From NCBI RefSeq assembly GCF_016806835.2, contig NZ_CP086112.1, positions 390,001-454,000 on the forward strand: a stretch of 64,000 bases of DNA, in the 5' to 3' direction. The translations under genes and the position numbers were made by a program. The stretch is from Skermanella rosea (GTDB taxonomy: Bacteria > Pseudomonadota > Alphaproteobacteria > Azospirillales > Azospirillaceae). The first letter of the stretch is position 1; every line of letters begins with the position of its first letter. Below are positions 1-64,000 of the stretch, one piece after another. The notes under the pieces were generated by a model. That model was not told the origin of the DNA. It worked only from the letters and a program-made list of their open reading frames with translations, and searched no databases.

Positions 1-89
1 GCTGATGCTGCCCCGGCTACCAACGGAGTTTCTTAGGAAATGACTGGAGAGCGACTTCGTCAACTCCAGCCTGAAACGGGAGGTGACAT

Positions 90-1229
90 ATGAGAGACAG
101 CGTGTCCGTCGGCGCCGACCAGGCGGCCAATACCGAAACGGCCATCGTGGAACTGGCGCGGGAAGTCGGAAGCCTTGGCGTCGCGTTCGCCGACGTGGCC
201 GGCCATGTCGACGATGTCAGCGGCCGGATCGCCCATCAGGTCTCTGTCCTGGCGGAACTGCGCAGCGACGCCGCCGACATGGCGGCCGGGACCGGGCACG
301 TCAGCGCCGCCGCCGCGGCCGCCCGCGCGGTGACCGCCAAGGCCCAGGAGCAGGTGGCCCAGGGCCGCGGCCAAGTGGACAACGCGCTCGCCGGGCTGCA
401 CACCCTGACCGAGGACGTGACGGCGATCGACAAACAGTCGGCCGACCTGACCGACGCGCTGGCCCGCGTCGGCAAGGTCGCGCAGGAGATCAGCGCGATC
501 GCCAAGCAGACCAACCTGCTGGCGCTGAATGCGACGATCGAGGCGGCGCGCGCCGGGTCGGCCGGACGCGGCTTCGCCGTGGTGGCCCACGAGGTCAAGG
601 CGCTGGCCGGCAAGACCGCCGTGGCGACGCAGGAGATCGACGCGACCCTGCGCTACCTGACCGAGCAGGTGAAGGCTCTGGCGGCCCGCGGAGCCGGCGC
701 GGCGTCGAAGGCGTCGGCGGTCGGCAGCGACGCCAGCCGGATCGGCGACCTGATGGAGACGCTGGCCGGCGCCATCGGCGACGTGGACCGCCAGCAGGAC
801 CGCATCGAGGACGCCGCCGGCCTGATCGGCACCGGCATCGCCACGGTCGAGCAGCGCATCGTCGAACTGTCCGCCGGCGTCACCCACTCCAGCGGCAACC
901 TCAACCAGGCCCGCGACCGCCTGAACGGCCTGCTGGCGTCGAGCGAGAAGCTGATCGGCCTGTCCAGCCGCCTCGACGTAGAGACGGTCGACACCCCGTT
1001 CATCCGCGCGGTGCGGGACGGCGCCGACCGCGTCGCATCGATCCTGGAAGAGGCGATCGATGCTGGCACCCTGACCCTGGACGCGCTGTTCGACGCGGAC
1101 TACAGACCGGTGCCCGGGACCTCTCCCGAGCAGTGCGTCACCCGCTTCAGCGACGCCGCCGACCGGTTGCTGGCGGGCTTCCTGGACGGGGTGCTGGAGA
1201 TATCGGACAGGATCGCCTATCAGGCGTGA
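90..1229 (+). CDS. Soluble methyl-accepting chemotaxis-type signalling protein, probably C-terminally shortened
   Basis: 379 aa with no membrane segment. Residues about 20-270 are heptad-rich helix, and the conserved receptor hairpin tip lies at about 137-170 ([15 protein letters not shown], then [12 protein letters not shown]). This is the part that contacts CheA/CheW, so the protein should be a cytoplasmic chemoreceptor or receptor-like signal protein. The start is set by a GGGAGG ribosome site 7 bases upstream of ATG. The last 50 residues ([15 protein letters not shown]...) resemble the beginning of a C-terminal sensory region that, from memory of related alphaproteobacterial receptors, normally continues for roughly another 100 residues; here the frame stops soon after the block begins. 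Signalling module sure; ligand unknown. Confidence 0.85.
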
Positions 1230-1285
1230 GGCGGGGCCGTCGGTGCCCGTTGACAATCCCGCTGCCTGATGTACCGCTAGAGCGG

Positions 1286-1468
1286 TCCCCGATCAGGTTG
1301 AACCGCTCCGGTCCTCGCAGCCTGCCGTTCCACTCGCCGCACTGTGTTGCGCCATGGGCGCAACCTACGGCTCGATGCAGGGCGGAGGTGATGCGGGCCG
1401 AAGGTCGTAGTTGCGCCCATGGCGCAACGCATCGGATCAGCTGTCTCGGGCGGATCGACCTGATCGGG
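1286..1468. repeat. Nested inverted repeat (extragenic hairpin element)
   Basis: The inner arms are 1346-1369 and 1406-1428, matching in reverse complement except for one extra base, and each contains its own palindrome (TTGCGCCATGGGCGCAA type). Outer arms at 1288-1303 and 1453-1468 also pair (CCCGATCAGGT core). The element lies downstream of the chemoreceptor-like gene and could act as a transcription terminator or be a mobile palindromic repeat. No T-run follows, so a simple intrinsic terminator is not supported. Confidence 0.7.
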
Positions 1469-1494
1469 TGCAGTTCTAATTCGCTGCGGAGTAT

Positions 1495-1945
1495 TTGCGT
1501 TCCCCGCCGCATGGGAGGGGCACGCTGGCGCTGATCGCCTCGGTCCAGAACCCGTTGCATGCCCGCGAAAAGGGCGTCAACGGATCCTGGCGCGGCGTGA
1601 TCCAGGCGCCGTCGGGACCGGCGATACCGGCGATCATCAAGGATCTCGACACCCGGCAGTTGGCGAACCCCCGACGCTTGTATCGTCATCGACGACGGAA
1701 CCGTACCCGAGGCAGTAAGGGTCCGCCGGGATGGCATCGGCGCGATGCGCCGTCGCTTGGTCGAATGGCCGGCCCTGGGTGTGGCGGCGGCGTTCGACGA
1801 ATAGGCCGCGGTGATCGACCGGCACGAAGGAGGCCGTTCGCGGGATGGCCAGGGAACAGCTGCTCGGACAGGCCATGCGCGGAGCTTCCGCCCTCGACGC
1901 CAAGCTTGCCGCCAACGATAACGCACTGGCACGAGCATAGAATTT
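1495..1945. other. Stretch without an intact gene; possible decayed coding DNA
   Basis: No open frame here looks complete. On the plus strand, frame fragments read like protein: about 1600-1660 (IPAIIKDLDTRQLA), then in another frame about 1680-1803 (CIVIDDGTVPEAVRVRRDG), then about 1843-1941 (short hydrophilic peptide ending LAANDNALARA). The frame changes and stops between them are what a frameshifted gene remnant would show. I do not recognise the family and coding ancestry is an inference. Confidence 0.3.
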
Positions 1946-1949
1946 GCCG

Positions 1950-2828
1950 TCACTTCAGCATGGCGCCGGCCGTGCGGAGGACGGCTCGCGTGATGTCGCC
2001 CAGGCGGCTGCTCGCGATCCGGCTGCGCTGCCAGAACAGCGGTACGTCGAGCGGCTGGTCCGGAACCAGGGCGACCAGCCGGCCGGTCCGCAGATGGTCG
2101 GCGACCAGCATCTCGGGGTTCATTCCCCATCCCAGGCCGACCAGCGCCGCGTCGATGAATGCCTGGGAGGAGGGCAGCCAATGGGTGGCCGGCGAGATTT
2201 CCGTGCCGAAGGCCTGCAGCGTCCATAGCGTCTGCAGCCGGTCCTTGCTGTTGAAGGTCAGGCACGGCGCACGGGCGAGGGACTCGGCATTCAACCCGTC
2301 GGGGAAATGCCGGCGGACGAATTCCGGACTGGCGGTCGCGACGTAGCGCAGCGCGCCCAGCGGCGTGCTGTCGCAGCCTTGCACCGGCTTGGCGCCGGAC
2401 GTCACGGCGGCCAGGACCTCGCCCCGGCGCAGCCAATCCGCGCTGTGCTCCTGGTCGTCGATGACGAGGTCGAACAGGCAGTCCCGCGTCTCGGCCATCG
2501 CGGTGACGAACCAGGTGGCGAGGCTGTCGGCGTTCACCGCGATGCGGACGGTCACCGGCGGCCCGGCGTGCCGGAAGCCCGGAAGCTCCTGGCGCAGCTC
2601 GCTCTCCAGCAGGGCCACCTGTTCCACGTGCTGGCACAGGCGCTGCCCCGCGGGCGTGCCGACGCAGGGGGAGCCTCGCACCACCAGGATCGCCCCCAGC
2701 CTCTCCTCCAGGAGCTTGACCCTTTGCGATACCGCCGAGGGGGTAACGTGAAGCTGCAATGCTGCCCGTTCGAAGCTGCCGGTGCGGATGACGGCCGCCA
2801 GGGCGGAGAGCAGGGCGTAATCGAGCAC
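1950..2828 (-). CDS. argP: LysR-type regulator of the ArgP/LysG family
   Basis: 292 aa. The N-terminal winged helix-turn-helix (residues about 3-62, GSFERAALQLHVTPSAVSQR) and a periplasmic-binding-like effector domain (about 90-290) give the usual LysR layout and length. ArgP/LysG proteins sense lysine or arginine and activate the amino-acid exporter lysE/argO, and a lysE-type gene is divergent 95 bp away, which supports the assignment. The shared gap holds two palindromes that are good operator candidates. Probable role: switching on basic amino-acid export when intracellular lysine/arginine is high. Confidence 0.85.
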   Translation of the reverse strand: MLDYALLSALAAVIRTGSFERAALQLHVTPSAVSQRVKLLEERLGAILVVRGSPCVGTPAGQRLCQHVEQVALLESELRQELPGFRHAGPPVTVRIAVNADSLATWFVTAMAETRDCLFDLVIDDQEHSADWLRRGEVLAAVTSGAKPVQGCDSTPLGALRYVATASPEFVRRHFPDGLNAESLARAPCLTFNSKDRLQTLWTLQAFGTEISPATHWLPSSQAFIDAALVGLGWGMNPEMLVADHLRTGRLVALVPDQPLDVPLFWQRSRIASSRLGDITRAVLRTAGAMLK

Positions 2829-2923
2829 GAATTAGCATCCCTTAATCAAGCTGATTATCTTTAAGCATGCTAATCCGGTCCGCCGTGCTAGTGAAGCCGC
2901 CTCCGCAACCAAGGTGGCCCGCC
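2829..2923. promoter_or_regulatory. Shared argP/lysE control region with two palindromes
   Basis: The AT-rich gap holds a perfect TAATCA-N3-TGATTA palindrome (2843-2857) and a longer TTAGCAT (2832-2838) / ATGCTAA (2867-2873) inverted pair around it. LysR regulators typically bind such nested dyads between divergent genes. A purine-rich ribosome site (AAGGTGG, 2911-2917) precedes the lysE start. Function inferred from position and symmetry. Confidence 0.6.
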
Positions 2924-3523
2924 ATGCTGTCCGCTTTCCTCCCCGGCCTTCTGCTGGGTCTCAGCCTGATCGTCGCCATCGGCGCGCAGAATGCCTTCGT
3001 GCTCCGCCAGGGCTTGCGCGGCGAACATGTCCTGGCGGTCTGCCTGACCTGCGCGGTTTCGGATGCCCTGCTGATCCTGGCGGGAGTGGGCGGTTTCGCC
3101 CGGGCCGCCGACTGGGCACCCTGGCTCGAAACGGCGACGCGCTATGCCGGCGCGGCCTTCCTGTTCGCCTATGGCCTGCGCAGTTTCCTGGCGGCGGCCC
3201 GCTCGGGGAACGCGCTGATGCCGGCGGACGCCGTTCCCGCCAGCCTCGGCGCGACGCTGGCGACCTGCCTGGCGCTGACATGGCTGAACCCTCATGTCTA
3301 CCTGGACACCGTGGTCCTGCTTGGTTCCGTGTCCACGCAGTTCGCGGCGAACAAAGGGCTGTTCGCGCTCGGAGCGATGACGGCCTCCTTCCTCTTCTTC
3401 TTTTCCCTGGGCTATGGCGCGCGCCTGCTGCGGCCCGTCTTCGCGCGGCCGGGCGCATGGCGGGTGCTGGACGTGGGCATCGGCATCGTCATGGTCACGA
3501 TCGCCGCGACGCTGATCGCCTGA
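2924..3523 (+). CDS. lysE: LysE-family amino-acid exporter
   Basis: 199 aa integral membrane protein with five or six hydrophobic segments and the N-terminal LysE signature (GLLLGLSLIVAIGAQNAFVL, about residues 9-28). LysE/ArgO carriers export lysine and arginine across the inner membrane. ATG at 2924 is chosen because AAGGTGG lies just upstream; an ATG at 2867 would add 19 unlikely residues. It is divergent from argP, the expected partner, and ends 2 bases from the convergent MocR-type gene. Confidence 0.88.
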   Translation: MLSAFLPGLLLGLSLIVAIGAQNAFVLRQGLRGEHVLAVCLTCAVSDALLILAGVGGFARAADWAPWLETATRYAGAAFLFAYGLRSFLAAARSGNALMPADAVPASLGATLATCLALTWLNPHVYLDTVVLLGSVSTQFAANKGLFALGAMTASFLFFFSLGYGARLLRPVFARPGAWRVLDVGIGIVMVTIAATLIA

Positions 3524-3525
3524 AG

Positions 3526-5004
3526 TCACCCGGTCCGCGGCGGACGCCCTGCGGCGACGCCCTCGATCGCGGCGGCCAGCCGCTCGACCCCGCGCGCGAT
3601 ATCGCGACCGTCGAGGCTCGCGTATCCCAGCACGAGGCCGGGATGGTCCGGACGGCCGGAAGCGGACGCGGGGTCGTAGAGCGGCGTGACGGGATAGACG
3701 CCGACACCCGCCGCCCGCGCCGCGGCGACGAGCATGGCCTCCCGGTCCATCGGGAACCGCGTGAACCAGGCGACGACATGCAGCCCGGCCTCCGCGCCGA
3801 CGACCCTGACCCCGTCGCGGAACCGGGCCCGCAGGGCGGTCAGGAGAGCGGCCCGCCGCTCCCCGTTCCGCCGGCGCACCCGCCGCACATGCCGTTCGTA
3901 GGCGCCGCCGGCGATCAGGTCCGCCAGGGCCTCCTGCTCCAGGCCCGGCGTGTGCCGGTCCGCCAGCCGCTTCGCCGCGCGGAAAGCCGGGGCCAAGGCC
4001 GGCGGAACCACGAGGTAGCCGAGCCGCAAGGCGGGAGAGAGCGTCTTCGACACCGTGCCGAGATAGATGACGTTCCTGGCCCCGTCCAGGGTTTGCAAGG
4101 TGGGGATGGGGGCGACGTCGTAGCGATACTCGCCGTCGTAGTCGTCCTCGATGACATAGGCCCCGCAGGTCCGCGCCCAGGCCAGCAGGTCCTGCCGGCG
4201 GCTGGCGGACATGACGCTGCCGAGCGGAAACTGGTGGGACGGCGTCACGTAGGCCAGCCGGGCGGGCGGGAGCCGTTCCGTGAGCATGCCTTCCCGATCC
4301 ACCGCCCGGGGGACCAGCCGGGCGCCCGCGGCCAGGAGCACGTCGCGTGCCGCCGCGTAGCACGGGTCCTCGATGACCGCCGGCTCCCCGGGATCGAGCA
4401 GCAGCCGCACGCACAGGTCGAGGCCCTGCTGCGACCCGTTCACCACGACGATCTGGTCGGGATCGCAGCGGAGCCCCCGTGCCCGCCAGAGATAGCCTTG
4501 CAGGGCCGAACGGAGCTCGGGCGAGCCGGACGGATCGCCGTACTGGAGGCGGGACGGCCGGCGCAGGATCGCAGCATCGACGGCCCGCTTCCACATCAGC
4601 ATGGGGAAATCCGAGGCGGCGAGATCGCCGTAGCGGAAGTCGGCGACGGGCGCGTCGGCCGCGGGCCGATGCTGCCTCGGAAGGTCGGCCAGCCTTCGAC
4701 CGAAAGCCGAGAGGCGCGCCGGAATCGCCTCGACGTCCCGCCTCGTCACCGGCGGCTCCACCTTGAGGCCCTTCGGGACCTGCGGCCTCGCACCCTGCCT
4801 CGCCTCCAGGTACCCCTCGGCGGCAAGCTGTTCATACGCGGCCGTCACGGTCGTCCGGGACACGCCCAGATCCGCGGCGAGAGCCCGAGACGACGGGAGA
4901 CGTGCGCCGGGCGGATAGACGCCTTCGGCGATCTGGTCCTTGATCGCCCCGGATATGCGGGAGACGAGGGTCCTGGCACCATCCGGCTGCGGGATCGCGA
5001 GCAT
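3526..5004 (-). CDS. MocR/PdxR-type regulator (GntR DNA-binding domain fused to aminotransferase fold)
   Basis: 492 aa. Residues about 15-80 are a GntR winged helix (GARLPSSRALAADLGVSRTT); about 125-480 are a type I aminotransferase domain with the PLP lysine in YLGTVSKTLSPALRLGY. MocR regulators bind PLP or an amino-acid adduct and control a neighbouring gene, here the divergent paiB-like gene. ATG 5004 is preferred over ATG 5046, because the latter would sit inside the AAACTGG/CCAGTTT inverted repeat that looks like the operator. The effector is not deducible. Confidence 0.85.
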   Translation of the reverse strand: MLAIPQPDGARTLVSRISGAIKDQIAEGVYPPGARLPSSRALAADLGVSRTTVTAAYEQLAAEGYLEARQGARPQVPKGLKVEPPVTRRDVEAIPARLSAFGRRLADLPRQHRPAADAPVADFRYGDLAASDFPMLMWKRAVDAAILRRPSRLQYGDPSGSPELRSALQGYLWRARGLRCDPDQIVVVNGSQQGLDLCVRLLLDPGEPAVIEDPCYAAARDVLLAAGARLVPRAVDREGMLTERLPPARLAYVTPSHQFPLGSVMSASRRQDLLAWARTCGAYVIEDDYDGEYRYDVAPIPTLQTLDGARNVIYLGTVSKTLSPALRLGYLVVPPALAPAFRAAKRLADRHTPGLEQEALADLIAGGAYERHVRRVRRRNGERRAALLTALRARFRDGVRVVGAEAGLHVVAWFTRFPMDREAMLVAAARAAGVGVYPVTPLYDPASASGRPDHPGLVLGYASLDGRDIARGVERLAAAIEGVAAGRPPRTG

Positions 5005-5028
5005 CGACTGGACCGATCGAAAAGGTGG

Positions 5029-5056
5029 AAACTGGCCGTTCAACATGGACCAGTTT
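5029..5056. promoter_or_regulatory. Inverted repeat between the MocR-type gene and paiB
   Basis: AAACTGG (5029-5035) and CCAGTTT (5050-5056) are perfect inverted half-sites 14 bases apart in the divergent promoter gap. This is the only strong dyad here and the natural candidate for the MocR-type regulator's binding site. Confidence 0.5.
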
Positions 5057-5089
5057 TCTGGAAAGCTCCGTCCTGTCAAGGAGGTCCCG

Positions 5090-5725
5090 ATGTATATTCC
5101 CCCGGCGTTCCGCGAGAGCGACCTGCCATTCATCCACGAGACGATGCGGGCCGCCCGGCTCGCCAGCCTGGTCACGGCCACGGCCGGCGGATTGGTATGC
5201 ACGCCGCTGCCCCTGTTCCTCGACGAGCGCGAAGGGGAGATGGGCACGCTCCATGGCCACGTCGCGAAGGCCAATCCCCAGTGGAGGGAGGCACCGGCCG
5301 GCGAGGCCCTGGCGATCTTCATGGGCCCGGACGCCTATGTCACCCCCTCCTGGTACGAGGGCAAGGGCCGGGACGGGAGGGTCGTTCCGACCTGGAACTA
5401 CGTGGCGGTCCACGCCTACGGCCCGGTCGAGTTCTACGACGATCCCGACCGCCTGCTCGACGTCGTCACGCGCTTGACCGATCTCCACGAGGCGCCGCGT
5501 CCCCGGCCCTGGGCCGTCGGCGACGCGCCGCCCGACTTCGTAGGTGCGCAGCTGCGCGGCATCGTCGGTGTGCGGCTGCCCATCGCCCGGATCGACGCCA
5601 AGCGGAAGATGAGCCAGAACCGCACCGCCGAGGACAGGGCGAACGTGAAGGAGGGGCTTTCCCGGAGCGCCGACGCCCGCGACCGCCAGGCCGCCGGTCT
5701 CATCCCGGGCCTCGTCCCGGACTGA
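5090..5725 (+). CDS. PaiB-type FMN-binding negative regulator / flavin-binding split-barrel protein
   Basis: 211 aa. The N-terminus (MYIPPAFRESDLPFIHE) and the block around TLHGHVAKANPQW and WNYVAVHAYG are typical of the PaiB/Pai2 family, split beta-barrel proteins related to pyridoxamine-phosphate oxidases that bind FMN and, in Bacillus, repress sporulation and protease genes. Length matches the family. The start has a perfect AAGGAGGT site. It is controlled presumably by the divergent MocR-type regulator, a pairing that often links PLP or polyamine sensing to small oxidoreductase-like proteins. Direct DNA binding is unproven. Confidence 0.8.
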   Translation: MYIPPAFRESDLPFIHETMRAARLASLVTATAGGLVCTPLPLFLDEREGEMGTLHGHVAKANPQWREAPAGEALAIFMGPDAYVTPSWYEGKGRDGRVVPTWNYVAVHAYGPVEFYDDPDRLLDVVTRLTDLHEAPRPRPWAVGDAPPDFVGAQLRGIVGVRLPIARIDAKRKMSQNRTAEDRANVKEGLSRSADARDRQAAGLIPGLVPD

Positions 5726-5855
5726 CAGCGCATCGTCCCGCGCCCGGGAAACACGGGTATCGAAGGAACATACACCAAAGGTAAGCGTTGGTGCGATGTC
5801 TGGCCGCGCCGTTCGGCAAAGGCATATGAAGCACTCTTGACCGCTGGTGGCGCCC

Positions 5856-7271
5856 ATGGCCGATCGACCCTCCCCGCAGCGGCTGCCGTCAGGAATCCGC
5901 GGGCTCGATGCCGTCCTGGGGGGCGGCTTCGCGGAAGGCCGGGTCTATGTGCTCCAGGGCATGCCCGGAAGCGGCAAGACCATCCTGGCCAACCAGATCG
6001 TCTTCCATCAGGCGCACGAGGCGCGCCGGGCCGTCTACGTCACCCTGGCCGCGGAATCCCACGACCAGATGCTCCAGAACCTGGCCTCGCTGGGTTTCGC
6101 CGACACCCGGCTGGTGCCCGACCCGCTCTTCTACGTGAACGGGTTCCAGATGCTGATCGAGGACGGCATCAAGGGCTTCCACGATCTGCTGCGCGACGCC
6201 CTCCACAGGTTCGAGCCCTCGGTGCTGGTGATCGACGGGCTGCACGTCATCCAGGAATATGCGGAGTGCGACCGGGAGTTCCGGCGCTTCCTCTACGCGC
6301 TGCAGGGCGACGCGGCGTTGCGCCGATGCACGATGCTGCTGATCATCAACGCGACCGGCCCGTCGTCCAGCCCGGAGCACACGGTGGCCGACGGTATCCT
6401 GGAACTGGGCGAGGATCTGTTCTCGGCGCGCGCCGTCCGGTCCCTCATCGTCCACAAGTTCCGCGGCAGCCCGACCCTGCCGGGGCGCCACCTGATCGAG
6501 ATCACGGGCGGCGGCCTGCAGGTCTGGCCCCGGCTGGAGACGTTGGCGACGCCGATCGATGCCGGCCGTATGCCGGTCGAGCGCGTCAGCACAGGCATTC
6601 CCAGGCTCGACGCGATGATGGGCGGCGGCCCGAAGGCGGGATCGACGACCCTGGTCGCCGGGCCGGCGGGCAGCGGCAAGACCTCGTGCGGGCTGATGTT
6701 CATGGGCCGGTGCTCCCCGGCCGAGCGCGGCATCCTGCTGAGCTGCTACGAGGCGCCGGGGGAGCTGATGCACAAGGCGCGCGGGCTCGGCATCGACCTC
6801 GAGGGGCTGTGCGCCTCGGGCGCGGTCCGCGTGCTCTGGTATCCGCGCACCGAGACCCTGCTGGACGAGATGGCCCACACGCTGCTCGACGCGATCCGCG
6901 GCTCCGACGCCCGCCGGGTGTTCATCGACGGTGCCGGCGCGCTGGGCAATGCCGCCGTGTTCGACAATCGGAACGAGGCGTTCTTCACGGCGCTCACCCT
7001 GCTGCTCCGGGCCGAGCAGGCGACGATGCTGTGCACGGCCGAAGCCAGGGATTTCTTCCTGCCGGAGCTGACCGTCCAGGAGGACGTGGCGTCGGTGGCC
7101 GAGAACGTCGTGCTGCTGCGCTATGCCGAGAAGGACTCGACCCTCCGGCGCCTGCTGTCGGTGATCAAGATGCGGCACAGCGCCTTCGACGCAGCGATCA
7201 GGCCCTTCGTCATCGACGGCCGGGGCGTCATCATCGACGACGAGGCCCCGTCCGGCGGGAGGATCGGCTGA
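5856..7271 (+). CDS. KaiC-like tandem RecA-fold ATPase
   Basis: 471 aa with two KaiC domains. The first has Walker A GMPGSGKT near residue 38 and Walker B VLVIDGLHVI; the second has GPAGSGKT near 270 and RRVFIDGAGAL. Each starts with the KaiC block (GIRGLDAVLGGG; GIPRLDAMMGGG). The paired glutamates that KaiC uses after the Walker A strand appear here as AES and YEA, so each site has lost one. Stand-alone KaiC-like proteins in proteobacteria are usually linked to two-component signalling, and the next gene is a response regulator overlapping by one base. ATG 5856 chosen; GTG 5847 is possible. There is no kaiA or kaiB nearby, so a clock role should not be assumed. Confidence 0.85.
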   Translation: MADRPSPQRLPSGIRGLDAVLGGGFAEGRVYVLQGMPGSGKTILANQIVFHQAHEARRAVYVTLAAESHDQMLQNLASLGFADTRLVPDPLFYVNGFQMLIEDGIKGFHDLLRDALHRFEPSVLVIDGLHVIQEYAECDREFRRFLYALQGDAALRRCTMLLIINATGPSSSPEHTVADGILELGEDLFSARAVRSLIVHKFRGSPTLPGRHLIEITGGGLQVWPRLETLATPIDAGRMPVERVSTGIPRLDAMMGGGPKAGSTTLVAGPAGSGKTSCGLMFMGRCSPAERGILLSCYEAPGELMHKARGLGIDLEGLCASGAVRVLWYPRTETLLDEMAHTLLDAIRGSDARRVFIDGAGALGNAAVFDNRNEAFFTALTLLLRAEQATMLCTAEARDFFLPELTVQEDVASVAENVVLLRYAEKDSTLRRLLSVIKMRHSAFDAAIRPFVIDGRGVIIDDEAPSGGRIG

Positions 7272-7627
7272 TGGCGCGCATCCTCCTGGTCGATGACGAA
7301 GTCCTCAACACCATGGCCAACGCGGCGCTGCTCGCGCGGTACGGGCACGAGGTCCGCGAGGCGTCCAACGGATTGGGAGCCTTGCGGCACCTCGAGTGCT
7401 TCAGCCCCGACCTGATCATCACCGATTATATGATGCCGCTGATGGACGGCGCGGAACTGGTCGGCCGTATCCGGGACACCCCGCCCCTGGAAGAGGTCAG
7501 GATCATCCTGGCCACCGCGGTGACCGAGGAAGCCGTCACGGGCCGGATCGACTTCGACCGGTATCTCGGGAAGCCGTTCAGGGACAGTCAGCTCCTCGCC
7601 GCGGTCGCCGACCTGCTGAAGCCCTGA
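7271..7627 (+). CDS. Single-domain response regulator (CheY-like receiver)
   Basis: 118 aa, only a receiver domain: acidic pair DDE at 8-10, phosphoacceptor Asp in LIITDYMMPLMDG, Thr/Ala switch region ILATA, conserved Lys in LGKPF. No output domain. Its ATG overlaps the stop codon of the KaiC-like gene (TGATG), so the two are translationally coupled and probably act together. No histidine kinase is adjacent. Confidence 0.9.
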   Translation: MARILLVDDEVLNTMANAALLARYGHEVREASNGLGALRHLECFSPDLIITDYMMPLMDGAELVGRIRDTPPLEEVRIILATAVTEEAVTGRIDFDRYLGKPFRDSQLLAAVADLLKP

Positions 7628-7769
7628 TCGGATCATCACCGCCGGCGTGGCCGCCTCCAGCCTCGGCGTTATCCGGGTCAGAAGGTCGCGGCGGCCGGCC
7701 AAGCCTTGCCGATGGTTGCGGGAGTGTGCTGCTGTTCGCGCGACCATCACCCGACCGGCGCCCGCGACG

Positions 7770-8783
7770 ATGCAAGCCTCCGACTCCCTGTACCACCGCC
7801 TGTTCTCCGACCCGGTGATGATCGAGCAGCTCGTGCGCGGCTTCCTCCCCGCCGGGATCGCCGCCCTGCTGGACTTCTCCCGGCTCGAACGGGTCAACGC
7901 CAAGTTCCACGCCGCCCGGGGCGACCGCCGCGAGGGCGACGTGATCTGGCGCGTGCCGACGCTGGCCGGCGAGATGGTCCACATCTACCTGCTGCTGGAA
8001 TTCCAATCGACCCCGGAGCGGTTCATGCCGGTGCGGGTGCAGGTCTATTCCGGCCTGCTCTGGCAGCAGATCATCGCCGGGCGCGCCCTCGCCCCGGGCG
8101 GCCGGCTGCCGCCGCTGCTGCCGATCGTGCTCTACGCCGGCGAGGCCCGCTGGGACTGCCCCGCCGACACCGCCGACCTGGTGGCATTGCCCGAGGACTC
8201 GCCGCTCTGGCCTTGGCAGCCGCAGGTCCGCTATCATCTGATCGACGAGGGACGGCTGCGCGCCGAGGACTTGGCCCGGCACGACAGCCTCGTGGCGCTG
8301 CTGTTCCGGATCGAGATCTGCGACCGGCCCGAGGACTTGCCGGGCCTGGTCAGCCAGGCGGCGGCCTGGTTCGCCGACCATCCCGGTCACGCCACGCTGC
8401 GGCTGGCGTTCGGCGATGTGGTGGCGCACGCGGTCGCGGGTCTGGTCGGCGCCCCGCCGGCCGCGACGGTGCCGATGGATATCGAGGAGGTTCAGGGCAT
8501 GCTGGCGGAACGCATCAAGAAGTGGGAACGGGAACTCCTCGCCGAGGGCAAGGCCGAAGGCATCGCCGAGGGCGAGGCCAAGGGCGAGGCCAAAGGCATT
8601 GCCAAGGGCAGGGCCGCCCTGCTCAAGCGCCAGTTCACCCGCCGCTTCGGCGCCCTGCCGGCAGAAGTGGAACGGTTGATCGATACCGCAACGCCGGATC
8701 AACACGACACCTACATGGACCGCCTGATGGACGCCCAAACGCCGAGCGACGTTTTCCCCGGCCTCCTCCGCCCCGGCGAGTGA
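7770..8783 (+). CDS. Rpn/YhgA-family PD-(D/E)XK nuclease (transposase-31 family)
   Basis: 337 aa. The N-terminal half carries the family core: SLYHRLFSDPVMIEQLVRGFLP start, then a nuclease-like strand pair with D in GDVIW and E-x-Q in YLLLEFQSTPERF. Rpn proteins promote RecA-independent recombination in E. coli and degrade DNA. The C-terminal part (about 255-337) holds a lysine/glutamate-rich stretch with repeated GEAKG/GIAKG units, then a DUF4351-like helical end (RAALLKRQFTRRFG). Start at ATG 7770, where homology begins; the frame is open further upstream. A solo gene. Confidence 0.8.
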   Translation: MQASDSLYHRLFSDPVMIEQLVRGFLPAGIAALLDFSRLERVNAKFHAARGDRREGDVIWRVPTLAGEMVHIYLLLEFQSTPERFMPVRVQVYSGLLWQQIIAGRALAPGGRLPPLLPIVLYAGEARWDCPADTADLVALPEDSPLWPWQPQVRYHLIDEGRLRAEDLARHDSLVALLFRIEICDRPEDLPGLVSQAAAWFADHPGHATLRLAFGDVVAHAVAGLVGAPPAATVPMDIEEVQGMLAERIKKWERELLAEGKAEGIAEGEAKGEAKGIAKGRAALLKRQFTRRFGALPAEVERLIDTATPDQHDTYMDRLMDAQTPSDVFPGLLRPGE

Positions 8784-9247
8784 CCTGGAGTTCCGGCCGG
8801 AACGGACGATTCCCCCGCTTCATGTCCTGCGATGCGTTGGGCTGCGGCCCAACGCCCGGAACCGAATGCAAGGGCCGGAACCGGAACCGTTCCCCGGCCA
8901 TCCGGGACACGCCACGTCGGGGCCGCCGGTCGGCGCCGAACGCCTGATGGACGCCCGCGCTTCGCTCTTCCCGACCGACAAGGCCCTGTTCGTCATCATG
9001 ACAGGGCCAAGTCCGCGCCGGGATATCCCCCGTCTCCCCCCACGCCGGTTTGCTGCGATGCAACAAGAATGTTGCGTCCGCACACCCGCATGACAAAACA
9101 AATTTCTCGTTTGTTCACAAAGCCCCTTGTAGGGTAGACCGTATCTGGTATACAGTATTCTTCATTCAGAGGCCGGAACGCGAATACCGAGCCGAACACC
9201 GGACGAAGCGCTGAAAAGCAAAAGAGCCGGGACGGGTGGAGACAGTG
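8784..9247. other. Non-coding gap before the oxalate block
   Basis: 464 bases without a convincing gene. It contains a perfect 9-bp-arm hairpin (8834-8855, GCGTTGGGC/GCCCAACGC, no T-run) and, near its right end, an AT-rich promoter-like stretch (about 9100-9165) with the dyad described separately. Short open frames exist on both strands but look like noise. Confidence 0.6.
9145..9155. promoter_or_regulatory. Candidate GntR (FCD) operator
   Basis: CTGGTATACAG is an imperfect palindrome around GTATAC in an AT-rich region about 90 bases before the GntR gene. FadR/FCD-type regulators commonly bind GTATAC-centred dyads, so autoregulation and control of the oxalate genes is plausible. Inferred only from sequence symmetry and position. 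Confidence 0.45.
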
Positions 9248-9937
9248 ATGAACACCATGAAGTTCGCGGTCGAGCCCCTGGACACGGGGGCGAGTTTCAA
9301 GACCAAGGCCTATGCGGCGCTGAAAAGCGCGATCTCGCAGATGGGGATCTACGACCACCCCAGCGAGATCCGGCTCGACGAGCGTCAGCTGTGCGAGGCC
9401 CTGGGCGTCAGCCGTACGCCGGTCCGCGAGGCGATGGCGCTGCTGGAACGGGAAGGTTTCGTCCGCTCGGTCCCCCGTCGCGGAATCTTCGTGGTCCGCA
9501 AGACCAAGCGCGAGATCATCGAGATGATCACGGTCTGGGCGGCCCTGGAGAGCATGGCGGCCCGGCTGGTCACCCAGCGCTGCACCGACGCGGAGATCCT
9601 GGCCCTGGAGGAACTGGTCACCGGCTTCTCCGACGGCGGGCTCGAAGGTCACCTCGACGAGTATTCCGACGCCAACATCCAGTTCCACCAGTCGATCATC
9701 CGGTCGTCGGACTGCAATCTGATCATCGAGATCACCGAGAACCTGTTCGTCCATATCCGGGCCATCCGCAAGATCACCATTCAACAGGATGACCGTGCCC
9801 ACCGGTCGATCGTGCAGCACAAGCACATCATCGATGCACTGAAAAAGCGGGACGCGGATCTGGTCGAACGGCTCGTGCGTGACCACACGCTCGACTTGGC
9901 GGCCCATGTCGAGAAGCACTGCGACTTTCTCGACTGA
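9248..9937 (+). CDS. GntR-family regulator with FCD domain, likely oxalate-block regulator
   Basis: 229 aa. Winged helix at about 15-75 (ALGVSRTPVREAMALLEREG), then an all-helical FCD ligand domain with the metal-binding-type residues (D and H in SDANIQFHQSII; H in HKHIIDAL). FCD regulators sense small carboxylates. It starts the co-oriented oxalate cluster, 41 bases before oxc, so oxalate, formate or a CoA ester is a likely signal. ATG 9248 is preferred to GTG 9236 because GGTGGAGA lies just before it. Confidence 0.88.
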   Translation: MNTMKFAVEPLDTGASFKTKAYAALKSAISQMGIYDHPSEIRLDERQLCEALGVSRTPVREAMALLEREGFVRSVPRRGIFVVRKTKREIIEMITVWAALESMAARLVTQRCTDAEILALEELVTGFSDGGLEGHLDEYSDANIQFHQSIIRSSDCNLIIEITENLFVHIRAIRKITIQQDDRAHRSIVQHKHIIDALKKRDADLVERLVRDHTLDLAAHVEKHCDFLD

Positions 9938-9978
9938 CCGATCTTGAACCTTAAGGAGCTCGGGGAGGAGCTACTGTT

Positions 9979-11751
9979 ATGTCAAGTGCGGCTGCAACAG
10001 CGGTCAAGAACCAAGGCGCGGACGCATCGCAATTCGATGCGCCGCAAGCGTTGACGGATGGCTTCCAGCTCGTCATCGACGCGCTCAAGCTCAACGGCAT
10101 CGAGCACCTTTACGCCGTGCCCGGCATTCCGATCTCGGACCTGCTCCGCATGGCGCAGGCCGAGGGGCTGCGGGTCATCTCGTTCCGGCACGAGCAGAAC
10201 GCCGGCAACGCCGCCGCGATCGCCGGCTTCCTGACCAAGAAGCCCGGCGTCTGCCTCACGGTCTCGGCCCCCGGCTTCCTCAACGGCCTTACCGCCCTGG
10301 CGAACGCCACCACCAACTGCTTCCCGATGATCCTGATCAGCGGGTCGTCGGAGCGCGAGATCGTCGACCTCCAGCAGGGCGACTACGAGGAGATGGACCA
10401 GCTGGCGATCGCGCGGCCCCACTGCAAGGCGGCCTTCCGCGTGCTCCACGCCCAGGACATCGGCATCGCCGTGGCGCGCGCCATCCGCGCCGCCGTCTCC
10501 GGCCGTCCGGGCGGCGTCTATCTCGACCTGCCGGCCAAGCTGTTCTCCCAGGTGATGGACGAGGCGGCGGGCCGCAAGTCCCTGGTCAAGGTGATCGATC
10601 CGGCCCCGGCCCAGCTGCCCGACCCGAACGCGATCAAGCGCGCCCTGGACGTCCTGAAGAACGCCAAACGGCCCCTGATCCTGCTCGGTAAGGGTGCTGC
10701 CTACGTCCAGGCCGACCAGGAGATCCGCGCGCTGGTCGAGAAGAGCGGCATTCCGTTCCTCCAGATGAGCATGGCCAAGGGACTGCTGCCCGACACCCAT
10801 CCGCAGTCGGCCGGCGCCGCGCGCTCGATGGTGCTGAAGGATGCCGACGTCGTGCTGCTGGTGGGCGCCCGCCTCAACTGGCTGCTGTCGCACGGCAAGG
10901 GCAAGACCTGGGGCGAGCCAGGATCGAAGAAGTTCATCCAGATCGACATCGAGCCGAAGGAGATGGACAGCAACGTCGAGATCGTGGCCCCCGTGGTCGG
11001 CGACATCGGTTCCTGCGTGTCGGCCCTGCTCGCCGGGATGGACGGCCAGTGGCCCGCCCCGCCGGCCGAATGGACCAAGGCGGTCGCCGAGCGCCGCGAA
11101 GCCAACATCGCCAAGATGGCGCCGAAGCTGATGAGCAACGCGTCGCCGATGAACTTCCACGGCGCCCTGGGCGCGCTGCGCCGGGTCGTCAAGGAGCGGC
11201 CGGACGCCATCCTGGTCAACGAAGGCGCCAACACGCTCGACCTGGCGCGCGGCATCATCGACATGTACGAGCCGCGCAAGCGCCTGGACGTCGGCACCTG
11301 GGGCGTCATGGGCATCGGCATGGGCTATGCCGTCGCCGCCGCCGTGGAAACCGGCAAGCCGGTCCTCGCCATCGAGGGCGACAGCGCCTTCGGGTTCTCC
11401 GGCATGGAGGTGGAGACGATCTGCCGATACAAGCTGCCGGTCTGCATCGTCGTCTTCAACAACAGCGGCATCTACCGCGGCACCGACGTCAACCCGACCG
11501 GCGGCAACGATCCCTCGCCGATGGTCTTCGTGCCGGACTCCCGCTACGACAAGATGATGGAAGCCTTCGGCGGCGTCGGCGTCCACGTGACCGCTCCCGA
11601 CGAGCTGTACCGCGCGGTCAGCGAGGCGATGGACTCCGGGAAGCCGACCCTGATCAACGCTGTGATCGACCCGGCGGCCGGCACCGAGAGCGGCAACATC
11701 GGCAGCCTCAACCCGCAGAGCACGGTCCGCAAGGCACCGCCGCCGCAGTAA
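9979..11751 (+). CDS. oxc: Oxalyl-CoA decarboxylase
   Basis: 590 aa thiamine-diphosphate enzyme that converts oxalyl-CoA to formyl-CoA and CO2. The N-terminal Pyr domain has the ThDP-activating Glu in [12 protein letters not shown]; the central domain is the nucleotide-fold that binds ADP in the Oxalobacter enzyme; the C-terminal PP domain has [15 protein letters not shown] and [10 protein letters not shown]. These blocks are nearly diagnostic for Oxc as opposed to other ThDP decarboxylases. A strong GGGGAGGAG ribosome site precedes it. It is followed by frc, the classical partner in oxalate catabolism. Confidence 0.95.
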
Positions 11752-11862
11752 CGGAACCGGTCCCCTGGACCCCGACGAGAACGGCCTGCCCCGCGCGGGC
11801 AGGCCGCCCAACAAGAAAAACGCGGTCAGAAACACACCACACAAGACCTCGGGAGGATTGCA

Positions 11863-13137
11863 ATGGCCAAGGCACTAGACGGTGTTCGTATCCTGGATTT
11901 CACCCACGTCCAGTCGGGACCGACCTGCACCCAGCTGCTCGCCTGGTTCGGCGCCGACGTGATCAAGGTGGAACGGCCCGGCGAGGGCGACATCACCCGT
12001 GGTCAGCTGCGCGACATTCCGGACGTGGACAGCCTCTATTTCACGATGCTGAACCACAACAAGCGTTCCATCACGCTCGACACCAAGTCGCCGGAAGGCA
12101 AGAAGGTGCTGGAAGAGCTGGTCAAGACCTGCGACGTGCTGGTCGAGAACTTCGCCCCCGGCGTGCTGAAGCGCATGGGCTTCTCCTGGGAGCGCATCCA
12201 GGAGCTGAACCCGCGCATGATCGTCGCCTCGGTCAAGGGTTTCGGCCCCGGCCCGTTCGAGGACTGCAAGGTCTATGAGAACGTCGCCCAGTGCGCCGGC
12301 GGCGCCGCCTCCACCACCGGCTTCGACGACGGCCCGCCGCTGGTGACCGGCGCCCAGATCGGCGACAGCGGCACCGGCCTGCACCTGGCGCTGGGCATCG
12401 TCGCGGCGCTGTACCAGCGCAACAGCACCGGCCGCGGCCAGCAGGTCCTGGCGGCCATGCAGGACGGCGTGCTGAACCTGTGCCGCGTCAAGCTGCGCGA
12501 CCAGCAGCGCCTGGCCCACGGCCCGCTGAAGGAATACCCGCAGTACCCGCACGGCGAGTTCGGCGACACCGTGCCGCGCGCCGGCAACGCGTCGGGCGGC
12601 GGCCAGCCGGGCTGGATCCTGAAGTGCAAGGGCTGGGAGACCGATCCCAACGCCTACATCTACTTCATCACCCAGGCCCCGGTGTGGGAGAAGATCTGCA
12701 CCGTCATCAACAAGCCGGAATGGGTCACCGATCCGGAATACGCCAAGCCGGCCGCCCGCCTGCCGAAGCTGAAGGAGATCTTCGCGACGGTCGAGGAATG
12801 GACCATGACCAAGACCAAGTTCGAGGCCATGGAAATCCTCAACAAGTACGACATCCCCTGCGGCCCGATCCTGTCCATGAAGGAGATCGCCGAGGACCAG
12901 TCCTTGCGCAAGACCGGCACCATCGTCGAGGTCGATCACCCGACCCGCGGCAAGTACCTGAGCGTCGGCAACCCGATCAAGCTGTCGGACAGCCCGACCG
13001 AGGTCACCCGCTCGCCGCTGCTGGGCGAGCACACCGACGAGATCCTGCGCGACGTGCTCGGCTTCGACGACAACCGGATCGCCGAGATCAAGAACTCCGG
13101 CGCGGTCGGACAGTCGACGCGGCTGGCGGCCGAGTAA
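11863..13137 (+). CDS. frc: Formyl-CoA:oxalate CoA-transferase
   Basis: 424 aa class III CoA-transferase. It moves CoA from formyl-CoA to oxalate, giving oxalyl-CoA for Oxc and free formate. The catalytic aspartate is D168 in [10 protein letters not shown]; the flexible glycine loop is [10 protein letters not shown]. Length and N-terminus ([22 protein letters not shown]) match Frc of Oxalobacter/Methylobacterium. A GGGAGGATT ribosome site precedes it; a 111-base gap separates it from oxc. Confidence 0.95.
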
Positions 13138-13153
13138 GCGGCCCCTGCGGGAA

Positions 13154-13224
13154 ATGCCCGGATCAAGTCCGGGCATGACGGGAAGAGCGTTATTGCTCGT
13201 CATACCCGGACTTGATCCGGGTAT
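13154..13224. repeat. Paired REP-like palindromes
   Basis: Two 23-bp palindromes (13154-13176 and 13202-13224; CCCGGATCAAGTCCGGG type) stand in opposite orientation. This is a common alphaproteobacterial extragenic palindrome. The same core recurs at 22300-22381 and 38306-38387. It lies inside the oxalate block between frc and the synthetase gene and may stabilise or attenuate the upstream message. Confidence 0.85.
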
Positions 13225-13345
13225 CTCCCCCGGGAGCTCAAAACAGGAATTCGACACCCGTGGAGGCCAAGGGCGGTTCCGCGAAAGCCCCTCCACGGCC
13301 TGCAACAAGCGGGAAACTCCAGCGAGTATCAGAGAGGAAACCCCA

Positions 13346-15493
13346 ATGACTGCAGTAATCGACAAAGGCAATGCCAAGGAAGTCGTCAGCCGCCTGCTCG
13401 CCAAGGCCAAGTCCGAGGGCCGCGACAGCCTGACCGCTCCCGAAGCCAAGGAGCTGTGCGACGTCTACGGCATCCCCGTGCCGCAGGAAGGCCTCGCCAA
13501 GACCGCCGACGACGCCGCCCGCCTCGCGGAAGGCATGGGCTTCCCCGTCGTGCTCAAGATCGTCTCCCCGCAGATCCTGCACAAGACCGAGGCCGGCGGC
13601 GTGCTGGTCGGCGTCAAGAACGCCGACGAGGCCCGCGCCGGCTTCCAGAAGATCATCGACAACGCCAAGGCCTATGACGCCAAGGCCGACATCCACGGCA
13701 TCCAGGTCCAGCAGATGCTGAAGGGCGGCCAGGAAGTCATCATCGGCGCCGTGACCGACCCCAGCTTCGGCAAGCTGGTCGCCTTCGGCCTGGGCGGCAT
13801 CCTGGTCGAGGTGCTGAAGGACATCACCTTCCGCCTGGCCCCGATCACCCGCGACGACGCGCTCTCCATGCTCGACGGCATCCAGGCCGCCGAGATGCTG
13901 AAGGGCGTCCGCGGCTCCGAGCCGGTGGACCGCGAGGCGCTGGCGACCATCCTGGTCAACGTCTCCCGCCTGGTGGACGAGGTCCCCGAGATCGTCGAGT
14001 TGGACCTGAACCCGGTGTTCGCCCGGGCCGACGGCGCCACCGCCGCCGACGTCCGCGTGGTGCTCGACTTCGAGGCGAAGGTCCAGCGCTACCGGCCGAA
14101 CGAGGAGCAGATCCTCAACAAGATGAACCGCATCATGAAGCCGGGTGCGGTGGCCGTGATCGGCGCCTCGACCGAGGACGGCAAGATCGGCAACTCCGTG
14201 ATGAAGAACCTCATCAACGGCGGCTACAAGGGCGACATCTACCCGGTCCACCCCAAGCTGGACGAGGTCCTGGGCTACAAGGCGTACAAGAGCGTCAAGG
14301 ACATCCCCGGCAACGTCGACATCGCCGTCTTCGCGATCCCGGCCAAGTTCGTGGCCCAGGCCCTGACCGAGGTCGGCGAGAAGGGCATCGCCGGCGCCAT
14401 CCTGATCCCGTCGGGCTTCGCCGAGACCGGCAACGTGGAAGGCCAGGACGAGCTGGTCGCGATCTCGCGGAAATACGACATCCGCCTGATGGGGCCGAAC
14501 ATCTACGGCTTCTACTACACCCCGCTGAACCTGTGCGCGACCTTCTGCACCCCGTTCGACGTCAAGGGCAAGGCGGCGCTGTCGTCCCAGTCCGGCGGCA
14601 TCGGCATGGCGATCATCGGCTTCAGCCGCTCGACCAAGATGGGCGTTTCCGCGATCGTCGGCCTTGGAAACAAGTCGGACATCGACGAGGACGACCTGCT
14701 GACCTTCTTCGAGCATGACGACAACACCCAGATCGTCGCCATGCACCTGGAGGACCTGAAGGACGGCCGCGCCTTCTCCGAAGCCGCCAAGCGCGTCTCC
14801 AAGAAGAAGCCCGTCGTCGTGCTCAAGGCCGGCCGCACCTCCATGGGCGCCCGCGCCGCCAGCTCCCACACGGGCGCGCTCGCCGGCAACGACAAGATCT
14901 ACGAGGACGTGCTGAAGCAGAGCGGCGTGATCCGCGCCCGGTCGCTGCAGGATCTCCTCCAGTTCGCCCGCGGCGTGCCGGTCCTGCCGACGCCCAAGGG
15001 CGAGAACGTGGTGATCATCACCGGCGCCGGCGGTTCGGGCGTGCTGCTGTCCGACGCCTGCGTGGACAACGGGCTGAACCTGATGACCATGCCGTCGGAC
15101 CTGGACGCGGCGTTCCGCAAGTTCATCCCGCCGTTCGGCGCCGCCGGCAACCCGGTGGACATCACCGGCGGCGAGCCGCCGACCACCTACCAGAACACGG
15201 TCCGGCTGGGCCTGGAGGACGAGCGCATCCACGCCCTCATCCTGGGCTACTGGCACACCATCATCACCCCGCCGATGGTGTTCGCGAAGGTGATCACCGA
15301 GGTCGTTCAGGAAATGCGCGACAAAGGCATCGACAAGCCGGTGGTGGCGTCCCTGGCCGGCGACGTCCAGGTCGAGGAGGCCGCGGACTACCTGTACCAG
15401 CACGGCATCGTGGCATACCCCTACTCGACCGAGACCCCGGTCGCGGTGCTAGGCGCAAAGTATAAGTGGGCACGCGCCGCCGGCTTGCTGTAA
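13346..15493 (+). CDS. ADP-forming acyl-CoA synthetase (acetate--CoA ligase-like), beta-alpha fusion
   Basis: 715 aa. An ATP-grasp domain comes first (about 30-245, [20 protein letters not shown]), then a CoA-binding Rossmann domain (about 258-390, [18 protein letters not shown]) and a ligase domain with the phosphohistidine H508 in [11 protein letters not shown]. Enzymes of this type make acyl-CoA from acid, CoA and ATP with ADP release. Many fused relatives (PatZ type) carry the CoA-binding half first; here the order is reversed. ATG 13346 has GAGAGGAAA before it. Substrate unproven: position next to frc suggests oxalate, formate or a CoA donor for the Frc cycle. Confidence 0.85.
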
Positions 15494-15578
15494 GACTTCA
15501 AACTTTCCGCATCGTGGGAGCGGGTTTCCGCCCGCTCCCCCGGTACGGGACAAGAATAAATGCCCAGGGAGGGCCGTA

Positions 15579-16778
<1,200 letters not shown>

Positions 16779-16779
16779 C

Positions 16780-17655
16780 ATGTCGGTTCTCGTCAATTCC
16801 GAAACGCGGGTCATCTGCCAGGGCTTCACCGGCGCGCAGGGGACCTTCCACTCCGAGCAGGCCATCGCCTACGGCACGCGGATGGTCGGCGGCGTGACCC
16901 CCGGCAAGGGCGGCACCAAGCACCTGGACCTGCCCGTCTTCGACACGGTCGCCGACGCGGTCAACGAGACCGGCGCCAACGCCAGCGTGATCTACGTCCC
17001 GCCGCCCTTCGCGGCCGACGCGATCCTGGAAGCCATCGACGCCGAGGTCGCCCTCGTCGTCTGCATCACCGAGGGCATCCCCGTCCTCGACATGGTCAAG
17101 GTGAAGCGGGCGCTGGCCGGCTCCGCGACCCGGCTGATCGGCCCCAACTGCCCCGGGATCATCACGCCGGACGAATGCAAGATCGGCATCATGCCCGGCC
17201 ATATCCACCGCCGCGGCAAGATCGGCATCGTTTCCCGCTCGGGAACGCTTACATATGAGGCGGTGGCGCAGACGACCGCGGCCGGCCTAGGCCAGACCAC
17301 CTGCATCGGCATCGGCGGCGACCCGGTCAACGGCACGAATTTCGTCGATAGTCTCGATTTGTTCCTGAAAGACGACGAGACCGAGGGTATAATCATGATC
17401 GGCGAGATCGGCGGCGACGCCGAGGTCAAGGGCGCCGAATTCATCAAGGCCAGCGGCACGAAGAAGCCGGTCGTCGGGTTCATCGCCGGCCGCACGGCAC
17501 CGCCGGGCCGCCGCATGGGCCATGCCGGCGCGGTGATCTCCGGCGGCAACGACACCGCCGACTTCAAGGTACAGGCCCTGGCAGCGGCCGGAATCCACGT
17601 CGCCGACAGCCCGGCGAGCCTGGGACGCACCATGCTCCAGGCCATGGGACGCTGA
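16780..17655 (+). CDS. sucD: ADP-forming succinyl-CoA synthetase/malate-CoA ligase alpha subunit
   Basis: 291 aa. CoA-binding Rossmann domain ([28 protein letters not shown]) and ligase domain with the phosphohistidine H248 in [13 protein letters not shown]. It begins 1 base after the beta-subunit stop, so the two are one translational unit. [11 protein letters not shown]-like segment ([13 protein letters not shown]) is typical. Substrate considerations are as for the beta subunit. Confidence 0.88.
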
Positions 17656-17712
17656 CCGGGACCTTGCCGGGGACGAGGTAAGAAGAGAACGAAGAAGCAG
17701 GGGCAGGAAACC

Positions 17713-19431
17713 ATGGACACGGCCATTCCCAACGAACCCAACAACGGGCACCCCAACCAAAAGCACCCAGGTGCGGGGCGCCGCAAGACCCGTGGGCAAC
17801 CGAGGGGGCGCCAGATAGACCTGATCGCGCTGGCCGAGGTCCGGGACCTGCTTGGCGACCGTCCCCGCCGTCCGGACCTGCTGATCGAGCACCTGCACCT
17901 CCTTCAGGACCGCTACCATGCCCTGCACGCGCGCCACCTGGTGGCGCTCGCGCAGGAGATGCGGCTGGCCCTGGTCGAGGTGTACGAGGTCGCCAGCTTC
18001 TACGCCCATTTCGACATCGTGTTCGACGGGGAGGAAGCCCCGCCGCCGCTCACGATCCGGGTGTGCGACAGCCTGACCTGCGAGCTGAAGGGTGCCGCCA
18101 AGCTGCTCGAAGCCCTGCCGGACGCCGTCGGCCCCAATGTCCGCGTCGTCCGCGCACCCTGCATGGGCGCCTGCCACAACGCCCCCGCGGTGGCGCTCGG
18201 CCATGCCCTGCACGAGCACGCCACGGTGGAGAACGTGAAACAGGCGCTCGACGCCGGCCACACCCACCCGCACATCCCCGACTATCACGGGTTCGACGAC
18301 TACCGCGCCGGCGGCGGCTACAAGCTGCTGGAGCAGTGCCTGGACGGCACCCGCGACCTGGAATCGATCCTGACCACCCTCGAAGGCTCCAGCCTGCGCG
18401 GCCTGGGCGGCGCCGGCTTCCCGACCGGGCGCAAGTGGCGCTTCGTCCGCGCCGAACCCGGCCCACGCCTGATGGCGATCAACGGCGACGAGGGCGAGCC
18501 CGGCACCTTCAAGGATCGCCACTACCTGGAGACCGACCCCAACCGCTTCCTGGAAGGGATGCTGATCGGCGCCTGGGCGGTGGAGGCGACCGACGTCTAC
18601 ATCTATCTGCGCGACGAATACCCCCAGTGCCGCGAGATCCTGGACCGCGAGATTGCCCGGGTCGAGCAGGCGGGCCTCAGCCGTCACACGAAGATCCATA
18701 TGCGGCGCGGCGCCGGCGCCTATATCTGCGGCGAGGAATCGGCGATGCTGGAAAGCATCGAGGGCAAGCGCGGCCTGCCGCGCCACAAGCCGCCGTTCCC
18801 GTCCCAGGTCGGCCTGTTCGGCCAGCCGACGCTGATCAACAACATCGAGACCGTCTTCTGGGTCCGCGACATCGTGGAGAAGGGGCCGGAATGGTGGTCG
18901 AGCCACGGCCGCAACGGCCGCAAGGGCCTGCGCAGCTACTCCGTCTCCGGCCACGTGAAGGAGCCCGGCGTCAAGCTGGCCCCCGCCGGCGTCACCATCA
19001 CGGAACTGATAAACGAGTTCTGCGGCGGCATGGAGGACGGCCACACCTTCAAGGGCTATCTGCCCGGCGGCGCCTCCGGCGGCATCCTGCCGGCCAGCAT
19101 GGGCGACATCCCGCTGGACTTCGGCACCCTTGAGCAGCACGGCTGCTTCATCGGCTCCGCCGCCGTGGTCGTGCTGTCCGACAAGGACGACATGAAGGCG
19201 GTCGGCCTGAACCTGATGAAGTTCTTCGAGGACGAGAGCTGCGGCCAGTGCACCCCCTGCCGCGCCGGCACCGAGAAGGCCGTCAAGCTGCTGGAGCGTC
19301 CCCGCTGGGACCAGCCGCTGCTGGGCGAGCTGGCGAAGGTCATGACCTCGGCCTCGATCTGCGGCCTGGGCCAGGCCGCCATGAACCCCATCAAACAGAT
19401 CATGAAGCATTTCCCGGAGGACCTGACATGA
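17713..19431 (+). CDS. NAD-dependent formate dehydrogenase beta subunit (NuoE-NuoF fusion)
   Basis: 572 aa. Residues about 40-195 are a NuoE/thioredoxin-like domain with a [2Fe-2S] set (CDSLTC and CMGAC); about 210-572 are NuoF-like: FMN/NAD loop LRGLGGAGFPTGRKW, GEESAMLESIEG, and [4Fe-4S] ligands in ESCGQCTPCRAGT and the SICGLG cysteine. This is the diaphorase half of soluble molybdenum/tungsten formate dehydrogenases and matches the two-subunit FDH1 form of Methylobacterium, in which NuoE and NuoF are fused. It passes electrons from the alpha subunit to NAD+. The stop overlaps the alpha start (ATGA). Confidence 0.92.
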   Translation: MDTAIPNEPNNGHPNQKHPGAGRRKTRGQPRGRQIDLIALAEVRDLLGDRPRRPDLLIEHLHLLQDRYHALHARHLVALAQEMRLALVEVYEVASFYAHFDIVFDGEEAPPPLTIRVCDSLTCELKGAAKLLEALPDAVGPNVRVVRAPCMGACHNAPAVALGHALHEHATVENVKQALDAGHTHPHIPDYHGFDDYRAGGGYKLLEQCLDGTRDLESILTTLEGSSLRGLGGAGFPTGRKWRFVRAEPGPRLMAINGDEGEPGTFKDRHYLETDPNRFLEGMLIGAWAVEATDVYIYLRDEYPQCREILDREIARVEQAGLSRHTKIHMRRGAGAYICGEESAMLESIEGKRGLPRHKPPFPSQVGLFGQPTLINNIETVFWVRDIVEKGPEWWSSHGRNGRKGLRSYSVSGHVKEPGVKLAPAGVTITELINEFCGGMEDGHTFKGYLPGGASGGILPASMGDIPLDFGTLEQHGCFIGSAAVVVLSDKDDMKAVGLNLMKFFEDESCGQCTPCRAGTEKAVKLLERPRWDQPLLGELAKVMTSASICGLGQAAMNPIKQIMKHFPEDLT

Positions 19432-22202
19432 CCGAGGCGATCCGATTTTTCCTCGACGGCGAAGAGGTCGAGGCCCGTCCCGGCGAGACCATCTGGCAGG
19501 TCGCCAACCGTCGCGGCACCGAGATCCCGCACCTGTGCTACACCCCGGCCCCCGGCTACCGGCCCGACGGCAACTGCCGCGCCTGCATGGTCGAGGTCGA
19601 GGGCGAGCGCGTCCTGGCCGCGAGCTGCATCCGCAAGCCGCAGAACGGCATGAAGGTCAACACCGCCAGCGAGAGCGCCAAGTCGGCCCGCAAGCTGGTG
19701 TTCGAGCTGCTGGTCGGCGACCAGCCCGACCGGAAGGAGGCGCACGACCCCGACGCCCGCTTCTGGCAGTGGGCCGACAGGCTGGACGTGACCGACAGCC
19801 GCTTCCCGCTGGGCGACCCGGCGCCGGAGAAGGACTTCAGCCACCCCGCCATGGCGGTCCAGCTCGACGCCTGCATCCAGTGCAACCTGTGCGTCCGCGC
19901 CTGCCGCGAGGTCCAGGTCAACGACGTGATCGGCATGGCGATGCGCGGCCACGCCGAGAAGATCGTCTTCGACTTCGACGATCCCATGGGCGTCAGCACC
20001 TGCGTCGCTTGCGGCGAGTGCGTCCAGGCCTGCCCGACCGGCGCCCTGATGCCGGCCACCCAGGTGGACGCCAAGACCGGCGTCTTCTCGGCGGCGCCCG
20101 ACCGCAAGGTGGACAGCGTCTGCCCCTATTGCGGCGTCGGCTGCCAGCTGACCTACAACATCAAGGACGACAAGATCCTGTCGGTGACCGGCCGCGACGG
20201 CCCGTCCAACCAGAACAGGCTTTGCGTCAAGGGCCGCTTCGGCTTCGACTATGTCCACCACGAGGACCGGCTGACCGTCCCGCTGATCCGCCGCGAGGGC
20301 GTGTCCAAGCATGACGTGGACATCGACCCCGAGAACCCGCTGACCCATTTCCGCCGTGCCAGCTGGGAAGAGGCGCTGGAGGTGGCGGCCAAGGGCCTGG
20401 CGAATATCCGCGACGAGCGGGGCGGCGACGCGCTGGCCGGCTTCGGCTCCGCCAAGGGCTCGAACGAGGAGGCCTACCTGTTCCAGAAGCTGGTCCGCAC
20501 CGGCTTCGGCACCAACAACGTCGACCACTGCACCCGGCTGTGCCACGCCTCCTCGGTGACGGCGCTGATCGAGGGCATCGGCTCCGGCGCGGTGACGGCG
20601 CCCTTCATGTCGGCCCAGGACGCCGAGGTGATCGTGGTGATCGGCGCCAACCCGACCGAGAACCACCCGGTCGCCGCGACCTTCTTCAAGAACGCGGTGG
20701 AGCGGGGCGCCAAGCTGGTGGTGATGGACCCGCGCGGCCAGGCGCTGAAGCGCTTCGCCACCCACATGCTCCAGTTCAAGCCCGGCCGCGACGTGGCGAT
20801 GCTGAACGCCATGCTCAACGTCATCATCACCGAGAACCTCTACGACCAGCAATATGTCCAGGCCAACACCCAGGACTTCGAGGAGCTGAAGGAGCACGTC
20901 AAGGACTACACGCCCGAGCGGATGGAGGAGATCTGCGGCATCGCGGCCGACGAGCTGCGCACGGTGGCGCGCCTCTACGCCCGGTCCGAGGCCTCGATCA
21001 TCTTCTGGGGCATGGGCGTGTCCCAGCACACCCACGGCACCGACAACGTGCGCTGCCTGATCGCGATGGCGCTGACCACCGGCCAGATCGGCCGCCCCGG
21101 CACCGGCCTGCATCCCTTGCGCGGCCAGAACAACGTGCAGGGCGCGTCCGACGCCGGCCTGATCCCCATGGTCTTCCCCGACTACCAGTCGGTGGAAACC
21201 CCGGCGATCCGCGAGTTCTACGAGGACCTGTGGGGTACCAAGCTGCCGGGCAAGCGCGGCCTGACCGTGGTCGAGATCATGGACGCGATCCATGACGACA
21301 AGATCAGCGGCATGTACATCATGGGCGAGAACCCGGCCATGTCCGACCCGGACGTGGGCCACGCCCGCGAGGCGCTGGCGAAGCTCGACCATCTCGTGGT
21401 CCAGGACATCTTCCTGACCGAGACGGCCAAGTACGCCGACGTGGTCCTCCCGGCCTCCGCCTGGCCGGAGAAGGACGGCACGGCGACCAACACCAACCGC
21501 CAGGTGCAGATGGGCCGCAAGGCCCTGCCGCTGCCGGGCGAGGCGCGGGAGGACTGGGAGATCGTCACCCAGCTCGCCAACCGGCTTGGCCTCAACTGGA
21601 CCTACAGCCATCCCAGCGAGATCTTCGCCGAGATGACCAAGGCCATGCCGTCGCTGGCGAACATCACGTGGGAACGGCTGGAGCGCGAGCATTCCGTCAC
21701 GTACCCGTGCGATGCGCCGGACCAGCCGGGCCACGAGATCGTGTTCGGCAACGGTTTCCCGACCGAGACGGGCCGCGGCCGGCTGGTGCCGGCGGCGATC
21801 ATCCCGCCGGCCGAGGAGCCCGACGCCGAATACCCGATGGTTCTGACCACCGGCCGCCAGCTGGAGCACTGGCACACCGGCGCGATGACCCGCCGGGCGC
21901 AGGTGCTGGACGACCTGGAGCCGGAAGCCGTCGCCTACATGGCCCCCGCCGACCTGCGCCGGCTGGGCCTGAACGGCGGCGACCGGATGCGCGTCTCCAC
22001 CCGGCGCGGCCATGTGGAACTGGTGGCGCGGGCCGACTATGCGGTGCCGACCGGCCTGATCTTCATGCCGTTCTGCTACGCCGAGGCCGCCGCCAACGTG
22101 CTGACCAACCCGCAGCTCGACCCCTTCGGCAAGATCCCGGAGTTCAAGTACTGCGCGGCCCGGGTCGAACCGCTGAGGGAAGCCGCCCAGGCGGCGGAGT
22201 AG
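19428..22202 (+). CDS. NAD-dependent formate dehydrogenase alpha subunit (Mo/W-bisMGD)
   Basis: 924 aa. In order: N-terminal [2Fe-2S] NuoG-like domain (HLCYTP, CRACMVEV), two ferredoxin-like [4Fe-4S] clusters (CIQCNLCVRAC; CVACGECVQACPTG), the [4Fe-4S] of the catalytic domain (CPYCGVGC), then the molybdopterin domains and C-terminal dinucleotide-binding domain. The metal ligand is cysteine C372 followed by H373 (TRLCHASS), so it is not a selenoprotein. It oxidises formate released by Frc to CO2. Translationally coupled to the beta subunit. No small delta subunit or FdhD-type sulfurtransferase is next to it. Confidence 0.95.
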   Translation: MTEAIRFFLDGEEVEARPGETIWQVANRRGTEIPHLCYTPAPGYRPDGNCRACMVEVEGERVLAASCIRKPQNGMKVNTASESAKSARKLVFELLVGDQPDRKEAHDPDARFWQWADRLDVTDSRFPLGDPAPEKDFSHPAMAVQLDACIQCNLCVRACREVQVNDVIGMAMRGHAEKIVFDFDDPMGVSTCVACGECVQACPTGALMPATQVDAKTGVFSAAPDRKVDSVCPYCGVGCQLTYNIKDDKILSVTGRDGPSNQNRLCVKGRFGFDYVHHEDRLTVPLIRREGVSKHDVDIDPENPLTHFRRASWEEALEVAAKGLANIRDERGGDALAGFGSAKGSNEEAYLFQKLVRTGFGTNNVDHCTRLCHASSVTALIEGIGSGAVTAPFMSAQDAEVIVVIGANPTENHPVAATFFKNAVERGAKLVVMDPRGQALKRFATHMLQFKPGRDVAMLNAMLNVIITENLYDQQYVQANTQDFEELKEHVKDYTPERMEEICGIAADELRTVARLYARSEASIIFWGMGVSQHTHGTDNVRCLIAMALTTGQIGRPGTGLHPLRGQNNVQGASDAGLIPMVFPDYQSVETPAIREFYEDLWGTKLPGKRGLTVVEIMDAIHDDKISGMYIMGENPAMSDPDVGHAREALAKLDHLVVQDIFLTETAKYADVVLPASAWPEKDGTATNTNRQVQMGRKALPLPGEAREDWEIVTQLANRLGLNWTYSHPSEIFAEMTKAMPSLANITWERLEREHSVTYPCDAPDQPGHEIVFGNGFPTETGRGRLVPAAIIPPAEEPDAEYPMVLTTGRQLEHWHTGAMTRRAQVLDDLEPEAVAYMAPADLRRLGLNGGDRMRVSTRRGHVELVARADYAVPTGLIFMPFCYAEAAANVLTNPQLDPFGKIPEFKYCAARVEPLREAAQAAE

Positions 22203-22299
22203 GGGAGCGGGGCGGTCACCACCACTCCCGCCGCCCCGAACCCTCCAACCGCCCCGGCCGCCCCGGCCGCACCGGCAGCCCCAGCCGCCCTGGAACGTC

Positions 22300-22381
22300 A
22301 TGACCGGGCTTGACCCGGTCATCTCCCCCAGGCCGAACCCGCGGCAGCAACGGAAGAGATAGCCGGGTCAAGCCCGGCTAT
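22300..22381. repeat. Paired REP-like palindromes after the formate dehydrogenase genes
   Basis: Palindromes at 22300-22322 and 22359-22381 (CCGGGCTTGACCCGG core) in opposite orientation, in the 325-base gap before the IclR gene. The rest of the gap is a C-rich degenerate stretch (22205-22295) with no gene. Confidence 0.85.
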
Positions 22382-22527
22382 GACGACAGGGGAGAAACCC
22401 GGCCCCGGCCCCAACGGTGAAGGCAGCGGAGGACACCGCCGGGCCACCCCCGGCCAAGACGAAGACAGACCGTCCGGTCCAAGAAAGAGAACGAGAACGA
22501 ACTCCATTCGGCAACGTGGGTCAGGTG

Positions 22528-23376
22528 ATGGGAAGCCAGGAAGAGACATTGATACGTTCCGAACCGCCGACCCCCTCCAAGGCGGCGTCCGCGACGGCGG
22601 CCGACCCCCGATCCCAGACGGTCCAGTCCCTGGTCCGCGCGCTCCACATCATGACGATCCTGGGCGAGGCCGACGGCCCGATGTCGCTGACCGAGCTGGC
22701 CCGCGCCGCCGACCTGTCCCCCTCGACCGCCCACCGCCTGCTGACCACGCTCCAGCAGGAACGCTATGTCCGCTTCGACGGCGCCACCCGGAGCTGGTAT
22801 GTCGGCGTGCAGGCCTTCATCAGCGGCAGCGGCTTCCTGAAGACCCGCAACGTCGTGGACCTCGCCCGCCCGCGCATGCGCCAGCTGATGGACCAGGCGA
22901 GCGAGACGGTGAACCTGGCGATCATCGAGAACCACGAGGTGGTCTATCTGGCCCAGGTCGAATGCCACCAGATGATGCGCGCCCTGGCCCCGCCCGGCTC
23001 CCGCCTGCCGCTGCACTGCTCCGCCGCCGGCAAGGCGCTGCTGGCCCGCATGGCGCCGCACTATGTCCGCAACCTGATGGAACAGCGCGGCCTTCCCCGC
23101 TTCACCGCCGCGACCCTGACCACGCTGGAAGCCCTGGAAGCCGACCTGGAACAGGTCCGCACCCGCGCCTATGCGGTGGACAACGAGGAACACGCGATCG
23201 GCCTGCGCTGCGTCGCCGCGACCATCTATGACGAGCGCAGCCAGCCGATCGGCGCCCTGTCGGTCTCCGGCCCGAAGGCCCGCGTGACCGACGACCGCGT
23301 GGCCTCGCTGGGCGGATTGGTGCGGCAGGCCGCCGCCGCGGTGACCAACGAACTGGGCGGCACCGCGCCGGGATGA
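22528..23376 (+). CDS. IclR-family transcriptional regulator
   Basis: 282 aa. Winged helix at about 35-95 (MSLTELARAADLSPSTAHRLL), effector domain after it with the usual LHCSAAGKALLA motif and C-terminal GLRCVAATIYDE. IclR proteins sense glyoxylate, pyruvate or aromatic acids. It lies at the end of the oxalate block in the same direction but beyond a REP pair, so it may or may not be cotranscribed. ATG 22528 chosen because family similarity starts after it; an upstream ATG at 22417 adds a charged, low-complexity extension. Confidence 0.85.
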   Translation: MGSQEETLIRSEPPTPSKAASATAADPRSQTVQSLVRALHIMTILGEADGPMSLTELARAADLSPSTAHRLLTTLQQERYVRFDGATRSWYVGVQAFISGSGFLKTRNVVDLARPRMRQLMDQASETVNLAIIENHEVVYLAQVECHQMMRALAPPGSRLPLHCSAAGKALLARMAPHYVRNLMEQRGLPRFTAATLTTLEALEADLEQVRTRAYAVDNEEHAIGLRCVAATIYDERSQPIGALSVSGPKARVTDDRVASLGGLVRQAAAAVTNELGGTAPG

Positions 23377-23612
23377 GGGGAGGGGTGCCGGCGGCGGGGG
23401 CCGACCGAGTCACTCCACGTCGCCCCGCCCCCTTGAACCCGGGCTTCGACGCCGCGCGTCACGAAAACCAACCAAACCCCTCTCCCCCTTGGGCTAATCT
23501 ATCAACAGATCTTTTTAGGTGCGGCAGGTTGACTCGGGTTTGTCGCTGTAGTTGCGTAGTTTGGCGGGGATGTGATTCTGTTCGTGACGTTCTCAGGCGG
23601 AGGGCGTCACGA

Positions 23613-24514
23613 ATGGACATTCAGGTTGATATCGTCGGCCGTTTCAACGATGAACGGCTGAAAAAAGGGGGCGGCAACTGCTGCAAAGGATGGTCGAGCG
23701 CTCGACCGTCCGCATTCGGCGTTTGTCGAACGACCGGATCGAAGAGGCTCGCTTCGGGCGTTGGCTGAACAATGCCAAGGTAAGACTGGTGGAAATGGAA
23801 TGCACGATCGGCGAGCAGATGCGGGCGCGCGTCGTCGGCCTGCATGTTCTGGCCATCCAGGACACCAGCGAATTGAACTATCAGGCCCATGCCGGACGAA
23901 CGCGGGGCCTGGGCACCGTGGGCAATGGCCGGGACGCCGGGCTGTTCGTCCATCCGGTGCTGGCGGTCGAGGCCGAAAGCGGAGCTTGTCTGGGACTTGT
24001 CGGAGCGCAGGTCTACGCCCGTCATGAAACCGCGGCCAAGCACCGTCGGGCTCTGCCGATCGAGAGCAAGGAATCGATGCGCTGGCTGGAGGGCGCGCAG
24101 ACAGCCAAGCACTATCTCGATACGGCCCGGCACGTCACGGTCGTCGCCGACCGCGAAAGCGACATCTACGAGGAATGGGAGCGGCTGCCGGAAGCGGGTT
24201 TCGATCTTCTGACGCGGGCCTGCCGCGACAGGGCGCTGGCCGGAGGCGGCTACTTATACGCCTGGAGCGACGCGCTGGCGGTGGCGGAGCGCTTCACGCT
24301 GGACCTTCCCGAACGCCCCCTCAACGCATCAGCGGCGCAGGCGGCGGCCTCCGGCCCGATCCCGCCCGGCCCCCGCGCCGCCGAGCGCGACGGCATGCTC
24401 AAGGCCGTCGCCGTGCCGCTCGCCCCGGAGCCGGACAGCACCGCCGCCCACGACCGCCCGGTGCTGATCGCAGTCGCGTGGCCGGACCCGAGGCGGACCG
24501 ACCAGCTCCTGTGA
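23613..24514 (+). pseudogene. IS4-family transposase, frameshifted and truncated
   Basis: ATG 23613 opens MDIQVDIVGRFNDERLKK; a -1 shift at the A6G4 run (23661-23670) is needed to continue into the long frame from about 23669 (RGRQLLQRMVERSTVR). The continuation shows two of the three catalytic acids (QDTSELNY and ADRESDIYEEW) but ends before the Y-R-E-K block that carries the third. From about residue 225 of the joined product the sequence stops looking like a transposase. The shift could be programmed, as in some IS families, but with the 3' half missing the copy must be dead. Confidence 0.75.
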
Positions 24515-24535
24515 GGAACCGGCCGGCAGGTCCCG

Positions 24536-24566
24536 GCATCACGGTAAACCAGCGACGAAGGCACCT
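24536..24566. repeat. IS66 left end: 8-bp target duplication plus terminal inverted repeat
   Basis: GCATCACG at 24536-24543 is repeated exactly at 32271-32278. The next 23 bases (24544-24566, starting GTAAACCAGCGACG) are the perfect reverse complement of 32248-32270. Eight-base duplication and a GTAA start are typical of IS66. Confidence 0.95.
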
Positions 24567-24649
24567 ACTCGAGCGCCATCACGCGCGCAGATTCCCGATG
24601 GTGGGCAGCGGGAGGATTTGCCGATGGGAGAGACCTCGGCGCGGCCGGA

Positions 24650-26239
24650 TCAGGCGGCGGCGGCAGTGTGAGGAGCGATGTTCATGCGGCCTGGATCGGC
24701 GGAACTGCTGGCGTCGGGCGGTCGCCAGTTGAACGGCAGCAAGGTATCGAGCGCCTGGATCTTGGTCCGTCCGATCCGGCCGATGACGTCGGTCAGGTAG
24801 GCTTCCGGGTTGATCCCGTTCAACCGGCAGGTTTCCACCAGGCTGTAGATCACGGCGGCGACTTTGCCGGCGGCATCCGAGCCGATCACGTTCCAGTTTT
24901 TCCTGCCGATGGCTATGCCGCGCAACGCCCGCTCGGCCGTCAGATTATCGATTTCCAGCGTGCCATCGGCGGCGTAGCGCGCCAAGGCATCCCACTGTGC
25001 GTTCATGTAGCCGAGTGCCTTGGCCAGTTCGCTGCGCGGCGCCACCTGGCTCAGCCGCTCGGTCAGCCAGGCCCGCAGGACATCGAGCAGCGGCACCGCC
25101 TCGCTCCGGCGCACCGCCAGGCGTTCCGCGGGCGGCAGCCCGTAGATTCGCCGCTCGATGCGGTACAGCGCGGCAATCTGCTTCACGCCCTCGCCGGCAA
25201 CCGGCGAGCCCTTGGCGCGCACCAGATCGACCAGCTTGCGCCGGGCGTGGCCGAGGCAGCCGGCCTCGACCATGGCACCACCCCGGTACAGGTGATCGAA
25301 GCCGGAGAAGGCATCGGCCTGCAGGGTGCCGGTGAAGCCCGCCAAGTGCTGGCCCGGATGCTTGCCGGCCCGTCCGGCGGAGAAGCGGAACACCGCGATC
25401 GAGGGTTCGCTGCCGCCGCGCGGCCGGGTGTCGTCGGCATAGACCCAGAAGCGGCCGTCGTGAGTGCCGGAACGGCCCGGATTGAGAACGGTCACCGGCG
25501 TGTCGTCGGCATGGATCTTGGTCCGCCGGATCAGCAGTTCGAGCAGGCGGTCGGCAATCGGCGCCAGATCGCGCGCGGCCGCTTCGACCCAGCCGTACAG
25601 GGTGGTGGTGGCGAGCAGCGCGCCGAACCGGGCGTAGTGCGCCGCCTGCCGGTGCAGCGGCATGTGGTTGAGGTACTTGGCGATGACGACCTGGGCGATG
25701 GTGCCGGCGGTGGGCAGGCCGCGCTCGATCGGCCGGTCGTCAGGAGCCGGAGCCTGGGCCAGTTCACCGCAGGTCCTGCAGGCGAACTTGGGCCGGACCG
25801 TGACGTGAACCTCGGCATGGGCCGGCACGAGGTGGAGCTGTTTGCTCTCGTCCTGGCCGATCCGGGCCATCTCCCGGCTGCAGCACGGGCACTGCGTGCT
25901 GGCGGGCAGGATCTCGCGGGTCACCCGCGGCAGACTGTCGGGCAGAGGACGCCGACCCCCGCGGCTGCGGCGGTGCCGTCCGGTCGTGTCCTCGCCCGAG
26001 GGTTCCGCCTCGCCGGGATCGGCCGGGGCAGGTGCTGCCGTGTCGAGCAGGCTGAACTGATCCGGGCTCATCTTCTCCGAGGAACGGCCGAAGATCCTGT
26101 GGCGCAGAACCGCCAGGAACGTCTCCAGTCGTTCGTTCTCGCGCGTCAGCACCGCAACCCGACGTTCCAGCACGGCGATCCGCTCGAGCGGATCATCCTT
26201 CGGGTTCGCAGGATTGCTGTCGTGCCGGGCATCATCCAT
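24650..26239 (-). CDS. tnpC: IS66 transposase TnpC
   Basis: 529 aa, complete. N-terminal coiled coil (ERRVAVLTRENERLETFLAV), a leucine/zinc region with cysteines (CPCCSREM, CRTCGELA), then the catalytic domain with the DDE residues in KIHADDTPV, ADAFSGFDHLY and DNLTAERALRG. It catalyses IS66 movement with the help of TnpA and TnpB. The frame shows no damage although tnpB of the same element is split. Confidence 0.95.
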   Translation of the reverse strand: MDDARHDSNPANPKDDPLERIAVLERRVAVLTRENERLETFLAVLRHRIFGRSSEKMSPDQFSLLDTAAPAPADPGEAEPSGEDTTGRHRRSRGGRRPLPDSLPRVTREILPASTQCPCCSREMARIGQDESKQLHLVPAHAEVHVTVRPKFACRTCGELAQAPAPDDRPIERGLPTAGTIAQVVIAKYLNHMPLHRQAAHYARFGALLATTTLYGWVEAAARDLAPIADRLLELLIRRTKIHADDTPVTVLNPGRSGTHDGRFWVYADDTRPRGGSEPSIAVFRFSAGRAGKHPGQHLAGFTGTLQADAFSGFDHLYRGGAMVEAGCLGHARRKLVDLVRAKGSPVAGEGVKQIAALYRIERRIYGLPPAERLAVRRSEAVPLLDVLRAWLTERLSQVAPRSELAKALGYMNAQWDALARYAADGTLEIDNLTAERALRGIAIGRKNWNVIGSDAAGKVAAVIYSLVETCRLNGINPEAYLTDVIGRIGRTKIQALDTLLPFNWRPPDASSSADPGRMNIAPHTAAAA

Positions 26240-26316
26240 GTAAAGAAAGTATCCGCGCCGTCCCTCGTCGTAAACCGCAGCAGAAGCAGTAACATAGAAG
26301 TAATGCAGGCTTCTGT

Positions 26317-26516
26317 TCAGACGATAAGCAGGGGCTTCGCGATGGGTTTTGTCTTGGCTGATCGCCAGTCCAGACCGTCAACGAGCAGCGACATCTGGGC
26401 ACGGCTGATCGTCACCACGCCATCCGCCGGGCTTGGCCAGATGAACTTTCCCTCGGTCAGGCGTTTCTGCATCAGCAGAAAGCCGGTGGTGTCGTACATT
26501 AGAACCTTGATCGTGT
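26317..26516 (-). pseudogene. tnpB: IS66 tnpB, 3' part
   Basis: Encodes the C-terminal half of TnpB from about TIKVLMYDTTGFLLMQKRL through KFIWPSPADGVVTISRAQM to the stop. It joins conceptually to the 5' part at 31671-31826: the expected FVFRGR-x4-IKVL run of IS66 TnpB is broken exactly between the two. Upstream of 26516 the frame continues only into the inserted element. Confidence 0.9.
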
Positions 26517-26549
26517 GCGCGAACTGCATGACATAGTGCATCCCTCCTC

Positions 26550-28304
26550 TCACAATCCTGGCAGCTGCATAGTTTCATCTCTATGATAATCAATTAGGTT
26601 TTTCGGACGCCGCGCCTTGACCTCGTTCACGCCCGTTCGTACGGCATCGGTCTCCAAGGCGGCAGCCGGGATGTGCCAGGGAGCCGACGGAACAAGTTGC
26701 GTGGCCGGCAAGGTCCCGCGTTGGATGAGACGATGCACGGACGGGATGGAGATGCCGAGCCGCTTCGCCGCTTTCTCGGCTGTCAGCATCTCGGGACGGG
26801 GTACCGACGGATCGAAGTCGGGAATGCCAAGCCGCTCTCGTAACAGCCGAACCTTCACGGTCGTCCAGGTCTCCCCGTTTTCGCTCCGGCACTTCATGCG
26901 GTTTAGCGTGACGGAGATCTCATGGTCCGGCCAGTGACCGGAGAGCTGACGCACAACCTCCACGGCTCCCGGATTTCCCTTTTCCTGCCGACCCTCTATT
27001 CTGCGACGCGGTACGCGCAGTTCGGTGTGACGGCCGCCAACCCAGTGGATCCGCAGCACCGCCTCGTGTGCCGCGTCGTCGAGGTCAATCACCACTTCCT
27101 CCACGAGCAGCCGGGTCAGGCGCTGCCGGGTCCGCGCGTCGGCCGTCGGTGCATTCCAAGCTGCGGATAGGTTGTGAGCCAGTCCCAGGAGTGCCTCCTT
27201 GTCCACCTTCGGGCGTGCCGCGGATCGTGCCTCGGCCTCGGCAATCCGACGTTCAATTTGCGCCACCCGTTCCAGCGCGGTATTCCACCGAGCTTCCAGT
27301 TCCCTCACGACATGGCGCTTGCCCGGGTCCACAAGATCGTACCGGCGTGCAGCCAGCGAAGTGTCATAGCGGGCCGCTTCCAGTTCACGTTCCAGGGCCG
27401 CCCGCTCCTCCGCCCCGGCGGCGGATGCCTGGTCGGCGGCGAGCAGGGCGGCCTCCACCGCACGGCCAGACACGGCCTCCAGCATCTGGGCCACGATCGC
27501 CCGATCGACCCGGACGCCACCGATCCCGATGCACAGGCCGACACCGACGTGGGCGTCGTCTCCCCGGCATTGGTAGCGGTGGGCATGCCCGGATTGCATG
27601 CCGTAGAACACCCGCATCCTGCGGCCGCAGCGTCCGCACCGGACCAGCCCCGTCAGCAAGGCCCGCCCGCCCCGGCCGGCCTTGCGAGAGGCACGCTTCT
27701 GCATGTGGGCGTTCTCCTCCAGCATGCGCTGATGTTCCTCGAACTCGGCCCAGGTGATGTAGCCTTCGTGGTTGTCGCGCAGCAGGGCGTTCCATTCGGT
27801 GCGTTCCCGTCTGTGCCCAGTGGTCTTGCGGGCCCGACCCTCGACGACCCGTGTCCTGCTGGCCGTCCGGCCGAACACGTATGCGCCGGCATAGATCGGG
27901 TTGTTCAAGACCTGGATGACCGTGTGATAGGCCGGCGGTTGCCAGAGGATCTTGCAGGCGGTGAGATTGCGCCGCACGACAGGAAGCGAGAGGTCGGTTG
28001 CCCGCGCCCAGAGAAAGACCTGGCGGGCGCTGCCCAATTCGCGGAACTTGCTGAACAGCATGCGGATCGCGCCGGCGACACGCTCATCAGGGTCAATTTC
28101 AATCCTTCCGGCCTCGTTCCAGCAATAGCCAGGTGGCAGGGTGAACTGCAACTCGCCCCTGCGAGCTTTGCCATCCCGGGCCTCGATGCCGCGTTGGCGC
28201 AGCAGGCTGAGTTCGTACTCCGACATCGTTCCCTTCAGGCCAAGCAGAAGCCGGTCGTTAATCAGACAAGGATCGTAAACCCCGTCGGGATCAACGACCA
28301 GGGT
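26550..28304 (-). pseudogene. Large serine recombinase, C-terminal part (split by IS21)
   Basis: Begins mid-catalytic-domain (TLVVDPDGVYDP, KGTMSEYELSLLRQR), then the recombinase domain, a zinc ribbon (VRCGRCGRRM with later cysteine), a coiled coil (about 300-390 of this part) and an unusual C-terminal helix-turn-helix of MerR/excisionase type (LTAEKAAKRLGISIPSVHRL). Removing IS21 and one copy of its 7-bp duplication joins it in frame to the N-terminal part at 30858-31193, giving a 696-aa protein. An internal ATG (28226) could still yield a fragment without the catalytic serine. Confidence 0.9.
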
Positions 28305-28426
28305 CCCGGCCTGTGCATCGGCGTGGAACAGTAGGCCAGTTTCGGAGGTGATCGGCGTCCAATAACCGGCCGCCTCGGATCTGGCACAATACCACCCTTG
28401 GTTGGACGAGGGGGTGGCACGCGGGG

Positions 28427-29944
28427 ATGCTGACAGTGGAGACGATCGCGCGGATACGGCGGGAGCACGCGAAGGGGCGGAGCGTTCGGGCCATCGCCCG
28501 GGCGTTGAAGATCAACCGGGAAACGGTGGCGAAGTACCTGCGGTCTGGTGAGACGGCGCCGCGGTACGAGCGGACGCGGCAGCCGTATCCAAAGCTGGGG
28601 CAGTTCCAGGCGGAGCTGGAACGGTTGATCGCGGAGAACGACCGCCGGCCGGCGCGCGACCGGCTCGACTACCGGGGGCTCTTCGACCAGTTGACAGTGG
28701 CCGGGTTCGAGGGCGGCTACGACGCCGTGCGGCGCTATATCACGCGGTGGAAGCGGCGCCAGCCGGCGACGACGGCCGAGGCATTCGTGCCGCTGACCTT
28801 CGCACCGGGCGAGGCTTACCAGTTCGACTGGGCGGAGGAGTGGATCGTCCTGGACGGGGTGACGACGAAGGTGCAGGTGGCCCACGTGCGCCTGTGCCAC
28901 AGCCGGATGCCGTTCGTGGCGGTCTACCCCCGCCAGACCCAGGAGATGGTGTTCGACGCCCACGCCCGCGCCGCGGCGTTCTACGGCGGCCTGTGCGAGC
29001 GCGGCATCTACGACAACATGAAGACGGCGGTTGACGCCGTGTTCGTCGGCAAGGAGCGGCGCTTCAACCGCCGCTTCGCCCAGATGTGCTCGCACTACCT
29101 GGTCGAGCCGGTGGCCTGCACGCCGGCCTCGGGCTGGGAGAAGGGGCAGGTCGAGAACCAGGTCGGCACGTTGCGCCAGCGCCTGTTCACCCCACGCCTG
29201 CGGGCGGCAACGCTGGAGGAAGTAAACGAGCGGCTGCGCCACGCCGTGGAGGCGTGGGCGCGCACCGCACCGCATCCCGAGTTCCCCGACCGGACGGTGT
29301 GGGCGGTGTTCGAGGCGGAGCGGCCGGCGCTGGTCGCCGTGGCCAATGCCTTCGACGGCTTCCACGAGATCACGGCCAGCGCGTCGAAGACCTGCCTGAT
29401 CCGCTTCGAGCGCAACCGCTACAGCGTGGCGGCGGTGGCGGCCGGCAAGCCGGTGCAGGTGCGCGCCTACGCCGACCGGCTCGTGGCGTGGTGCGACGGC
29501 ACGGTGGTGGCCGAGCACCGGCGGGCCTTCGGGCACGGCCACACGATCTACGATCCGCTGCACTACCTGCCGGTCCTCGCCCGCAAGCCCGGCGCGCTGC
29601 GCAACGGGGCGCCGTTCCGGCAGTGGGAGCTGCCTGCGGCCCTGGCCAAGGTGAGGGTCCGGCTGGGCCGCTCCGACGAAGCCGACCGGCAGTTCGTCGG
29701 CATTCTCGCCGCCATCCTGACCGACGGCCTGGACGCGGTGGAGGCCGCCTGCCGCGAGGCGCTGGCGAGCGGGACGCACAGCCGGGACGTCATCCTGAAC
29801 ATCCTCGCCCGGCGCCACGACGTCACCCCGACGACGCCCGTGGCAGTGCCGGCGGCGCTGACGCTGACGATCGAACCGGCCGCCGACTGCGCGCGCTACG
29901 ACGGCCTGCGCGCGGCACGGGAGGGCTGTCATGGAGCGGCATGA
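28427..29944 (+). CDS. istA: IS21 transposase IstA
   Basis: 505 aa. N-terminal helix-turn-helix ([20 protein letters not shown]), catalytic core with the acids in [19 protein letters not shown] and [13 protein letters not shown], and a C-terminal barrel-like region. Cuts and joins the IS21 ends with IstB as ATP-dependent helper. Its 3' end overlaps istB by 14 bases. Confidence 0.95.
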
Positions 29945-30662
29945 GCTGATGGCGATGATGGCCGAGCTCAGCCTGGCGGGAATGCGCGCGGTCTACGACG
30001 AGGTGATGGCCGACGGCCTGAAGCGGCAGCGCACCGTCCAGCAGATCCTGGGCGACCTGCTGGCCGCGGAGCGCGCCGAGAAGAAGGCGCGCTCGATCCG
30101 CTACCAGCTCGGCGCGGCCAGGCTGCCGCTGGCCAGGACGCTTGCCGAGTTCGACTTCGCGGCCAGCCCGGTGAACGAAGCGCTGGTGCGCGACCTGCAC
30201 GACGGCGGCTTCCTGGAGACCCAGCGCAACGCCGTGTTCGTCGGCGGAACGGGTTCCGGCAAGACGCACATCTGCATCGCCATCACCGCCAACTGCGTAC
30301 GCCGCGGCGCGCGCGCCCGGTTCTTCAACGTCATCGACCTGGTGAACCGGCTGGAGGCCGAGGCCCGGGCCGGTCAGGCCGGCAAGCTCGCCGACCAGCT
30401 GACCCGCGTCGATCTGGTGGTGCTGGACGAGCTCGGCTACCTGCCGTTCTCCCAGAATGGCGGCCAGCTGCTGTTCCATACGCTGAGCAAGCTCTATTCC
30501 CGGACGTCGGTGTTCATCACGACGAACCTGAGCTTCGCCGAGTGGCCGTCCGTCTTCGGGGGCGACACCAAGATGACGGCCGCCCTGCTCGACCGGCTGA
30601 CGCACCACTGCGACATCCTGGAGACCGGGAACGAAAGCTGGCGGTTCAAGAACCGCTCCTGA
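29931..30662 (+). CDS. istB: IS21 helper ATPase IstB
   Basis: 243 aa AAA+ protein related to DnaC. Walker [12 protein letters not shown] at about 103-112, Walker [13 protein letters not shown], sensor 1 FITTNLSF. Assembles on DNA and brings IstA to the target. Translationally coupled to istA by overlap. Confidence 0.95.
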
Positions 30663-30857
30663 CCTTCCTTCCGCCCGTGCCTTGTCCAGGGGGGCCCACA
30701 GGTTTCCTCCCACACGCGCCGCTACGTCGGTCATGACGGGCACTCCGCGGCGCGCGCGGGTCCCTCCCGTGGACTCCCTGGACAAGAGGTTCTACAACCA
30801 AAAGAATGGTTGGATATTGGACGCCGATGCTGGCTGGTTATTCGAAGCCGATTGACA

Positions 30858-31193
30858 CCCGGCCAGAGCGCAGAGGTCAATGAGGTGATGCCAATCCCGG
30901 CCGTTGCGGGCCAGCCGTGAGGCCTCGATGCAGTAGACTGCGCCGACGGTGCCGGCGCAGACCGCCGCCACCAACTTCTGGAATCCTGGTCGGGCTTCGA
31001 GGCCGGACCCGGAGCGGCCAAGATCCTCGTCAATGATCATGACATCGACAAATCCCACCGCGCGTGCGGCATCGGCCAAGTCATACTGCCGACGGCGGCT
31101 TTCCGTGTGGTTGGCCACTTGCCCGGGTGAGGACTGGCGGACATAGACCGCGGCACCGCGGCCAAGATGGTCAGCGGTGATCTTGGGGCTCAT
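30858..31193 (-). pseudogene. Large serine recombinase, N-terminal part (split by IS21)
   Basis: 112 residues of the resolvase catalytic domain: AVYVRQSSPGQV holds the nucleophilic serine region, followed by DEDLGRSGSG and YCIEASRLARNGRDW. It reads into IS21 at residue 112 (LCALAG). ATG 31193 has GGGAGGACGG before it. Combined with 26550-28304 it is a standard large serine recombinase; alone it has no DNA-binding part. Confidence 0.9.
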
Positions 31194-31350
31194 GGCCGTC
31201 CTCCCCGTCCTCGATGCCCGACCGAGCGCCCACGGCTTCCAGGAGAAGGTCCGCCAGCACCTGCACGACCTCGTCCGGAACCACGACGTCCGGGGGAGGA
31301 ACATTGAGGTTCAGCGAGAACTGGGTCATCGGTCGCGGTCGTCTGGTCAT
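31171..31350 (-). CDS. Small acidic protein of the recombinase element
   Basis: 59 aa, containing FSLNLNVPPPDVVVPDEVVQ followed by a leucine-rich helix. A strong GAGGAGG ribosome site lies 7 bases before ATG 31350, and its end overlaps the recombinase start, so it is probably real and translationally coupled to it. Unknown function. It shares bases with the end of the DUF5372-like frame, so one of the two frames is under weaker constraint. Confidence 0.6.
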   Translation of the reverse strand: MTRRPRPMTQFSLNLNVPPPDVVVPDEVVQVLADLLLEAVGARSGIEDGEDGHEPQDHR

Positions 31351-31669
31351 CGGCAGCCTCCTCGGTGAGGGATCTGTCCGATGGTGTGTGATCGCCGGCC
31401 GTGTGCCGCAGATCCGAGAGAACTGCCGCCAATGCACCAAGGGCCGTGATGGCGGTCTGGGGTGGCCCTAACACCGCCATACCCAGGCAGTACGCCGCGT
31501 CGCACATCCAGGCCGGTAGTTCCCGGGCTGTTCCGGAGCGCTCCTCGAGCCAGATGACCGGGTGGCCGCTGCGTGCTGTCCGGTTTACTACCCGGAGGGT
31601 CTGCCCGTACAGCGGGTGCCATGGATACTCAACCCGCGCCGACTCGAAACTGTATGCTGAATGACGCCC
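31190..31669 (-). CDS. DUF5372-like protein of the recombinase element (start unresolved)
   Basis: The frame reads RVEYPWHPLYGQTLRVVNRT, then ELPAWMCDAAYC and a helical ALGALAAVLSDL segment, as in DUF5372 proteins that accompany recombinases and transposases. Its stop overlaps the recombinase ATG (ATGA at 31190-31193). No ATG, GTG or TTG occurs between the element edge (about 31671) and the conserved part; the frame stays open upstream into tnpA/tnpB DNA, so it may borrow a start from the host sequence or use a rare start codon. Confidence 0.55.
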   Translation of the reverse strand, partial: GRHSAYSFESARVEYPWHPLYGQTLRVVNRTARSGHPVIWLEERSGTARELPAWMCDAAYCLGMAVLGPPQTAITALGALAAVLSDLRHTAGDHTPSDRSLTEEAADDQTTATDDPVLAEPQCSSPGRRGSGRGRAGAGGPSPGSRGRSVGHRGRGGRP

Positions 31670-31670
31670 A

Positions 31671-31826
31671 ATCCGCCGAACGCCCTCGGAAAACGAAAAG
31701 ATGGCCACTGAAGGGATCCTGGAGCAGCACCGTCTGGATCTGTGCGGCAAGGCCGTCGATGCCACGGCGCAGGTCGGTCCGACCCGCCGCCAGATAGACA
31801 CGCACGCCATCCGGCAGCCCGATCAC
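31671..31826 (-). pseudogene. tnpB: IS66 tnpB, 5' part
   Basis: GTG at 31826 overlaps the tnpA stop (GTGA). The 52 codons give the standard TnpB start (MIGLPDGVRVYLAAGRTDLR through GHLFVFRGR). The frame then enters the inserted element and stops. The 3' part is 5.15 kb away at 26317-26516. Confidence 0.9.
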
Positions 31827-32200
31827 GACCGCCTCTCGACGACGTCGAGCAGCCGGCCCAGGGTCACGGCGTCGAAGCCACGCCCAACCCGGAGGACGCT
31901 GCCCCCCTTCAGAACCAGTTCGATCCGGTCATCCCACAGCTCCGAAACACTCACCGCCGGTTCGGCGACATGGACCGCCAGAAACGTCGCCACGGTCTCC
32001 GATCCGGCCGATGATGTCAGGGCATCGGCGGCCTGCGCTTTGAGCCGGGAGTTCCAGTAGCCCAGCGTGCCTGCCTTCAGCCCATGACGCTCGCTGTACA
32101 GCCGCAGCGACAGGCCGCTGCTCTTCCAGCCCGCCACGTGATCCCGCCAGAACTGCTCACGGTCTCCCAAGTGCCCGCCATCGGCCATCGCAGCCTCCAT
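31823..32200 (-). CDS. tnpA: IS66 accessory protein TnpA
   Basis: 125 aa with the TnpA helix-turn-helix (WKSSGLSLRLYSERHGLKAG) and a C-terminal beta segment (DRIELVLKGGSVLRV). First gene inside the right IS66 end. ATG 32200 follows ACAGGAAAT; a TTG at 32233 is possible. Ends in overlap with tnpB. Confidence 0.88.
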   Translation of the reverse strand: MEAAMADGGHLGDREQFWRDHVAGWKSSGLSLRLYSERHGLKAGTLGYWNSRLKAQAADALTSSAGSETVATFLAVHVAEPAVSVSELWDDRIELVLKGGSVLRVGRGFDAVTLGRLLDVVERRS

Positions 32201-32247
32201 CGATTTCCTGTCACCAGGAAAGCTCGGCTTCAACAGACAGGCGGAAA

Positions 32248-32278
32248 AGGTGCCTTCGTCGCTGGTTTACGCATCACG
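32248..32278. repeat. IS66 right end: terminal inverted repeat plus 8-bp target duplication
   Basis: 32248-32270 ends CGCTGGTTTAC, the mirror of the left end; GCATCACG at 32271-32278 is the second target copy. Confidence 0.95.
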
Positions 32279-33341
32279 CGCCGCCGACGTCCCCGATGTT
32301 CCCGATATTCCCGGCGTCTCCCGTGTCCCCGGCGTCTCCCGTGTCCCCGACGTCTCCCATGTCCCCGATCTCGACGACGACCTTGCCCCGGGCCGTGCCG
32401 GATTCGACCGCGGCATGTGCGTCGGCCGCCCGGTCCAGGGAGAAGCGGCGCGGGTCGAGCAGGGGAAGCAGCTTGCCGGCCTCCACCAGCGCCGCCGCCT
32501 GCCGCAGGATCTCGCCGTGGCGCGCCTTGCCCTCGCCGGTCAGCATCGGCAGCAAGGTGAACACACCCGAATATGTCGCGGCCCGGAACGACAGCGGGGC
32601 CAGCGCGTGCGTCCCCCATCCCAGCGCGCTGACCACATGCCCGAACCGCCGGACCGCAAGGAAGGAGGCGTCCAGGACCGGGCCGCCGACGGTGTCGTAG
32701 ACAAGGTCGAACCCGCGCCCCTGCGTGTGGCGGGCGACATAGTCCTCCACCGGCTCGGTCAGATAGTCGATCGGCCTGGCGCCCAGCCGCGCGATCACGT
32801 CCGCCTTGTCCGCCGAACCCGTCGCCCACACCGTCGCCCCGAAGGCGCGGGCGACCTGGATGGCGACATGCCCGACGCCGCCGGCACCGCCCTGGACCAG
32901 GACCGTCCGGCCGGCGCCGACGCCGGCCCGGTCCACCAAGCCCTCCCAGGCGGTGATGGTGACCAGCGGCAGGGCGGCCGCCTCCCGCATCGTCAGGTTG
33001 GCGGGCTTGGGCGCCAGAAGCTCGGCCTCCACCGCCGCATAGTCGGCGAGCGAGCCCTGCCGACCGCCCACGCCGCCGGTCATGCCATACACCGCGTCGC
33101 CCGGCTCGAAGGCGGTGACGCCCGGCCCGACCGCCGCGACCACACCCGCAAGGTCGATGCCCAGGACGGCCGGCAGCGGCTGCCTAGCATGCGCGGCGAT
33201 CCCGGCGCGGATCTTGATGTCGAGCGGGTTGACCCCGCTGGCCATGATCCGGACCAGCACTTGCCCGGGTCCGGGCACCGGCCGCGTCCTCTCGGCCAGA
33301 CGGAACGGGGCGCCGGGGGAGTCCAGCACCAGCGCCCGCAT
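32274..33341 (-). CDS. Zinc-independent medium-chain reductase (NADPH:quinone oxidoreductase-like)
   Basis: 355 aa. GroES-like half (residues 1-120) without the zinc cysteines, then a Rossmann fold with GGAGGVGHVAIQVARAFGA. Such enzymes reduce quinones or enones with NADPH. From about residue 327 the protein ends in a repetitive Gly-Asp-rich tail (GDTGDAGDTGDAGNIGN). Its stop codon lies inside the IS66 target duplication, so the insertion left the frame intact but removed any native downstream sequence. Divergent from a LysR gene that probably controls it. ATG 33341 chosen; 33344 or 33371 are possible. Confidence 0.85.
   Translation of the reverse strand: MRALVLDSPGAPFRLAERTRPVPGPGQVLVRIMASGVNPLDIKIRAGIAAHARQPLPAVLGIDLAGVVAAVGPGVTAFEPGDAVYGMTGGVGGRQGSLADYAAVEAELLAPKPANLTMREAAALPLVTITAWEGLVDRAGVGAGRTVLVQGGAGGVGHVAIQVARAFGATVWATGSADKADVIARLGARPIDYLTEPVEDYVARHTQGRGFDLVYDTVGGPVLDASFLAVRRFGHVVSALGWGTHALAPLSFRAATYSGVFTLLPMLTGEGKARHGEILRQAAALVEAGKLLPLLDPRRFSLDRAADAHAAVESGTARGKVVVEIGDMGDVGDTGDAGDTGDAGNIGNIGDVGGA
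32285..32372. repeat. Minisatellite coding the Gly-Asp tail
   Basis: Tandem, slightly degenerate 9- and 18-base units (CCCGGCGTCTCCCGTGTC type) at the 3' end of the reductase gene. Their translation is the GDTGDAG repeat. Replication slippage is the likely origin. Confidence 0.8.
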
Positions 33342-33367
33342 CATGTTCGATCGCCCGTTCATCATCT

Positions 33368-33409
33368 CCATGATCCTTGTACCATGATCCTTGCACCATG
33401 ATCTTTGCC
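33368..33409. repeat. Three tandem 14-bp repeats in the reductase/LysR promoter gap
   Basis: Units CCATGATCCTTGTA (33368-33381), CCATGATCCTTGCA (33382-33395) and a diverged third copy (33396-33409) lie just upstream of the reductase start. They could be regulator sites or a slippage product; no dyad symmetry is seen inside the unit. Confidence 0.65.
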
Positions 33410-33500
33410 GTGTCGTCGAGGAGCGCAGTGTCGGCCCATCGCCGGCGTTTGGCGATCAACGTCCCTGTACGGAATCCATGCATTTCCGTATGGTCCGGTC

Positions 33501-34355
33501 ATGGACTGGAGCGACCTTCGGATCTTCCTCGCCATCGCCCGCGAAGGCACGCTGGGCGCGGCGGCGCGGCGCGTCGGCCAGACGCAGCCGACCATGGGAC
33601 GGCGCCTGCGGGCGCTGGAGGAGTCGGTCGGCCACGCCCTGTTCCAGCGGACGAGCGACGGCTTCGTGCTGACCGACGAGGGGTCGGCCGTGCTGCGCCA
33701 CGCCGAGCGGATGGAGGAGGAAGCCATCGCCCTGGAACGCGAGCTGGCCGGCCAGGGCGGGGGGCTGGAAGGCGTGGTGCGGGTGTCCTCGTCCGACTGG
33801 TTCGGCACCCATATGCTGACCCCGGTCTTCGCCGCCTTCGCCCGCAGCCATCCCGGCGTGACGGTCGAGCTTCTGACCGAGGCGCGCCTGCTCAGCCTCG
33901 CGCGGCGGGAGGCGGACCTCGCCTTCCGCATCCGCCCGTTCCAGGAGCCGGAGGTGGTCCAGCGCAAGCTGACGCGCATCGACTACGCCCTGTACGGCGT
34001 CGCGGGCGGGCCGCTGCCACGGACGGGCGATGGCCGCGGCTGCACCCTGGTGACCATGGACACGGGTTTCGGCACCATGCCGGACGTGGCCTGGCTGAAA
34101 CGCATGCTGCCCGAGGCCCGCATCGGCTTCCGCAGCAACAACCGGGACGCCCAGGCCCGCATGTGCGCCGCGGGCGCCGGGCTCGCGGTGCTGCCCCGGC
34201 CGATCGGGGACTCCCTGGAAGAGCTGGCGGCGATCGACCTCGGCGAACCGCCGCCAGGACGCGACGTCTGGGTCGGCTATCACCGTGACCTGCGCCGGCT
34301 GGCACGCCTGCGCGCCCTGCTCGACATGACGATAGACCGCTTCGCCGGCCGATGA
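33501..34355 (+). CDS. LysR-family transcriptional regulator
   Basis: 284 aa. Helix-turn-helix at about 15-55 (GTLGAAARRVGQTQPTMGRRL) and an effector domain with the AdmX/PtxR-like pattern of regulators of quinone reductases and short-chain oxidoreductases. Divergent from the reductase at 32274-33341, its likely target. ATG 33501 is where family similarity begins. Confidence 0.85.
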   Translation: MDWSDLRIFLAIAREGTLGAAARRVGQTQPTMGRRLRALEESVGHALFQRTSDGFVLTDEGSAVLRHAERMEEEAIALERELAGQGGGLEGVVRVSSSDWFGTHMLTPVFAAFARSHPGVTVELLTEARLLSLARREADLAFRIRPFQEPEVVQRKLTRIDYALYGVAGGPLPRTGDGRGCTLVTMDTGFGTMPDVAWLKRMLPEARIGFRSNNRDAQARMCAAGAGLAVLPRPIGDSLEELAAIDLGEPPPGRDVWVGYHRDLRRLARLRALLDMTIDRFAGR

Positions 34356-34443
34356 TGCGCCCGCCCGGGCCGGTTCCCCCCTTGCTCCGACCAATGCGGA
34401 GGAATAGCTTTTATCCGCCAACCTGTGTCAAGAAGGACGAAAA

Positions 34444-34689
34444 ATGGCTGTCGTCAGCATGATTGAGGCGAAATCCAACCTGTCCCGCCTGGTTGAAGCG
34501 GTTGAGAACGGCACCGAAGCTGAAATCATCATCTCCCGCGACGGCAAGCCGGCCGCCCGGCTTGTGCCCGTGTCGCCTGTCCCGACCGGCCCACGAGTCG
34601 GCGTGGCGAAAGGGCGGTTCTCCGTACCCGACGACATTGACACCGACAATGAAACGATAAAGGGAATGTTCAGCGGTAGCGCCGAATGA
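34444..34689 (+). CDS. Phd/YefM-type antitoxin
   Basis: 81 aa. N-terminal Phd fold (MAVVSMIEAKSNLSRLVEAV, then EIIISRDGKPAARLVPV) binds operator DNA; the acidic C-terminal tail would wrap the toxin. Overlaps the toxin start by 4 bases. Lower GC than the neighbours, consistent with acquisition. Confidence 0.9.
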   Translation: MAVVSMIEAKSNLSRLVEAVENGTEAEIIISRDGKPAARLVPVSPVPTGPRVGVAKGRFSVPDDIDTDNETIKGMFSGSAE

Positions 34690-35081
34690 GATTGCTCCTG
34701 GACACCCATATTGCCCTCTGGGCTATCATTGATAGCCCGAACCTGACAGCCAGAATACGAGAACTGATTATCGATCCAGGCAATATCATCACCGTCAGTA
34801 CGGTGAGCGTCTGGGAAATCGCCATCAAGCATGCGCTCGCGCGAGGCAAGCCTACCGACATGCCGATATCAGGCGCGGAAGCACTCCACTATTTTCGAGC
34901 GGCCGGATATGTCCTGCTGAACATTTCACCCGAGCATGCCGCGGCAGTCGAACAGCTACCCGACCTGCACGCAGATCCGTTCGACCGTTTGCTGGTCGCA
35001 CAGTCGATGGTCGAACCCCTGCGATTGTTGACCCATGATGCGAAGGTCGCTGCCTATAGCGATCAAGTCATTCTTCTCTGA
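34686..35081 (+). CDS. PIN-domain ribonuclease toxin (VapC-like)
   Basis: 131 aa. PIN motifs: LLLDTHIALWA with the first acid, SVWEIAIKHA with the glutamate, and DPFDRLLVAQ followed by LLTHD with the last acids. Probably cleaves RNA when freed from the Phd-type antitoxin encoded just upstream. The combination Phd antitoxin plus PIN toxin is common in alphaproteobacteria. Confidence 0.92.
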   Translation: MRLLLDTHIALWAIIDSPNLTARIRELIIDPGNIITVSTVSVWEIAIKHALARGKPTDMPISGAEALHYFRAAGYVLLNISPEHAAAVEQLPDLHADPFDRLLVAQSMVEPLRLLTHDAKVAAYSDQVILL

Positions 35082-35197
35082 TCCTGACAAGGCGCTCACC
35101 TTCACCGAAACCTCCTTCGCCGGATCACGATCCGGCCAGGGAACCGCCGGGGCCGGTTCCCCCTCGCCGGGCTGGCCACATCCCGGCATGCTCCTTA

Positions 35198-36381
35198 TAC
35201 CAAGGGCCGAAGAGCGTGACTCGTGAGTTACGGTTCCGGGATTCCCAAATTTGAGGAAGTATGATTCGATCCATCGTTGGAAATTGGCGATGGATTGTTG
35301 AGGATGGTTGCGGTTGCGCTGACACGGCTTGAGCTTGGAGCGGCGGAGCTTCGGTTGCGGGCGACACGGACATCGGACGCCGATGCAGTTCGGCGGCTTC
35401 TGGCGATTGCGCTGTTGCTGGAGGGCTCGTCCCGCGAGGCCGCGGCACGCGCGACCGGGATGGACCGGCAGACGCTGCGGGACTGGGTGCATCGCTATAA
35501 TGCGCAGGGACCGTCGGGCTTGTCGGACCGTAAGGCGCCGGGACGCACTCCCCTGCTGACACCGGAGCAGGAAGAGGTGGTCGCCGATTGGGTACGCACA
35601 GGGCCGACCCCCGAGGTGGACGGTGTCGTGCGGTGGCGCCGCTGCGATCTGGCCGCGCGCATCGAGCGGGAATTCGGCGTGAGGATTGCCGTGAAGACCG
35701 TCGGCACGCTCCTCGGCCGCCTCGGCTTCGTGCGCCTGTCGGCCCGGCCGCAGCACCCGAACCAGGACAGCCATGCCCTTGAGGCGCATAAAAAAACTTT
35801 GCCGACTTGGTCGCCGGTGCGATCCCGGAGCACGCCCGCGACAAACCGGTCGAACTGTGGTGGCAGGACGAAGCCCGTGTCGGCCAGCAGGGAACCCTGA
35901 CATACGTCTGGGCCGCCAAGGGCAGCCGGCCACGCCGGCCCAGGGACCTCCGCTACGAGTGGGCCTACATCTTCGGCGCCGTCTGCCCGGCCCGCGATGT
36001 CGGCGTCGCACTCGTCCTGCCTACCGTGAACATCGACATGATGAACAGGCACCTCGTCGAGATCAGCGCCTCTGTCCTGCCCGGCCACCACGCCGTACTC
36101 ACTCTGGACGGCGCGGGATGGCATCAGGACGGCGGGAAGCTGAAGCTTCCGGACAACATCTCCCTACTCCACCTGCCGCCCTATGCTCCCGAGTTGAACC
36201 CAGTCGAGAACATCTGGCAGTTCCTGCGACAGAACTACCTCAGCAACAGGGTCTTCCCAAAATACCAGGACATCCTCGATGCCTGCTGCAACGCCTGGAA
36301 TGTTCTCGCCTCAACCCAGGGGAAAATCCAGAGCATCGCTACCCGCGACTGGGCACAGGTCAATCTTTAGAGCTCTTGGTA
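35198..36381 (+). mobile_element. IS630-family insertion sequence
   Basis: About 1.18 kb bounded by TA on both sides and inverted ends TACCAAGGGC (from 35198) and TACCAAGAGC (other strand, ending 36381); about 16 of the first 23 positions agree. One two-frame transposase gene inside. TA targeting and the transposase type both fit IS630/Tc1-mariner. Confidence 0.8.
35304..36370 (+). CDS. IS630 transposase, two frames joined by a -1 shift
   Basis: The first frame (to about 35800) gives the helix-turn-helix half (SSREAAARATGMDRQTLRDW, GFVRLSARPQHPNQ). The second frame (ends 36370) gives the catalytic half: ELWWQDEARVGQQ, LTLDGAGWH, LPPYAPELNPVENIW with the DDE acids. They join at a run of seven A (35791-35797) where a -1 shift gives AHKKNFADLV. 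Many IS630 copies use such a shift, so this may be a working element rather than a mutant. ATG 35304 or TTG 35277 may start it. Confidence 0.8.
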
Positions 36382-36447
36382 TTATGCTCGCGGGCGGACG
36401 AGCCCGCCCGTCCGCCCCGTCGCCAACAGCAAGCCGGAACCGATTCC

Positions 36448-38103
36448 ATGAGCACACTCCCCGGTACCGCCGCCGCCCGCTGGGCCATCGCCCTGACGGA
36501 AATCCCCAGCGTGACCGGAACCGCCGACGAGGCCGGGTTCGCCGGGCGGCTGGTGGACCTGCTGCGCGCCAGCCCCCTGTTCGCCGGCCGGCCCGGCGAC
36601 GTCTGGACCATCCCCGTGCCGGGCGGGCGGCACCCGCGGGCCTGCGTCTGCGCGCTGCTGCGGGGCAGGGGGCCGCGCACCGTCGTGCTGACCGGGCATT
36701 TCGACACCGTGGGAATCGACGACTACGGCGACCTGTCGCCTCTCGCCTGCCGGCCGGAGGCGCTGAAAGCCGCCCTGGCGGAACGGCTGCGCCGGGAGGC
36801 GGCGACCCCGGCGGAACGGCTGGCGCTCGCCGACCTGGACGGGCCGGACTTCCTGCCCGGCCGCGGGCTGCTGGACATGAAGGCCGGCCTCGCCGCCGGG
36901 CTGGCGGCGATGGGGGAGGCCGCGGCGGACCCGGACTATCCGGGCAGCCTGCTGTTCCTGGCCGTGCCGGACGAGGAGGTCAATTCCGACGGCGCCCGCG
37001 CCGCCGCCGCCTCCCTGGCCGGCCTGGGCCGCGACCGGGGGCTGGAGATCGTCGCGGCGGTCAACCTGGATGCCCTGGTGGAGGACGGCGACGGAACCGA
37101 GGGGCGGGCGGTGGCACTGGGCACCATTGGCAAGCTCCTGCCCAGCGCCCTGGTGGTCGGCCGCGCGACCCACGCCTCCGACGCCTTCCGCGGCCTGGGC
37201 GCCTGCGCGCTGGCCGGCGCTCTGGCGGCCGAGATGGAATGGGCGCCCGACCTGCTGGAGCGCACCCGGGGCGGAAGCGGGGAGGAGATCACCGCCGGGG
37301 TGACGCTGCTCGGCATGAAGGACACCAAGCAGGGCTACAACGTCACCACGCCCGAGCGGGTCTGGATGTTCTGGAACGTCATGACCCAGCGGCGCGGCCC
37401 GGCCGAGGTGCTGGGCATCGTGGCGCGCCTCGCCGGCCGGGCGGCGCGCGACTTCACGGACCGGCTCGGCGAGCGGCACGGCACCCCGACGGGCGAAGTG
37501 CCGGTGCTGACCTTCGACGTGCTCCGGCAGGAGGTCGAGCGCCGGGGGCCGGAGGCGGCCGAAGCCCTGGCCGCGACGGCCCGCGACGCGGCGGCGCGCG
37601 GCCTCGACCTTCCGGAACAGAGCCGGATCGTCACCGAACGCGCCTGGGACCTGAGCGGCCGGTCCGGCCCGGCGATCGTCCTGGGCTTCGCGTCGATGCC
37701 CTACCTGGCGACCAGCCTGGGGGAAGACCCGGCGGCGCGCCGGCTGGAAACCGCCTGCGCCGAGGCCGCCGCCGATGTCGCCCGGCGCCACGGCACCACG
37801 ATCCGGCTGCTGCGCTATTTCCCCGGCATCTCGGACATGAGCTTCCTGGGCCAGGCGGACGAGGCCGCCATCCCCGTCATCGCCGCCAACACCCCGCCCT
37901 GGGGCACCGGCATCGCCTGGCACTCTGGTCCAGCCCTGGGCGGCCCGGCGCTGGGCGGAGTTCCCATCGTCAACGCCGGCCCCTGGGGCCGCGACTACCA
38001 CACCCCGCTGGAACGCCTCTGCGTCCCCTACGCCTTCGACGTCCTGCCCGACCTGGTCGGCGGGATCGCGAGGCGGACGCTGGAGGACTCCGGCCCGGCG
38101 TGA
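36448..38103 (+). CDS. M20-family peptidase/deacylase, RocB-like
   Basis: 551 aa. Zinc-peptidase motifs: TGHFDTVGIDDYG, RGLLDMKAGLAAGLA, and PDEEVNSDGA with the catalytic glutamate; C-terminal metal region NAGPWGRDYHTPLERL. The length and insert pattern fit RocB, associated in Bacillus with arginine/ornithine use, whose exact substrate is not settled. Monocistronic, flanked by IS630 upstream and a REP hairpin downstream. Confidence 0.85.
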   Translation: MSTLPGTAAARWAIALTEIPSVTGTADEAGFAGRLVDLLRASPLFAGRPGDVWTIPVPGGRHPRACVCALLRGRGPRTVVLTGHFDTVGIDDYGDLSPLACRPEALKAALAERLRREAATPAERLALADLDGPDFLPGRGLLDMKAGLAAGLAAMGEAAADPDYPGSLLFLAVPDEEVNSDGARAAAASLAGLGRDRGLEIVAAVNLDALVEDGDGTEGRAVALGTIGKLLPSALVVGRATHASDAFRGLGACALAGALAAEMEWAPDLLERTRGGSGEEITAGVTLLGMKDTKQGYNVTTPERVWMFWNVMTQRRGPAEVLGIVARLAGRAARDFTDRLGERHGTPTGEVPVLTFDVLRQEVERRGPEAAEALAATARDAAARGLDLPEQSRIVTERAWDLSGRSGPAIVLGFASMPYLATSLGEDPAARRLETACAEAAADVARRHGTTIRLLRYFPGISDMSFLGQADEAAIPVIAANTPPWGTGIAWHSGPALGGPALGGVPIVNAGPWGRDYHTPLERLCVPYAFDVLPDLVGGIARRTLEDSGPA

Positions 38104-38474
38104 GCTATTCCTTCACCATTCCCTGCCACACTGCCCGCCGCACCCCGGTGCCGGATCTTTGCAGCGTGAATAGGGGAACCGGGGCGTGCCGCCGTTTGAT
38201 GACATTCGCTGACATAACCCCAGGGGGAGCAGACGCACGGACACGCCGCCGGGCGCCGAGAACATCCCCAATTTCGTCATGTTCTTCATTTTCTTCATGT
38301 TCTTCATGGCCGGGCTTGACCCGGCCATCCACGCGCAGACTTCACCACGGCAGTCTGCGCGTGGATGCGCGGGTCAAGCCCGCGCATGACGAAAAGTAAC
38401 GAAAAGCGAAGCACTCCCGGGGCCGCCGCCGTCATGACGTTTGATGACATGCCCCCCGGGGGGCCGCCCCCGTC
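38104..38474. other. Non-coding gap with long REP hairpin and short direct repeats
   Basis: 371 bases without a gene. It holds a TTCTTCAT-type repeat tract (38279-38309), the REP pair described next, and two copies of a GTTTGATGACAT-like segment (about 38195 and 38438) on its two sides. Confidence 0.65.
38306..38387. repeat. Long hairpin of two REP palindromes with paired spacer
   Basis: Palindromes 38306-38328 and 38365-38387, and between them TCCACGCGCAGAC (38328-38340) pairs with GTCTGCGCGTGGA (38353-38365). The whole 82 bases can fold as one hairpin. Position between convergent genes suggests a bidirectional terminator or message stabiliser. Confidence 0.85.
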
Positions 38475-39296
38475 TCAGGCCTCCCGCACTTTCGGCCGGG
38501 CAGGCTTCGACCCTGACGGTTTCGCCGCCTTGGCCGAACCGGACCGCCCCTGCGACGAGCCGCTGAAGCCCATGTCCTCGACCACCACGTCCTGGCGGCG
38601 CACGGTCCCGCTGACGGTCTCCTCGTGCTCGTTGCTGTGCCGGGTCAGGACGACCTCCTCGACGACGTGGGCGCGCTTGGCGACGACCGGCCGCTCGCGG
38701 GTCTCGGTCATTTCGATGGTGCGCTCCTCGAAGGCATGGTCCAGCTCATCCGGGGTCAGGTCGCGGTCCACGCGGCTGCGCTCGACCTCGACGCTCTCGC
38801 CGCGCAGGTTGATCGTCTGCTCGACCTCGCGTTCGCTGACCGTCACCTTCAGGCGCTTGCCGCCGGTGGTCCGCTCCTTGCCGACCTCCAGCTCCTCCTC
38901 GATCACCTGGGCGGTCTCGGCCTCCTCGTAGTCGGCCTCCTCGTCCGCCTCGGCCTCTTCCGCCCGGGCCCGCTCGGCATCGCGGGCATCCAGCCGCCCG
39001 GCCAGCGCCTCCGGGGTCAGCGCTCCGAAGCGGCGCATAATGGCCAGGGCCTCGTCGGCCCTGTCGTCGTCGGTCTCGGCGACCACCAGCGCGCCGCCCT
39101 TCTGCATCGCATCGGCATAGCGCCGGGCCTGGCTCTCGTCGTAACCGGCCTCCAGCAGGCGGCTGGAGATCTCGTCCGCGGGCACGCCCTGCAGGATTTC
39201 CATCGCTTCCTTGTCGAAACCCTCGCCGGCAAGTTCGCCCAGCACGTTCCCGGCGATGTCGCCGTCTTCGAAAAGTCCGATGATCGATGTGGTCAT
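38475..39296 (-). CDS. DUF2382 (YsnF/AvaK-type) stress protein
   Basis: 273 aa. N-terminal DUF1269/heat-induced type domain (TTSIIGLFEDGDIAGNVLGE, EILQGVPADE), an acidic linker with alternating E/A/D (about 110-140), and a C-terminal DUF2382 with repeated RPVVAKRAHVVEEVVL / EVERSRVDRD strands. The family is tied to osmotic and general stress in cyanobacteria, Deinococcus and soil bacteria. ATG 39296 chosen. Function unproven. Confidence 0.75.
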   Translation of the reverse strand: MTTSIIGLFEDGDIAGNVLGELAGEGFDKEAMEILQGVPADEISSRLLEAGYDESQARRYADAMQKGGALVVAETDDDRADEALAIMRRFGALTPEALAGRLDARDAERARAEEAEADEEADYEEAETAQVIEEELEVGKERTTGGKRLKVTVSEREVEQTINLRGESVEVERSRVDRDLTPDELDHAFEERTIEMTETRERPVVAKRAHVVEEVVLTRHSNEHEETVSGTVRRQDVVVEDMGFSGSSQGRSGSAKAAKPSGSKPARPKVREA

Positions 39297-39537
39297 TCGA
39301 GTCGCCTCTGTGTCATTCGATAGCTGACGTAGAGCGGCTTCCTGCCCGCCCACTTCGCACTGCACAAAAACATGGTGCGCCGCGCGAGGTTCCGGGAACC
39401 GGCGGGGGTATAAGGGATGGCGGTACCTGAACGAACGCGCTGGAGCCTTCCGGCCGGGACATGACGGGCTGGCATATGACAGGCCAGTAAATGAAGATTA
39501 CCGCCATGTCGTTTTCTGGAAGGGGAGGGGACGCCGC

Positions 39538-40011
39538 ATGAGCGCAGGAACGGACAAGCCCGGCGTGATCGCGCCGCCGCCGCTGCTGTTCGCCGCGGCC
39601 GTCGCGATCGGCTTCGCGATTGACCACTGGATCATCCCGGTGGGGTTCGGCCTGCCAGGCGGGTTCCGCCTGGGACTTGCCGGCCTGCTCGCCGTCGCGG
39701 CCCTGGCGCTGGCCGCTGCGGCCATCCGGCTGTTCGGCCGGGCCGGCACCCATGTGGAGCCGTGGAAGCCGGCGACCGCGCTGGTCACCGGCGGGATCTA
39801 TGCCCGCACGCGCAACCCCATGTATCTCGCCATGGCGCTGCTCCAGGCCGCCATCGCGCTCGGTTTCGACAGCGTCCCGGTGCTTGCCATGCTCGTGCCG
39901 CTGCTGCCGGTGATCCGGTACGGCGTGATCGGCCGGGAGGAACGCTATCTCGCCGCCAAGTTCCCGGCCGAGTATCCGGAATACCGGCGCCGCGTCCGCC
40001 GCTGGCTGTGA
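39538..40011 (+). CDS. Isoprenylcysteine carboxyl methyltransferase-like membrane protein
   Basis: 157 aa with about four membrane helices and the ICMT/PEMT C-terminal signature (GGIYARTRNPMYLAMALL, then EERYLAAKFPAEYPEYRRRV). Bacterial members methylate unknown lipids or small molecules using SAM; some affect envelope lipids. Divergent from the stress-protein gene and convergent with a second methyltransferase. Confidence 0.85.
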   Translation: MSAGTDKPGVIAPPPLLFAAAVAIGFAIDHWIIPVGFGLPGGFRLGLAGLLAVAALALAAAAIRLFGRAGTHVEPWKPATALVTGGIYARTRNPMYLAMALLQAAIALGFDSVPVLAMLVPLLPVIRYGVIGREERYLAAKFPAEYPEYRRRVRRWL

Positions 40012-40017
40012 GCGTCC

Positions 40018-40794
40018 TCAGGCCGGCTTGCGGTAGGCCACCAGCGAGGTCCTGGCGAGATGGACGAGCGGGAGCCGCTTCGACAAATCGTTCAGGTGCC
40101 GGAACACGCCCGGCACCTTGGGCCGGTAGTCGTGCCACAGGACGACGCCGCCGGGCCTTGCCATCCGGAGCGCCTTTTCCGTGTCGCTGACCACGTAGGA
40201 ATGGGCGTGCGACCCGTCGATGAAGATCAGGTCGAAGCCGCCGGCATGGGGTGCGTCATCCAGCGCCTTGCTGTCGCCGTAGAGCTGCTCTACCTTCCCG
40301 GCGGCTTCGGTTCCCGTGTAGAGAAATTCCGTGAAGCGGGATTCGCGAAGCGCTATCTCCCCATGCTCCCGATCGTCGCTGCCCGACGCCGCATAGGCCC
40401 CGTGCCCTTCCGGCGGCAGGGTCAGCGTGACGATCCGCGCGTCGGCGGGGCTGTTGCGCGCCAGGTGATAGGTGGTCTTGCCGGTGCAGGTGCCGAACTC
40501 GAAGATCCGGGCGCGGCGCTTCGCCAGCACCGACAATATCCAGCTTTCCAGGTCCGACACGCCGCCCACGGCCGGCCGGTCGCCCTGGCTGATGAAATTC
40601 ACTTCGCCGTCCAGCCCCGGGCCGAATACGGTGGCGCTGAAGGCCGGGTCGAACGCGCCGAGGGCGACGGTCGGGACCGGCCAGGGCCCGAAGACGGACC
40701 GGTTCTTGCGGCGCGCCCGCAGGGAGAGCAGGCGCCACCCGAGCCAGGCGGCCACGACGGTCGCCAGGACGGCGTATGAGATGGCAAAAAACAT
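40018..40794 (-). CDS. Membrane-anchored SAM-dependent methyltransferase
   Basis: 258 aa. One N-terminal membrane helix (residues 1-23) then a class I methyltransferase fold: motif I IFEFGTCTGKTTYHLA, acidic motif FDLIFIDGSHAHSYV, and VVLWHDYRPKVPGV. The FIDGSHAHSY block is typical of methyltransferases near glycan and polyketide genes. ATG 40794 preferred to TTG 40827. Substrate unknown. Confidence 0.75.
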   Translation of the reverse strand: MFFAISYAVLATVVAAWLGWRLLSLRARRKNRSVFGPWPVPTVALGAFDPAFSATVFGPGLDGEVNFISQGDRPAVGGVSDLESWILSVLAKRRARIFEFGTCTGKTTYHLARNSPADARIVTLTLPPEGHGAYAASGSDDREHGEIALRESRFTEFLYTGTEAAGKVEQLYGDSKALDDAPHAGGFDLIFIDGSHAHSYVVSDTEKALRMARPGGVVLWHDYRPKVPGVFRHLNDLSKRLPLVHLARTSLVAYRKPA

Positions 40795-40875
40795 GTACGC
40801 CAAGCAAAAGGAACAAAGGGAATCCAAAAGTCGCGCCCCCTCCCGGGGGGAGGGGGCGCGGAGACGGGCAGGAAA

Positions 40876-41463
40876 TCACTGCGTCGTCGTGCCGGTCGCG
40901 GCACCCGGCGCGGCGGTGTCGGGCCGGTTGTTGAACGACACCATGCCTTCCTCCATCTCGAACTCGGGCAGGGCCTCCACGTCGGCCTGGGTCATGTTCG
41001 GCAGCAGCAGGTCGTCGTCCTGACGGGTCAGGTCGGCGGTCGTCATGTCCACCGCGATCTGCTTCGCGCCGATCCCCAGGAAGCCGCCGCTGGAGATCAC
41101 CAGCTGCCGGGCCTCGCCGGACTGCGGATCGATGATGACGTCCTCGACCGAGCCGAGGGACTCGCCGTCGCTGCCGCGGACCGTCTTGCCCATCATGTCG
41201 TCAACGCTGATGGCGGTCACGGTGCCGGTGCCGGTGCCGGTGCCGGTGGTGCCGGCGGTGGTGTCGGCCGGCTGGTCGCGCGCGGCCTCGGCGGAGGTGT
41301 CGGGCGCCGTCCCCATGGCGGGGCTGCCGGACGGGGCTTCGACCGCCATGCCGGGAGCGGTGGTCGCCGGATCGGCCGGAGCCGTGCCTTCGGTCGTCTG
41401 GGCAAGTGCGGGGCCGGCAAGAAGAGCAAGGATGGACGCGGTGCAAAGAATGGACGAACGCAT
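40876..41463 (-). CDS. Exported PRC-barrel protein
   Basis: 195 aa. Cleavable signal peptide (residues 1-21, LALLAGPALAQ), a low-complexity Pro/Ala/Thr/Gly linker including a GTGTGTGT run coded by CCGGTG-type repeats, then a PRC-barrel (VDDMMGKTVRGSDGESLGSV, VISSGGFLGIGAKQI). Likely periplasmic, stress- or envelope-related. A purine-rich site precedes ATG 41463. Confidence 0.8.
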   Translation of the reverse strand: MRSSILCTASILALLAGPALAQTTEGTAPADPATTAPGMAVEAPSGSPAMGTAPDTSAEAARDQPADTTAGTTGTGTGTGTVTAISVDDMMGKTVRGSDGESLGSVEDVIIDPQSGEARQLVISSGGFLGIGAKQIAVDMTTADLTRQDDDLLLPNMTQADVEALPEFEMEEGMVSFNNRPDTAAPGAATGTTTQ

Positions 41464-41716
41464 GGTGGCCTCCTCAAAAGCTGTTGTCAGCACGTTGCTT
41501 TCGAGGAGATAAACGACGGAGCGCAAGTTTCAGTGCCATCCATTTTTGAAAATTTAGTCGGGATTAAAACAGCGCTTCGTGCGTATCGGGTCCCATACCT
41601 GCAATACCGCACGACATCATCTTCATTTCCGCAGCGAATATCAAATGAATATTATCCATTTACCTGTCCTTGGGGAAGGGCGGGGCCGGGGAGGCCGGCC
41701 GCCGCCGATCGTGGTA

Positions 41717-42268
41717 TCAGTCGTAGAAGCGGTTGGTCGGGTCGTCCATGGCGTCGCTGACGCCTTCCGCGTCGCCGCCATAGGCCTTGCCCAGGTCGTT
41801 GACGTTCTGGTCCACCAGGTTGCCGTCCTCGCCCTCGAAGCCCGCGCCGGGCTCCTGGTCCATGCGGCTGAGCACGTCGTCGTCCTCGCTGATGCCGTCG
41901 TCGTCGCCCAGGTCGGCGGCCTCGGTGTCCAGGTCGGACATGACGATCTCGTCCTCCTCCCGGTCGCCGGCGTCGGGGCGGTCGACCCAGGCCTGCTCGC
42001 CGGCCATCAGCTCGGCCACGTCCTCGTCGGGCTCGTCCGCCTCGACCTGCCGCTGGTGACCCTTGACCAAGGCTTCGCGCAGCCCTTCCAGGGGCACCGC
42101 GTGCTCGGCGATCTCGCGCAGGGCTACCACCGTGTTCTTGTCGTTGTCGCGGTCGATCGACAGTTCCGCGCCGGCGCCCACGTCGCGCGCCCGGCGGGCG
42201 GCGATCATGACCAGCTCGAACCGGTTCGGGATCCGCATGACGCAGTCTTCGACTGTAACTCGGGCCAT
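41717..42268 (-). CDS. rpoZ: RNA polymerase omega-subunit paralogue with acidic C-terminal extension
   Basis: 183 aa. Residues 1-75 are a standard omega subunit ([36 protein letters not shown]). About 100 further residues are strongly acidic ([31 protein letters not shown]) and absent from ordinary omega proteins, which are usually 90-140 aa. Since this is an accessory replicon, a normal rpoZ probably exists elsewhere and this is a second copy. Could alter polymerase assembly or promoter choice; that is inference. Confidence 0.8.
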
Positions 42269-42435
42269 CGTCCAGCACCTCCAGAGTTCGTTTCCGATGG
42301 GCAGGACAAACATGCCCGCGGCGGATTTGTTTCGCTGCCGGAATAGTTAATCGGGCGACCGTCGGCGGGACGGGGGCGGCGTCGGCCTGTTCACCGGGAA
42401 AGGGCATTCCACCCAACCGAAAGGAACGAAGCTAC

Positions 42436-42966
42436 ATGAGATCCGCACAACAGGTCTCCCGGCCGTCGCCGCGCCAGCTCAGCCGCCAGCTCCGGACGGA
42501 GATCGACCCCCATTTGCGCCGCCGGCGCTGGATCGTCGGCCTGTCCTATCTGGGCGCGACCATGGGCCAGATCGTCGGCCTGTACCAGGTAGGATTGCTG
42601 CGCCGCCTGCCGGACCCGCCGGTGGACGTCTTCGATTCCAGCGGGGTCGATGCGTCGGACTACGCCTATCGCCGCATGCAGACGCCGGACGGCCTGATGA
42701 TGGTGGCGACCTATGCCGTGACCGCCCTGCTGGCGGGGGCCGGGGGGCGGGACCGCGCCCGGACGGACCCGTGGCTGCCGATCGCGCTGGCCGCCAAGGC
42801 GCTCTACGACGCCGGGGTGACCGTCAAGCTCGGGCGGGAGGAATGGGCCGACAACCGGGCGCTCTGCGCCTATTGCCAGACCGCGACCGCCGCGTCCTTC
42901 GCCTCGGCGGCGCTGTCCCTTCCCGAAGCCGTGGAAGCCTTGCGCGGGCTGGGGCGAACGGACTGA
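42436..42966 (+). CDS. Small membrane protein, possibly vitamin K epoxide reductase-like
   Basis: 176 aa. Hydrophobic segments at about 33-55, 88-103 and 140-160, and a CAYC pair in DNRALCAYCQTATAASFAS near the C-terminus. A CxxC next to a membrane helix, with this overall size, resembles short VKOR-family proteins of proteobacteria, which handle disulfides via quinones. Similarity is weak by eye. Its last 97 bases overlap the convergent treZ. Confidence 0.5.
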   Translation: MRSAQQVSRPSPRQLSRQLRTEIDPHLRRRRWIVGLSYLGATMGQIVGLYQVGLLRRLPDPPVDVFDSSGVDASDYAYRRMQTPDGLMMVATYAVTALLAGAGGRDRARTDPWLPIALAAKALYDAGVTVKLGREEWADNRALCAYCQTATAASFASAALSLPEAVEALRGLGRTD

Positions 42967-44846
42967 TCCGCCGCCAAGACCGCCGCGCTGCCGCCGGCGA
43001 CATGCCAGCGCTCCGCCGTCTCGACCTCCGGCGTGCCGTTCCCGCCATAGGCCGGGTCCTCGCTCGACCAGAGCAGGCGCCACTCCCGGCCCAGGGGCGG
43101 CGCCAGCAGCGGCTCGGGCAGGACGGTCAGGGTCAGGTCTCGGCCGAGATTGACGAGCATCAGCCGGTCGTCCCCGCCCTCGCCGAAGAAGCGCAGGCAG
43201 AACGCCTCCCGCCCCAGCACGGCACCGTCCATCCCGCCCTTCCGCTGCGTCCGGAAGACCGCGTCCTCGCGGCGAAGCCGCAGCAGGTCCCGGTGGAGCG
43301 CGTACCAACGGGCATTCGGCTCCCGGTCGCGCTCCGCCGGGTCCAGCTTGGAACCGAGGAAGGTCTCCTCCGCGCCGGGCGGGGCCAGCAGCGCCTGCAT
43401 CGCCGGCGTCGCCAGCGAGGGGAACTGCGACAGGAACTCCCGGCGCCCCTCCGCGACCTTGGGCGCCAGCCAGTCGGCATGATCGGCGAAATACAGGAAC
43501 GGCGAGGACGCGGCGAACTCCTGCCCCTGGAACAGCATGGGCGTCCCGGGCCCGAGCAGCGCCAGCGCGGTCATCGCGCGCAGCCTGCCCGGAGAGGTCA
43601 GCCGGTCGATCCGCAATCCCCGGCCGGAATTGGCGACCTGGTCATGGTTCTGCAGGAAGACCACCGCCGCGTGCGGCGGCATCCCGAAGGCCGGCATGCC
43701 CCGGCGCTGCTTCTGCCAGGCATAGTGCTGGCCCTGGTAGAGGAAGCCGTGCTTCGCGGCTGAGACGAATTCCTGCGGCGTCCCGCGATAGTCGGTGTAG
43801 TAGGCCTCGGCATGCCCGGTCAGCGCGACCATGGCCGCGTGGTGGAAGTCGTCGTTCCAGATCGCGTCGAGCCCGCAGCCGCCCTGGTCGGCCGGCTGGA
43901 CCATGGAGGCATGCTGGGGTTCGTTCTCCCCGATCAGGATGGTCGCCCGGCCCCCGGCGGCGGCGCGGACGGTCCGGCCGATCTCGGACAATATGTGCGG
44001 CCTGGTGGCGTCGAAGATCTGCTGGGTCGCGTCCAGCCGAAGGCCGTCCATGTGGAACTCGTCGATCCAGTACGCCGCGTTGGCCAGGAAGAATTCCCGC
44101 ACCGGCCCGCTGCCCGGTCCGTCGAAGTTGATCGCCTCGCCCCACTCGTTCTCGTACCTGTCCGTGAACCAGGTGTCGGAGAAATTCCGCAGGTAGTTGC
44201 CGTCCGGGCCGAAATGGTTGTAGACGACGTCCAGGATGACGGCGAGACCCAGGGCATGGGCGCGATCGACGAAGCGCCGGACATCGTCCGGCGTCCCGTA
44301 CAGCCGGGTCGGCGCGAACAGGTCCACGCCGTCGTAGCCCCAGCCGAACCGGCCGGGAAACTCCGCCAAGGGCATCAGCTCCAGCACCGTGACCCCCAGC
44401 TCCGCGAGCCGGGGAAGCTCCGATATCGCCGCGTCCCAGGTGCCTGCGGGCGTGAAGGTGCCGACATGAAGTTCATAGACGACCTGCCCGGCGATCGGCC
44501 GGCCCTTCCAGGCCACGTCGGTCCAGGCGAAGCTTCCGGGGTCGACCACCTGGGACGGACCGTGGGGTCCGTCGGGCTGGAACCGCGAGGCCGGATCCGG
44601 GAAGCCCGGGGCTTCGTCGTCCAGGCGGAACCGGTAGCGGCTTCCGACCGGCACACCCTCCACCAGCGCCGAGAAGTACCCGCCGCCCTCCGCCTCCAGG
44701 GGCACCGAACGGGCGGACGGTTCCAGGACGACCGAGACGGCCCGGCGCTTCGGCGCCCAGACCCGAAAATGCACCCGGTCGCCGGGCAGGGGCTCAGCCC
44801 CCACCGGGTAGCGGCGGCACTCGTTTGCGGTTCCCATCGTCTCCAT
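42870..44846 (-). CDS. treZ: Malto-oligosyltrehalose trehalohydrolase
   Basis: 658 aa GH13 enzyme that releases trehalose from maltooligosyl-trehalose. N-terminal beta domain (VHFRVWAPKRRAVSVVL), TIM barrel with VYELHVGTFTPAGTW, DVVYNHFGPDGNYL, nucleophile Asp in DGLRLDATQQIFD, general acid Glu in ILIGENEP, and FLQNHDQVANSGRG. No treY or treX is in the window, so the partner genes must be elsewhere. The last 30-odd codons overlap the convergent membrane-protein gene. ATG 44846 or 44837. Confidence 0.92.
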   Translation of the reverse strand: METMGTANECRRYPVGAEPLPGDRVHFRVWAPKRRAVSVVLEPSARSVPLEAEGGGYFSALVEGVPVGSRYRFRLDDEAPGFPDPASRFQPDGPHGPSQVVDPGSFAWTDVAWKGRPIAGQVVYELHVGTFTPAGTWDAAISELPRLAELGVTVLELMPLAEFPGRFGWGYDGVDLFAPTRLYGTPDDVRRFVDRAHALGLAVILDVVYNHFGPDGNYLRNFSDTWFTDRYENEWGEAINFDGPGSGPVREFFLANAAYWIDEFHMDGLRLDATQQIFDATRPHILSEIGRTVRAAAGGRATILIGENEPQHASMVQPADQGGCGLDAIWNDDFHHAAMVALTGHAEAYYTDYRGTPQEFVSAAKHGFLYQGQHYAWQKQRRGMPAFGMPPHAAVVFLQNHDQVANSGRGLRIDRLTSPGRLRAMTALALLGPGTPMLFQGQEFAASSPFLYFADHADWLAPKVAEGRREFLSQFPSLATPAMQALLAPPGAEETFLGSKLDPAERDREPNARWYALHRDLLRLRREDAVFRTQRKGGMDGAVLGREAFCLRFFGEGGDDRLMLVNLGRDLTLTVLPEPLLAPPLGREWRLLWSSEDPAYGGNGTPEVETAERWHVAGGSAAVLAADQSVRPSPRKASTASGRDSAAEAKDAAVAVWQ

Positions 44847-44996
44847 CCAGGCGAGATATCCGAAGATCGTAAACAGGTGCCGTGGCGGATCATCGCAGGA
44901 CCAGCCCTTCCGCAAAATTCCATCTGTAAAGATTGATGTACCTCATTGCCGCGCCATAGATTCCGACAATGGTGGACACGAGTCTGAGAGGAATGA

Positions 44997-45491
44997 ATGG
45001 ATCAAGGGAAGGGACCGGGAGCGAGCGCCATGACGTGCGACCGAAATCCTCTTCCGCCGGTCATTTCCGCGGCTTTCGATTACTGGAAAAGCAAGCTCGA
45101 CGGACGGCTGATGCCGGCCCGGCGCGACCTGAACCCTTGCCAGATCCCTTCGCTCCTGCCCTACCTGATCCTGACCGACGTCTGTCGGGACCCACCCGAT
45201 TTCCGCTACCGCCTGATCGGCACCCAAGTCGTCGCGCAGGCTTGCCGGGACTATACCGGGATGAGGTTTTCCCAGCTCGACCACACGGGGCCGGGCAGCA
45301 CGGTCTGGCAGGACCGGATAAGGGTGGTCGAGACGCGGCGGCCGGTTCTGACCACTCCGCCCTACCACGGTCCCAAGGCGGGGATCGCCGGCGTGTCCGG
45401 GATCCACCTGCCCCTGTCGAGCGACGGCGACACGGTGGACATGATCCTCACCGCCGTCGCGTTCACGCCGGTGCTCAAGACCCTCGGCTGA
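44997..45491 (+). CDS. PAS_5-family sensor-like protein
   Basis: 164 aa. One PAS_5 domain: FDYWKSKLDGRLMPARRDLNP, LLPYLILTDV, FRYRLIGTQVVAQAC. These short proteins occur in many paralogues in alphaproteobacteria and have no output domain. GAGAGGAAT lies 7 bases before ATG 44997 (ATG 45030 is a weaker choice). Role unknown, presumably signal binding. Confidence 0.75.
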   Translation: MDQGKGPGASAMTCDRNPLPPVISAAFDYWKSKLDGRLMPARRDLNPCQIPSLLPYLILTDVCRDPPDFRYRLIGTQVVAQACRDYTGMRFSQLDHTGPGSTVWQDRIRVVETRRPVLTTPPYHGPKAGIAGVSGIHLPLSSDGDTVDMILTAVAFTPVLKTLG

Positions 45492-45777
45492 GAGCCGCCC
45501 CGATCAGCCGCCCTTCCTCGTCGGTGCCGCCGGACGCCACCGGGCGCCCGGCGCGCCGGTACCAGTAGCCCGCGTTGTCCAAATCGCCCTCGATCCGATG
45601 GAGCCACGCGTGGATCCACGCGGCATCGGCCCCGTCGAGCCCTTGGACGATGCCGTGGGCCTGTTCCCATTCGCCCCGCAGGCCGTGCCTGATCGCCCGG
45701 AGCGTCGGGGGAAGGTCGGCGGGCGCCGGGTCCCGATCGAGCGACGCGATGAAATCCTGTTCGGTCGTCCTTGCCAT
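45475..45777 (-). CDS. Conserved hypothetical protein, TPR-like
   Basis: 100 aa, two or three helices with WEQAHGIVQGLDGADAAWIH and DLDNAGYWYRRAGRP, resembling a small TPR-like family seen in alphaproteobacteria. It overlaps the convergent PAS_5 gene by 17 bases. ATG 45777 is preferred over an upstream start because the preceding 20 codons are lysine/arginine-rich and atypical. Confidence 0.6.
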   Translation of the reverse strand: MARTTEQDFIASLDRDPAPADLPPTLRAIRHGLRGEWEQAHGIVQGLDGADAAWIHAWLHRIEGDLDNAGYWYRRAGRPVASGGTDEEGRLIGAALSRGS

Positions 45778-45844
45778 CCGTTCCTTGTCCTTCTGTCTGC
45801 GACGTTTCCGACCCGAACCCGATTTTCCCCCGATCACCGGAAGT

Positions 45845-46211
45845 GGTCAACCGAACGCCAAGCCGGCGGACTTGGCAGGGGCGCAGGTCAATCCAACGCC
45901 AAGGGGGCGGGACGCCGGCGCCCGAAGTCCCGATCCCAGGCCGGATGGTCAACCGAACGCCAAGACCGGGATGCCGTCGCGGCACGAGTCCCGCCCGTTT
46001 TTTCCCGATTCCGCGGGAGATGTCCGGAGCGACACCGATTCGCGGCGCCCACATTGGCCTTTGGTTGACCTGTCACCGGTCGCACTTGGCGTTTGGTTCA
46101 CCTCGCGGCGGCCGGCGTTGGCATTTGGTTTACCTCGGTCCTGACTCGACCGGGAGTCGTGTTGGCGTTTGGTTGACCTGCGGGAAAAAGATCTGGCGTT
46201 TGGTTGACCTG
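45845..46211. other. Plasmid replication origin with iterons
   Basis: Eight copies of a 17-19 bp iteron (consensus TTGGCGTTTGGTTGACCTG). Five point toward repA at 46054, 46086, 46118, 46162 and 46193, spaced 32, 32, 44 and 31 bases, i.e. about three or four helical turns. Three point the other way at 45845-45861, 45884-45902 and 45947-45963. RepA-type initiators bind such repeats on one face of the helix. A T6 run (about 45999-46004) separates the two groups; no clear DnaA box or long AT-rich unwinding region was seen. Confidence 0.9.
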
Positions 46212-46272
46212 CGCCATTCACCATCTGGACGGGCGGTCCGCCGGTGGCATGATGCATCCATGAGGAGGACCC

Positions 46273-47172
46273 ATGAGTGAAGGACGCCAGTTAGGCCTGT
46301 TCGACAGCCCCTTGCGCGGGGATGTCAGCAATGACCGTCGGATGATGGTCTGGGGCTTCTTCGCGCTGGATACCAGCCGCAAGTCCATGGACCCCATCAT
46401 CTATGATGACGGCCTGCGCCGGATCGAGGTCAAGCCGAGCTATTCCGGCATGGCCAACGTCGTGGACAAGGACTTCATCATCTACATCGCGAGCCTGATG
46501 CGCGAGAAGATCGACAAGGGGGAGCGGCCGGCGCAGAAGTTCACCTTCACCGCCAACGACTTCTGCCGCGTGTCGGGCAAGGTGGTCGGGGGTTCCGCCT
46601 ACGAGCAGATCCGGGAGAGCATCGACCGGCTGCAGGGCACCCAGATCAAGACCAACATCGAGACCGGGGGGGAGGGCGAGGACGCCTGGTTCTCCTGGAT
46701 CTCGAAGGCCAAGATCAACTACCGCACCACCAAGGACGGCAAGAAATCGATGCGCTCGATCACGGTCGAGCTGTGCGACTGGCTCTACCGGGCCATCCTG
46801 CACGACGACATGATGCTGACCTACAATTCGCGCTACTTCGAGCTGGCCCCGCTGCCCCGGCGCATCTACGAGATTGCCCGGAGCCACATGGGCGGCAACG
46901 AGGGGTTCCGCATCAACCTGGAATCCCTGAAGACCCATGTCGGTGGCTCGACGCCGCTGAAGGGTTTCAAATACCTGGTCAAGCAGTTGCTGGAGGCGGA
47001 CAGCCTGCCCGATTTCGGCATCGCGCTCGCCAACCAGAAACGCCTGGAGGCCGGTCCGCTGGACGGCTCCGAACGCATTCCGCTGAAGGACGTCGCCGTG
47101 ATCTTCTGGCGCCGGTCGTCCGGCCGCCCGAGCGATTTCGCCGCGCTGCCCTTCTGGAATCCCGAGCTGTGA
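46273..47172 (+). CDS. repA: Plasmid replication initiator protein (RPA/RepA family)
   Basis: 299 aa. Matches the replication initiator protein A family: GQLGLFDSPL-like start (EGRQLGLFDSPL), RMMVWGFFALDTSRK, two winged-helix halves, YNSRYFELAPLPRRIYEIAR and GGSTPLKGFKYLVKQL. It should bind the iterons immediately upstream, open the origin and set copy number. A GAGGAGGA ribosome site precedes ATG 46273. Strong evidence that the window belongs to an independently replicating plasmid or chromid. No parA/parB partner is in the window. Confidence 0.92.
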   Translation: MSEGRQLGLFDSPLRGDVSNDRRMMVWGFFALDTSRKSMDPIIYDDGLRRIEVKPSYSGMANVVDKDFIIYIASLMREKIDKGERPAQKFTFTANDFCRVSGKVVGGSAYEQIRESIDRLQGTQIKTNIETGGEGEDAWFSWISKAKINYRTTKDGKKSMRSITVELCDWLYRAILHDDMMLTYNSRYFELAPLPRRIYEIARSHMGGNEGFRINLESLKTHVGGSTPLKGFKYLVKQLLEADSLPDFGIALANQKRLEAGPLDGSERIPLKDVAVIFWRRSSGRPSDFAALPFWNPEL

Positions 47173-47234
47173 GGTCCCGGAACGAGGGACGCCGGAAACA
47201 TGGGGACGCAGGGATGACATAGCGAAAAAGGAAA

Positions 47235-47256
47235 GGCCCGCCTGCCAGGGCGGGCC
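47235..47256 (+). terminator. GC hairpin after repA
   Basis: GGCCCGCC (47235-47242) and GGCGGGCC (47249-47256) form a strong stem 63 bases after the repA stop, followed by CTCCCCC rather than T. A second hairpin (GCGGAAA/TTTCCGC, about 47341-47366) follows. Terminator or leader structure for the next gene. Confidence 0.5.
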
Positions 47257-47416
47257 CTCCCCCGAACACAAGCGGCGGACGGATCCGCTTACCTGTAGCC
47301 TAGACACCTGCAGGGTAGTCGAGTCCGGTCCCGTCTGACAAGCGGAAAGCCTGCCAGGGTTTTCCGCAACGCAGAGGGTACGCCCGCCGCGGATATCAAC
47401 ACTCCGCAGGGACATC

Positions 47417-48349
47417 ATGGGCGCTCACTCCGTGGGCAGCCGCTGGGGAACCGTAGCCGCGTCGGTCATGCGCCGGCCCGGCCTCTCCGTGGCTGCCAAA
47501 GCCGTCTATGCCGCACTCGCGACCTATGCCGACCGCGTCGGCTGGATCTGGGTGCGCCAGGAAACCATCGCCTCCGACCTGGAGCGCTCGCGCGCCTGGG
47601 TCCACGCCGCCATCGCCGAACTGGAGGCGCAGGGCCTGATCCTGCACGACCGCCAGTATATCGAGGGCCGCCAGCGCGCCAGCCGCTACAGGCTGCAGGA
47701 CGGCATGGCCCGCCAGGCCGAAGCCGGGGACGGGGCGCGACCGAAGATCCGGACGCGAGACGAGGTGTCGGAAGGTCCTGACGCCGCTGTCGAGCCCGCT
47801 GACACGAGTCATCACGACGAATCAACGGACTCTCGCAAGGCGGGCGCGGGCGGGTCGGCGCAACCGATTCGGGAAGCGGTCCACCCGGTCGCCGCCGACT
47901 GGGTGCCGACCGGGGCCGACGTCGCCTGGGCCAGGACGCGGCAACCCGACCTGAACGTGCTGGCCTTCACCGAAAGCTTCGTCCTGTCCTGCCAGGCCAA
48001 GGGCTACCGCTACGCCGACCCGTCGGCGGCGTGGCGGCGCTGGCTGCTGGAACCGAAGGGCGGCCTGCCCCTGCTCAACTCCCAGAATGTCTGTCCCCAG
48101 AATTCCCGCCGATCCCCGGACCAGGAAAGCTCCCATGGAAACCGCACGAATCAAACCGTCACGGCAGCAGACCGGCAACGTGGTGACGCTCGCCGCTTCC
48201 CACCCGAAAACGGGCGCAAACCCCAAGTCGCTGCCGGTCGCGGACCGGACCCGGACATCGCCGACCGCAATCGGGAACGGGCGGCTGCCTGCCTGGACCG
48301 ACTCCTGGGCCGACGAGCCGGCGATCCATCTGCCGGACATGCCGGCTGA
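47417..48349 (+). CDS. Helix-turn-helix protein of the replication region
   Basis: 310 aa. N-terminal winged helix (LSVAAKAVYAALATYADRVG, QETIASDLERSRAWVHAAI), a Ser/Asp-rich linker, then a helical block (FTESFVLSCQAKGYRYADPSAAWRRWLLEP) like primosomal DnaT/DnaD-type helper proteins. Last 215 bases overlap the next gene in another frame, and that end is low in recognisable pattern, so the native protein may stop earlier and a frameshift may have lengthened it. Likely helper in plasmid replication. Confidence 0.7.
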   Translation: MGAHSVGSRWGTVAASVMRRPGLSVAAKAVYAALATYADRVGWIWVRQETIASDLERSRAWVHAAIAELEAQGLILHDRQYIEGRQRASRYRLQDGMARQAEAGDGARPKIRTRDEVSEGPDAAVEPADTSHHDESTDSRKAGAGGSAQPIREAVHPVAADWVPTGADVAWARTRQPDLNVLAFTESFVLSCQAKGYRYADPSAAWRRWLLEPKGGLPLLNSQNVCPQNSRRSPDQESSHGNRTNQTVTAADRQRGDARRFPPENGRKPQVAAGRGPDPDIADRNRERAAACLDRLLGRRAGDPSAGHAG

Positions 48350-48749
48350 GGTGATCGACGCCCTGCCGGGAGCCCTGGCGCGGGCCAGGGACGAACTCGC
48401 TCCCGGCGATCCGGCGGAAGTGCTCGCGGCCGTGACCACGCTGGCATCCCGCCGGGGCTTCCCGCTTCCCGACGACATCGCGCTGGAGCTGGACATCGAG
48501 GTGATGGCGAGCTGGCCGCGCGACCTCTGGCGCAAGGCGTTCCGGGCCGTGTGGGAGCAGTTCTCCTACCGGCGGCTGCCCGAGCCTGCCGATTTCCGCC
48601 GGCATATCGCGGCCGACCTGGAGGAGCGCCGCGCCCGGCTGGACCGTCTGGAGTCCCTGCGGCTGAAGCTGGAAACCGTCCGGCTCAAGCGCCAGTGGGA
48701 CGAGGAGGCGCGCATCCGCCGGGCGGGGGTTGGATGTCAAGGTCAGTAG
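48135..48749 (+). CDS. Hypothetical protein of the replication region
   Basis: 204 aa. N-terminal part is low-complexity; residues about 75-200 are helical with VIDALPGALARARDELAPG and FRAVWEQFSYRRLPEPADFR, ending in a basic coiled coil (RLDRLESLRLKLETVRLKRQW). AGGAAAG precedes ATG 48135. Same strand and tight spacing behind the helix-turn-helix gene suggest they form one unit with repA. Not recognised; its 3' end overlaps the convergent radical SAM gene by 7 bases. Confidence 0.65.
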   Translation: METARIKPSRQQTGNVVTLAASHPKTGANPKSLPVADRTRTSPTAIGNGRLPAWTDSWADEPAIHLPDMPAEVIDALPGALARARDELAPGDPAEVLAAVTTLASRRGFPLPDDIALELDIEVMASWPRDLWRKAFRAVWEQFSYRRLPEPADFRRHIAADLEERRARLDRLESLRLKLETVRLKRQWDEEARIRRAGVGCQGQ

Positions 48750-50305
48750 GAGTTGACCGCGCCGGCCGGGTTCCTCGACATGCGGTCCGCCAGCCGCCAG
48801 GCATGGTAGTGCATCGCCGCCCGCAAGGCGTAGACGAACAGCAGGACCGGCCTGGGATTGACGCGCGCCAGCCGCAGGATGCGCCGCCGGTATTCGGCGC
48901 GCAGGTCCGGCTCCCGGACCCGAAGCATCAGGCGGGCGAACATGACCGCCGCCCGGGCCAGGAAACGCACCTGTTCGCGCCGCCGCAGCCAGGGCTTGGC
49001 GGCAAGCCGGGCGGTACGGCCCTGGTCGCCGGACAGCGGCCCGCGCAGGTAGAGAGCGTCCAGCCGGTCGAAATAGGCCGCGGGCTCGCTCATGTCGCGC
49101 AGGATGCGGAGATAGCCGTCGCGAAGGGTTGCGCGGTCCAGGCGCTTCGGGATCACGTTGGTGCCGTAGGCGGGATCGTCCGAGAGATCGAGGCGTCCTT
49201 CCGCCGCCAGCCGGTCGTGCAGGGGCGTGGTCGGGATCGCGTTCAGCATGCCGACCATGGAGCCGACGATCCGGGCTTCCGAGACGAAGCGGAACTGGGC
49301 GTCGAAGATGGTGTCGTCGTCATGGTCGAAGCCGAGGATCATGCCGCTCCAGACCTCCATGCCGGCGTCCTGGATCGCATGGATCCTGCCCACCATGGAG
49401 CCGCCGCGCCGGAGGTTCTGGAACTTCCGCGTCTCCCGGAGCGACGCCTCGTTGGGGGTCTCGATGCCGACGAAGACATTGACGATGTTGGCCTCCACCA
49501 TCAGGCGCATCAGCTCCGGCTCGTCGGCCAGGTCGAGCGAGGCTTCGGTGAAGAAGGTCAGGGGAAAGTCCCGCTCCCTTTGCCAGTCTACGACCGGCCC
49601 CAGGATGTCGCGGATGGCGCGCTTGTTGGCGATCAGGTTGTCGTCGACGATGAAGACGATCTCCTGCCCGGCGCGGTGGAGCTGGTCCAACTCGGCCAGG
49701 ATCTGCGGCACCGTCTTGATCCGGGGCTTGCGCCCGAACAGCACGATGATGTCGCAGAACTCGCAGGTGAAGGGGCAGCCGCGGGTGAACTGGACATTGC
49801 CGAACGCGTAGCGCTTCATGTCCAGCAGGTCGAGCCGGGGAGCCGGCACGCGGGCGAGGTCCGTCTTCCCGGACTGCTCGTAGCGGGCGGCAGGGGTGCC
49901 GGCCGTCCAGTCCTCCAGGAATGCCGGCCAGGTTTCCTCGGCCTCGCCGACGAACACCACGTCGGCGAGGGAGCCGAAGTAATCCTCCCGGACGCTGATC
50001 CAGGGACCGCCGACGACGGTGAAGGCGCCCCGGTCCTTGAGGGTCCGGAGGATCTCGGCCATGCGCCGGCGCTGGACGATCATGCCGGTCAGCCCGACGA
50101 TGTCGGCCCGGGCGCAGCGGTCGAAATCGATCGGCGCCACGTTCTCGTCCATCAGGGTGACGCGGTGGACGGGCGGGGTCAGGGCCGCCAGCAGGGGCAG
50201 GGCGGCCGGCGGCATGTTGGCGCTCTTGCCCATGAAGGGCAGGGCATGCTCCAGCCCCCAGTAGGACATCTCGAAACGCGGGCTGATCAGAACGATGTCG
50301 GCCAT
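48743..50305 (-). CDS. B12-binding-domain radical SAM protein
   Basis: 520 aa. N-terminal cobalamin-binding Rossmann domain (about 1-140, VGLTGMIVQRRRMAEILRTL), radical SAM core with the CxxxCxxC cluster in RGCPFTCEFCDIIVLFGRKP, then a DUF4070-type C-terminal domain and a basic tail. Relatives include HpnJ/HpnP of hopanoid synthesis, cobalamin-dependent methylases and ring-forming enzymes. No hopanoid genes are adjacent, so the substrate is open. ATG 50305. Confidence 0.85.
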   Translation of the reverse strand: MADIVLISPRFEMSYWGLEHALPFMGKSANMPPAALPLLAALTPPVHRVTLMDENVAPIDFDRCARADIVGLTGMIVQRRRMAEILRTLKDRGAFTVVGGPWISVREDYFGSLADVVFVGEAEETWPAFLEDWTAGTPAARYEQSGKTDLARVPAPRLDLLDMKRYAFGNVQFTRGCPFTCEFCDIIVLFGRKPRIKTVPQILAELDQLHRAGQEIVFIVDDNLIANKRAIRDILGPVVDWQRERDFPLTFFTEASLDLADEPELMRLMVEANIVNVFVGIETPNEASLRETRKFQNLRRGGSMVGRIHAIQDAGMEVWSGMILGFDHDDDTIFDAQFRFVSEARIVGSMVGMLNAIPTTPLHDRLAAEGRLDLSDDPAYGTNVIPKRLDRATLRDGYLRILRDMSEPAAYFDRLDALYLRGPLSGDQGRTARLAAKPWLRRREQVRFLARAAVMFARLMLRVREPDLRAEYRRRILRLARVNPRPVLLFVYALRAAMHYHAWRLADRMSRNPAGAVNSY

Positions 50306-50395
50306 GCTTCCGCCCCGCCGGTCATTGCCCTTCAGCATCATGCCGGGACGGATCGCCGATCAAGCGCTCCTTTCGAGATCCGTGTTTCCTGTCCT

Positions 50396-51505
50396 CTATT
50401 TCCTGCGGGAGACGGCGCGCTTGATCCTGGCCCACAGCCCGGCGATCCGGCCCGACAACCCGGCACCGGCCAGCTTGCGGATCGCGAAGACCGGTTCGGC
50501 TGGTTCCGCCGGTACCCGCGCCGGGGGAACGGTTTCGACGGGCACCTCGGTCCGGGGCTCCGCCTGCAGGGGACCGAGGCCCCAGAAACGCGCGATCCGG
50601 TACGTCGAGGAGAGTCCCGTATCCAGGATGAACGGTCCCGCGATGCCCAGCGGCTCGCCGTCCTCCCCCGGCCCGATCGGCGTGCCGTGGGCCATGCCGT
50701 CGATCTCGTACAGCTCGACCACGGCCCGTCCGTTCCGGTCGTGCAGGACCAGATGGCGCTGCCCGGCGACTTCGCCCTCCCTGGCGGGACCCGGCGCGTC
50801 GTGGAGATAGGCCCACTGGTTCGCCAGTTCGGCCGCGTTCATCGCGGCGACGGTCCGGTCGGCCGTGCCGTGCCAGATCGAGAGGACGGGCCAGGGACCC
50901 TCGTGGCCGGAAGCCTGCCGGACCAGTTCGCCCCATTCCGCCGGGGACTTGGCGCGGCCGCGGAACATCGCGCCCATCGCCTCGCGCAGTCCGAGCGCCG
51001 CCTTGTAGGGCAATCCTGCGATGGCGCCGCCGCCGGCGAAGGTCTCGGGATAAGTCGCCAGCATGACCACCGCCATGGCGCCGCCGGCCGACAGGCCGCT
51101 GACGAAGGTCCGGGAAGGGTCGGTTCCGTGGGCCTGCCGCATCCGCTCGACCATCGCGCGGATCGAGGCGGCCTCGCCGGCGTCCCGCTCGATGTCGCCC
51201 GGCTCGAACCAGTTGAAGCAGCCGCCCTGGTTGTTTTCCCGCCGCTGCTCGGGATAGAGCAGAGCGAAGCCCCAGCGTTCGGCCAGGCGCGACCACCCCG
51301 CGCCCTCGTCGTAGCCGGCGGCGGTCTGGCCGCAGCCGTGCAGCACGACGACCAGCGGCGCCCCCGCTTCAAGCCCGTCCGGCACGAACTTGTACAGGAC
51401 CAGATTGCCGGGATTGGGTCCGAAACCGTCGTCGCGGGCAAGGCGGCGGACGGTCTCCCGACCCTGTTCACCGTCCCGCCCCGTTCCGTCGTCCTGTCTC
51501 AGCAC
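50396..51505 (-). CDS. PHB depolymerase-family extracellular-type esterase
   Basis: 369 aa alpha/beta hydrolase. Oxyanion region VVVLHGCGQTAAGYDEGAGW, nucleophile serine in FVSGLSAGGAMAVVM, Asp/His region in WHGTADRTV and DGMAHGTP. The family hydrolyses polyhydroxyalkanoates, feruloyl or acetyl esters. Start unclear: GTG 51505 fits the beginning of similarity but lacks a close ribosome site; no secretion signal is seen with this start. Confidence 0.8.
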   Translation of the reverse strand: MLRQDDGTGRDGEQGRETVRRLARDDGFGPNPGNLVLYKFVPDGLEAGAPLVVVLHGCGQTAAGYDEGAGWSRLAERWGFALLYPEQRRENNQGGCFNWFEPGDIERDAGEAASIRAMVERMRQAHGTDPSRTFVSGLSAGGAMAVVMLATYPETFAGGGAIAGLPYKAALGLREAMGAMFRGRAKSPAEWGELVRQASGHEGPWPVLSIWHGTADRTVAAMNAAELANQWAYLHDAPGPAREGEVAGQRHLVLHDRNGRAVVELYEIDGMAHGTPIGPGEDGEPLGIAGPFILDTGLSSTYRIARFWGLGPLQAEPRTEVPVETVPPARVPAEPAEPVFAIRKLAGAGLSGRIAGLWARIKRAVSRRK

Positions 51506-51674
51506 GGTGTCGCACCCTCTCCGCTGGTCATGGCCGATCCATAGCAGCCCGACCCTCAACAGGATGCCGTACCGATGGTCGCACCGTGACTTTCCCGACC
51601 CGCCGGTGTTGGCATTTCCGCGGGTCTGCTCTCCGGCGGACCCGCCGTTCAGCCAATTCACACGGGAGGCCGCC

Positions 51675-51830
51675 ATGGCCGATGAGAACCGGACCGAAGA
51701 CAAGAACCAGCCCGCAGGCGGCAAGCCGGACGCCGGCAAGACCGACGGCAGCAACCAGAAGGGCGGACAGGTGAACCAGGAGGTTCAGGAGGAAGCCGCG
51801 GAAGAACGCAAGGAAGGCGGCTACCAGTAA
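51675..51830 (+). CDS. Small hydrophilic protein
   Basis: 51 aa, almost all charged or polar (MADENRTEDKNQPAGGKPDA, then QEVQEEAAEERKEGGY). Good GGGAGG ribosome site before ATG 51675 supports translation. It looks intrinsically disordered, like small stress or desiccation proteins. Not recognised. Confidence 0.6.
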   Translation: MADENRTEDKNQPAGGKPDAGKTDGSNQKGGQVNQEVQEEAAEERKEGGYQ

Positions 51831-51840
51831 CCGCCGACAC

Positions 51841-53082
51841 TTAACTACCGTCGCTTTCCGTCCAGCGCGCCATCAGCGTGTTGGACGGCAGGGCGGGATC
51901 GACCAGCTTGCGGGCGGTCTCCACCCCCGCCACCGGCAGCCCGTCCGGCTTCAGCGCGCCGATCTGCACCAGGACGGACGCCTGGTCCCAGTAGATATGC
52001 TCGTTGTACAGCTTGTCGCCGCGGAAATTGATGATCGCGATCAGCGGGATCTCGACATATCTGCCGGTCGGCGGGATGCCGGGCAGCATCCAGTCGATCT
52101 CGCGGTCGTGAGTGAAGCAGAACAGCATCTCGTCCACCACGCGATCGGCGCCCACGGTGCGCGAGATCGGGATCAGCTTGGTATCGGCCGGGTTCCCGTG
52201 GACGAAATGGTTCGAGTAGAAGCGGTGAAGCTGCTTGTAGCCGTACCCGCCCGTCATGGTCGGGATATGGTTGACGTAGGGCTCGGCCACCATGGTCGAC
52301 ATGGTGGCGTCCACGTCGCGGGTGGCGAACTCGTATTCGCAATGCTTGTCCCACAGCGCCGACAGGTCGTAATGCGGCCCCATCGCGTTGCGCAGCATCG
52401 CGATCGAGCGTGAATGCGCCATCAGCGCCGCCGGCTTGTCGAAGTGCGGGCCGGGGCGGTTGAACGCGTGGCCGGCCTGCGGGTAGACGAAGACCTCGAC
52501 ATCCGGCCGTCCCGCGAAGGCGGCGCGGATCTTCTCGATCACCTCGGGCGGGGAGATCCGGTCGGCTCCGCCGAAATGCAGGGTGAGCGGGCAGGCGATG
52601 CGGTCCGCCTCGTCCAGCAGCTTCTCGATGCCTCCGCCATAATAGCCCACGGCGGCATCCACGCCGCAGCGCGCCGCGGCAAGGTAGGCCAAGCGGCCGC
52701 CCAGGCAGAAGCCCACGGCGCCCACCGCCTTCCCGCCGTCGCATCCGCCGACTTCCGGCATGGCGCGGGCGGCGGCGACGGTGGCGCCGATGTCGCGCAC
52801 CCCCTGGTCCAGGTCGAAGCGTTTCATCAGGTCGAGCGCCTTCTCCCGGTCGGCGCCCTCGTAGCCGAGCTCGACGTCCCGCTCAAGCCGCCAGAACAGG
52901 TCCGGCGCCAGCACGACATAACCTTCCTCGGCGTAGAACTCCGCCAAGTCCCGGATATGCGCGTTGATGCCGAAGATCTCCGGCAGCAGGATGATGGCCG
53001 GGCCATGGCCCGCGGCCGGCACCGCCTTGTAGGCCCTGAACCGCTCGCCGTCCTCGGCCTCGATCTCGATGAAACCGCCCAT
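51841..53082 (-). CDS. Dienelactone hydrolase fused to SnoaL/NTF2-like domain
   Basis: 413 aa. Residues 1-235 are a dienelactone hydrolase with the nucleophile cysteine in GAVGFCLGGRLAYLAA, glutamate in LLPEIFGIN and His in PQAGHAFNRPG. Residues about 240-413 are an NTF2-like cone fold (DLSALWDKHCEYEFATRDVD, YSNHFVHGNPADTKLIPI). Such fusions are annotated as carboxymethylenebutenolidases; the second domain may also be enzymatic. Substrate likely a lactone. Confidence 0.85.
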   Translation of the reverse strand: MGGFIEIEAEDGERFRAYKAVPAAGHGPAIILLPEIFGINAHIRDLAEFYAEEGYVVLAPDLFWRLERDVELGYEGADREKALDLMKRFDLDQGVRDIGATVAAARAMPEVGGCDGGKAVGAVGFCLGGRLAYLAAARCGVDAAVGYYGGGIEKLLDEADRIACPLTLHFGGADRISPPEVIEKIRAAFAGRPDVEVFVYPQAGHAFNRPGPHFDKPAALMAHSRSIAMLRNAMGPHYDLSALWDKHCEYEFATRDVDATMSTMVAEPYVNHIPTMTGGYGYKQLHRFYSNHFVHGNPADTKLIPISRTVGADRVVDEMLFCFTHDREIDWMLPGIPPTGRYVEIPLIAIINFRGDKLYNEHIYWDQASVLVQIGALKPDGLPVAGVETARKLVDPALPSNTLMARWTESDGS

Positions 53083-53118
53083 GTCCGTCCCCGATCATCA
53101 GTTGGTCGAACGGTCTGT

Positions 53119-54072
53119 CTATCCGGTCGCGGTCGGCACGCCAATACCGGGATCCGCTTTTTCATAGTCGATCGGGGTCGCGTGCCAGCCCTGGGCGCGC
53201 CTGGCCCAGAACGTGTCGCGCAGCAGGACCGAGATCGGTCCCGGCCGGTCGTTGCCCATGATCCTGCCGTCGATCCGGGAGGCCGGCATGACGCCGCCGG
53301 CCGTGGTGCAGGCGAAGATCTCGTCGGCGTTCCGCAACTCGGCGGCGGAGACGGGCCGGACCTCGCACGGGATGCCCAGTTCGGCGCACAGCTCGATCAT
53401 GGACAGCCGCGTGATGCCGTCGAGCGCCCCCCGGTCCGGCGTCGCGACCCGGCCGTCGGTGATGCTGAAGATGTTGAAGCCGGCGCCCTCGGTGACGTTG
53501 CCGTCGGCGTCGAGCAGCACGGCGAAGTCGGCACCCTTGTCCAGCGCCTCGAACTGGCCGCGGGTGAGATCGCCCCAGTGGAAGTTCTTGACGCGGGGCT
53601 CGACCGATTCCGGCGGGATGCGCCGGGTTTCGGCGATCATGAGATGGAGCCCGCGCTCGCACATGTCGGCACCCGCGACCGAGACCCAGGGCACCGCGAA
53701 GGCGGCGATGTAGTTGCGCGCGTGGGCCGGATGCCGGGGCATGCCCGGGGCCGGGACGCCGCGCAGGCAGTCCATCGCGACATAGGCGGACCGCAGGCCG
53801 GACAGGCGGACGAGCCGTTCCAGGATCTCCTTGATCTGGTCGTCACTCTCGGCCGGCTTCATGCGGAGCGAGTCCATGGAGGCCCGGAAGCGCCTGACAT
53901 GGTCGTCCAGCCGGAAGAACGCTCCCTCCCAGACGCCGACCACGTCGTAGGTCACGTCGGAGCGGCGGTACCCCCAATCGGTCAGCGGGATCGCGGCCTG
54001 TCCGATGGGCATGTAGCGGCCGTCCACATAGGCGGCGCCGGCGGCGTAGGGGGAGGGGCGATCTTCCGGCAT
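53119..54072 (-). CDS. Class IV aminotransferase (branched-chain/D-amino acid type)
   Basis: 317 aa PLP enzyme of fold type IV. PLP lysine in EPRVKNFHWGDL, substrate loop GNVTEGAGFNIFSI, phosphate-binding TRLSMIEL and ACTTAGGVMPAS. Differs from housekeeping IlvE in its short GYRRSDVTYDVVGVW start; related alphaproteobacterial enzymes act as D-amino-acid or (R)-amine transaminases. GAAGGA precedes ATG 54072. Substrate not deducible. Confidence 0.85.
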   Translation of the reverse strand: MPEDRPSPYAAGAAYVDGRYMPIGQAAIPLTDWGYRRSDVTYDVVGVWEGAFFRLDDHVRRFRASMDSLRMKPAESDDQIKEILERLVRLSGLRSAYVAMDCLRGVPAPGMPRHPAHARNYIAAFAVPWVSVAGADMCERGLHLMIAETRRIPPESVEPRVKNFHWGDLTRGQFEALDKGADFAVLLDADGNVTEGAGFNIFSITDGRVATPDRGALDGITRLSMIELCAELGIPCEVRPVSAAELRNADEIFACTTAGGVMPASRIDGRIMGNDRPGPISVLLRDTFWARRAQGWHATPIDYEKADPGIGVPTATG

Positions 54073-54466
54073 CTCGGTTCCTTCTCGTGGCGCACCTATC
54101 CTGCGGCAGGGATGGCCGGCGTGGCAATGCCCCTTGGTTCTGCTGGATCGTGGCCGTCAGGATCCGCCGGGAGCCGTCGCGATCGACGGTCAGCTCCACC
54201 GGCTGGCCGACGCGCTTGAGGCCGACGTGGTTGCGCACCTGGGTGGCGCTTCTGACCGGGACGCCGTCGATGGCAACGACCACGTCGTTGCGCCTGAGCC
54301 CGGCCCGCTCTGCCGCGGATCCCGGCTCGACCTGGGCGACGACGGTGCCTTCCGTCACGCCGGTCCGCAGCGCCGCGGCGATCCCGCAGACTACGAGGGC
54401 CACGGTCAAGGCGCGGATGACCGGGGCGAGTGACGGGCCCGAGGCCGGCGAAGCCATGGTGATCAT
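53843..54466 (-). CDS. Membrane-anchored PDZ-domain protein, C-terminus doubtful
   Basis: One N-terminal membrane segment (APVIRALTVALVVCGIAAAL) and a PDZ domain of DegP/DegQ type (PGSAAERAGLRRNDVVVAID, GLKRVGQPVELTVDRDG). No protease domain. The frame runs on for about 230 bases into the aminotransferase gene, where its codons look like antisense-quality noise. A one-base change before 54090 would end it at a TAG just ahead of the aminotransferase, so a frameshift (real or a sequencing error) is likely. Confidence 0.55.
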   Translation of the reverse strand: MITMASPASGPSLAPVIRALTVALVVCGIAAALRTGVTEGTVVAQVEPGSAAERAGLRRNDVVVAIDGVPVRSATQVRNHVGLKRVGQPVELTVDRDGSRRILTATIQQNQGALPRRPSLPQDRCATRRNRDAGRSPLPLRRRRRLCGRPLHAHRTGRDPADRLGVPPLRRDLRRGRRLGGSVLPAGRPCQALPGLHGLAPHEAGRE

Positions 54467-54523
54467 GGTGCGGCTACCCTGCAGTTCCCTCATCCTTGAG
54501 TTCCGCCGATCCGCCGGCGCCGC

Positions 54524-55309
54524 TCAGGCCGCCCGGGCCGCATCCTGACCGGGACGGTCGTTGGCGTTCGCCGGAACCGGCGCCGGTCCGGAGGCATCGA
54601 GCGCGCGCAGGGCCGCCCGGACCTCCTCCAGATGGGACGGCTCGTCCTCGAACGGCGCCTCGTACCGGGTCGCCTCGATGCGCAACGCGTCCCACTCCCA
54701 GGATTTCAGGATCCTGCGCTTCTCCGACGAGGTCAGCCCGGGATCGGCGACCACCTCCGACGGGTCCTGGAATGTCCTGGCCGGGTTGAGGATGGCGCGT
54801 TCCACCTCGGCGGCGGACCAGCGCGACCCGCTGTCTCCGTCGGGGTCCGGGCCGAGCAGGCCCAGGTCGGTCATGACCGTTCCCGGCGTGGCCATGCGTC
54901 CGACGGTGCGCCGGTCCTCCGCCGGGGCGCCGGCCTCGTACGCGATGCCCTGGCGCTGCGCGTATCCTATGGCGGCCTGCCTCGACGGGAATCGGAGTTC
55001 CACGTGCCGCAGGGGATCGTCACCCCCGCACCAGCCCATGAGGGGCTCGACGAACTGCGCGGATCGCGGCCGGAAACTGAGGACCCACCCGCGCGACCCG
55101 GCCTTGCCGGACGTGGCGGCATTACGCGCGGATTTGCGGATCACCGCCGTCGTTCCCGGCGGAAAGGCGGACGACCGGGCCGCCCGCACGGGATCGTTGG
55201 CAGGTTGCGGCAGGGGCTCGGGCATCGGCGGGATCATGGGCGCAAGCCCGAGGGCCGGGCTATCGGGTGGAACTTTCCGGGTATCGGCCTGTAGCTTTTC
55301 CATCAGCAT
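54524..55309 (-). CDS. NDUFS4-like (complex I accessory) domain protein
   Basis: 261 aa. A proline-rich start, then about residues 45-125 resemble NDUFS4/ETC-complex-I 18-kDa proteins (GSRGWVLSFRPRSAQFVEPL, MGWCGGDDPLRHVELRFPSR). The remaining half (LNPARTFQDPSEVVADPGLT, EKRRILKSWEWDALRIEATR) is a helical domain also known from stand-alone alphaproteobacterial proteins. The fusion suggests a respiratory-chain or redox-linked stress role; no complex I genes are near. Confidence 0.7.
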   Translation of the reverse strand: MLMEKLQADTRKVPPDSPALGLAPMIPPMPEPLPQPANDPVRAARSSAFPPGTTAVIRKSARNAATSGKAGSRGWVLSFRPRSAQFVEPLMGWCGGDDPLRHVELRFPSRQAAIGYAQRQGIAYEAGAPAEDRRTVGRMATPGTVMTDLGLLGPDPDGDSGSRWSAAEVERAILNPARTFQDPSEVVADPGLTSSEKRRILKSWEWDALRIEATRYEAPFEDEPSHLEEVRAALRALDASGPAPVPANANDRPGQDAARAA

Positions 55310-55380
55310 GACATCCTCCCTGTTTCGGACGATGCCGGCGCGCCGCCCGCCGGTTGGGCGGGCGGCGCGCCCCTCGAGGC

Positions 55381-55875
55381 TTACCTGCCGTTGATGGCGA
55401 TGCGCTTGACCCTGGTTTCCGCCTCCGGCGACTTGGGCAGCACGACCGTCAGGACGCCGTTCCTGAACGAGGCGCTGACCTTGTCCTCCTCCACATCGGG
55501 ACCCAGGCTGATGGAGCGCTGGAAACGACCGTGATAGCGCTCGCTGTAGCGCGCGCCTTCGCCCCCATGCTCCACCTTCTTCTCGCCCTTCAGGGTCAGC
55601 ACGCCGTCCTGGAAGGTGAGGTCGATATCCTTCTCCTCCAGGCCGGGCAGTTCGGCCGTTACCCTGTATTCCCTGTCGGTCTCGGCGACGTCGGTCTGCG
55701 GCCAGCCCGGCCCGCCGAAGCCGGCGGCGGGCAGGCGGACGCCGAAGCCTCCGAAGAAGTCGTCGAACAGGCGGTTCACGTCGCGGTGCAGGGAAAGGAT
55801 CGGATCCAGGGTTTCACCTCCCCGCACGCCGGGGCTGCGGTCGCGGCCCCAGGGAATGAGATCGCGTACGCTCAT
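55381..55875 (-). CDS. Hsp20 small heat-shock protein
   Basis: 164 aa. N-terminal arm with SLHRDVNRLFDDFF, then an alpha-crystallin domain (about 58-160: TDVAETDREYRVTAELPGLE, ASFRNGVLTVVLPK) and RIAI as the C-terminal I-x-I-type anchor. ATP-independent holdase for unfolding proteins. AAGGAGGAT before ATG 55875. Lies 70 bases behind the other hsp20, probably in one transcript. Confidence 0.93.
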   Translation of the reverse strand: MSVRDLIPWGRDRSPGVRGGETLDPILSLHRDVNRLFDDFFGGFGVRLPAAGFGGPGWPQTDVAETDREYRVTAELPGLEEKDIDLTFQDGVLTLKGEKKVEHGGEGARYSERYHGRFQRSISLGPDVEEDKVSASFRNGVLTVVLPKSPEAETRVKRIAINGR

Positions 55876-55945
55876 GTCATCCTCCTTCGTCCTGTCTTGT
55901 CAGTCCTCTCGTCACGTCTCCTGGTTTCCGTCCGCCGATGGTCGG

Positions 55946-56401
55946 TCAGGCCGCCTTCGGAGCCTCGACTTCCTTCGGCCGGGGATCGCCGTCGATCCGG
56001 ATGGTGCGCGGCTTCATGGCTTCGGGGACCTCGCGGACGAGATCCAGGGACAGGAGGCCGTTGTCCATGTAGGCGCCTTTCACCTCGACATGGTCGGCAA
56101 GATTGAAGCGCCGCTCGAAGTCGCGCAGGGCCAGGCCGCGATGCAGGTATTCGGCATCGCTTCGGGCCGGCTTGCGGCCGGAGACCAGCAGCAGGTTCGG
56201 CTGCGCGGTGACCGTGATGTCCTCGGGCGCGAAGCCGGCGACCGCCAGGGTCACGCGGTAGGAGTGCTCGCCGGTCTTCTCGATGTCGTACGGCGGATAG
56301 TCGTCCGCCGGCTGGTAGCGCATGACATCGTCGAGCATGTCGGACAGGCGGTCGAAGCCGACCGTCGACCGGAACAGGGGAGAGAAATCGATCGTGCCCA
56401 T
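55946..56401 (-). CDS. IbpA-type Hsp20 small heat-shock protein
   Basis: 151 aa of class A (IbpA/HspA) type: MGTIDFSPLFRSTVGFDRLS, ENSYRV-like core (EHSYRVTLAVAGFAPEDITV), RGLALRDFERRFNLADHVEV and PRTIRI tail. ATG 56401 is chosen over GTG 56407 because it stands where the ROSE leader's GGCTATG start is expected. Partner of the class B-like Hsp20 downstream. Confidence 0.93.
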   Translation of the reverse strand: MGTIDFSPLFRSTVGFDRLSDMLDDVMRYQPADDYPPYDIEKTGEHSYRVTLAVAGFAPEDITVTAQPNLLLVSGRKPARSDAEYLHRGLALRDFERRFNLADHVEVKGAYMDNGLLSLDLVREVPEAMKPRTIRIDGDPRPKEVEAPKAA

Positions 56402-56505
56402 AGCCACATCCTCCTCTTGAGCAACATGGATACGAGCGCGCCATGCTGTGGCGCGGCTTGTCCGCCAAGTCCTCGAAGGCCCTTGGCGACGGAGGATTTG
56501 GTATC
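56402..56505 (-). ncRNA. ROSE-type RNA thermometer in the hsp20 5' leader
   Basis: Read on the minus strand, the leader ends CTCGTATCCATGTTGCTC, then AAGAGGAGGATGTGGCT and ATG. This closely follows the 3' end of the Bradyrhizobium ROSE element as I remember it (CTCGTACCCATCTTGCTC ... GGAGGATTTGGCTATG). TTGCT can pair imperfectly with AGGAGGA and hide the ribosome site until heat melts it. GC-rich stems lie upstream. The 5' boundary is approximate. Confidence 0.85.
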
Positions 56506-56647
56506 GCGCCGCCCTGCTTCAAGAGGGGGAAAAACGACCCTCCGTGCCGGAATAATGCCGCAGCGCAGCACGGAGGGGATGGTGCGGCGGATTGTCGCCG
56601 AGTAGACTCTTCCCCGGCAGTCCGGGAAGCAAGGGGAGGCGTCTACC

Positions 56648-59464
56648 ATGCGGGAGATCAACCAGACCATAGGGCAGACCGGTAGCCCGGCTGACGGGCA
56701 GGTCGAAGTGCCCGAGAAGGACATTCCGCTCCGCGACGACATCCGCCTGCTCGGGCGCATCCTGGGCGACACGATCCGGTCGCAGGAGGGCGACGCCGTC
56801 TTCGACCTGGTCGAAGGCGTCCGCCAGACCTCCATCCGCTTCCACCGCGACCAGGACCAGGCGGCCCGGTGGGAGCTGGAGGATCTGCTGAACGGCATGA
56901 CGCCGCGCCAGACCACGCGGATCATCCGCGCCTTCAGCTATTTCTCCCACCTCTCCAACATCGCCGAGGACCAGCACCATATCCGCCGCACGCGCGCCCA
57001 TGACCTGGCCGGGTCGGCGCCGCGGCCCGGCACCATCGGCCATGCGGTGGCCCGCGCGGAGGAGGCCGGGATTGGGATCGAGCGGCTGGAAACCTTCTTC
57101 AGGGAGGCGCTGGTCTGCCCGGTGCTGACCGCCCATCCCACGGAGGTGCGGCGCAAGAGCTCGCTGAACCGGGAGATGGACCTGGCACAGCTCCTGGCGG
57201 AGCGCGAGCGGGGCCGGATGACGCCGGAGGAGATGGCGGCCTGCGACGAGGCCATGCGCCGCGCCGTGCTGACCCTGTGGCAGACCAGCCTGCTGCGCTG
57301 GACCAAGCGCACGGTGATCGACGAGGTCCAGAACGGCGTCTCCTTCTACGACCACACTTTCCTGCGCGAGCTGCCGCGATTCTATGCCCAGCTGGAGGAC
57401 CGGCTGGCCACGCTGCGCCCCGACCGGCGGCCGGCCGAGGTGCCGCCCTTCCTCCGGATGGGAAGCTGGATCGGCGGCGACCGGGACGGCAATCCCTTCG
57501 TGACCGCCGACGTGGTCGGCCGGACCATGCGGCTGCAGAGCACCCGGGCGCTCGCCTTCTACCTGGACGAGGCCCACGCGCTGGGCGGGGAGCTGTCGCT
57601 GAACCGGCGGAACGTCACCGTCTCCGAAGCGCTCCGCGACCTGGCGGACCGGTCGCCGGACCGCTCGCCCAACCGCCAGGACGAACCCTACCGCCGCGCC
57701 CTGACCGGCATCTACGCTCGGCTGGCCGCCACCGCGCGGGCGCTGGGGCAGGCCGAGGTGCTGCGCCACGCGGTCGGCGACGCGCCGCCCTATGCCGACG
57801 CCTCGGAGCTGAAGGCCGAGCTGGACGTCATCCACGACTCCCTGATGGGCAACGGGTCGGAAGTGCTGGCCCGCGGTCGGCTGCGCCAGCTCCGCTACGC
57901 CGTCGCGGTGTTCGGTTTCCACCTCGCCAGCCTGGACCTGCGCCAGAACTCCGACGTGCATGAGCGCACGGTCGCCGAACTGCTGGAGGCCGCGGCGCCG
58001 GGCACCGGCTATGCCGGCCTCGACGAGGAGGCGCGCATCGCCCTGCTGCTGGAGGAGCTGAAGACCGCCCGGCCGCTGGCCTCCCCGTTCATCGACTATT
58101 CGGAGGAAACGGCCGGCGAGCTGGCGATCCTGCGCATGGCGGCAGACGCGCACCGCAGATACGGCGCCGCGTCGATGCCGAACTGCATCATCTCCAAGGC
58201 GGACGGCGTGTCGGACATGCTGGAGGTGGCGCTCCTGCTGAAGGAGGTCGGGCTGCTCCGGCCGCTGGACGCGGCGCTGGACGTCAACATCATCCCGCTG
58301 TTCGAGACGATCGGGGACCTGCGCAACTCCACCCGGATCATGGACCGCCTGCTGTCGCTGCCGGCGTACCGGAGGCTGCTGGAGAGCCGCGGCCTGGAGC
58401 AGGAAGTGATGCTGGGATATTCCGACAGCAACAAGGACGGCGGGTTCGTGACGTCGGGCTGGGAGCTGTACAAGGCGGAGATCGGGCTGGTCGAGGTCTT
58501 CCGCCGGCACGGCGTCCGGCTGCGCCTGTTCCACGGCCGCGGCGGATCGGTCGGGCGGGGCGGCGGCCCCAGCTACCAGGCGATCCTGGCCCAGCCGGGC
58601 GGCGCCGTGCAGGGGCAGATCCGGATCACCGAGCAGGGCGAGACGATCTCCGGCAAATATTCCAACGCCGAGGTCGGCCGCCGCAACCTGGAGACCCTGG
58701 CCGCCGCCACGCTGGAGGCGACGCTGCTCCACCCCGACGCCGCGGCGCCCCGCGACGAGTACCTGGCGGCGATGGAGGAGCTGTCCGGCCACGCCTTCGA
58801 CGCCTATCGCGACCTGGTCTACGGGACCAAGGGCTTCGAGGATTACTTCTGGGAATCGACGGTGATCACCGAGATCGCCAGCCTGAACATCGGCAGCCGG
58901 CCCTCGTCGCGGAAGAAGACCCGCAGCATCGAGGACCTGCGCGCGATCCCCTGGGTGTTCAGCTGGGCCCAGTGCCGGCTGATGCTGCCGGGCTGGTACG
59001 GGTTCGGCTCGGCGGTCCGGGCATGGCTGGCCGATCATCCCGGGGACGCGCCGGACGGCGGGATGGCCATGCTGCGGTCGATGCACCGGGACTGGCCGTT
59101 CTTCCAGACCCTGCTGTCGAACATGGACATGGTGCTGGCCAAGAGCAACATCGCGATCGCGTCGCGCTACGCCGAGCTGGTGACCGACCCGGACCTGCGC
59201 CGCACCGTCTTCGAGCGTATCCGGTCGGAGTGGCAGGCCTCGATCGACGCGCTCCTGGCGATTACCGGGCAGGACAGCCTGCTCCAGGGAAATCCCCTGC
59301 TGGCCCGCTCCATCCGGAACCGTTTCCCTTACCTGGACCCGCTGAACCACGTGCAGGTCGAGCTGCTGCGCCGCCACCGCGGCCGGAGCGAGGAGGAGTA
59401 CGTCCTGCGCGGCATCCAGCTGACGATCAACGGGATCGCCGCGGGGCTCCGGAACAGCGGGTAG
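56648..59464 (+). CDS. ppc: Phosphoenolpyruvate carboxylase
   Basis: 938 aa, full length. It adds bicarbonate to PEP to make oxaloacetate. Catalytic His H163 in [26 protein letters not shown], the lysine in [14 protein letters not shown] and the glycine loop [15 protein letters not shown] are all present; the C-terminus ends NSG after the usual [12 protein letters not shown]. In an organism that gains only C1 units from oxalate an anaplerotic carboxylase is useful, but it is far from the oxalate block. Single gene. Confidence 0.96.
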
Positions 59465-59489
59465 GATCGGCGGTGGCGGGGAGGACGGC

Positions 59490-60347
59490 TCAGGTGTAGC
59501 GGATCAGCAGGACGAGGCGGGCCGAGGAGATCGGCTGCATGGCGCGGTGGAAGGTGTTGGGGTCCTCGGCGAAGCCGTCGCCCGGCTCGCCGGTGGCGAT
59601 CACCACCTGGCCGGGCCCGTAGTAGCTCATCAGCTCGGCCTCGCTGATCGTCGTGCTCGGCCGGAACAGCATCGACACCTTCTTCCTGCGGTGGGAGCCC
59701 AGGATCGTCGCGTGCGCCCCGTCCAGGTCGTCGTCCCCCTTGAGGATGTAGAAGAAAAGCGAAACCGAGTTCTTGCCGATCACGTCGTAATGCCAGCGGC
59801 TCGCCAGGTCGATGTCCTTGTGCTGGGTGGGCGGCAGGTTGGTCGGGAACGACCAGCGCAGCGATGCCTCGATCCCTTGCGGGTTGAACCCCAGGACCCG
59901 CTTGCCGAGCAGCAGGAGCTTCGGGTCGTGGGTGATCCTCCGGACCGCCTCGCACCGGTCCAGGTCGACCGTCTCGGCGACCGCGACCGGCTCGCCGGTC
60001 GGCAGCCTGCCGCCCGCGACCGCTTCCAGCGGCAGCCCTTCCCGAGCACCCCATGGCTTGACCGGGGTGGTGGTGCCGAACTCGGCCAGGGCGTCGCGGA
60101 GGTCGTCCGGCAGCCGGAGCCCGAGGGCAAGCCCGTCCCGCTTGATCCGCAGGGCGACCTGCTCGACGTCCATCGTCGTGAACAGGGAACCATCCTGCCC
60201 CCTGGGGTCCAGATGGTCCTGGTCGGGCGCTGCGATCTGGTAAAGCGTGGACATCAGGCCCTGTATCCGCCTGATCGATCCGAAGCGCCCCAGCGTTCGC
60301 TGAAGGCGCTTTTCCTTGATGACGGCGTTCAATCTCGAAGGTTTCAC
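59490..60347 (-). CDS. Putative Fe(II)/2-oxoglutarate-dependent oxygenase
   Basis: 285 aa. The C-terminal half looks like a phytanoyl-CoA-dioxygenase-type barrel: HxD in SRWHYDVIGKNSVSLFFYI, distal His in EDPNTFHRAMQPIS and the 2-oxoglutarate arginine in SARLVLLIRY. The N-terminal 130 residues are not recognised. GTG 60347 opens the frame; ATG 60254 is an alternative. Substrate unknown; it converges on ppc. Confidence 0.6.
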   Translation of the reverse strand: MKPSRLNAVIKEKRLQRTLGRFGSIRRIQGLMSTLYQIAAPDQDHLDPRGQDGSLFTTMDVEQVALRIKRDGLALGLRLPDDLRDALAEFGTTTPVKPWGAREGLPLEAVAGGRLPTGEPVAVAETVDLDRCEAVRRITHDPKLLLLGKRVLGFNPQGIEASLRWSFPTNLPPTQHKDIDLASRWHYDVIGKNSVSLFFYILKGDDDLDGAHATILGSHRRKKVSMLFRPSTTISEAELMSYYGPGQVVIATGEPGDGFAEDPNTFHRAMQPISSARLVLLIRYT

Positions 60348-60437
60348 TGTTGCGCACCAGGTTGAAGCAGTTTCAGACGAAAGTAAGAGAAGCGCCCCCC
60401 GCCGGAAAGCGACGCTAAGGCGCTAGCCCATAAAATT

Positions 60438-61556
60438 TTATCCAAATGTGTGGTGGGCGGCGCAGCAGCCCGCCGCCGCCGTTCCCAGGTTCCGGCGGAC
60501 CTTGCGGTAGGAATCGACCACGTCATGGGCGAGGGCGTCGGTTTCCAGCGAGCGCAGCATGTCGCCGACGGTCCTGCCCCCCCTCACCACGATCTCGGCG
60601 GGTGCCTCGATCAGCAATCCGGCGCGCCCGGCGTCCTGCATCCAGCGTTGTTCCTCCTGGACCGCCTCGGCGGCCAGGGCGGTCGCCTCCTCGGCGCAGG
60701 CCTGGACGAGCCAGCCCCTCATGTCGGCCGGAAGCCGGTCGACCACGGCGGATTTCGCCAGCAGTTCGGTCGCCAACCCCGGCGAGAAGGCGCCGAAGCG
60801 GACATAGCGGAGCCCGGCGTCATCGAGCCGCCGGATCGGGCCGGCGAGCAGCGGCGGCACTTCCGCCGCGACCGCCTCGCCGTTCACGACGGCGCCCAGG
60901 GCCGCCGCCGGGGTCATCGGCACGGCGTCGAACCCGAGCCGCTCCCAGACGGCGGCGGAGCCGGGGCTGCAGGCGATCCTGCCCGCGTCGGGCCAGGCGT
61001 CGTCCCGCACCGCCATCCCGCCGGCCGCGACCTCGCCGGTGAACCAGACCGCCAGGCCGGCGCGCCCGGCCTGGTCCTCGCGCACGCCCCGGCCCGGCGA
61101 TGTGTTGCGCCAGACCCGGATCTCCGGAGCCGTCATCCCGAACATCTGCATGCCGAACAGGGTCCAGACCGGCGGCGCCTCGGGCCACAGGTGGGCGGCC
61201 GAGTGCCAGGCATCGATGGGGATCCGCGCGATGTCGTCGAGCGCCGGCAGGCTGGCGGTCCCGATATCCACCAGTTCGACCGCGACGGACCCGCCGCTCA
61301 GCCACTGGATACGCTGGGCGAGGCGCCGGGTGGAGAGGCCGAGCAGGTTGCCGTAGAGCGGCCAAGCCGCGCCGAGGCGAAGGCGGTGGACCGGCGTTCC
61401 GCCCATCTCCTCCCCTGCCCGGCCCTGGGACCGGACCGCGGACGACGCGATCGGGACCAGGCAGGCCATGCCCCCGACCTTGGCACCGGCCTTCAGGCCC
61501 GCCTTCAGGAAGGAGCGCCGGTCGATCCCCCGGTCTTTCCTGGGAGGGGGCCTCAT
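60438..61556 (-). CDS. Tat-exported TRAP-type (DctP) solute-binding protein
   Basis: 372 aa. Twin-arginine signal at the start (GIDRRSFLKAGLKAG), then a DctP-like fold (LSGGSVAVELVDIG, IDAWHSAAHLWPEAPPVWTL). No TRAP membrane subunits (DctQM) are in the window, and the gene overlaps a glycosyltransferase gene by four bases (ATGA). It is therefore either an orphan binding protein or one adapted to the polysaccharide operon. Confidence 0.7.
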   Translation of the reverse strand: MRPPPRKDRGIDRRSFLKAGLKAGAKVGGMACLVPIASSAVRSQGRAGEEMGGTPVHRLRLGAAWPLYGNLLGLSTRRLAQRIQWLSGGSVAVELVDIGTASLPALDDIARIPIDAWHSAAHLWPEAPPVWTLFGMQMFGMTAPEIRVWRNTSPGRGVREDQAGRAGLAVWFTGEVAAGGMAVRDDAWPDAGRIACSPGSAAVWERLGFDAVPMTPAAALGAVVNGEAVAAEVPPLLAGPIRRLDDAGLRYVRFGAFSPGLATELLAKSAVVDRLPADMRGWLVQACAEEATALAAEAVQEEQRWMQDAGRAGLLIEAPAEIVVRGGRTVGDMLRSLETDALAHDVVDSYRKVRRNLGTAAAGCCAAHHTFG

Positions 61557-62533
61557 GGGCTGGCGGCCAGCGGCATGCCGCGCGGCGTCCGCTCGCGGCG
61601 CCAACTGGCCAACCCTTCCAGCCGGCCGCGCAGGGTCGCGCGCCAGCGGTCGAGCGCGAGGCGGCGATCGGAGCGGGCTTCCAGCGCCAGGCAGAGCAGT
61701 CCCGGCGCGTTTCGCGTCCCGCAGGCCAGCGACCACGCCAGCAGCGCCGCCCGCCGGACCGGCGAAAGGTAGTGGAGCAGCAGGAAGGTCTCGTTGTGGA
61801 CCGCGTCGCTGACCGCCCGCGCGTTGAAGCTGTTGCGCCTGTCGTAGTCCTGGCGCGGCGCGGGGAAGTGGTCGACCAGGATCGCGGGGTCGTAGACCAG
61901 CTGCCAGCCTCGCCCGATCAGGTCCAGACCGATGCCCAACTCGAAATGGACCTGCGCGCCGGCCCCCTTCAGCCGCCGGTCGAATCCCACCTTGCGCAGC
62001 AGCCCGGTCCTGTAGGCGCAGTTGACGCCCTTCAGCACCTGGACCCGGCGCGGGCCGCCGCATCCCAGATGGTGGTTGCCGATCACGCGGCCCCACCACT
62101 GGACCAGGCCGACCTTCTCGTGCAGGCCGCCCGGCTCGCCCAGTTCCCCCGGGATCAGGTCACGCCCGCCGACGCCGCCGACCTTCACCGATTCGGCGAA
62201 GACGCGCTCGATCCGCTCCAGCCAGTCGGCATGGGGAACCGCGTCGTCGTCGGTGATCGCGACGACCTCGCCCCGGACATGGTCGAGGCCGGTCGCCATC
62301 GCGTGGATCACGCCGGGCTGGTCGACCAGCACCAGGTCCGGCGGCGTGTTCGGGGCGAACAGCGGGGCGAAGCGCCGGACGGTATCGATGGTCTCGCCGT
62401 CGCCGTCGCGGGCGACGACGACGATCTGGTCGGCCGGGCGGCGCTGCCGGGCGAGGCCGGCGAGGCACCGGGCAAGGTCCTGCGGGCGCCGGTAGGAGGG
62501 AACCAGGACGCTGATCTTCATCATGGTCTTCAT
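61553..62533 (-). CDS. Family 2 glycosyltransferase
   Basis: 326 aa GT-A fold: ISVLVPSYRRPQDLARCLAG, metal-binding DDD in EVVAITDDDAVPHADWLERI, GVNCAYRTGLLRKVGFD. C-terminal region amphipathic. Transfers a sugar from a nucleotide donor in exopolysaccharide or O-antigen synthesis. Starts inside the stop of the polymerase-like gene (ATGA, 62530-62533) and ends the same way in the binding-protein gene. Confidence 0.88.
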   Translation of the reverse strand: MKTMMKISVLVPSYRRPQDLARCLAGLARQRRPADQIVVVARDGDGETIDTVRRFAPLFAPNTPPDLVLVDQPGVIHAMATGLDHVRGEVVAITDDDAVPHADWLERIERVFAESVKVGGVGGRDLIPGELGEPGGLHEKVGLVQWWGRVIGNHHLGCGGPRRVQVLKGVNCAYRTGLLRKVGFDRRLKGAGAQVHFELGIGLDLIGRGWQLVYDPAILVDHFPAPRQDYDRRNSFNARAVSDAVHNETFLLLHYLSPVRRAALLAWSLACGTRNAPGLLCLALEARSDRRLALDRWRATLRGRLEGLASWRRERTPRGMPLAASP

Positions 62534-64000
62534 GGTGCGGAGGCTCCGCGGCTGGAGGATCTGGCGGTGGAGGATTGGGAGGCCCAATGCCGCTCGGCCG
62601 CGATCGAGAAGCCGATGAAGCTCCAGAACAGGGTGCCGATGAAGCCGGTCAGCATGTTCGTGAAGACCATCTGGACCAGGATCGACAGGGCCACCGATTC
62701 CGCGACCGTGACGAAGCCGTCCTGCCGGCTCCAGCGTCGCTTGAAGGTGGCCGTGACCAGCAGCGCCACGCCGGACAGGTAAAGGGCGCCGCCCAGCCAG
62801 CCGAGCACGAACGGCACTTCCAGCAGGCCGCTGTCGATCACGCCGAGCTCGCCCATCTTGCCGTTGTTGGAGATCTTGGTCGCGACGCCGGTGGCGCCGA
62901 TCCCCTGGCCGACCGGGTTGGACAGGGCGTCCTCGACGAAGGTCTGGAAGAAGTGGATCCGGTCCTTGAAGCTCTGGTCGTCCTGCGCCTTGTCGCCGAT
63001 CATGCTCTCGATCCGGGTCGTCACCGTCTTGGACACCTCCTCGACCGACAGCAGCGGCAGCGACAGGACGACGGTCAGCACCACGGCCGCGATCAGCTTG
63101 GCCCGGCGGGACATGTCCATCTTGGCGAGCATGATGAACAGGCCGGCGCCGAAGCCGACCCAGGCGGCGCGCACCAGCGACAGCAGCAGCGCCACGATCG
63201 CGGGGATGCCGGCCAGGAAGGGCAGGCGCCCGCGGGCGCCCAGCACGATCAGCAGGCTGACCGCCAGCATGTTGGCGTAGGGACCGGGGGAGTTCAGCGT
63301 GCCGAAGATCCGGACCTCCAGGGGCGCCGGCCGGCCGATCGACTCCATCTGCACGACCTGCATCCAGAACGCGTCCCACGGCGCCAGGAAGAAGAACTGG
63401 TAGATGCCGTAGATGCCGAGCACGGCCGCTCCCATCAGGAACGCCTGCTCGGTCGAGACCTTCAGCTTTTCATAATTGCGCCAGCTGAAGGCGATGTGGA
63501 TGCCCATCACCACCGGCAGGACCCAGTTCAGCACGTCGAACGAGGCCGGGCTGAAGCCGGCGTTCATCACGCCGATCGGATAGGCCAGCGACAGCGCCAC
63601 CAGGATCGGCACGAAGGGGAACATGTCGCGCTGGCTGAGCCGGGGCAGGAACCGGATCACGGTGACCAGCATCAGCAGGCTGACCACGTAGGGCGCCAGC
63701 ATGATCGGGCTGAACTCGGTCCAGCCGGATTTGAAATCGACCACGCGGCGCACGAACGGCGTCAGGAACCAGATCCACCAGAGATGGACCAGATAGGCCG
63801 CCGGGAACCGCACGAACAGGAAGGCGCCGATCACGAAGGCGAGCGGCGTGTAGAAGAACCGGGTGGCCCCCGTCAGCCCCGCCGCGCAGGACAGCAGCAC
63901 GATGGCCCAGAAGCCGCCGACGAAGAACAGGCTGACCGGCACCGTCAGCTTGAGCTGCCGATCGCGCCGGGCCCTGGGCGAACCCGGGGGCGGACCCTGG
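62530..64000 (-). CDS. Wzy/O-antigen-ligase-like polytopic membrane protein (partial, runs off the window)
   Basis: At least 490 aa visible. About 10-12 hydrophobic helices with a periplasmic loop of ligase/polymerase type (RIHFFQTFVEDALSNPVGQG). A GTG at 63942 is possible, but the frame stays open and protein-like upstream (SPRARRDRQLKLT) to the edge, so the true start is outside. First visible gene of a coupled operon with the glycosyltransferase and binding protein. Likely polymerises or ligates a surface polysaccharide. Confidence 0.75.
   Translation of the reverse strand, partial: QGPPPGSPRARRDRQLKLTVPVSLFFVGGFWAIVLLSCAAGLTGATRFFYTPLAFVIGAFLFVRFPAAYLVHLWWIWFLTPFVRRVVDFKSGWTEFSPIMLAPYVVSLLMLVTVIRFLPRLSQRDMFPFVPILVALSLAYPIGVMNAGFSPASFDVLNWVLPVVMGIHIAFSWRNYEKLKVSTEQAFLMGAAVLGIYGIYQFFFLAPWDAFWMQVVQMESIGRPAPLEVRIFGTLNSPGPYANMLAVSLLIVLGARGRLPFLAGIPAIVALLLSLVRAAWVGFGAGLFIMLAKMDMSRRAKLIAAVVLTVVLSLPLLSVEEVSKTVTTRIESMIGDKAQDDQSFKDRIHFFQTFVEDALSNPVGQGIGATGVATKISNNGKMGELGVIDSGLLEVPFVLGWLGGALYLSGVALLVTATFKRRWSRQDGFVTVAESVALSILVQMVFTNMLTGFIGTLFWSFIGFSIAAERHWASQSSTARSSSRGASAP

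Follow-up and report, generated by a model that had tools for sequence, protein, structure and literature searches.

A large serine recombinase element probably directed to the tnpB gene of IS66, within a nest of three mobile elements

Several described mobile elements make use of other mobile elements. Tn5053/Tn402 elements carry tni genes with a DDE-type transposase and insert in res sites, and group II introns live in or with IS elements, where RNA splicing makes their insertions harmless. In the parts of the literature available to us, Tn5053/Tn402 'res site hunters' prefer another mobile element as landing place (its recombination site), and in IStrons, in or with IS elements, a second mobile element exploits the IS; the large serine recombinase (LSR) element described here resembles both in these respects. 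LSRs with known attB sites, including a multi-targeting TndX-like clade, are treated by Durrant et al. (2022, PMC10083194), and, in the portion of that paper available to us, they too have a short core inside conserved coding sequence and form whole clusters with one target gene. The targets enriched there are a Mg-chelatase/ATP-dependent protease gene and competence genes, with IS genes not named in that portion, whereas the lineage of our element lands in IS genes. Our element also differs from Tn5053/Tn402 in having a serine recombinase and a protein-coding IS motif (tnpB) as target, and profile searches of its own ORFs gave no DDE match. Unlike for group II introns and IStrons, no splicing-type repair is evident for it. 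The best NCBIfam match of its recombinase is the fdxN-element recombinase XisF (NF041201), but its 83.7 bits fall well short of the 375 bits set as family cut-off. XisF excises a developmental element. A literature search, in which subscription papers were mostly beyond reach and were judged from titles or abstract starts, found no description of IS-targeting LSR elements.

The window, a stretch of 64,000 nucleotides from Skermanella rosea, contains an IS66 element (24544-32270) with an LSR element (26521-31674) in its tnpB gene, and an IS21 element (28312-30857) lies in turn in the recombinase gene. An earlier note on this DNA had proposed three nested mobile elements, and the 23-bp ends, matching duplications and empty sites for all three steps bear this out. 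The features are as follows.

24536-24543, left 8-bp target duplication of IS66, GCATCACG (exact match to right side)
24544-32270, minus strand, IS66-family element, the outer shell (perfect 23-bp inverted ends; IS66 models; LSR-free copy elsewhere)
24650-26239, minus strand, IS66 tnpC (PF03050 1.6e-84; NF033517 2.8e-123)
26362-26520, minus strand, IS66 tnpB C-terminal half (PF05717 3.4e-16 on ORF 26317-26553; tblastn residues 51-103)
26519-26520, GC core dinucleotide, tnpB-C side (comparison with unsplit tnpB)
26521-31674, minus strand, LSR element, about 2.6 kb plus internal IS21 (ends set by unsplit IS66 and intact LSR copy)
26550-28311, minus strand, recombinase gene, C-terminal part with Recombinase domain, zinc ribbon and HTH (PF07508, PF13408, PF12728; tblastn residues 109-696)
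28305-28311 and 30858-30864, 7-bp duplication of IS21, CCCGGCC (junction reading)
28312-30857, plus strand, IS21-family element splitting the recombinase gene (junctions; identical second copy; IS21-free intact recombinase at G000:C1)
28427-29944, plus strand, istA (NF033546 1.9e-88)
29931-30662, plus strand, istB (PF01695 2.9e-69)
30858-31193, minus strand, recombinase gene, N-terminal catalytic part (PF00239 1.3e-14; tblastn residues 1-112)
31171-31350, minus strand, small ORF of 59 aa between DUF5372-like ORF and recombinase (ORF call)
31400-31633, minus strand, DUF5372-like ORF upstream of recombinase (PF17342 2e-5)
31675-31676, GC core dinucleotide, tnpB-N side (comparison with unsplit tnpB)
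31677-31826, minus strand, IS66 tnpB N-terminal half, about codons 1-50 (tblastn residues 1-51)
31823-32233, minus strand, IS66 tnpA (NF047593 8.3e-16)
32271-32278, right 8-bp target duplication of IS66, GCATCACG (exact match to left side)
23477-24319, plus strand, truncated IS4-family copy beside the nest, 843-bp 5' part (NF033590 9.4e-38; 99.6% identical to full copy L238)

The shell has tnpA, tnpB in two pieces and tnpC with an IS66 DDE transposase, as well as terminal inverted repeats (24544-24566 and 32248-32270, 23 bp, 100% complementary) and a target duplication of 8 bp, the size expected of IS66. Its duplication and its ends match exactly between the two sides, and its tnpB is split by the serine-recombinase element. 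In a congener (G002:C3) the empty site holds a single copy of the 8-bp target with one base different, and the same genome carries an IS66 copy without the LSR element (G000:C3:197680-200253) that is 92-93% identical. The innermost layer has istA, istB and a 7-bp target duplication, IS21 duplications being several bp long. In line with the 7-bp duplication given in the earlier note, CCCGGCC flanks it on both sides, and the recombinase occurs free of IS21 at G000:C1. A second IS21 copy (G000:C2:243845-246390) is identical across 2,546 bp, with a duplication there read as 6 bp. The search for empty or partly filled sites proposed at the outset thus yielded one per step, from the genome itself and the congener. 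Chance does not explain a structure whose 23-bp ends are perfect, whose duplications match and for which each of the three steps has an empty site.

Comparison with the unsplit IS66 copy (G000:C3) and an intact LSR copy (G000:C1) of the same genome set the ends of the LSR element. Junctions held to be directly readable were so at 28312 and 30857, but those placed at 26517 and 31671 were off by 3-4 bp, the ends being 26521 and 31674. The order IS66, LSR element, IS21 stands for the nest itself. It is not fixed for this locus, since IS66 could have arrived already carrying the LSR element: a 5,416-bp unit of IS66 plus LSR element occurs on two replicons of one relative at 99.9% identity, with matching duplications absent. 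The neighbouring IS4 copy, earlier described as already decayed, is instead truncated and near-identical to L238; we rejected it as an oldest, decayed layer, as nothing marks it as oldest. The IS630 reported nearby was found (NF033545 match on ORF 35807-36367).

The LSR element integrated with a 2-bp core, GC on both sides, and no longer target duplication. Some relatives have one mismatch between the core dinucleotides of the two sides (L100, L047), so a 2-bp core is only an approximation. An intact recombinase, L038, has 696 aa with Resolvase, Recombinase and zinc-ribbon domains. Y17, R19, Q20 and S21, which we take to be the catalytic residues, are invariant in an alignment of 17 relatives, and a Y-x-R-x-S motif, presumably the N-terminal one that holds the catalytic serine, is present. 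The DUF5372-like ORF scored 24.9 bits against PF17342, whose Pfam gathering threshold is 25, and a DUF5372 profile match lies upstream of the recombinase in 108 of 135 relatives. Family profile searches gave no match for the 59-aa ORF.

Relatives of the recombinase revealed where such elements land. In a scan that kept 80 loci of 491 relatives, 52 of 57 copies with at least 54% identity lay next to IS66 TnpB broken at around codon 51, 30 of them with TnpB on both sides, counts that include the near-copies L117/L118 and L097/L098; the more distant copies (<54%) gave 0/29. Exceptions were L086, L105 (twice), L123 and L153. The Azospirillaceae set, window included, had 14 of 16 copies at codon 51, all but L038 and L077; three scan loci repeat copies of this set, and L049/L076 are perhaps the halves of a single copy. 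TnpB N-halves ended at residues 49-54 in 33 of 42 cases and C-halves started at 48-53 in 34 of 39. Half ends outside those ranges were mostly alignment overruns. Junction DNA placed the break at codon 51, and the 31 rows listed comprised 27 distinct 40-nt targets. In the recombinase tree a clade with top support had 54 of 58 rows labelled as tnpB codon 51, of which 10 labels were corrected by hand and the other 44 followed from a rule. The closest relative of the window copy, L038, lies not in IS66 but within a ycnI-like gene (DUF1775), where the motif score is best in the actual crossover register but weak (79th of 127,922 background positions). Judged from these sequences, the middle insertion is probably a site-specific one, of a kind that recurs in IS66 tnpB, rather than part of a chance nest, and this apparent specificity would be its new aspect.

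Near-identical recombinases sit in tnpB genes that are only 60-68% alike, indicating that the LSR element moves independently of its IS66 host. In one genome, L043 and L044 are 99.9% identical in recombinase DNA but only 68.1% and 60.4% in the two halves of tnpB; the corresponding values are 97.4% against 66.7% for L050/L051 and 98.7% against 62.5% for L097/L115. At least one tnpB half was alike too in 5 of 20 compared pairs (L044/L045, L099/L132, L094/L104, L111/L121, L109/L110). For composite transposition in G054, the block ends were IS66-like, and matching 8-bp repeats were looked for and not found.

Alongside this architecture, target codon and recurrence, IS66-independent movement and empty sites, we propose that the element is very probably one whose recombinase is aimed at codon 51 of IS66 tnpB, with a mobile-element gene as usual target. 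It is a small transposon-like unit that encodes an LSR together with the 59-aa ORF and the DUF5372-like one. The recombinase, presumed active, would recognise DNA encoding the conserved TnpB stretch FRGRRG|D..K, which would make the usual landing site a gene of another mobile element and not a host gene. Insertion, in both orientations with respect to tnpB, would take place at bases one and two of roughly codon 51, by conservative recombination in which the joined ends of a putative circular intermediate pair with their target in tnpB over a core of 2 bp, in most cases GG or GC. Because TnpB is split, the IS66 copy should be disabled. The DUF5372-like ORF is perhaps a directionality or targeting partner, and the window recombinase was later broken by IS21.

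Split TnpB might nevertheless keep IS66 mobile if a sense insertion ended tnpB-N cleanly and restarted tnpB-C from its own ribosome-binding site. Azospirillum-type sense copies do read ...GRRGD-stop on the N side and have AGGAGGG-ATG at the 3' end in frame with tnpB-C, and duplications around IS66+LSR units are intact. We nonetheless consider such tolerance unlikely, as antisense insertions make up 29 of the 52 scan copies in tnpB (the other 23 are sense), the stop is absent from the window copy (GATTGG), and the 3' motif doubles as an end for recombination, which would keep it conserved even if it were never translated. It is very improbable that IS66 carries the recombinase and the DUF5372-like ORF as passengers that are inherited with it. 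Some units of IS66 plus LSR element are indeed shared between genomes or replicons (L044/L045, 99.9% over 5,416 bp; L109/L110; L117/L118), and eight, window included, have intact 8-bp duplications, but the discordance between recombinase and tnpB identity led us to reject this reading, against which both orientations, the intact copy outside IS66 (L038) and unsplit tnpB copies also speak. Still less credible is a pile-up of three unrelated elements in an IS-rich region that tolerates insertions: IS21 in the recombinase does resemble ordinary pile-up, as does the clade-A recombinase L046, which ends after about residue 486 and is followed some 0.6 kb on by istB, matched over its full length, and for the IS21 step this account stands, but the recurrent codon-51 target in 52 of 57 relatives, the junction register and clade-wise targets contradict it for the LSR step. 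Although the nest is known from the assembly alone, an assembly error at a junction can practically be dismissed given the matching IS66 and IS21 duplications, all the empty sites and the recurrence of this tnpB arrangement in many other assemblies.

Sister clades have recurrent sites of their own in IS genes, including IS66 tnpC (around residue 445), IstB (at its Walker A motif, and near 190 and 215), the IS4/IS701 EWRVE motif, IS3 orfB and others; these target labels span 148 recombinase rows, 29 without an assigned target, and the IS3 targets were set from one flank (L067, L072, L179) or by eye from likeness to L067 (L068, L069). L163, adjoining a complete IS630, was left out of the counts, and L231, with an IstB match, was left unlabelled. 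Non-mobile ORFs beside members include trehalohydrolase TreZ (L183, truncated) and a weak nucleoside hydrolase match (L169); L138 lies in a receptor-like ORF, as judged by eye. The GalE ORF beside L223 is complete and hence a mere neighbour.

From these comparisons the window LSR is probably a member of a widespread 'IS-hunting' lineage that behaves as a parasite of parasites. We think it likely that the superfamily is specialised on ISs, with each clade hunting one conserved function-encoding stretch and target switches between IS families marking new clades, and that its members act as hyperparasites, inactivating ISs and perhaps curbing them. The genome itself (7.76 Mb) has only three tnpB genes (four matches, one gene being split), a tiny target for the element. 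Since sister recombinases appear to differ in which conserved protein motif contains their natural target, the family would offer a natural series for changes in LSR specificity. If true, elements living by one-codon insertion into other mobile elements would be a clear case of bacterial hyperparasitism, a class of 'nested' IS structures would be explained as targeted events, and the spread of ISs could be limited by LSR elements.

The window (G000:C2:390001-454000, in a Skermanella rosea genome of 7.76 Mb and seven contigs) contains a nest of three mobile elements, the middle one being an element with a large serine recombinase (LSR):

24536-32278, whole nest, 8-bp duplications included
Outer layer, IS66 with perfect 23-bp ends and an 8-bp duplication
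26521 and 31674, ends of the LSR element inside IS66 tnpB, with a GC dinucleotide on each side
28312-30857, IS21 inside the recombinase gene, with a 7-bp duplication

These features bear out the earlier note, which had read an IS66 with 23-bp ends and an 8-bp duplication, split in tnpB by a serine-recombinase element whose recombinase was split by an IS21 with a 7-bp duplication. An IS4 copy beside the nest (23477-24319; 843 bp) ends abruptly at 24319, and the genome carries a full-length version of it in another place at 99.6% identity; a congener, G002, has the 226 bp adjoining it and lacks the IS4. Two small overlapping ORFs at 34444-35081 were judged by eye to be a putative Phd-type antitoxin and PIN-type toxin pair.

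The note had proposed a search for empty or partly filled sites, and we found an empty site for each layer. At the IS66 site in the congener (G002:C3), the flanks are continuous (left 226 bp at 96.0%, right 2,230 bp at 96.5%) around a single 8-mer one base different from that of the window. Within G000, an LSR-free IS66 with unsplit tnpB is present at C3:197680-200253 (92-93% identity), and an IS21-free LSR copy with an uninterrupted 696-aa recombinase at C1:5847449-5850061 (~96% identity). A second IS21 copy is completely identical over 2,546 bp, so the IS21 insertion into the recombinase looks recent from sequence. The claimed order of IS66, LSR element, then IS21 thus stands for assembly of the nest, but it is no proof that IS66 reached this locus before holding the LSR element, because units of both may travel together. 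At another locus, L046 (G054:C3:677000-690000), a recombinase of the window's clade stops after about residue 486 and a full-length istB match lies ~0.6 kb beyond, possibly another IS21 insertion into an LSR element.

Relatives were searched by recombinase alone, so the target had no influence on their choice. From a species-representative scan of 491 relatives, the best 80 loci gave 86 recombinase copies by our count; measured against the intact recombinase, 57 reach 54% identity or more and 29 fall short of it. IS66 TnpB lay on at least one side of 52 of the 57 copies, 23 sense and 29 antisense to tnpB, and on both sides in 30 (both flanks were available in 43); the exceptions were L086, L105 (two copies), L123, and L153. 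No TnpB was found beside the 29 copies below 54% (enough 5′ flank in 22, 3′ flank in 26). In the Azospirillaceae set, 14 of 16 copies, window counted, agree with the tnpB target, the exceptions being L077 and L038, which sits in a DUF1775 (ycnI-like) gene; three scan loci repeat this set (L078/L051, L079/L050, L090/L052), and L049 and L076 may be two halves of one copy. In junction DNA the break lies at about tnpB codon 51, where GG or GC is the usual dinucleotide. Scan relatives occur, by record title, in Alpha- and Betaproteobacteria and in metagenome-assembled Verrucomicrobia, Acidobacteria, and others. By these sequence comparisons, the middle element is site-specific for IS66 tnpB.

In a FastTree phylogeny of 148 recombinase rows, the codon-51 label was confined to a single clade, in which 54 of 58 rows carry it. 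Labels were assigned by rule, with 15 loci set by hand from NCBIfam results and inspection and 17 further rows relabelled by hand for alignment overrun or rearranged flanks; the codon-51 label covered 44 rows before hand correction. The 16 target groups, unlabelled group counted, required 28 changes on the tree against 85.3 in shuffles, and the 119 rows with an assigned target alone required 16. Clustering is raised artificially by near-copies, and deep in the tree FastTree flagged joins between long branches. Of the 135 copies for which enough sequence was available, 108 have a DUF5372-like ORF upstream; the ORF was found in none of the three IS4/IS701, three tnpB-66, or one group II rows.

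We propose, as the most likely mechanism, that the LSR element forms a circle whose joined ends its recombinase would recombine with the tnpB target. Inward sequences at both element ends are similar by eye, and both orientations occur. For L038, the nearest relative of the window's copy, the motif scored best exactly at the crossover in the DUF1775 gene; the score was weak, ranking 79th of the 127,922 background positions, which fits an off-target insertion. Where tnpB is split, loss of TnpB would be predicted to stop that IS66 copy. There is room for a split TnpB that still works, since the element is bordered, in Azospirillum-type sense insertions, by an in-frame stop and by an in-frame restart that has its own ribosome-binding site, but the many antisense copies argue against this as a general rule.

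Identity contrasts show that the LSR element moves independently of its IS66 host. We compared recombinase and tnpB in 20 hand-chosen pairs, one without usable values. In G054, L043 and L044 share a 99.9% identical recombinase gene while their tnpB halves are 68.1% and 60.4% identical; corresponding values were 97.4% versus 66.7% (L050/L051), 98.7% versus 62.5% (L097/L115), and 94.8% versus ~58% for L119/L122 on one Paracoccus chromosome. IS66 and LSR element may also travel as a unit, because flanks were alike, in whole or one half, in five pairs: L044/L045, L109/L110, L111/L121, L094/L104 (C half), and L099/L132 (element orientations opposite). On two replicons, L044/L045 have 5,416 bp in common (99.9% identical), bordered on each side by an IS66-like end, and no matching duplication was found around the unit; in L109/L110, from two Novosphingobium species, the common unit begins at an IS66 end and left flanks differ. 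Among 96 copies tested, 8-bp duplications were intact with GTA-type ends in the window unit, L047, L053, L089, L099, L109, L113, and L132, remaining matches being judged chance. At L047 (G068:C7:14000-29000), a single IS66 holds LSR elements of two clades, in tnpB and tnpC, within its duplications.

Flanks of other clades were searched with TnpB, TnpC, and IstB queries. Recurrent sites lay in IS66 tnpC (about residue 445), tnpB (about 66), and istB (Walker A, ~190, and ~215, numbers approximate as the query was partly typed); one further row lay near tnpB residue 98. An NCBIfam scan of 30 selected flank ORFs matched mobile-element models in 15 and none in the other 15: IS3 (three), IS4, IS701 (two), IS91/ISCR (two), IS1380, ISNCY, IS21 istA, istB, IS110, IS630 (a complete match, therefore a neighbour), and a group II intron reverse transcriptase. 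The last match is truncated and adjoins a distant-clade LSR (L180, G752:C3), which suggests targets beyond IS elements. The window's own genome also carries identical recombinases of another clade at L073 (G000:C1:2206000-2219000) and L074 (G000:C2:511000-524000), one in an IS4 and the other in an IS701 transposase, each at the RWTIE/EWRVE region.

IS66, IS21, and large serine recombinases are each of a known kind. Our literature search found no description of IS-targeting LSR elements, and their novelty is provisional because the search lay mostly outside subscription papers. Reported LSR target genes include a Mg-chelatase/ATP-dependent protease gene and competence genes (Durrant et al. 2022, PMC10083194); in the accessible portion of that paper, IS genes are not among the named targets, whereas elements of the window's type target IS genes.
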